Virus record (IMG/VR): IMGVR_UViG_3300006868_000114 | Location: 1 to 23,512 of that record | From: a virus | DNA length: 23,512 nucleotides | Direction: 5' to 3' (one strand) | In this document: piece after piece, positions 1-23,512 of the stretch | Layout: every line of letters begins with the position of its first letter | Numbering within the stretch: position 1 is the first letter of the stretch | Position numbers and translations under genes: made by a program | The notes under the pieces: model-generated | What the model saw: the letters and a program-made list of their open reading frames with translations, nothing else | Told to the model about the DNA's origin: nothing | The model's database searches: none

Positions 1-885
1 TTTAATTGCCCTATGTGTACTGATAAACGTAAACGTGGTGGAGTTATACAAAACAGTTCAAAAATAAGTTATCATTGTTTTAATTGCAATTATACAACTG
101 GATGGTCACCTACACCTAGATTGGGTGCTAGGTATAAAAAATTAGTAGAAACTTTAGGTGCATCTCAAAAAGACATCCAGGAGGTTGTATTTAATTTGCT
201 TAAATACTCAGACGATCTTAATATAGAAGAAACAGATGCATATGTGTATAGTGCATCTACATTTGATGTTGTAAACTTACCTAAAGACGCCAATTTAATC
301 GAATCTCTGCCAGACAATCATGCTGTAAAACAATATGCATTATCACGTAAACTTTTAGGTGTTTATCCGTTATTGCACTTTGATAACAATTTGTATAAAT
401 CTAGAATTGTTGTGCCATTTATGTACAATGATGAATTAGTTGGCTGGACCGGAAGACATATCAATCCACCTGACAAAGAAACGCCAAAATATTTGCTTAA
501 TATGCAAAGTGGTTATGTTTTTAATATAGATAAATTTGTTGATAGTGATAGAGATTTTGTAATAGTTACAGAAGGTGTTTTTGATGCTATCCTTGTTGAT
601 GGTATTAGTGTATTAGGAAACGGTGTTACACCAGAGCAGGCACATTTAATTGACAAATTAAATAAACGTGTAATTTTATGCCCAGACAGAGACAGAGCCG
701 GTAAGCAACTCATAGAACAAGCAGTTGAATTAGGATGGGAAGTAAGTTTTCCTCCGTGGAAGGATGGTATAAAAGATGCGGCTGATGCAGTTGTTAAGTA
801 TGGTAGACTTTTAACTTTAAAAAGTATTTTACAGAATGCATCAAACAATAAAATTAAAATTCAAGTACAGGCAAAAATGTTATGA
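1..885 (+). CDS. DNA primase, T4 gp61/DnaG type (5' partial)
   Basis: This primase would make RNA primers for lagging-strand synthesis together with the helicase encoded downstream. The reading frame is open from base 1, so the first in-window ATG (13) is internal and the true start lies upstream. A four-Cys zinc ribbon is visible: CPMC at bases 7-18 and CFNC at 76-87. A Toprim domain follows, with its glutamate in the TEGVFDA motif (E codon 571-573) and the metal-binding DxD in CPDRDRAG (Asp codons 685-687 and 691-693). The order zinc ribbon then Toprim is that of DnaG-like phage primases. The stop overlaps the next start by 4 nt (ATGA), so translation is probably coupled. The gp61 assignment rests on the helicase lying about 1.7 kb downstream; family membership is secure, strict T4 orthology is not. 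Confidence 0.88.
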   Translation, partial: FNCPMCTDKRKRGGVIQNSSKISYHCFNCNYTTGWSPTPRLGARYKKLVETLGASQKDIQEVVFNLLKYSDDLNIEETDAYVYSASTFDVVNLPKDANLIESLPDNHAVKQYALSRKLLGVYPLLHFDNNLYKSRIVVPFMYNDELVGWTGRHINPPDKETPKYLLNMQSGYVFNIDKFVDSDRDFVIVTEGVFDAILVDGISVLGNGVTPEQAHLIDKLNKRVILCPDRDRAGKQLIEQAVELGWEVSFPPWKDGIKDAADAVVKYGRLLTLKSILQNASNNKIKIQVQAKML

Positions 886-1016
886 GAAAATTTGCAGAAT
901 GGTTAAACATTTGTAAAGAGCATTGGAAGGAAATATTTGCTATTTCATTTATAATGCATTTTGTATTTGATTGGCTTGTATTTTTAGCAGGATTTTTAGT
1001 GGGTAGATATCTATGA
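882..1016 (+). CDS. 44-aa single-span membrane peptide
   Basis: This short gene begins at the ATG that overlaps the primase stop (ATGA, 882-885). It ends at a TGA that overlaps the ATG of the next gene at 1013, so it fills the gap exactly. The peptide has a charged, aromatic N-terminal third (residues 1-17), then a hydrophobic helix of about 20-24 residues (IFAISFIMHFVFDWLVFLAG) and a short RYL tail. One transmembrane helix is likely, interrupted by an Asp. The function is unknown. A small inner-membrane protein acting on replication or host physiology is possible, but nothing in the sequence shows it. The support for its being a gene is the two exact 4-nt overlaps. Confidence 0.6.
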   Translation: MRKFAEWLNICKEHWKEIFAISFIMHFVFDWLVFLAGFLVGRYL

Positions 1017-1807
1017 TACTTTATACAAACGGTTGCAGTTTTACTAGGGGCCATGGCGAAGTACACAACACAGAAGGCCAATTAAACCCTCCTGCAAAAT
1101 ATGTTTGGGCAAACCAAATACGCAACCATTTCGATGATGTGATTATTTCAGCGTTAGCAGGCGGCAGTAATGATCGTATTTTGAGAACCACAATGGAGTA
1201 TTTTTCTAAACCTCGACAAAATCATGTTGCTGTTATTCAGTGGACGTCACCGTTGCGTTATGAAGTATATGTAGATTTAGTAAAAGATTGGGCTGGAGTA
1301 TGTAATTTATCTCAGACTAACTTAACACAATCTGTTAAAGAGCAATCAAAAAATTCAAAATACACTGTTCATTTTGATAATGGAAAATATATTTCTAAAT
1401 TTAAAAAAACAACTGCATATAAAAATTTTATATCTGCCGCAGAAAATCAAACATTATTTGTAAAATCTTTTAATGATATGTTTGTTCAATATTATAAAAA
1501 TGTATTTCTTTTAGAAAACTTTTTAAAACAAAAAAACATACCTTTTATGTTTACATCTATGTCTTATTTTGGACATCTCGGCTCTAATCCAAACGGTATG
1601 TCATTCGATGACATAGATAATAGACCTACTAAGTATGAATTAAATTTAAAAAAATCTTTAGATTTATCATTGTGGTCAAAACAACCTTTAACATTCTACA
1701 TGGATAAAAACAAAGTAAGTGATACAGATGGTCACCCCAACAAACTTGGCCATAAACTAATAGGAGATGCAATACTACGAGAAATGAAACAAAGAGGTAT
1801 GCTATGA
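1013..1807 (+). CDS. SGNH/GDSL-like hydrolase, tandem copy 1
   Basis: This 264-aa protein belongs to the SGNH hydrolase superfamily (esterases, acyl- or carbohydrate-ester hydrolases). Block I is NGCSFTRG with the candidate nucleophile Ser9. GGSND (residues 50-54) supplies the Gly/Asn oxyanion blocks, and the C-terminal block is DTDGHPNKLGHK with His241. The usual DxxH spacing is not exact here: Asp237 and Asp239 lie 4 and 2 residues before His241, so activity may differ from the next copy. There is no signal peptide. It is clearly paralogous to the gene at 1804, sharing NGCSFT, FDDV, GGSNDRI, RTT and IQWTS in the same order. It overlaps its neighbours by 4 nt on both sides. The substrate is unknown; phage glycan or polysaccharide deacylation is a family-based guess. 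Confidence 0.72.
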   Translation: MILYTNGCSFTRGHGEVHNTEGQLNPPAKYVWANQIRNHFDDVIISALAGGSNDRILRTTMEYFSKPRQNHVAVIQWTSPLRYEVYVDLVKDWAGVCNLSQTNLTQSVKEQSKNSKYTVHFDNGKYISKFKKTTAYKNFISAAENQTLFVKSFNDMFVQYYKNVFLLENFLKQKNIPFMFTSMSYFGHLGSNPNGMSFDDIDNRPTKYELNLKKSLDLSLWSKQPLTFYMDKNKVSDTDGHPNKLGHKLIGDAILREMKQRGML

Positions 1808-2568
1808 AACTTTTAGCAAATGGATGTAGTTTTACTTATGGTCATCAAACACCAAGAGACAAAAATAACCAAATACTTCCACCTATGAGTATTGCCTGGC
1901 CAGCACAATTAAGTGATAAGTTTGATGACGTTACTAATTTATCATTAGGCGGCGGAAGTAATGATCGAATTGTTCGGACTACTATAGATTTTTGTGAAAG
2001 TAATGACATGAGTGATTATATTGTTATAATTCAGTGGACCAGTCAGTATAGAAAAGAAGTGTATAACAAGTCTATAAATGATTATGTGGGTTTAACAACA
2101 TACATAGACTACCCAAATCAAATTTTAAATAATGTCCCAAAATCAAGCCTTACAATGATATGTGATTTAGAAGTAAAAAATAATGATAAATTCGTAGACG
2201 CGGCAACTCAAGAAATGTTATACTTATGGAGTACAACTGATTACAAAATACATTTGCTTAAAAATATTTTAACCTTACAGAACTATTTTTTAAAGAATAA
2301 TATAAAATTTTACTTTACTACTATGTCACCTGAAGAACATGTTGTTAGTAACAAATTTTTAGACTTTTATAATCCTCAAAAAACACAATTAGAAAACATG
2401 TTATTAAAGTGTATAGACAAAACCAAATGGACTGGTATTTCTTTTGCAGGATTTTTGGATGGTGATCCTGATTTAATTGTTAGCCATGATGATCACCATC
2501 CAAACGAAAAAGGTCATAAATTATTAGCACAGTTTCTCTATGAAGGAGCAATGAAAATATATGGATAG
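1804..2568 (+). CDS. SGNH/GDSL-like hydrolase, tandem copy 2
   Basis: This 254-aa paralogue of the preceding gene keeps all SGNH blocks: NGCSFTYG with Ser9, GGGSND near residue 52, IQWTSQYR, and a C-terminal DDHHPNEKGHK in which the Asp three residues before the His before Pro gives a proper DxxH dyad. By motif this copy looks catalytically more standard than copy 1. It is most likely a cytoplasmic esterase or acyl hydrolase; no signal peptide or membrane segment is seen. Its ATG overlaps the upstream stop (ATGA), and its own stop overlaps the helicase start by 8 nt, so it sits inside the primase-helicase operon. The position beside replication genes is probably historical rather than functional. 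The duplication is direct and head-to-tail. Confidence 0.75.
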   Translation: MKLLANGCSFTYGHQTPRDKNNQILPPMSIAWPAQLSDKFDDVTNLSLGGGSNDRIVRTTIDFCESNDMSDYIVIIQWTSQYRKEVYNKSINDYVGLTTYIDYPNQILNNVPKSSLTMICDLEVKNNDKFVDAATQEMLYLWSTTDYKIHLLKNILTLQNYFLKNNIKFYFTTMSPEEHVVSNKFLDFYNPQKTQLENMLLKCIDKTKWTGISFAGFLDGDPDLIVSHDDHHPNEKGHKLLAQFLYEGAMKIYG

Positions 2569-3940
2569 ACAAGAATACACAGAAGAAATTCAAGAATTAT
2601 TTCTTCGTTTTATTATAAGTGACCCTGAGTTATTTGTGAGGGTAAATAATATTGTTGAACCATATATGTTTAACAGAAAATATCAAGATACTGTTAAATT
2701 TCTAAAACAACATTCTCAAGAATATAGCAGTATTCCTACCATTGATCAAATTAGTGCAACTACAAATATAGACTTAGAACGTGTAGACGGTATAACTGAT
2801 AATCATATTGAATGGTTTTTGGATAGTTTTGAAACTTTTTGTAGACACAAAGCACTAGAAAAAGCCATATTAGACAGTACCGACTTGTTAGAAAAACAAG
2901 ATTATGGTGCTGTAGAAAATAAAATTAAACAAGCAAGTCAAGTAGGACTTGTAAAAGATCTAGGTTTAGACTATTTCGAAAATCCAAAGGAAAGATTACA
3001 GTGGATAAAAAACCAAGCAGGTGCAACACCAACAGGATGGAAAATGTTCGACCAAAAACTTTACGGTGGTCTGAACAGAGGAGAAATAACAATATTCGCA
3101 GGAGGCTCAGGGGCAGGTAAAAGTTTGTTCTTACAAAACTTGGGCGTAAACTGGAGTTTAGCAGGATTAAATGTTGTTTATGTATCATTAGAACTTAGTG
3201 AACAACTTATCAGTATGCGTCTTGATGCTATGGTCAGTGAATTCGGTACTAAAGAGATTATGAAAAACATGGATGATGTTGATCTCAAAGTGCGTATGAA
3301 AGGCAAAGGTGCAGGTAAGTTTAGAGTTAAACAGATGCCTAATGGTGTAACTGCTAATGATATTAGAGCATTTGTTCGAGAATATGAAATAAATGCAGAT
3401 GTAAAAGTAGATGCACTGTTAGTTGACTACTTGGATCTCATGATGCCAATTAGTGCTAGAGTCAGCCCAGGAGATCTGTTTATCAAGGACAAATATGTTT
3501 CTGAAGAATTGAGAAATTTAGCAGTCGAAAAAGGACTATTATTAGTAACAGCATCTCAGTTGAACAGAGGTGCGGTAGAAGAGATAGAATTCGACCACCA
3601 TCATATTGCAGGTGGTATCAGTAAAATTCAAACAGCAGATAATGTTGTTGGTATTTTTACAAGTAATGCAATGCGAGAGCGTGGCAGGTACCAAATACAG
3701 TTTATGAAAACACGTTCTAGTAGTGGTGTTGGCAGTAAAGTTGATCTAAAATTTAACCCAGATACGTTACGAGTATCAGATCTAGATGACGATGATGAGG
3801 ATGCATTGACAGTAACTACATCATCATTAGTTGATCAACTAAAACGTAGTAACAGTATCAAGGCAGATGAGCCATCTGCTGAAAATACAGTTAGTCAGGC
3901 ATTAGGCATACGAGAGTTCTTAAAGAAAAACGACATGTAG
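2561..3940 (+). CDS. Replicative DNA helicase, T4 gp41/DnaB-like
   Basis: This 459-aa RecA-fold hexameric helicase would unwind the fork in the 5'-3' direction and recruit the primase. Residues 1-120 form a helical N-terminal domain. The ATPase core starts near residue 155 with TPTGWKMFDQKLYGGLNRGEIT. Walker A is GGSGAGKS (181-188, Lys187) and Walker B is DALLVDYLDL (Asp289). TASQLNRG follows as the sensor/H3-type motif. The C-terminal 60 residues are acidic and serine-rich, as in gp41-like tails. AAGGAG at 2543-2548 is the best Shine-Dalgarno, 12 nt before the ATG. It lies last in the replication operon; a late promoter follows 2 nt after the stop. The N-terminal length and domain order fit phage gp41 proteins well. 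Confidence 0.9.
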   Translation: MDRQEYTEEIQELFLRFIISDPELFVRVNNIVEPYMFNRKYQDTVKFLKQHSQEYSSIPTIDQISATTNIDLERVDGITDNHIEWFLDSFETFCRHKALEKAILDSTDLLEKQDYGAVENKIKQASQVGLVKDLGLDYFENPKERLQWIKNQAGATPTGWKMFDQKLYGGLNRGEITIFAGGSGAGKSLFLQNLGVNWSLAGLNVVYVSLELSEQLISMRLDAMVSEFGTKEIMKNMDDVDLKVRMKGKGAGKFRVKQMPNGVTANDIRAFVREYEINADVKVDALLVDYLDLMMPISARVSPGDLFIKDKYVSEELRNLAVEKGLLLVTASQLNRGAVEEIEFDHHHIAGGISKIQTADNVVGIFTSNAMRERGRYQIQFMKTRSSSGVGSKVDLKFNPDTLRVSDLDDDDEDALTVTTSSLVDQLKRSNSIKADEPSAENTVSQALGIREFLKKNDM

Positions 3941-3942
3941 AT

Positions 3943-3950
3943 GATAAATA
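3943..3950 (+). promoter_or_regulatory. T4-type late promoter octamer
   Basis: GATAAATA matches the T4/cyanophage late promoter core (T/N-ATAAATA), which in T4 is read by the gp55 sigma with the sliding clamp. It lies directly after the helicase stop and 23 nt before the GTG start at 3974. It marks the switch from replication genes to a late transcription unit. Confidence 0.65.
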
Positions 3951-3973
3951 TGTGTAATTAAGGAATAAATGCT

Positions 3974-4243
3974 GTGAAAAAAACAAGAAGTATATTAGAA
4001 GAGTTAAATTCTATCAGTGTTGATAGGAATAAACACCATATTCTTGAAAATCGTGTAGAGCATTTAGTTTCTAGTGCCGCAAATATCAAAAAAACATTGT
4101 ATGAGCTATATGACAACGAAACTGCACTAGATCTAGAGCGTAGACTTATAAACAGTCTCAAAAGCGGTGACTATATGAAATTTTCACGAGGCATAAAGAA
4201 AATTGTAAAAGAGAGCACCGATGAGAATCAACGAGATAAATGA
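3974..4243 (+). CDS. Hypothetical helical protein, 89 aa
   Basis: This is a small, charged, mostly helical protein beginning MKKTRSILEELN from a GTG codon. AAGGA at 3960-3964 lies 9 nt upstream and decides the start. Residues 25-60 carry a heptad-like pattern (ILENRVEHLVSS, then TLYELYDNETALDLERRL), suggesting a short coiled coil or helical bundle. There is no membrane segment and no catalytic motif. It is the first gene after the late promoter at 3943 and overlaps the next gene by 23 nt. The family is not recognised. An early ILE|E could be a prohead-protease-like site, but the leader motif seen in its neighbours is only weakly present. Confidence 0.62.
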   Translation: MKKTRSILEELNSISVDRNKHHILENRVEHLVSSAANIKKTLYELYDNETALDLERRLINSLKSGDYMKFSRGIKKIVKESTDENQRDK

Positions 4244-5129
4244 AGCACCTCAAAGTAGGGCAAGACAACAGTTTCTAAAAAACAAACAAAAGCGAAACTT
4301 TCAGCAAGGTGCTGTTCAATCTATGGGCAGAATTGCTCAAATGGCAAGGCAAAAAGCCGCTACTAGAGATTATCAATCGTCAGAAATAAAATTACCAGAC
4401 GGTAGAACTTTTAGTAATTCCGCACAGGGCTGGATTGAGGTTGACCCAAAAACCAAACAACCAGCACAAGGTGCTGTTCATTTAAGTCCAACATCCAGTC
4501 AAGCAAAACAGTTAGATAAGTATTATGCTAATAAAGGACAAGAACCACAGGGTTTTGTTGATAAATTAAAATCTAAGTTTAACCAAGCAATTGGCGGCGA
4601 ACTTGCAACCAAAACTAAAGCAGACCCAAATGCCAATGTGTGGAAGAGAACAGGTGCCACAGCAGGTGCAGGCATTGGTAGAGCAATGGGCAATTTATTG
4701 AGAAGTAAACCTCAACCAGATCAACCCACTGATAAGAAAGCAGTAGCAAATGTAGCAAAAACAGATTTAACATACTTACAAAAAAAGGTTATGAGTGGCG
4801 ACGAGCAAGCCGCACAACAATTTGTTGATAGATTATCTCAAATGAAATCTCAGAATGTTGACATCAGTAATTATGCCGCAACATTACCTGCTATGCTAAA
4901 AAGAACTAAAATGGACAAACAAAGTCCTGCTTATCAAGAACTTGTTAAAGTAGCAAGAAGTATGAGCAGAGAATCATTTGAACATGTAAATAAAGTATTA
5001 GAATATGCTGGCATTACTTGGGAACAATTAGGTTACAAAGTTCTTATTACAGAATCACAATCAGATGTTGTTTTAATACCCCAAAAAGATTTAGAGTTAT
5101 TTGAATACAAAGTATTAGCAGGAGTTTAA
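4221..5129 (+). CDS. Putative internal virion protein with capsid-targeting-like leader and glycine zipper
   Basis: This 302-aa protein of unknown family starts MRINEINEA. It has the leader pattern shared by several late proteins here, with a predicted prohead-protease-type site I-N-E|A after residue 8. Residues 10-45 are rich in Gln, Arg and Lys. Residues 50-75 read EIKLPDGRTF then GWIEVDPKT, a short beta-rich segment. A perfect glycine zipper follows: G145, G149, G153 and G157 at 4-residue spacing, inside TGATAGAGIGRAMG, preceded by Trp-Lys-Arg. The C-terminal half is helical (YLQKKVMSGDEQAAQQFVDRL). It overlaps the upstream gene by 23 nt and is followed after 1 nt by the next gene. Packaging in the head and membrane contact at ejection are inferences from the leader and zipper. 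Confidence 0.6.
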   Translation: MRINEINEAPQSRARQQFLKNKQKRNFQQGAVQSMGRIAQMARQKAATRDYQSSEIKLPDGRTFSNSAQGWIEVDPKTKQPAQGAVHLSPTSSQAKQLDKYYANKGQEPQGFVDKLKSKFNQAIGGELATKTKADPNANVWKRTGATAGAGIGRAMGNLLRSKPQPDQPTDKKAVANVAKTDLTYLQKKVMSGDEQAAQQFVDRLSQMKSQNVDISNYAATLPAMLKRTKMDKQSPAYQELVKVARSMSRESFEHVNKVLEYAGITWEQLGYKVLITESQSDVVLIPQKDLELFEYKVLAGV

Positions 5130-5130
5130 A

Positions 5131-6426
5131 GTGAAATTTGTAGAAATTTCGAAACCACTTGTTACTCAACTACTTTCAGAAAGTGTATTATTAGAAGCCA
5201 AAGAAGGCAAAAACACTCACCTTGAACATTTAGAAGACAATATCTTTAATAAAGGTTTTGCAGGTGCAAAAGAAGCCGTAGACTATCTATACAGTTTACA
5301 TCAAATGTTAGAAGGAAACAGCAAAGCACCTGTTAGTATGACAACCAAATGGGACGGTGCTCCTGCTATTATTGCCGGCAAAGATCCACAAACAGGTAAA
5401 TTTTTTGTAGGCACAAAAGGTGTGTTTGCACAAAAACCTAAACTGAACTTTACCCCTCAAGACATTGAACGTAATCATGCTGATCAAGGTGATAAAGATG
5501 CTAGTGGTTTAAGAGATAAATTAAAATTAGCATTAAAATTTTTAGGTAGATTAAATTGGGACACAGTTGCACAAGGTGACATGCTGTTTGCTGGTCAAGA
5601 AGATATTAAAGAAATAAACATTGATAGCGAACCCCACATAGTTTTTAAACCAAACACAATCACATATGCTGTACCAAAAGACAGCGAGTTAGGTAAACAA
5701 ATTCAAAATGCAAGATTCGGTATTGTGTGGCACACAGAATATGTTGGCGGTCCAACACTAGCAGACACAACTGCTAAATTTGGTTTTGACAGCAGTGTGT
5801 TAGGTCAAGCCAATGGAGTATGGCACAGAGATGCTAGAATAAAAGATTTAAGTGGTACTGTAACCTTTACTAAAGACGAAAGTAACGATTTATTGAATAC
5901 TATAAGTGAGGCAGATAGTTATTTAAAAAGTATAGATGCTGACACATTCAGTTGGTTAGAAAAAGGCACTGATTTAATAGGCAAAGATTTCTTACAACAA
6001 TTAAAAGCACATGCAAACAATCAAGTACGTCAAGGATCATTTGATGAGCCTACAAAATTTGCACAAGGTTTTGTACAAAAGTATATAGATTTTATGACAA
6101 AAGAAATCAGTAAAGTTAAAACGCAAAAAAGTATAGATGCTAAAACTGCTAAAATGGTACAAGGTGTGAAATTTATCAAAGAACATGTACCTGGTATTGT
6201 AGCAGTATATGATTTATATTTAAAAATTATAGAAGCAAAAGTAAAAATTGTTAAAAAATTAGAACAAATTAGACAGATAGGAACTTTCATTCAAAGCGAT
6301 AAAGGATTAGAAGTAACCGGCGAGGAAGGTTTTGTTGCTGTAGACAGAATGGGTAATGCTCTTAAATTAGTAGACAGATTAGAGTTTAGTAGATTAAACT
6401 TTGGTTCAGGCAAACCGGGAGCATAA
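5131..6426 (+). CDS. DNA/RNA-ligase-like nucleotidyltransferase with capsid-targeting-like leader
   Basis: This 431-aa protein carries motifs of the covalent nucleotidyltransferase (ATP ligase/capping enzyme) superfamily. Motif I is KWDGAPA with candidate nucleophile Lys73. FGIVWHTEYVG in the middle resembles motif III. EEGFVAV (398-404) followed by LKLV (411-414) resembles motifs IV and V. Residues 290-390 form a helical insert. The N-terminus MKFVEISKPL with LSE|S (residue 17) and LLE|A (residue 22) carries two possible prohead-protease sites, as in neighbouring proteins. Translation starts at GTG 5131, supported by AGGAG at 5120-5124. It overlaps the next gene by 1 nt. A nucleic-acid end-joining enzyme packed in the capsid is a reasonable inference; the exact substrate is unknown, and the motif assignment is by eye only. 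Confidence 0.6.
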   Translation: MKFVEISKPLVTQLLSESVLLEAKEGKNTHLEHLEDNIFNKGFAGAKEAVDYLYSLHQMLEGNSKAPVSMTTKWDGAPAIIAGKDPQTGKFFVGTKGVFAQKPKLNFTPQDIERNHADQGDKDASGLRDKLKLALKFLGRLNWDTVAQGDMLFAGQEDIKEINIDSEPHIVFKPNTITYAVPKDSELGKQIQNARFGIVWHTEYVGGPTLADTTAKFGFDSSVLGQANGVWHRDARIKDLSGTVTFTKDESNDLLNTISEADSYLKSIDADTFSWLEKGTDLIGKDFLQQLKAHANNQVRQGSFDEPTKFAQGFVQKYIDFMTKEISKVKTQKSIDAKTAKMVQGVKFIKEHVPGIVAVYDLYLKIIEAKVKIVKKLEQIRQIGTFIQSDKGLEVTGEEGFVAVDRMGNALKLVDRLEFSRLNFGSGKPGA

Positions 6427-7196
6427 TGTACGAATTTAAACTTATAAATCAAGAGCTCGCAGAAAGTAGACTGTACAGAACTACAGGCAGTTTTTCGAGA
6501 TTGTCTGGCAGAGATATTGCCGATTTATTTTATTTGCAAACATTATCTACATACATGTTTGTTCTAGACAATAAACAACATGATTATGGCATTGCATATG
6601 CAACTAAAACATGTCAATATGGACCATATGCAGTTTTTAGAACAGCCGCAACAGATTTATATCTACTAGGATTTGTAATCAATAATCCAGATTACGGTAA
6701 TTTAAAAATATCTGGTTCGGATAGATCTCTATTAAAATCCCTATCATTTCAAAACAGAAAGCATTTCATGTTTATGCAAAGACTTGCAAAAGATGCTGTA
6801 AGCAAAAGTGATGCAACTACATTTTTATTTAGATTAGAAACACAATTAAAAATAGAAAATCCAATATTTAAACAAATGCGAAGATTGATAGTTGAATGGC
6901 AAAGTTTAAAATTTTCTCAAAGACAGATGATTATAAGTAAATTATTACAAAATATTAGATCAAAAGGTAGGGGTAGTGAAATTTTCACACACATAAGTTC
7001 AATGAGTACAAGAAGAGAACTTAAACCTTTACCACAAAAATCAGATACATTAAAACGTGCGGCGGCAACAGCAATTGGAGCCTATGCAGGAAGTAAAGTA
7101 CTTCCAAAACTTACCAAAGGCAAACTTGGCTCAGTTAGCGGTGCAGGAATTGGTGCAGTAGCAGGATATTGGGCTAGTGGAAGAAAAAAAATATAA
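6426..7196 (+). CDS. Putative internal protein with C-terminal glycine zippers
   Basis: This 256-aa protein of unrecognised family begins MYEFKLINQELAES, with a possible L-A-E|S cleavage site after residue 13. Residues 20-110 are rich in aromatics (DIADLFYLQTLSTYMFVLDN), and residues 110-195 are basic and helical. The C-terminus holds two small-residue helices: AAATAIGAYAG (G218, G222), then G235, G239, G243 and G247 in an unbroken GxxxG series, ending ASGRRKKI-like basic (ASGRKKI). Such zippers are typical of membrane-inserting hairpins. The same GAGIG core occurs in the protein at 4221. Its start overlaps the upstream stop by 1 nt, and it overlaps the sulfotransferase gene by 20 nt. Membrane insertion during genome delivery is an inference. 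Confidence 0.58.
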   Translation: MYEFKLINQELAESRLYRTTGSFSRLSGRDIADLFYLQTLSTYMFVLDNKQHDYGIAYATKTCQYGPYAVFRTAATDLYLLGFVINNPDYGNLKISGSDRSLLKSLSFQNRKHFMFMQRLAKDAVSKSDATTFLFRLETQLKIENPIFKQMRRLIVEWQSLKFSQRQMIISKLLQNIRSKGRGSEIFTHISSMSTRRELKPLPQKSDTLKRAAATAIGAYAGSKVLPKLTKGKLGSVSGAGIGAVAGYWASGRKKI

Positions 7197-8061
7197 TTTT
7201 ATTTTACATATAGGACCACGCAGAACTGGCACTACATATCTGTACGACTTATTTCATCAGTCTCCTCTTCATATTAGGCAAAAAATAATGCCGGTAAATC
7301 CTTTTGAAATGTTAGATAAACATTTACAAAGATTGAATGATAATAAAATAACACCGGCTGTTTATCAAAATCAAAAAATGTTATTAAAAGAAGATGGTTT
7401 ACATCTAGGAGAAGGTTTTGGATTTTTGGAAAGTTTTTTCAACTCATATTATTCTTTTGAAATTCTTTTTGACAATTTCTTTAAACGATTTGAGCATAGA
7501 TTAAAGGATGATACACTGACTGAATATTTATATGTAACTAGACCTAATTTTTTACATTTTATGGATCCTGAAAAAATGTTTTTGTTTTTTAAAAATATGT
7601 CAATGAAATTTAAAACAGTTTACATTATAACAGGTTTCAGGCCAATAGTTGAAACAGTGGAATCACTGGCCAATTATGTTAGTTATACAGGATTAGAAAA
7701 TGCAAATTATTCAAATGAGAGTGAAACCACAATATTTCAGATGTTTGAGCAAACAATAAAAGAATACAGTAATTTAACATCTTTTACAAAAAGTGTTTGT
7801 GAAAAACAATGTTGCGGTGCAAATAATTTACATATAATTGCTTTGGATCATCTACGATTAAATAACAGTGAATATATGTATAATAAATTTAACTGGTTAT
7901 GGGAATCAGAACAACAATTACAAGAGATAGAAGCATTTGGAAAAAAATCTAATGCATCAAACGAAAATCAAACTTTACTATATCATCCAGCAACAACCAA
8001 ATTTAAAACAGAAATACAAGAACATGATGAGTTTTTAGATAAATACATTTATGCTAATTAA
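7177..8061 (+). CDS. Sulfotransferase family protein
   Basis: This 294-aa protein has the two PAPS-binding signatures of sulfotransferases. The 5'-phosphosulfate loop is HIGPRRTGTTYL (residues 11-22), and the 3'-phosphate loop is FRPIVETVES, with Arg155 and Ser163 in the canonical R-x7-S spacing. It would move a sulfuryl group from PAPS to an alcohol or amine acceptor, possibly on a glycan or lipid; the acceptor is unknown. Translation starts at GTG 7177, inside the end of the previous gene, with GGATATT upstream as a weak ribosome site. The gene is conspicuously AT-rich, with many TTT/TTA/AAA codons compared with the flanking virion-type genes. It sits between two genes with capsid-targeting-like leaders, which suggests a later insertion. 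No signal peptide is seen. Confidence 0.75.
   Translation: MEEKKYNFILHIGPRRTGTTYLYDLFHQSPLHIRQKIMPVNPFEMLDKHLQRLNDNKITPAVYQNQKMLLKEDGLHLGEGFGFLESFFNSYYSFEILFDNFFKRFEHRLKDDTLTEYLYVTRPNFLHFMDPEKMFLFFKNMSMKFKTVYIITGFRPIVETVESLANYVSYTGLENANYSNESETTIFQMFEQTIKEYSNLTSFTKSVCEKQCCGANNLHIIALDHLRLNNSEYMYNKFNWLWESEQQLQEIEAFGKKSNASNENQTLLYHPATTKFKTEIQEHDEFLDKYIYAN
8038..8045 (+). promoter_or_regulatory. T4-type late promoter, 5 nt before ATG
   Basis: GATAAATA lies inside the end of the sulfotransferase gene, exactly 5 nt before the ATG at 8051. By T4 geometry the transcription start would fall on or next to that A. No Shine-Dalgarno is present between them. The 14-nt string GATAAATACATTTA recurs at 19733. 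Confidence 0.55.
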
Positions 8062-8575
8062 AGATATCATACATGAAGCGGCCTCTCCAGAAGAATACAA
8101 GAGATTTGACAATGCTTATACTGGATGGTTAAAAGTTGCCGGACAACATTTTGATTCTGGGGCAAAAAGTTATGTTGCTAGTCGTGGAAAAGCAATATTT
8201 GGCGCCGGCGGAGTTAGCCCTACTGATGCAATATCAATGGCTTTAGAAGAATATCGAGCAAAAAAGAAAAAACGAAACAACACAACTGCTAAATCTACAA
8301 GTGCTAACATGACATACGGTGCAGACGATGATAACAAATCTATTTCAGTGCAACAACCTGCAGGTCAAGCAGGTTGGCAGGATAGAACGCACGGTCATTT
8401 GAGAACCAGAGGTAAAGTTTCTGATAAACTGAAACAGGCAATGGGCGATGTTGTACCAGATTTAACAAGTATGGACACAGCAGTAGGTAGTGGCATGGAT
8501 ATTGGTGATAATTTAGCGGGTAAACTTGATAAAGTAATGCAAATGGGCAACAAATACCGTAAATCACGTAGATAA
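8051..8575 (+). CDS. Putative internal virion protein with capsid-targeting-like leader, 174 aa
   Basis: The protein starts MLIKDIIHEAAS, the clearest match here to the T4-type capsid-targeting pattern, with I-H-E|A after residue 9. Residues 12-70 are helical with an aromatic patch (FDNAYTGWLKVAGQHF) and end in AKKKKR. A Ser/Thr/Asn-rich linker follows (residues 75-100). The C-terminal 70 residues are Gly/Asp/Met-rich and finish NKYRKSRR. There are no catalytic or membrane motifs. The gene overlaps the sulfotransferase stop by 11 nt but has its own late promoter octamer at 8038 and no visible ribosome-binding site, so it may be read from a leaderless mRNA. The family is not recognised; a head-packaged role is inferred from the leader. 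Confidence 0.6.
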   Translation: MLIKDIIHEAASPEEYKRFDNAYTGWLKVAGQHFDSGAKSYVASRGKAIFGAGGVSPTDAISMALEEYRAKKKKRNNTTAKSTSANMTYGADDDNKSISVQQPAGQAGWQDRTHGHLRTRGKVSDKLKQAMGDVVPDLTSMDTAVGSGMDIGDNLAGKLDKVMQMGNKYRKSRR

Positions 8576-8620
8576 TCAGCATATTATCCTTTCTAAAAAC
8601 CCTAAAAAATCATTATTTTT

Positions 8621-8628
8621 CATAAATA
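8621..8628 (+). promoter_or_regulatory. T4-type late promoter octamer
   Basis: CATAAATA lies in the 138-bp intergenic gap, 85 nt before the ATG at 8714. It would produce a leader of about 80 nt that includes the folded element at 8641-8689. The rest of the gap, 8576-8620, is AT-rich and shows nothing else I can support. Confidence 0.6.
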
Positions 8629-8640
8629 CTAGTAACCAGA

Positions 8641-8689
8641 GCATGTTTAGATAACTTAAAAGGCGGTGGTTTAAAGACCACAAACATGC
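8641..8689 (+). promoter_or_regulatory. Structured 5' leader (two stacked helices)
   Basis: GCATGTTT (8641-8648) pairs perfectly with AAACATGC (8682-8689). Inside it GTGGT (8666-8670) pairs with ACCAC (8677-8681) around a 6-nt loop. The 3' strands of the two helices are contiguous, so they can stack coaxially to give 13 bp with a 17-nt bulge on the 5' side. TAGGAG at 8701-8706 lies outside the fold and stays free. A role in mRNA stability or translation of an abundant late protein is likely; T4 mRNAs for abundant proteins use leader hairpins in this way. Confidence 0.55.
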
Positions 8690-8713
8690 AAAGACCAATT
8701 TAGGAGAATTAAA

Positions 8714-9034
8714 ATGGCATTATCAAGAGTAAATGGTGGTGTAGCAGAAGGACAATTACTTGTCGGTTCTTTAACACACCTTATCGTAGACGAAGTAGAC
8801 GGTTCTGATGACATCAGCAACTTTGGTTTTACAGCAGGCGCGGCTGACCCAGGTGAGCAAGTAGTACAAGCAATCGCTTTACATGCAACTCCAGTAATCA
8901 TCAACTCTGCAAACGCAAGAGTTATGTACGTGGCAGTTGAAGGTCAACCAAACGTTACAGCAATCCAGGCTTCAGTTGTAAGTGTACTAGGTGCAAACGC
9001 AACAGTAACAAGCGGTGATTACATCGTAGCATAA
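8714..9034 (+). CDS. Probable abundant virion (decoration-type) protein, 106 aa
   Basis: This small Ala/Val-rich, mostly beta protein has no membrane helix and no catalytic motif. It has its own late promoter (8621), a structured leader, a strong TAGGAG site 7 nt before the ATG and a terminator 22 nt after the stop: a single-gene, high-output unit. Its codons favour C-ending GAC, ATC and AAC far more than neighbouring genes, which is typical of the most highly expressed genes of AT-rich phages. Residues 45-65 (EQVVQAIALHATPVIINSA) match a segment of the next gene's product (SVVQVIGLRAMPIVMNNP), so the two are paralogues. A capsid decoration or other major structural role is inferred from expression signals; the family is not recognised. 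Confidence 0.7.
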   Translation: MALSRVNGGVAEGQLLVGSLTHLIVDEVDGSDDISNFGFTAGAADPGEQVVQAIALHATPVIINSANARVMYVAVEGQPNVTAIQASVVSVLGANATVTSGDYIVA

Positions 9035-9055
9035 GTTTACTTCAAAAGTAACATT

Positions 9056-9086
9056 AAAAATCCTCACTTACGTGGGGATTTTTTTT
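9056..9086 (+). terminator. Rho-independent terminator
   Basis: AATCCTCAC (9059-9067) pairs with GTGGGGATT (9072-9080) as a 9-bp stem with one T-G wobble. It encloses the tetraloop TTAC and is followed by an uninterrupted T tract to 9086. The A run before the stem can pair with the T tract. It closes the unit of the 106-aa protein. Confidence 0.9.
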
Positions 9087-9120
9087 GGCTTCTAGTTCTA
9101 GTTAAAAAATTTTAAATAGT

Positions 9121-9128
9121 GATAAATA
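9121..9128 (+). promoter_or_regulatory. T4-type late promoter octamer
   Basis: GATAAATA lies 22 nt before the ATG at 9151, with AGGAGA between. A weaker variant, TTTAAATA, lies just upstream at 9111-9118. It restarts transcription after the terminator at 9056 and probably drives the long unit up to 16888. Confidence 0.65.
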
Positions 9129-9150
9129 CAACTAATACACAGGAGACATC

Positions 9151-9555
9151 ATGGTTGGAACAAGAAGTGGAGCAATGGGCTCTATAGAAGTTGTAACAGG
9201 AAACATAGAATTTTTTACACTTTTTACAAAATTAGACATCACAGTTACTAATGATTTTAATGACGTTACTCAAAAAGATTTTGAGAGTGTTGTGCAAGTT
9301 ATTGGGTTAAGGGCAATGCCTATTGTAATGAATAATCCAGTTGAATTAGATGGGACTGGAAATTTTCTTTTAGAAAATTATGGCGCACCAAGTTTAACCG
9401 GTGCAGGTTGGATATTTAAATTTGCCACTGAAAGACCCGGGGCACACACAGTACAGACATTAGTTGATGAATTAAACGGTATTGTTTTAAATAGCGGTAC
9501 TATAGATACTAAAAATGTATTAAATATGGAATTTACAAAACAGGATTTATTATAA
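9151..9555 (+). CDS. Paralogue of the 106-aa virion protein, 134 aa
   Basis: This beta-rich protein has no catalytic or membrane motif. The segment around residues 47-62 (ESVVQVIGLRAMPIVMNNP) aligns with the preceding protein (EQVVQAIALHATPVIINSA), and both N-terminal halves are short beta segments preceding an Asp-rich turn. This copy is longer at the C-terminus (residues 85-134). The start is fixed by AGGAGA (9141-9146), 4 nt before the ATG. Its codon use is the ordinary AT-rich type, unlike its paralogue, which suggests lower expression. A minor structural protein related to the abundant one is the best guess; the family is not recognised. Confidence 0.65.
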   Translation: MVGTRSGAMGSIEVVTGNIEFFTLFTKLDITVTNDFNDVTQKDFESVVQVIGLRAMPIVMNNPVELDGTGNFLLENYGAPSLTGAGWIFKFATERPGAHTVQTLVDELNGIVLNSGTIDTKNVLNMEFTKQDLL

Positions 9556-9556
9556 T

Positions 9557-9808
9557 ATGAAAAAAACACAACCAAAAGCAATGTCTGAAGAAAAACAAGT
9601 GTATGCCGAATCAAATAATTTAGAAGCTCATATTATTGCTGACATGTTGAGAATTGAAAGCATAACAACTGAACTTCGTGAATTCAAAGAAGACACTAAA
9701 ACAAGATTAAACAAATTAGAAAATTGGCTTGTTGCTATTGTAGGCACAAGTTTTACAACACTTGTTGCAGTGTTAGTTGGATTGATAGTGAATATGTTTA
9801 CTGGGTAA
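9557..9808 (+). CDS. Coiled-coil plus C-terminal TM protein, XhlA-like
   Basis: This 83-aa protein has a polar N-terminus, an amphipathic coiled coil at about residues 25-55 (IADMLRIESITTELREFKED, then TKTRLNKLENWL) and one transmembrane helix at about 58-80 (VAIVGTSFTTLVAVLVGLIV). This is the layout of XhlA/holin-associated proteins, small membrane-anchored partners in phage lysis. No endolysin or second holin is visible in the window, so a lysis role is an inference from architecture. A tail-anchored virion or membrane protein of other function is possible. The ATG is 1 nt after the upstream stop; an in-frame ATG at 9581 (MSEEKQ) is an alternative start. Confidence 0.55.
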   Translation: MKKTQPKAMSEEKQVYAESNNLEAHIIADMLRIESITTELREFKEDTKTRLNKLENWLVAIVGTSFTTLVAVLVGLIVNMFTG

Positions 9809-9810
9809 TT

Positions 9811-10107
9811 ATGAGATTAAACGAACTTACAGAAGATACTATAATTGAAGCCAGAATGGTTTGGCGTAAAATGGGTAAAACTGTTAAACGTGCAGTACGA
9901 TGCACCAGTGGAAGACGCAAAGGTAGAGTAGTAAGTAATCCAAGTCAATGTCACAAACCTATTGACATGAAAAAAAGATTGACATTGAAAAAAACTAAAG
10001 CACGAATGGGTGCTAGAATGATGCGTAAAGCAAAAAGAACAAAAAGAATGAACCCTGCAAGTAGAAGAGTAAAAAGTTTAAATAGATCAACTAATAGGCG
10101 CAGATAA
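9811..10107 (+). CDS. Highly basic protamine-like protein with capsid-targeting-like leader, 98 aa
   Basis: The protein begins MRLNELTEDTIIEA, with possible protease sites L-T-E|D (residue 8) and I-I-E|A (residue 13). Cleavage would leave an almost wholly cationic remainder, dense in Arg and Lys and nearly free of acidic residues after residue 20. It contains a Cys pair, C31-x15-C47, within RCTSGRRKGRVVSNPSQC. Such composition suits binding and condensing DNA, as expected of T4-type internal proteins. The start at 9811 is chosen because a longer in-frame extension upstream overlaps the TM gene and is implausible in composition, while ATG 9811 gives the leader motif. Its stop overlaps the next ATG by 1 nt (TAATG). 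Confidence 0.7.
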   Translation: MRLNELTEDTIIEARMVWRKMGKTVKRAVRCTSGRRKGRVVSNPSQCHKPIDMKKRLTLKKTKARMGARMMRKAKRTKRMNPASRRVKSLNRSTNRRR

Positions 10108-13100
10108 TGAAGTTTAAAGATATAAGAACATTTCAGTCTATTTTAAACGAATACGGACTTAAACCAGGAACACCAACAGCAGTTGGAAGCCAGCAATCTG
10201 GTGCTAATGCAAAAGCAAATGCAGTTGCTAGTCCCACTGTGCAAAAACAAACACCTAAAAAAGATTTAGGCAGTCCAACAACTACTCCTGGCCTAAATGT
10301 TAAAGAGCCAGAACAGGAACAACCACAACAGCCAAAAATTGCAAAAGCAAGTGAATTAGAAAAAGATTTTGAATTTGCAGATGACAAAGGCAATGCAGTT
10401 AAAGTAGTTAGCCCTGTTGGACAAGGAAAAAACAAAGATGCACTTATTGTGCAAAATCAAAAAAGCAAAGAATTTTATACAATACAACCGGACGACGAAA
10501 TTGAATTGCCTATGGAAGAAGGCAAACTAGGAACATTGATTAAAAAGTCAGGATCAGGGATAAAATTTAAAAACAAAGATCGCGCCGGTTTAAAAAGATT
10601 AGTTAGAAAAAACAAACTTCGAGAGCAAGGCGAAGAACTGATTTTTGAAATCAACTTTAACAGTAAAGAAATTGCACAGCAGGCATTAGACCTTCCTATC
10701 AAATGTGGCTTTGAAGCAGAAACTTCATGGGACAATGTGTATGGTAGCAGTGATGATGACGAAGGTGAATGGCTATACGATTATGGCTGGTATGATATCG
10801 AAGACTTTATACACGATCAGGAAGGTAGCAGATCTGTCAATAGAGTTGAAGAGAGTTATAATGAATGGATACTGGAAGGTCCAGCATTGGAACTTGAAAG
10901 TGACATCATTGATGAAATGGTTAGCGACCGCGAAGAAGATGAATACTATCTCAACAAGTACATAGAAGATGAACTTAGCGAAGATGACATAGAAGAATAC
11001 AAAGAACGCATATTAGATGACTTACCAAAAGAAGACCAAGAAGAATACGAAGATTGGGACTTTATGAACTGGGGTCGTCAGTATGTGGAAGAAGAATTAT
11101 TAGACGATTACAAAGATTGGTTAAGAGAAGATATCCGCGAAAATGGCGAAGCATTTGACGATGCTATTGATAGAGCTCGATCAGAGTATGATATGGACTA
11201 CTGGGCAAATGAAGAATACGGTAGTTGGATTAGTTGTTTAAGTGAGCATGATATCTATTTGTACGATCCAAACCGTGGAGGCGAAGGTGGTGGCCAAGAA
11301 GAAGTTGCAGACTATCTGACAGACTGGACAGACAAAAACAGTCAATATCAAGTAGTTCAAGCAGGAGAATATCACAGTAGAGCAGGTGACACCACTCAAG
11401 ATTACTGGCGTGTAGAGGATGACAGCAGTATTCAAACAGATGGCACAGGCTCTGAGATCATTTCACCGGTGTACAGCACACCCAGAAAAATGCTGGAAGA
11501 AATGAAAAGCCTATTTGCATGGTTAGAAAATCAAGATGTAGACACCAACAGTTCAACTGGCTTGCATGTGACCATGAGTTTAGACAGTGAAGAAAAAGAA
11601 GAAATAAATCCAGTTAAACTTGCAGTATTGTTGGGTGACAAATATTTACTCAGCACATTTGGCAGAGAAAACAACAGTTATGCTAAAAGCCAATATAAAA
11701 ATTTAGAAAAGTTAGGTCACAAATTAAAAGCAAATCCAGATGCTAAAACTATAGAACAAATTGAAGATATTTTAAGTTCAGGCATCAGCAGAGACAAGTT
11801 TAGCAGTATCAATTTCAAAGGTGATTCGGATATAAGAACAGGTAATCAACTGATCGAATTCAGAATTGGTGGCGGTAATGACTATCACAGAGATTTCCCC
11901 AAAGTAGCAAAAGCAGTCATTCGTTATGCCACAACGATGCAATCAGCATACAGTGATAAACTTTATACTCGTGACTATGCAACAGCATTGTACAGGCTGA
12001 TCAACAACATAGGCAAAATCAGTGCAGATGACGAAGAACGAGTCAAATACAGAATCAATCCTGATGTAGAAGCACCAGCAGTTGATGTGTTAAAAGACTA
12101 CTTCAGCAAAGACAATTATGTAGAGCACCTGAGATATCTTGTCGCGGCATACAACACACTTGCTGAATATCATACTGTAAAAAATAAAACAAACGAAGAT
12201 GTTGAAACTGATGGTCCTGATGCTGACAGATTACAAGATTTATTGAAAAAAGCTCAAAGAAACTTTGCAGGTGCCATTGCACAAGCAGGATATGATCTTA
12301 GCCAAGGACATAACCGTGCAACACCAAATGCAAAAAGCATTGGTATATTAAGATCAGCACTCAAAGACTTTGAATTAGATTATGACAAATTGAACAGTTT
12401 AATAAATGGTCACCACACTAAAATTGATACTGGTAACAGTAGAAGCAATTTAACACCCAAACAGATATTGGGTAGAATTAAAAATGGTGTGGACAAACTG
12501 TTCAAGAAATCAGTTGTTCAAGAACCAGAATATTTAACAGCCAACCAAGTGGAAAAAATGATCACAGGCATGTGGAATGCTGTACACAGCGGTGAATTAC
12601 AAGACGGCCAACAAGCAATAAAGTTTGCAAAACTGTTAGCAGATGCCGCAAACACAACCACAGACTATGCCGCGTCTTGGCTGGATCAGGTAAACAGCGG
12701 TCGTAGAGGCAGAGAATATAAAGAATTCCACAAATCAGTTACACAAGGTGGCTACAGCGAGCAAGCAATGTTTACGCCCGGCAGTCCAGTAGACTCCAAA
12801 AAACTAAAAGCATTCCAGGACCATCTCAAACAGTATCCAGAGTGGGAACATCCTGTAAGCAAGGATCATGATCCAAGAAGGTCCTCATTTGACGACAGTT
12901 ATGTAGATAATGCACTCAGTAAAATGATGATCAAGATGCGAACTCGTTGGGATCACTTGGAAGATATCAGAGAAGAGAATCCAGGCTTGTACATTGATAG
13001 CATGAGAGAGATTGCCAAGTTAGTTACTAATCTTGTTGATGCTGTTAAAACCAAAGATCATGAGATGGGAGACAAGCACAAAGATCTACTAGGCACCGAA

Positions 13101-16046
13101 CATGCACATCACAGAGATGGCCCCCAATATTTTGGAATGGGCGAACGCACCGCAGAACAAATAATGGATATGGTTAAAGGCATTGAACAACCTAATGCTA
13201 GAATGGTGTGGGACGATCCTGTAGCACATCAATTGCGTGACAGTATGCAAAATTATATTCGTTCTGCTTATTCTAGATACTACGAAATGAAACAACGTGG
13301 AGGCGATGGCTTCTATCGTTTAGGGCCTGTTCCAGAAATCATCAAGCAGAGAACAGATGCTATCAAAGAATTTTTAAGTGGCTTTGACAAAGTAGCACAA
13401 AGTCACGGATTTGACAGCCAAAGCAGTGAAATTGCCAACAAGAAACAGTTAGACAAACAGCAAGCAAAGTTCCAGAAAAAACATGGACCACAAACATTCA
13501 AAGTGCATGCATTTGATTTTGGTGGATATATATTTGCAGAAAAAGGTTTTGCACAAGGCTTACCGCACCTGGCACCAGAAGGCGTTGCAAGGGCTCTTCA
13601 GCAAACCAGCAACATACACCGCACTGATTATGGTGAACTGTTGATAATGCCCACCATACACTACTTCACTGCATTACAAGCATCAAAGATGTTAGCAAAC
13701 CCTGATCAGTATAAAGATACTTGGCGTTGGGAAAAAGCACAGGCAGTGCTGAGAAAATTTGAAAGCACATACAAAATAAAATTTAATGATCTTTCTGAAA
13801 AATACATCGACATCAATGATGACAATCAGAAAGTAAAATCTGAACTTCAACAACAAAATGTCGAGTTCACAAACAAATTAGGTGACGGCAGAGAAGGCGT
13901 AGGAAAATTTGGCCCGCTGATACCCAGAGCAGAACTTAACGGACCAGATGGCGAGCCATTTGAACCAAGTTCTGCAGTGACATGGCGTATAAACAAAGAT
14001 AACAAAAAAGCCGGTACAGCATCTGATAGTCAAGCACTTAATGATTTTGCCAAAGCCAGAGAAAACTTCAGAGAGTTTGATTACATGATGAACAACGGCA
14101 TACAGCAGTATGTCAAAGACAGTGAAAAGCAAGATTTAGTTGCGTTCTTAAACAATGAAACGCAAGTTGATAGAGCAACAAAAGTACGAATGTTGATACA
14201 TATGATAAACAACGTTGATCGTGATATAAGAGAACCAATGCCAATCAGTCAAGCACTGGTGAGAGCAAAACCACAGAGTGAAAGTATGAATACATTTGAT
14301 AAATTTGATAAACTACCGCTAGAAGAGCAGTTGCGTATACTTGCCAAAGTGGATAAGAAAAAAATTGACGAAGCCTGGAGCAAAAAGTACAAGGACAGCA
14401 TCAACTGTAGCAATCCAAAAGGCTTCAGCCAAAAAGCACACTGTGCAGGCAAAAAGAAAACAGAAGCAGTGCTAGGACCTAATCCAACATCAACCAGTTT
14501 ACCTGGTTACATCAAAGCCATCAACGACATACTGCAATCCAACAGTCCAGTATTGAAGATGGGAGCAACTGGGGCTCACACCTTCACTGCTGATCCCGGC
14601 CAGTCTGTGACAAGTACCTCAGACATTATCACAGGGCAAGGCAAGGATCACAGTGGCAAAGACACTGAACAAGTGATTGCTAAGACACTGTGGAAAGGAC
14701 AATTAAAAACAACAACCGATTCTCCCACTGCTAAAAAAGTTGTTTTCAATCGAGGAGAAGTTGCAGAGGCATACCATGCACTGGCAGCGTTTGTGAGGTT
14801 TATCGCCAGACCCACCAGAGATATAACATTAGAAGATGTTGTAAAATGGATACCCAAACTGGAAAATGGTGTAACATATGATCTAAAAGTAGCTGATGCG
14901 GAGAACAAAGATTTAGCAGACGAGTTCTGGGTTACTGTGTCTCTTAAACCAGAGCAATGGACAGCATTCAAAGATCCTAATGCTGTGTTAGCAGACACAC
15001 CGTTTGCTAAAATTGCCAGAGACATCGTTGACGATGCTAACAGTGAAACAGGCAGACGTGCAGACGTGTATGCTACCAACGGTAGATATGATTTAGTGCG
15101 TGTGATAGGTGATGGTGTAAGTGGCGAAACAGAAACCAAAACTGATATTGAATTCGAAAACGAAACAGAAAAGAAATACAGAGGCTACAGCATCAAAGTA
15201 GGCTCAGTTAAACAGATACATCAAGTTGGCGGCGGCGCAATCTCTGGCGGAAGAAAAGCATCAGCAGAACAAAGATTTAGTATACTGCAAGACGAGTTAT
15301 TTGGTGTACACGGTAGATTCCGTATTGCCGACATCAGCGACGCCAAGGTTGCTTATCTAAAGGCAGCACAAGACGAAAGCGTTAAAGGTAGATTAGCGGC
15401 ACAAGAAATTGGTTACAAAGCCGCAGTGGAAAGTATCAACAACTTTATCAAAACAGACGACGACGAAAAGAAATATGTAAAGCTGTTGGCAAAAGCATTT
15501 AAGTTTTTCCAGGCACGAGACGATGATAGAATATTGTTAAAGCAGTTCACAGGCACAAAGAAAGGCACTTACATATTGGATCCAAAGAGATTTGACAAAC
15601 TACACCAGCAAGGTTTAAACTTGGTTGCAGTATACGATGAAGCCAAAGAAAATCCGGAAATGGCAATCATTGATCAAGACAGCAACAAGCGATTGGTCAC
15701 TTTCCGCACTTATAAGACTGCAGACGGTTACATGCGAAACTATATTGAAAAAGGCGACTTGTGGAAAGACTTGACTAATATTGCTAATGTAAAAGAAAGT
15801 GTGCGTGAAGGTGCTGTACCAGACAACAGCACTGTGAGAACACTGCGAGAGATACTCAGCAAGCCACTGTTGAGCGGAGACCTCAAAGGCCAGATGATTG
15901 CGTATACTGCTGTTCCTGATCCAAGTATGATCAGAGATTTCCGTTCTGCTAGAGCAATGGCAGGCGATCAACATGATTTACGTGATGTGTTACGCAGTTA
16001 CATAAAAGCAAAATTACATCCAGATGTGATGAGAAAGCTGAAATGA
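10107..16046 (+). CDS. 1979-aa multidomain protein with putative amidoligase domain
   Basis: The leader is MKFKDIRTFQSILNEYG, with possible L-N-E|Y cleavage after residue 15, then a Pro/Gln-rich linker (17-80). Residues about 195-620 match the glutamine-synthetase-fold amidoligase family (PF12224 type). KCGFEAET carries Glu203 and Glu205, DGTGSEIISP spans 445-454, STGLHV spans 483-488 with His487, and IEFRIGGG has Glu584 and Arg586. These enzymes form amide bonds between carboxylates and amines using ATP. A strongly acidic, Tyr/Trp-rich insert fills about 210-375. Residues 620-1400 are helical and unrecognised. A basic Cys-pair motif, CSNPKGFSQKAHC, spans 1434-1446. Near 1677-1700, TKTDIEFENE and YSIKVGSVKQ resemble the D...xxK core of a PD-(D/E)xK-like nuclease fold, weakly. 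It overlaps its neighbours by 1 and 4 nt. A virion-packed effector is inferred; alternatives are a structural or tape-measure-like role. Confidence 0.68.
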   Translation: MKFKDIRTFQSILNEYGLKPGTPTAVGSQQSGANAKANAVASPTVQKQTPKKDLGSPTTTPGLNVKEPEQEQPQQPKIAKASELEKDFEFADDKGNAVKVVSPVGQGKNKDALIVQNQKSKEFYTIQPDDEIELPMEEGKLGTLIKKSGSGIKFKNKDRAGLKRLVRKNKLREQGEELIFEINFNSKEIAQQALDLPIKCGFEAETSWDNVYGSSDDDEGEWLYDYGWYDIEDFIHDQEGSRSVNRVEESYNEWILEGPALELESDIIDEMVSDREEDEYYLNKYIEDELSEDDIEEYKERILDDLPKEDQEEYEDWDFMNWGRQYVEEELLDDYKDWLREDIRENGEAFDDAIDRARSEYDMDYWANEEYGSWISCLSEHDIYLYDPNRGGEGGGQEEVADYLTDWTDKNSQYQVVQAGEYHSRAGDTTQDYWRVEDDSSIQTDGTGSEIISPVYSTPRKMLEEMKSLFAWLENQDVDTNSSTGLHVTMSLDSEEKEEINPVKLAVLLGDKYLLSTFGRENNSYAKSQYKNLEKLGHKLKANPDAKTIEQIEDILSSGISRDKFSSINFKGDSDIRTGNQLIEFRIGGGNDYHRDFPKVAKAVIRYATTMQSAYSDKLYTRDYATALYRLINNIGKISADDEERVKYRINPDVEAPAVDVLKDYFSKDNYVEHLRYLVAAYNTLAEYHTVKNKTNEDVETDGPDADRLQDLLKKAQRNFAGAIAQAGYDLSQGHNRATPNAKSIGILRSALKDFELDYDKLNSLINGHHTKIDTGNSRSNLTPKQILGRIKNGVDKLFKKSVVQEPEYLTANQVEKMITGMWNAVHSGELQDGQQAIKFAKLLADAANTTTDYAASWLDQVNSGRRGREYKEFHKSVTQGGYSEQAMFTPGSPVDSKKLKAFQDHLKQYPEWEHPVSKDHDPRRSSFDDSYVDNALSKMMIKMRTRWDHLEDIREENPGLYIDSMREIAKLVTNLVDAVKTKDHEMGDKHKDLLGTEHAHHRDGPQYFGMGERTAEQIMDMVKGIEQPNARMVWDDPVAHQLRDSMQNYIRSAYSRYYEMKQRGGDGFYRLGPVPEIIKQRTDAIKEFLSGFDKVAQSHGFDSQSSEIANKKQLDKQQAKFQKKHGPQTFKVHAFDFGGYIFAEKGFAQGLPHLAPEGVARALQQTSNIHRTDYGELLIMPTIHYFTALQASKMLANPDQYKDTWRWEKAQAVLRKFESTYKIKFNDLSEKYIDINDDNQKVKSELQQQNVEFTNKLGDGREGVGKFGPLIPRAELNGPDGEPFEPSSAVTWRINKDNKKAGTASDSQALNDFAKARENFREFDYMMNNGIQQYVKDSEKQDLVAFLNNETQVDRATKVRMLIHMINNVDRDIREPMPISQALVRAKPQSESMNTFDKFDKLPLEEQLRILAKVDKKKIDEAWSKKYKDSINCSNPKGFSQKAHCAGKKKTEAVLGPNPTSTSLPGYIKAINDILQSNSPVLKMGATGAHTFTADPGQSVTSTSDIITGQGKDHSGKDTEQVIAKTLWKGQLKTTTDSPTAKKVVFNRGEVAEAYHALAAFVRFIARPTRDITLEDVVKWIPKLENGVTYDLKVADAENKDLADEFWVTVSLKPEQWTAFKDPNAVLADTPFAKIARDIVDDANSETGRRADVYATNGRYDLVRVIGDGVSGETETKTDIEFENETEKKYRGYSIKVGSVKQIHQVGGGAISGGRKASAEQRFSILQDELFGVHGRFRIADISDAKVAYLKAAQDESVKGRLAAQEIGYKAAVESINNFIKTDDDEKKYVKLLAKAFKFFQARDDDRILLKQFTGTKKGTYILDPKRFDKLHQQGLNLVAVYDEAKENPEMAIIDQDSNKRLVTFRTYKTADGYMRNYIEKGDLWKDLTNIANVKESVREGAVPDNSTVRTLREILSKPLLSGDLKGQMIAYTAVPDPSMIRDFRSARAMAGDQHDLRDVLRSYIKAKLHPDVMRKLK

Positions 16047-16888
16047 AACTGTTTGAAGTAGCACACAAAGGCATACCACGCAGTCAAATGCCACAGATAC
16101 ATGTAGACGATATCAAGGATGACTTTGGATATCGCCAAGGCAAGCTATCCTTGAAAAAAATGAAACCTGTGCAAACAGAGCGTGTGGAATCTGAATATAA
16201 AAAAGCAGTACAAAAAATCAAGAACAAACAAGCAAAGCCAATATTACTAGACAAACAGCTACGCATAGTAAACGGGCACCATAGATATGATGCATACAGA
16301 CATTTGGGTTTTGACAGCGTTCCTGCTGTGATTGTTGATGCCACACTAGAAGATCTTATGAGCAAGTATCAACACACCACAGAAGAAGCAGGCGCTGGTG
16401 CAGGCGGCGGAGCCGCAGGTGGTACTGGCGGTGCAACAAGTTCAAGTGGCGACAGCGGGTCTGCAGATTCCGGAGACGCAGGAGACAGTGGCTCCGATTC
16501 TGCTGAAGCCACTCCTCCACCAAGCAGAGGAATTTTTTATGTAGGCGGGTTTGCACCATACAAGTCATCTAACAAGAAAAAGAAGAAAAAGAAAAAATCT
16601 TCAGTGGAGTTTGGCAAGAGCGTATATGAAGTTGCAGTCATAGACGACTATGGTGACATGGTGGAGTATGAGCTGGTAAACAAAAAGCATGTCAGTAAAA
16701 GTGTAGACGAAAACTTTGCTGACGGTAAGAAGAAAGGCAAAAGCCGTCCTGGCAGAGTCAAAAAAGCAGGAGCCAGTTGCAAGGGTTCAGTTACAGATTT
16801 ACGAGCAAAAGCAAAAAAGTACAGTGGTGAGAAGGGTAAAATGTATCACTGGTGTGCCAACATGAAAAGCGGCAAAAAGAAAAAGTAA
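16043..16888 (+). CDS. ParB/sulfiredoxin-like domain protein with basic C-terminus
   Basis: This 281-aa protein starts MKLFEVAHKGI, matching the first part of the shared leader but without a clear [IL]-x-E site. Residues 60-100 hold a ParB-like signature: KPILLDKQLRIVNGHHRYDA with Asn77, His79, His80 and Arg81, then LGFDSVPAVIV. ParB-like folds bind or hydrolyse nucleotides or nick DNA. A Gly/Ala/Ser/Asp low-complexity linker spans about 115-165, then eight consecutive Lys at 178-185. The C-terminus is basic with a Cys pair, C246-x24-C271, around KMYHWC. The gene overlaps the giant gene by 4 nt and ends the unit started at 9121. Its domain order (enzyme-like fold, flexible linker, basic tail) suits a DNA-bound, head-packed protein, which is inference. 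Confidence 0.68.
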   Translation: MKLFEVAHKGIPRSQMPQIHVDDIKDDFGYRQGKLSLKKMKPVQTERVESEYKKAVQKIKNKQAKPILLDKQLRIVNGHHRYDAYRHLGFDSVPAVIVDATLEDLMSKYQHTTEEAGAGAGGGAAGGTGGATSSSGDSGSADSGDAGDSGSDSAEATPPPSRGIFYVGGFAPYKSSNKKKKKKKKSSVEFGKSVYEVAVIDDYGDMVEYELVNKKHVSKSVDENFADGKKKGKSRPGRVKKAGASCKGSVTDLRAKAKKYSGEKGKMYHWCANMKSGKKKK

Positions 16889-16895
16889 TTAAATA
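16888..16895 (+). promoter_or_regulatory. Variant late promoter, 5 nt before ATG
   Basis: ATTAAATA differs at one core position from NATAAATA and lies exactly 5 nt before the ATG at 16901, with no Shine-Dalgarno. Its downstream half is identical to the strong copy at 18856 across 16 bp, which supports it as a promoter-derived sequence. It is weaker by match. Confidence 0.42.
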
Positions 16896-16905
16896 CTTGT
16901 ATGAA
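16890..16905 (+). repeat. 16-bp direct repeat, left copy
   Basis: TAAATACTTGTATGAA here is identical to 18858-18873. Both copies span the end of the late promoter octamer, a 5-nt spacer and a start codon. They flank the methyltransferase-glycosyltransferase pair. Confidence 0.75.
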
Positions 16906-17527
16906 TATTCAACATATTTGGCAAGTCAATGATATTCAAGTCTTTTATAATCCTCAAAACGATGGCGGCGGCAGAACGTTTGCTATAGATTACATAAACT
17001 ATCTTCAAAATCAAAAATATAATCATGTGCTAGAATGGTGTGCAGGCCCCGGTTTTATTGGCTTTGCTCTATTAGCATCAGGTATATGTAATCATGTAAC
17101 TTTATTAGAATGTGATGAAAATGCTATTATAGATATAAACAATACACTTGACAGTAATCCACACATAAAAGATAACGTCACAGTAATACACACTGATAAT
17201 ATACAAAGTTTGTCAGAAACTCATCAATTTAATTTAATAGTTGGGAACCCACCTCACTTTAAACAATTTAATAGCCAGCAATATATGTTTTTTAAGAATA
17301 TCCCAAAAGAAACTTGGAATAGACTTGCAGTCGATAAAAATTGGCATATACACACTGAATTTTTTGCACACATTGATAAAAATATGTCTCAATTATGCGA
17401 AATTATTTTATTAGAGAATGTGCATAATAATGAAATCCATAAAATTGCAGAAAAATTTAATTTTAACATAGTATCGTCAACTGCCACAGAGTCAAACCAC
17501 GAACTTTTAAAAATTGTAAAATTTTAA
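16901..17527 (+). CDS. SAM-dependent methyltransferase, PrmC/RsmC-like
   Basis: This 208-aa class I methyltransferase has SAM-binding motif I at VLEWCAGPGFIGF (Glu45 to Phe52 core), an acidic ribose-binding strand at LLECDENA, and the catalytic NPPH tetrad at 116-119. [ND]PP[YFWH] occurs in enzymes that methylate planar amide or amino groups, such as glutamine of release factors (PrmC) or guanine/adenine in rRNA and DNA. The target here is unknown. The protein is close to a minimal catalytic domain. It starts 12 nt after the ParB-like gene with no ribosome-binding site but with a late promoter variant 5 nt before its ATG. It is AT-rich and, with the next gene, lies between two copies of a 16-bp repeat, suggesting an acquired cassette. 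Confidence 0.78.
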   Translation: MNIQHIWQVNDIQVFYNPQNDGGGRTFAIDYINYLQNQKYNHVLEWCAGPGFIGFALLASGICNHVTLLECDENAIIDINNTLDSNPHIKDNVTVIHTDNIQSLSETHQFNLIVGNPPHFKQFNSQQYMFFKNIPKETWNRLAVDKNWHIHTEFFAHIDKNMSQLCEIILLENVHNNEIHKIAEKFNFNIVSSTATESNHELLKIVKF

Positions 17528-17535
17528 AATAAATA
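17528..17535 (+). promoter_or_regulatory. T4-type late promoter, 6 nt before ATG
   Basis: AATAAATA begins immediately after the methyltransferase stop and ends 6 nt before the ATG at 17542. There is no Shine-Dalgarno in the interval. The short distance predicts a transcript with little or no leader. Confidence 0.55.
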
Positions 17536-17541
17536 TTGCTA

Positions 17542-18855
17542 ATGCAATTAGTTGATATCGATAATCCTTTTGTAAATTTTCTTGCCAGTTGTGGACAAAA
17601 ACATCTTTTGAGTAATGTGCCCAGCCATGCAAAACAAAGTGTATATGGTCAATGTAGACAGTTAGACCAGTACTGGACCTCACAAGAAAAAGTTCATCCT
17701 AACGTAAAAGCAATATTTGTAATTAGTTTAGATGGTATAGGCTCAAAAGAATTATATCAATTGTGGGAAAAACACAAATATAACAGTAAACATCTAATAC
17801 CTAAATATATTATTGATCATGAATTGCCTGTTATATTGTTTGACAACAGTGCAGAAGGTTTTTGCGATGATCATATATTTAAATTTATTTCTCAAGTAGT
17901 ACATCATTTTTGTTTGGATCCTGATAATACTTTTTACTGTAACAGCAGTTATAACATACAAGATATGCAACAAGAATCTGGCTATACAAATTTTAAAACT
18001 TTTTGTTCAAACAATTTTCTAGAAGATAGCATGGCAGAGTTATTTGATAGCATACAATATAATTATGTTGATAATAACAAATTATTTAACATAGAAACAA
18101 ATTTGCAAAAACAATTTCTATTTAGTTGTTTGAATAATGCACCAAAATATCATAGGGCATTATTACTTGGTTGCATGATTAAAAATGATCTTATACAATA
18201 TGGTTATGTTAGTAGTCCTAGTGTCCCTTTTGAGGAGTTGTATAAAAAGACAATTTCAGAATTATCAATTGATTTAGAACATAACATTATTTCTAAAGAG
18301 GATGTTAAACAATCAATAGAATGGTTAGACTTATTACAGCCTGTCTATCCGTTAGAAGCGGATGTGCGAACCGACGACATAGTTCATATGAAACAGTTTG
18401 GCGACAATAATTTTATACAAAACATGATGAATTGTGATATTCAAGTAATTACAGAAACATTTTCTAATAATAATTTATTTGTAAGTGAAAAAGTTTTTAA
18501 ACCTATAGTAATGTGTCAGCCTTTTATTGTACTTGGCAGTACACATACTTATAGGCATTTAGAAAATTTGGGTTATAAAACATTTGATTATTTAGTAGAC
18601 ACAAAAAAATTAGACATAACCAGAAATGTTATAGATAAAATTAGTTTAATATGTGATATATTATGTAAATTGCAAGAAATCAAACAAAATCCTGTTGAGT
18701 GGAATCAGTTAAATGATAGAATATCAGTTGATTTAATACATAATTATAACCATTTTGTTGAAAGGTTACATAAAATAAAAACAAACAGCACACTAGGTGT
18801 CCATGAATTTTTAGAAATAAGGCCTGGATATAAGTTACCATTGACTACCAAATAA
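17542..18855 (+). CDS. Glycosyltransferase-like protein
   Basis: This 437-aa cytoplasmic-looking protein has no membrane segment. Near residues 300-340 it carries ETFSNNNLFVSEKVFKPI, then QPFIVLGS and LENLGYKTFD. The SEKxFKP...PFI..G...L..LGxxTFD signature recurs in viral and bacterial GT-B-fold glycosyltransferases related to fucosyltransferases and exostosins, where it forms part of the sugar-nucleotide site. The N-terminal 290 residues, rich in Asn, Tyr and Cys, would form the acceptor-side domain and are unrecognised. ATG 17542 is preferred to TTG 17536 because it follows the promoter octamer at the usual distance. Glycosylation of virion or host surface is a plausible use; donor and acceptor are unknown. 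With the methyltransferase it forms the repeat-flanked cassette. Confidence 0.6.
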   Translation: MQLVDIDNPFVNFLASCGQKHLLSNVPSHAKQSVYGQCRQLDQYWTSQEKVHPNVKAIFVISLDGIGSKELYQLWEKHKYNSKHLIPKYIIDHELPVILFDNSAEGFCDDHIFKFISQVVHHFCLDPDNTFYCNSSYNIQDMQQESGYTNFKTFCSNNFLEDSMAELFDSIQYNYVDNNKLFNIETNLQKQFLFSCLNNAPKYHRALLLGCMIKNDLIQYGYVSSPSVPFEELYKKTISELSIDLEHNIISKEDVKQSIEWLDLLQPVYPLEADVRTDDIVHMKQFGDNNFIQNMMNCDIQVITETFSNNNLFVSEKVFKPIVMCQPFIVLGSTHTYRHLENLGYKTFDYLVDTKKLDITRNVIDKISLICDILCKLQEIKQNPVEWNQLNDRISVDLIHNYNHFVERLHKIKTNSTLGVHEFLEIRPGYKLPLTTK

Positions 18856-18863
18856 GATAAATA
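18856..18863 (+). promoter_or_regulatory. T4-type late promoter, 5 nt before ATG
   Basis: GATAAATA starts at the last base of the glycosyltransferase stop region and lies exactly 5 nt before the ATG at 18869. No ribosome-binding site follows. It is part of the right copy of the 16-bp repeat. Confidence 0.6.
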
Positions 18864-18873
18864 CTTGTATGAA
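18858..18873 (+). repeat. 16-bp direct repeat, right copy
   Basis: TAAATACTTGTATGAA is identical to 16890-16905. Recombination between the copies would remove the methyltransferase and glycosyltransferase genes and place the 59-aa gene directly behind the ParB-like gene with promoter and start intact. Confidence 0.75.
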
Positions 18874-19048
18874 GATCAATGATATTATTTCAGAAACAAT
18901 GACTGCCGGTTCTGTAGCAACTGTAGTACAGCCTATATCTAGTGATGTAAACAGAGTTGTCCAAAGACCTAAAAAGCCTAAAAAAACTAAATGGGCACAT
19001 AAAAAACCTGGTCCTAAGACAGAAAACTCTACTATTATCAAGAGATAA
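18869..19048 (+). CDS. 59-aa basic protein with capsid-targeting-like leader
   Basis: This short gene begins MKINDIISET, with possible cleavage I-S-E|T after residue 9, a near-perfect match to the leader at 8051. The middle is Val/Ser/Thr-rich, followed by a Lys/Pro-rich cluster (RPKKPKKTKWAHKKPGPK, residues 33-50) that would bind nucleic acid. It ends STIIKR. The late promoter octamer at 18856 sits 5 nt upstream and there is no Shine-Dalgarno. The stop is 2 nt before the next ATG. A small internal, DNA-associated head protein is the likely role by analogy with T4 internal proteins; the family is not recognised. Confidence 0.65.
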   Translation: MKINDIISETMTAGSVATVVQPISSDVNRVVQRPKKPKKTKWAHKKPGPKTENSTIIKR

Positions 19049-19050
19049 GT

Positions 19051-19269
19051 ATGAAAATGCTTCATACTAAAAACGGTCTTACTGTAGTTAGCTCTAACGA
19101 GTTTCGTTTTTTTGACAAAATAAAAGCAGAAAACGGTATATATGAAGTAGACCTGCAAGAAAATGAATTGCATATGGCCACTAACTTACGTCAACGTGGA
19201 TTAGTATTAAAGATAAATGACAATGGCAAAACAAAATACAAAACGTATCCTCAGAAAGAACATTTCTAA
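19051..19269 (+). CDS. Hypothetical protein, 72 aa
   Basis: This small mixed alpha/beta protein (MKMLHTKNGLTVVSSNEFRF, then GIYEVDLQENELHMATNLRQ) has no membrane helix, Cys or catalytic motif. The N-terminal 45 residues look like a short beta domain and the C-terminus is basic. The ATG lies 2 nt after the 59-aa gene's stop, so translation is probably coupled. The last 53 nt overlap the next gene in another frame, an unusually long overlap for this window. The family is not recognised. Confidence 0.5.
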   Translation: MKMLHTKNGLTVVSSNEFRFFDKIKAENGIYEVDLQENELHMATNLRQRGLVLKINDNGKTKYKTYPQKEHF

Positions 19270-19717
19270 AAAGAAAAAGAATGAAATAGCAAAAAAACTT
19301 GAACAAGCAGTTCAAAATGTCAGCAAAAGAAATTTCTATTTTGTAGCAGGAGATAACAATAAACTCTATTCTGTTGTAGATGGTAAAACTAAACAAGCAC
19401 AAATTTCACGTATTCCTGTCGGCCAAGCCGCATACACAATTTGCTCTGTTTTAAACAAGGCACCCAAACCCAAAATTAGTCCTTTAATTAAAAGATGCAA
19501 AGAAATTGTTGATAAACACAGTGATAAACTTTTAAAACATATCAACGATTTATACTTTTATAATTACACACTTGACACTACCAATGACTTAGACAAAATA
19601 ATAGTTGTGCAATCACGAAAAGATATCAGCCTTCTACGGTATTATGATGAAAAGAGGTCGTTAGTATCTTCGTTGCATAATACATCTATTGAAAGTATCG
19701 ATTATAAAAAATTATAA
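19217..19717 (+). CDS. Hypothetical basic N-terminus protein, 166 aa
   Basis: This protein has a strongly basic start (KQNTKRILRKNISKKKKNEI, residues 5-24), a beta segment (RNFYFVAGDNNKLYSVVDG), a helical middle with CSVLNKAPKPKISPLIKRCK, and a C-terminus of mixed strands ending IDYKKL. No known motif is seen. Two in-frame ATGs compete (19217 and 19223); 19223 gives MAKQN. Either way it overlaps the upstream gene by about 50 nt. It ends just before the next late promoter. The basic N-terminal tail could contact DNA, but this is an inference from composition only. Confidence 0.58.
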   Translation: MTMAKQNTKRILRKNISKKKKNEIAKKLEQAVQNVSKRNFYFVAGDNNKLYSVVDGKTKQAQISRIPVGQAAYTICSVLNKAPKPKISPLIKRCKEIVDKHSDKLLKHINDLYFYNYTLDTTNDLDKIIVVQSRKDISLLRYYDEKRSLVSSLHNTSIESIDYKKL

Positions 19718-19732
19718 TTTTTCTATCTTTTT

Positions 19733-19740
19733 GATAAATA
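19733..19740 (+). promoter_or_regulatory. T4-type late promoter octamer
   Basis: GATAAATA lies 33 nt before the ATG at 19774 and matches 14 nt (GATAAATACATTTA) of the promoter at 8038. A GGGAA ribosome-binding site lies between promoter and start. It drives the 421-aa and 116-aa gene pair. Confidence 0.62.
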
Positions 19741-19773
19741 CATTTAACAATTTTATTAAATCGGGAACATATT

Positions 19774-21039
19774 ATGAAAATTGCAAATTTTAAAAAATCA
19801 GGTATTGTAAGAGTTAGGCAACTTAATTCATACCTAAAAGAAAATCATGGTGTTAAAGTATCAGGATTTCATACAAAATCTAAACTAGAAAATGTTAGAG
19901 AACAAGCAAATAATCATGTAGTTAGACTTAGAAACACTAACAAAAAATTTCAACTAGATCCTGAATATGCAAAGTATTTAGGTGTTAGAGACATTATAGA
20001 TGTAATGCTTGAGTCAGGCATGTATGCAGAAAGTCCTGCAATGAAAGAGATGAAAGGCATGCTGGTTGCAAGTGTTCAAAGTTTAATGGATAGTGGTTAC
20101 ACTGTAGATGAAGCAAGCAAAGAGTGTATGAACAGATTCCGTCAAGATTCCCGATTTGCATATGACGATGAATTTGTTTTACCGATTGTTTTAAAAGCCG
20201 CTAAAGAATATTATGAATCATCATGTGGTGGCTCCCATGAGTCAGTGGAAATGCCACAAACAGAATTAAATGAATTCTTGCTTGCAGAACTTGCAAAAGA
20301 ATGTGGTGTTGAAATATCAGATGTAGACAGTTTAAAAGCAATTGATGAAAAAATTGATACATTTGCTAGAGTGACTGGTAAAAGCAGAGACGCAGTAGTA
20401 GGCTTCCTTAACGGTTTAGAAGAAGATGCAGTAGTGGGTGGTATTCAAATGTTTGGCAAAAAAGTTGCAGAACAGAATGCATTTACTGGTGCAAGAAAAG
20501 ACGCGATTGCACAAGGTAAGGATGAGTTTGAAGTAGACGGCGAAACTTACAAAGTTACTGGCAACACTTCCGACGAGAAAAAACAAGCCAAAAAAGAAAG
20601 CATGTTTGACGATATTATCGACGAAATGATCACCGAGTCAAGTGTGGAAGAAGCAGAAGTTGTTATGGCGGCAAGAGCATTAGCAGATGATATTCAAGAT
20701 CAAATTGAAAGAATTGGTAGAATGGCTAATGAAGATGTTCCTGCTATTGCTGATCAAATGAGAGCAGAGTTTGGTGCTGAAGCGGCACAAGGATTTGTTA
20801 CTTCAATGCAATCAGCATTAGAAGCACATCTACAAAATTCTAAAAATGCCAAAGCAGAAATTGACAGTGCAATTGGTGGTTTAACAGGAGAGTCATCACT
20901 GGATACACCTGCAGGTGATATGGGATTAGAAGAACCATTGCCAACAGACGACATGGACATGGATGCACCAGTTGATAATGTTCCAGCCGCGGCAGGTCCT
21001 GAAGAAGAACCATTGGGCAGAGCACCAGTAGAATTATAA
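19774..21039 (+). CDS. Putative virion protein, 421 aa, acidic C-terminus
   Basis: The basic N-terminus begins MKIANFKKSGIVRVRQLN. Residues 70-150 are helical (DIIDVMLESGMYAESPAMKE). Near residues 232-262 lies NAFTGARKDAIAQGKDEFEV then GETYKVTG, a pattern (AR..G...F.W.G..Y.T) recurring in many phage structural proteins. DDIIDEMITESS around residue 285 resembles an internal I-T-E|S prohead-protease site. Residues 290-370 form a long helix, and the last 50 are Asp/Glu/Pro/Met-rich with repeated GLEEPLP and PEEEPLG-like elements. The start is supported by GGGAA upstream and the late promoter at 19733. It overlaps the next gene by 1 nt. A structural or scaffold-like role is inferred; no catalytic motif is seen. 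Confidence 0.6.
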   Translation: MKIANFKKSGIVRVRQLNSYLKENHGVKVSGFHTKSKLENVREQANNHVVRLRNTNKKFQLDPEYAKYLGVRDIIDVMLESGMYAESPAMKEMKGMLVASVQSLMDSGYTVDEASKECMNRFRQDSRFAYDDEFVLPIVLKAAKEYYESSCGGSHESVEMPQTELNEFLLAELAKECGVEISDVDSLKAIDEKIDTFARVTGKSRDAVVGFLNGLEEDAVVGGIQMFGKKVAEQNAFTGARKDAIAQGKDEFEVDGETYKVTGNTSDEKKQAKKESMFDDIIDEMITESSVEEAEVVMAARALADDIQDQIERIGRMANEDVPAIADQMRAEFGAEAAQGFVTSMQSALEAHLQNSKNAKAEIDSAIGGLTGESSLDTPAGDMGLEEPLPTDDMDMDAPVDNVPAAAGPEEEPLGRAPVEL

Positions 21040-21389
21040 TGAAAATTTCAGAAGTGTTGCTGTTTGAAGCATACTTTGATGATCTTAGAGTAGCAGTACT
21101 TGACAGATTAGCACAATTTGTTGGTTCAGATAATACAGAAATATCCACAGAAGAATTTAGATCGGCTCTTGCACAAGACGGTTTTTTAATGAGTGCTGAC
21201 GAATTAGTAGCCGCACTAAATGACATGCAGGTTGTATCTAATGCAACTATAGACTCAATTACTCCAGCAGGCAATATTCCAAACGACATGGTTGAGCCAG
21301 ATGTAGATCCGGAAGAGCCTGAAGTTGATGTAGGCAATATGGCTGGTGATCAAGCACTGTCCGCCGTAAAAGACCAATTACCCACATAA
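21039..21389 (+). CDS. Small acidic protein with capsid-targeting-like leader, 116 aa
   Basis: The protein starts MKISEVLLFEAYFDD, matching the shared leader, with L-F-E|A after residue 10. Residues 12-70 look like a helical, EF-hand-sized or winged-helix-sized domain (AVLDRLAQFVG, then STEEFRSALAQDGFLMSADE and LVAALNDMQVV). The last 45 residues are Pro/Asp/Glu-rich (EPDVDPEEPEVDVG). The ATG overlaps the previous stop by 1 nt, so it is probably translated from the same message. The family is not recognised. It pairs with the 421-aa acidic-tailed protein, and both may belong to the head interior, which is inference. Confidence 0.62.
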   Translation: MKISEVLLFEAYFDDLRVAVLDRLAQFVGSDNTEISTEEFRSALAQDGFLMSADELVAALNDMQVVSNATIDSITPAGNIPNDMVEPDVDPEEPEVDVGNMAGDQALSAVKDQLPT

Positions 21390-21395
21390 TCCTAA

Positions 21396-21403
21396 AATAA
21401 ATA
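21396..21403 (+). promoter_or_regulatory. T4-type late promoter, 5 nt before ATG
   Basis: AATAAATA ends exactly 5 nt before the ATG at 21409. No Shine-Dalgarno is present in the 19-nt intergenic gap. It is the fourth case of this fixed spacing in the window. Confidence 0.58.
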
Positions 21404-21408
21404 GTAGC

Positions 21409-22530
21409 ATGGAATCGAGATTACTTCGTGCGGCTAAATTATTAGAATGGAAATTATATGATCAGTTTAACGGATCATACCAAGAAATAGCATTAAATTT
21501 TATTAAAGCAGTTACCAGAGGCGGTGATCCTGCACAATATAAAGAAACAGACTTGTTTGATGAAGCCGTAGAAGTCTTTAAAACTCAAAATAACGAGTAC
21601 ACAATACAACCAGAAAAATTGCCTACCGAGATACCTTATATAAGTTTTGATGTTCCAAATGACGATTCAGACCAAATTAAAAATGCTCTTAGAGTTGCAT
21701 TGGAGTCTAAAAACAAAGATAAGAAAAAAAATCTCAACATGTGGCAAACTCATACACAATCTACAAACAAACATAATATAGAAAATAACAAGTATAAAAA
21801 ATTATTTAATATAGACAAACAAGAGTGGTATAACCTGTTTCCAACATTAAGTTATAAATTAAATACCGAAGGAATGCGTAACAAATTCAATTTAGATGAT
21901 TACGATGAAAATGAGTTTATTCCAGTGTTTGGAGATAGTAATACATTTGGCATGGGATTACCGGAAGAATATTTGTGGCATCAAAATTTAGATGAGGATT
22001 TACCGATATATAATTCTGGAGTAGTAAGTGGTAATTTAATAGATGCTTATGTTTTGCTGACTAGTATGTATAATACAAAAAAGTTTAAAAAAGCATATAT
22101 TTGTATACCACACTCCGAAAGATGGACCGGTATTTCTAACAGAGGTTATTTTGAAGGATTGACATCTGGTGTACATTATTTTTTAAAACAGTACGAAGAT
22201 ATTGACAGTGTAATAAATCAAAATACTAGGCAATTTTATCGTTGGATAGCAACACAAAGTATTACAAATTTTTGTATTGCAAATAATATTGAATTAAAAA
22301 TATGGGATAGAAACACATTCATGACTGCTTTATGGGCAGTTGAAAATGATTTGTACTTACCAAATTGGTTTCATATTTTTCAAAATGTAGAACCAAACAT
22401 AAAAATTGTCAATCAGTGTAATCAACCCATTAAGGAATGGTTTAAACATACTGCCAGAGATCATATACACTTTGGTGCAGATTGGCATAAATCTATATCA
22501 ACCTATTTTAATAACCAACAGGCAATTTGA
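21409..22530 (+). CDS. SGNH-hydrolase protein with extra N-terminal domain, 373 aa
   Basis: Residues 1-105 form a separate helical domain (LLRAAKLLEWKLYDQFNGSY, then QEIALNFIKAVTRGG) ending in a Lys-rich stretch. From about residue 115 an SGNH hydrolase follows: block I FGDSNTFGMG with Ser177, the SGNL turn near residue 206, IPHSERW in the middle, and DHIHFGADWH giving the Asp351-x2-His354 dyad. This is a third SGNH member, diverged from the 1013/1804 pair (GDSN rather than NGCSF). A methionine near the domain boundary (ATG at about 21739) and a run of eight A at 21724-21731 mark the junction, so a fusion or a frameshift joining two genes is possible. The late promoter lies 5 nt upstream with no ribosome-binding site. 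The substrate is unknown. Confidence 0.66.
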   Translation: MESRLLRAAKLLEWKLYDQFNGSYQEIALNFIKAVTRGGDPAQYKETDLFDEAVEVFKTQNNEYTIQPEKLPTEIPYISFDVPNDDSDQIKNALRVALESKNKDKKKNLNMWQTHTQSTNKHNIENNKYKKLFNIDKQEWYNLFPTLSYKLNTEGMRNKFNLDDYDENEFIPVFGDSNTFGMGLPEEYLWHQNLDEDLPIYNSGVVSGNLIDAYVLLTSMYNTKKFKKAYICIPHSERWTGISNRGYFEGLTSGVHYFLKQYEDIDSVINQNTRQFYRWIATQSITNFCIANNIELKIWDRNTFMTALWAVENDLYLPNWFHIFQNVEPNIKIVNQCNQPIKEWFKHTARDHIHFGADWHKSISTYFNNQQAI

Positions 22531-22555
22531 CATCTTAACAAAAATCATGTATAAT
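22527..22555 (+). promoter_or_regulatory. Perfect sigma-70 consensus promoter
   Basis: TTGACA (22527-22532) and TATAAT (22550-22555) are both exact consensus hexamers with the optimal 17-nt spacer. The -35 box overlaps the stop codon of the SGNH gene. This is an early-type promoter read by unmodified host polymerase and starts the nuclease-oxidoreductase unit. Confidence 0.88.
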
Positions 22556-22575
22556 ATAAAAAAGGAATCTATGGC

Positions 22576-23253
22576 ATGCTACTAAAAGAAAAATTTGACT
22601 ATGTTCAATTAAAAAGAGTTACAACACCAGAAGGCAGAAAATATGTGGGAGCCGACGAAGTTCCTGTGCCCAGTGTAACTACTGTTTTAGATAAAACGTC
22701 AGATAAAACTGCTTTATTTGAATGGCGAAAACGAGTCGGCGATGAAGAAGCAAATAGGATAAGCAGAGAAAGTGCCGGCTTAGGCACAAAAGTACACAAT
22801 GCTATCGAAAAATATATTCTTGGAGAAGAAATAAGTTTTGGTAATAATCAAATCAGTGTTATGGCTAAAGAAATGAGTCAGTTAGTTATTGATGAGGGAT
22901 TTAAGAATGTTGACGAAGTTTGGGGGACTGAAATAGGTCTTTTAGCTCACGGACTGTATGCCGGCACAACGGACTGTGTAGGTTTACACAATGGCGATGA
23001 AGCAATTATAGATTTTAAAACTTCTAAGAAAATCAAAAAAGAAGAATGGATTGAAGATTATTATTTACAGTGTTGTGCATACGCATTAGCACATAATGAG
23101 ATGTATGGTACAAATATCAAAAAAGGTGTAATACTAATGGTAAGTAGAGACAACAAATTCAAAGAATTTGTCATAGAAGGTGCCAGATTTGATATGTACT
23201 GTGAAATATGGGCTCAACGTCTTGCCGAATATTATAACAAATATGCAAACTAA
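22576..23253 (+). CDS. RecB/Cas4-type PD-(D/E)XK nuclease
   Basis: This 225-aa exonuclease-like protein carries the PD-(D/E)XK core in order: an N-terminal helix with GLGTKVHNAIEKY (His before the core, as in RecB-like proteins), GTTDCVG with Asp133, IIDFKTSK with Asp146 and Lys148, then the QxxxY motif at Gln165 to Tyr169 (QCCAY). This set is typical of RecB/Cas4-like single-strand exonucleases; the four-Cys iron-sulfur cluster of true Cas4 is not seen. It likely works in recombination, repair or host DNA degradation. AAAGGA (22561-22566) lies 9 nt before the ATG at 22576. It is the first gene under the strong early promoter and overlaps the oxidoreductase by 11 nt. Confidence 0.8.
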   Translation: MLLKEKFDYVQLKRVTTPEGRKYVGADEVPVPSVTTVLDKTSDKTALFEWRKRVGDEEANRISRESAGLGTKVHNAIEKYILGEEISFGNNQISVMAKEMSQLVIDEGFKNVDEVWGTEIGLLAHGLYAGTTDCVGLHNGDEAIIDFKTSKKIKKEEWIEDYYLQCCAYALAHNEMYGTNIKKGVILMVSRDNKFKEFVIEGARFDMYCEIWAQRLAEYYNKYAN

Positions 23254-23512
23254 ACAAGTACAAATAAAACATAAAATAATAGGTAAAGTAGAACCTACCT
23301 ATTTCAAAATAGTTGATGTAGAAATACCTGTTTTAAAACAAAACGAATTTCTAGTAAAAAACATTTATTGTAGCACAGATCCTTACATGCGAGTAAATAT
23401 GAATCCGAATGCTTGGACTATTGGGACAGAACCAGATGCTCCAATTCTTGGAGAAGCAGTCGGAGTAGTAATAGATAGTAAAAATACAAATTACCCAATA
23501 GACTCTATTGTT
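23243..23512 (+). CDS. CurA/PTGR-like NADP-dependent oxidoreductase (3' partial)
   Basis: The first 90 codons of a medium-chain reductase lie here and the frame stays open to the window end. The N-terminal catalytic (GroES-like) fold is recognisable: EFLVKNIYCSTDPYMRVNM corresponds to the LVRN-YLSxDPYMRxRM signature of the zinc-free CurA/prostaglandin-reductase/leukotriene-dehydrogenase branch, and PILGEAVGVVIDS matches the next conserved strand pair. Such enzymes reduce alpha,beta-unsaturated ketones or aldehydes with NADPH; the NADPH-binding half lies outside the window. It overlaps the nuclease stop by 11 nt, so it is co-transcribed from the early promoter. It would be an auxiliary metabolic gene; detoxifying reactive carbonyls in the infected cell is a family-based guess. 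Confidence 0.72.
   Translation, partial: MQTKQVQIKHKIIGKVEPTYFKIVDVEIPVLKQNEFLVKNIYCSTDPYMRVNMNPNAWTIGTEPDAPILGEAVGVVIDSKNTNYPIDSIV

Follow-up and report, generated by a model that had tools for sequence, protein, structure and literature searches.

What does the ORF at positions 5131-6426 of this viral DNA encode, and does its product wait for phage gene expression or arrive in the cell with the virion? The stretch analysed here (the window, 23,512 nucleotides) carries it on the plus strand, as do the motifs and tagged genes whose coordinates are given below; it specifies 431 amino acids, begins with GTG preceded by GGAG, and has stops throughout its reverse strand. The protein is a full-length member of DUF6267 (PF19782; E 2.6e-99, 333.6 bits against a cut-off of 27, residues 28-427) and also matches phrog_455 (E 1.5e-92), both of them families without an assigned function. 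A Pfam search gave nothing beyond DUF6267 and one chance match, an NCBIfam search gave no match, and a literature search found no paper naming DUF6267. Relatives were found by tblastn in 468 phage records, mostly of T4-like cyanophages, where the family is known as T4-GC 71; the others are pelagiphages, Methylophilales phages, and a few Vibrio, Stenotrophomonas and Pseudoalteromonas phages.

The original prediction, made from the letters alone, had recognized in KWDGAPA (from Lys73), EEGFVAV (398-404) and LKLV (411-414) the order of motifs I, IV and V of ATP-dependent ligases. All three are present, and their key residues are unchanged across an alignment of 77 dereplicated DUF6267 sequences, many of them ~30-45% identical to the window protein: K73, D75, G76, P78, K96, Q148, D150, H201, T202, Y204, E399, G400, V402, K412 and R416 are invariant. 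Motif I (K73-W-D-G, 5347-5358) supplies the predicted adenylylated lysine, K73; motif IV (E399-G-F-V, 6325-6336) is in register with E227 of T4 Rnl1, and motif V (K412-L-V-D-R416, 6364-6378) follows. While motifs IV and V are clear, the candidates for motif Ia (T95-K96, 5413-5418), motif III (Q148-G-D150, 5572-5580, on model strand 146-154) and motif IIIa (G197-IVWHTEY204, 5719-5742, on model strand 196-205) were placed by strands and invariant residues. The alignment also shows a near-invariant H30-x-x-H33-x-E35-D36 (5218-5238), directly after the N-terminal segment discussed below.

The motifs depart from the usual pattern in two places: an Asp replaces the usual Glu in motif III, and motif V has one Lys rather than two, so that catalytic activity is not certain. 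A degenerate ligase fold, kept for a structural role in the head or as part of its core, would accommodate these changes, the large helical insertion described below, and the position of the gene among capsid-tagged basic proteins. It is nevertheless very unlikely. In all 77 sequences, which include some at ~30% identity, motifs I, IV and V retain their catalytic Lys, Asp, Gly, Glu and Lys without exception, a constancy not to be expected from a purely structural use.

The closest sequence parallel is T4 Rnl1 (gp63), with KEDG at K99 where DUF6267 has KWDG, and EGYVAV...FKI where DUF6267 has EGFVAV...LKL; the 13 residues from E399 to K412 equal the spacing from E227 to K240 in Rnl1. The best local profile match to the Rnl1 family, LEVTGEEGFVAVDRMGNALKL against a segment of 21 residues, falls exactly on the Rnl1 motif IV-V region. 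By itself this match is weak: hhalign of DUF6267 against Rnl1 gave E 0.07 over 21 columns, which is not significant, and against Rnl2 it gave nothing. The positive control, Rnl1 against Rnl2, two recognized members of a single superfamily, failed as well, so sequence profiles cannot decide the matter. A phmmer search for solved relatives found none, and the alignment profile returned chance matches of coiled-coil type only. DUF6267 also differs from Rnl1 in its motif III Asp, its single motif V Lys and its capsid tag, in lacking a C-terminal domain of the Rnl1 type, and in having neither a Pfam nor a significant profile match to that family.

AlphaFold models of the window protein (pLDDT 86) and of a syn9-type relative (pLDDT 93.4) both have the nucleotidyltransferase fold of RNA and DNA ligases. 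With VIA-align, the window model matched the Naegleria RNA ligase first (Z 8.7, 182 residues, 3.8 Å), then T4 Rnl2, T4 Rnl1 and Trl1 (each Z 7.1), with DNA ligases at Z ~6, mixed with unrelated helical matches. A helical insertion between motifs IIIa and IV (residues 248-380, 5872-6270; from model secondary structure) is shorter in syn9-type relatives. Foldseek found no significant PDB match for the window model, its top rows being helical proteins that match this insertion, and chance matches; the syn9-type relative was folded for this reason. All 50 of the structural matches listed for that second model are ligase-superfamily enzymes, RNA ligases leading (Naegleria RNA ligase Z 8.5, T4 Rnl1 Z 7.8), and its leading Foldseek matches are ligases too, none below E 0.07.

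Naegleria gruberi RNA ligase is thus the best match of both models (Z ~8.4-8.7 over 172-185 residues), though it is a eukaryotic enzyme, its part before residue 143 is unaligned, and identity is 9-13%; for Rnl1 the scores across both models are Z 7.1-7.8. Z values of 8-9 are modest and the Foldseek E-values are not strong, but no unrelated fold competes with that of the ligases. On these models, DUF6267 very probably belongs to the covalent nucleotidyltransferase (ligase/capping) superfamily, as had been proposed for this protein: both align best with RNA and DNA ligases. From fold and motif register together, we infer a position for Lys73 within the nucleotide pocket.

Would such an enzyme join DNA or RNA? 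The original prediction was that a head-packed ligase could seal nicks in the incoming genome, circularize it, or act on host RNA. DNA ligases close on duplex DNA by means of an OB domain; the window protein ends 15 residues past motif V, after a single helix (416-425 in the model), and neither model nor sequence has an OB-fold or other C-terminal substrate-binding domain there. As a DNA ligase, DUF6267 could be either such a packaged enzyme or a replacement for gp30 in T4-like cyanophages, and its gene in cyanophages does lie between those for the gp41 helicase and the gp61 primase. The structural matches do include DNA ligases, T4-like cyanophages have been reported to lack the gp30 DNA ligase (PMC2984593), and a search of 14 DUF6267 records showed that 12 lack a PF01068 match and all lack one to PF01653. 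Against this stand, besides the absence of an OB domain, the higher structural ranking of RNA ligases, a packaging tag that is unexpected on a replication enzyme, the lack of a T4-GC 71 gene at the syntenic locus of S-SM2, and the separate PF01068 DNA ligase encoded both by a 340-kb relative of the window and by Vibrio phage EniLVp02. A DNA ligase is on balance unlikely, but for the clades without gp30 it is a live idea that DUF6267 supplies the DNA ligase missing from cyanophages. RNA ends are favored over sealing or circularizing of the genome because RNA ligases rank first structurally and these two phages encode a normal DNA ligase; that the substrate is RNA, rather than DNA or something else, has about even odds.

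The second question concerns the N-terminus. The internal head proteins of T4 are made with an N-terminal propeptide, 10-19 residues long, that is cut off after (L/I)-x-E; for IPIII, targeting is sensitive to positions 4 and 7, and processing to positions 8 and 10 (PMC9026906). The two prohead-protease-type sites noted earlier in the window protein are indeed there (a slash marks the candidate cut in what follows). A 17-residue candidate capsid-targeting sequence, MKFVEISKPLVTQLLSE (5131-5181), ends at L15-S-E17/S, and the second candidate site, L20-L-E22/A (5182-5196), is found in several, not all, relatives; residues 7-26 of the model have pLDDT <50. Counting of (L/I)-x-E sites gave 17 of 18 members of the window's clade (4.0 expected, maximum 9 in 2,000 shuffles), in the longer form MKFVEISKPLVTQLLSE/S, and 33 of 39 members of an intermediate clade (3.7 expected by shuffling, maximum 12), or 50 of 57 in the two together, counts that are inflated within each clade by the relatedness of its members. 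The T4 positional pattern (F/Y/L at 4 and 7, L/I at 8, E at 10) is found in 29 of the 39 intermediate-clade proteins, exactly in 17 and shifted by one in 12. Their N-termini include MKNFRQFLTE/S, MKSFQTFLNE/A, MNRFAQYISE/A and VFSFTGFLTE/A, with a conserved N-x-H-L-E-H motif following within a few residues.

As in the T4 internal proteins and Alt, then, there is a short propeptide ending in (L/I)-x-E, and many members agree with the T4 pattern at the key positions 4, 7, 8 and 10; the candidate cargo is a ligase-fold enzyme rather than an ADP-ribosyltransferase or a small basic protein. The S-CAM9/syn9-type proteins lack the site in 19 of 20 members, so packaging is at best clade-specific. A gp21-type prohead protease (Peptidase_S77) is encoded by the 340-kb relative and in four other records, and the window fragment does not include one. 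A literature search turned up no detection of DUF6267 in virions and, for phages whose copy is tagged, no virion proteome; in S-SM1, whose virion has been analysed, the DUF6267 gene is untagged and annotated as hypothetical only. For the tagged members, the window protein among them, capsid targeting is likely on the evidence of the sequences. The DUF6267 family, and its combination of a ligase fold with a capsid tag, is previously undescribed; both parent superfamilies are known.

The proposal that the protein travels in the capsid gains from its neighbors, which carry the same kind of tag. Among dereplicated genes, the strict form of the pattern begins 21 of 469 from loci of the intermediate clade (1.7 expected, maximum 7 in 1,000 shuffles) and 24 of 250 from loci of the window's clade (0.8 expected, maximum 5 in 500), although many of these 24 probably belong to a single family, the one found where the window has 8051-8575; of the 37 members of a cluster at that position, 25 carry the strict tag. 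With a loose pattern applied to its whole genome, the 340-kb relative showed no enrichment of sites (18 against 14.3). In the window itself, the gene immediately upstream of DUF6267 (4221-5129, 302 aa) begins MRINEINE/A, and similar tags start genes at this position in related loci; the gene downstream (6426-7196, 256 aa) begins MYEFKLINQELAE/S. Further along are a 174-aa protein (8051-8575, MLIKDIIHE/A), whose copy in locus L001 fits the strict tag, a small basic protein with a relative in L011 (9811-10107, MRLNELTEDTIIE/A) and a 116-aa protein (21039-21389, MKISEVLLFE/A). A 1,979-aa protein with an Amidoligase_2 match (10107-16046) has a possible tag, MKFKDIRTFQSILNE/Y, and it is possible that this is a polyvalent capsid-borne protein. 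A weak sulfotransferase-like match (7177-8061) lies within this run of tagged genes but is itself untagged.

In related loci (L096-L159 and L001-L095), strict T4-like tags around DUF6267 are found on a P-loop kinase, HAD phosphatases and proteins of no recognized type, as well as on a fusion of an NMNAT-like domain, a RimK-type ATP-grasp and a Zn-protease. This recurrence suggests a cluster of capsid-cargo genes. Some of the cargo may already have been seen: NMNAT-like "cytidyltransferases" with the tags MKSFLQFLKE/A (S-SCSM1) and MKNFSSFLTE/A (S-CREM2) were detected by mass spectrometry in purified virions, and the NMNAT-like T4-GC190 was detected in virions of S-SM1, with the caveat, raised by the authors of the virion proteome, that co-purification is possible. 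A link between DUF6267 itself and the virion-detected genes S-SCSM1_90 and that of S-CREM2 was considered and rejected, there being no DUF6267 match in the stretches read.

Could the protein be an ordinary intracellular RNA ligase, its N-terminal site coincidental or there for some other purpose? T4 Rnl1 and Rnl2 are made after infection, (L/I)-x-E is short, and untagged clades exist. Yet the tag counts lie above every shuffle in two clades, and the tag recurs on unrelated neighbors, with tagged neighbors detected in virions, all of which makes such an explanation quite unlikely.

The reading preferred here, with a rough probability of 0.55, is that the DUF6267 protein is a packaged and injected enzyme of the ligase superfamily, targeted by its tag and trimmed by protease, and most likely acting on RNA ends. 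The N-terminal sequence would draw it into the prohead core, a T4-type prohead protease would trim it after E17 (or E22), and the trimmed enzyme would enter the cell together with the phage genome. In the cell, ATP would adenylylate Lys73, and the enzyme would then most likely seal or adenylylate RNA ends; tRNAs cut by a host anti-phage nuclease, for example, might be re-joined prior to phage gene expression. To our knowledge, few injected enzymes are known in T4-like phages, Alt being the classic case. If a ligase is indeed packaged, a phage would be able to bring in nucleic-acid repair as a finished protein before transcription starts.

The genes that accompany DUF6267 bear on what it might work with. 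In many cyanophage-type loci the next gene encodes an NMNAT-like (CTP_transf_like) protein, and in S-PM2 this protein is fused to DUF6267. (An older S-PM2 record divides the fusion into p138 and p139, L286:6971-8765; the 591-aa BFVD entry is unsplit.) In locus L128, a tagged Zeta_toxin/AAA_33 P-loop kinase and a tagged HAD phosphatase lie directly downstream of DUF6267, and kinase genes or domains are near it in HTVC008M, G004, G013 and G014. Kinase, phosphatase and ligase together recall the RNA end-healing and sealing enzymes of T4 (Pnkp, Rnl1). It can be proposed, tentatively, that marine T4-like phages inject a ready RNA ligase with other tagged enzymes (the NMNAT-like protein, and in some relatives the P-loop kinase and HAD phosphatase) as a virion-borne kit that repairs defence-cut RNA before transcription. 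A 2H phosphoesterase (LigT), sought as a further repair partner, had no match in 14 records.

The pairing of NMNAT and P-loop kinase is also reminiscent of NadR, which works in NAD salvage (PMC9503650), and the same neighbors suit a packaged nucleotidyltransferase that modifies a host protein, tRNA or nucleotide cofactor, with the NMNAT-like partner, in NAD-linked chemistry. The absence of an OB domain agrees with such a modifier, and the injection of a modifying enzyme has a precedent in T4 Alt (PMC9026906); the NMNAT-like gene beside DUF6267 in many cyanophage-type loci, the S-PM2 fusion, and the kinase and phosphatase genes nearby all fit. This is doubtful all the same: the nearest structures are end-joining ligases, the window has no NMNAT gene in the neighborhood of DUF6267, and no protein-acting example of the ligase superfamily was retrieved. 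T4-GC190, which has been detected in virions, resembles DUF6267 in tag type and in being a nucleotidyltransferase, besides being its neighbor or fusion partner, but it has a HIGH-superfamily fold unrelated to that of ligases.

Whichever substrate applies, a family that hundreds of marine phages carry, and that had no assigned function, now has a probable place in the ligase superfamily and in a class of putative capsid cargo. The tag pattern also predicts more such cargo in cyanophages, pelagiphages and their relatives from sequence alone.

Several other genes in these loci deserve mention in their own right. Upstream of DUF6267, or at that locus, in several cyanophages (L285:5559-7058, L083:6221-7951, L291:11459-12793) is a gene with the pattern KW(N/S)P(A/S)DI(W/Y)...VSLKK, which recalls a PD-(D/E)XK nuclease; Pfam finds nothing in the syn9 copy, and the S-SCSM1 copy is annotated as a virion protein. 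In the window, two tandem SGNH/GDSL-like DUF6071 proteins (1013-2568) have primase and helicase genes on either side. A ParB-like protein with a long Gly/Ser/Asp-rich linker (16043-17527) is followed by a small methyltransferase, and the protein at 19774-21039 matches phrog_14154, a virion structural protein (E 2.8e-14).
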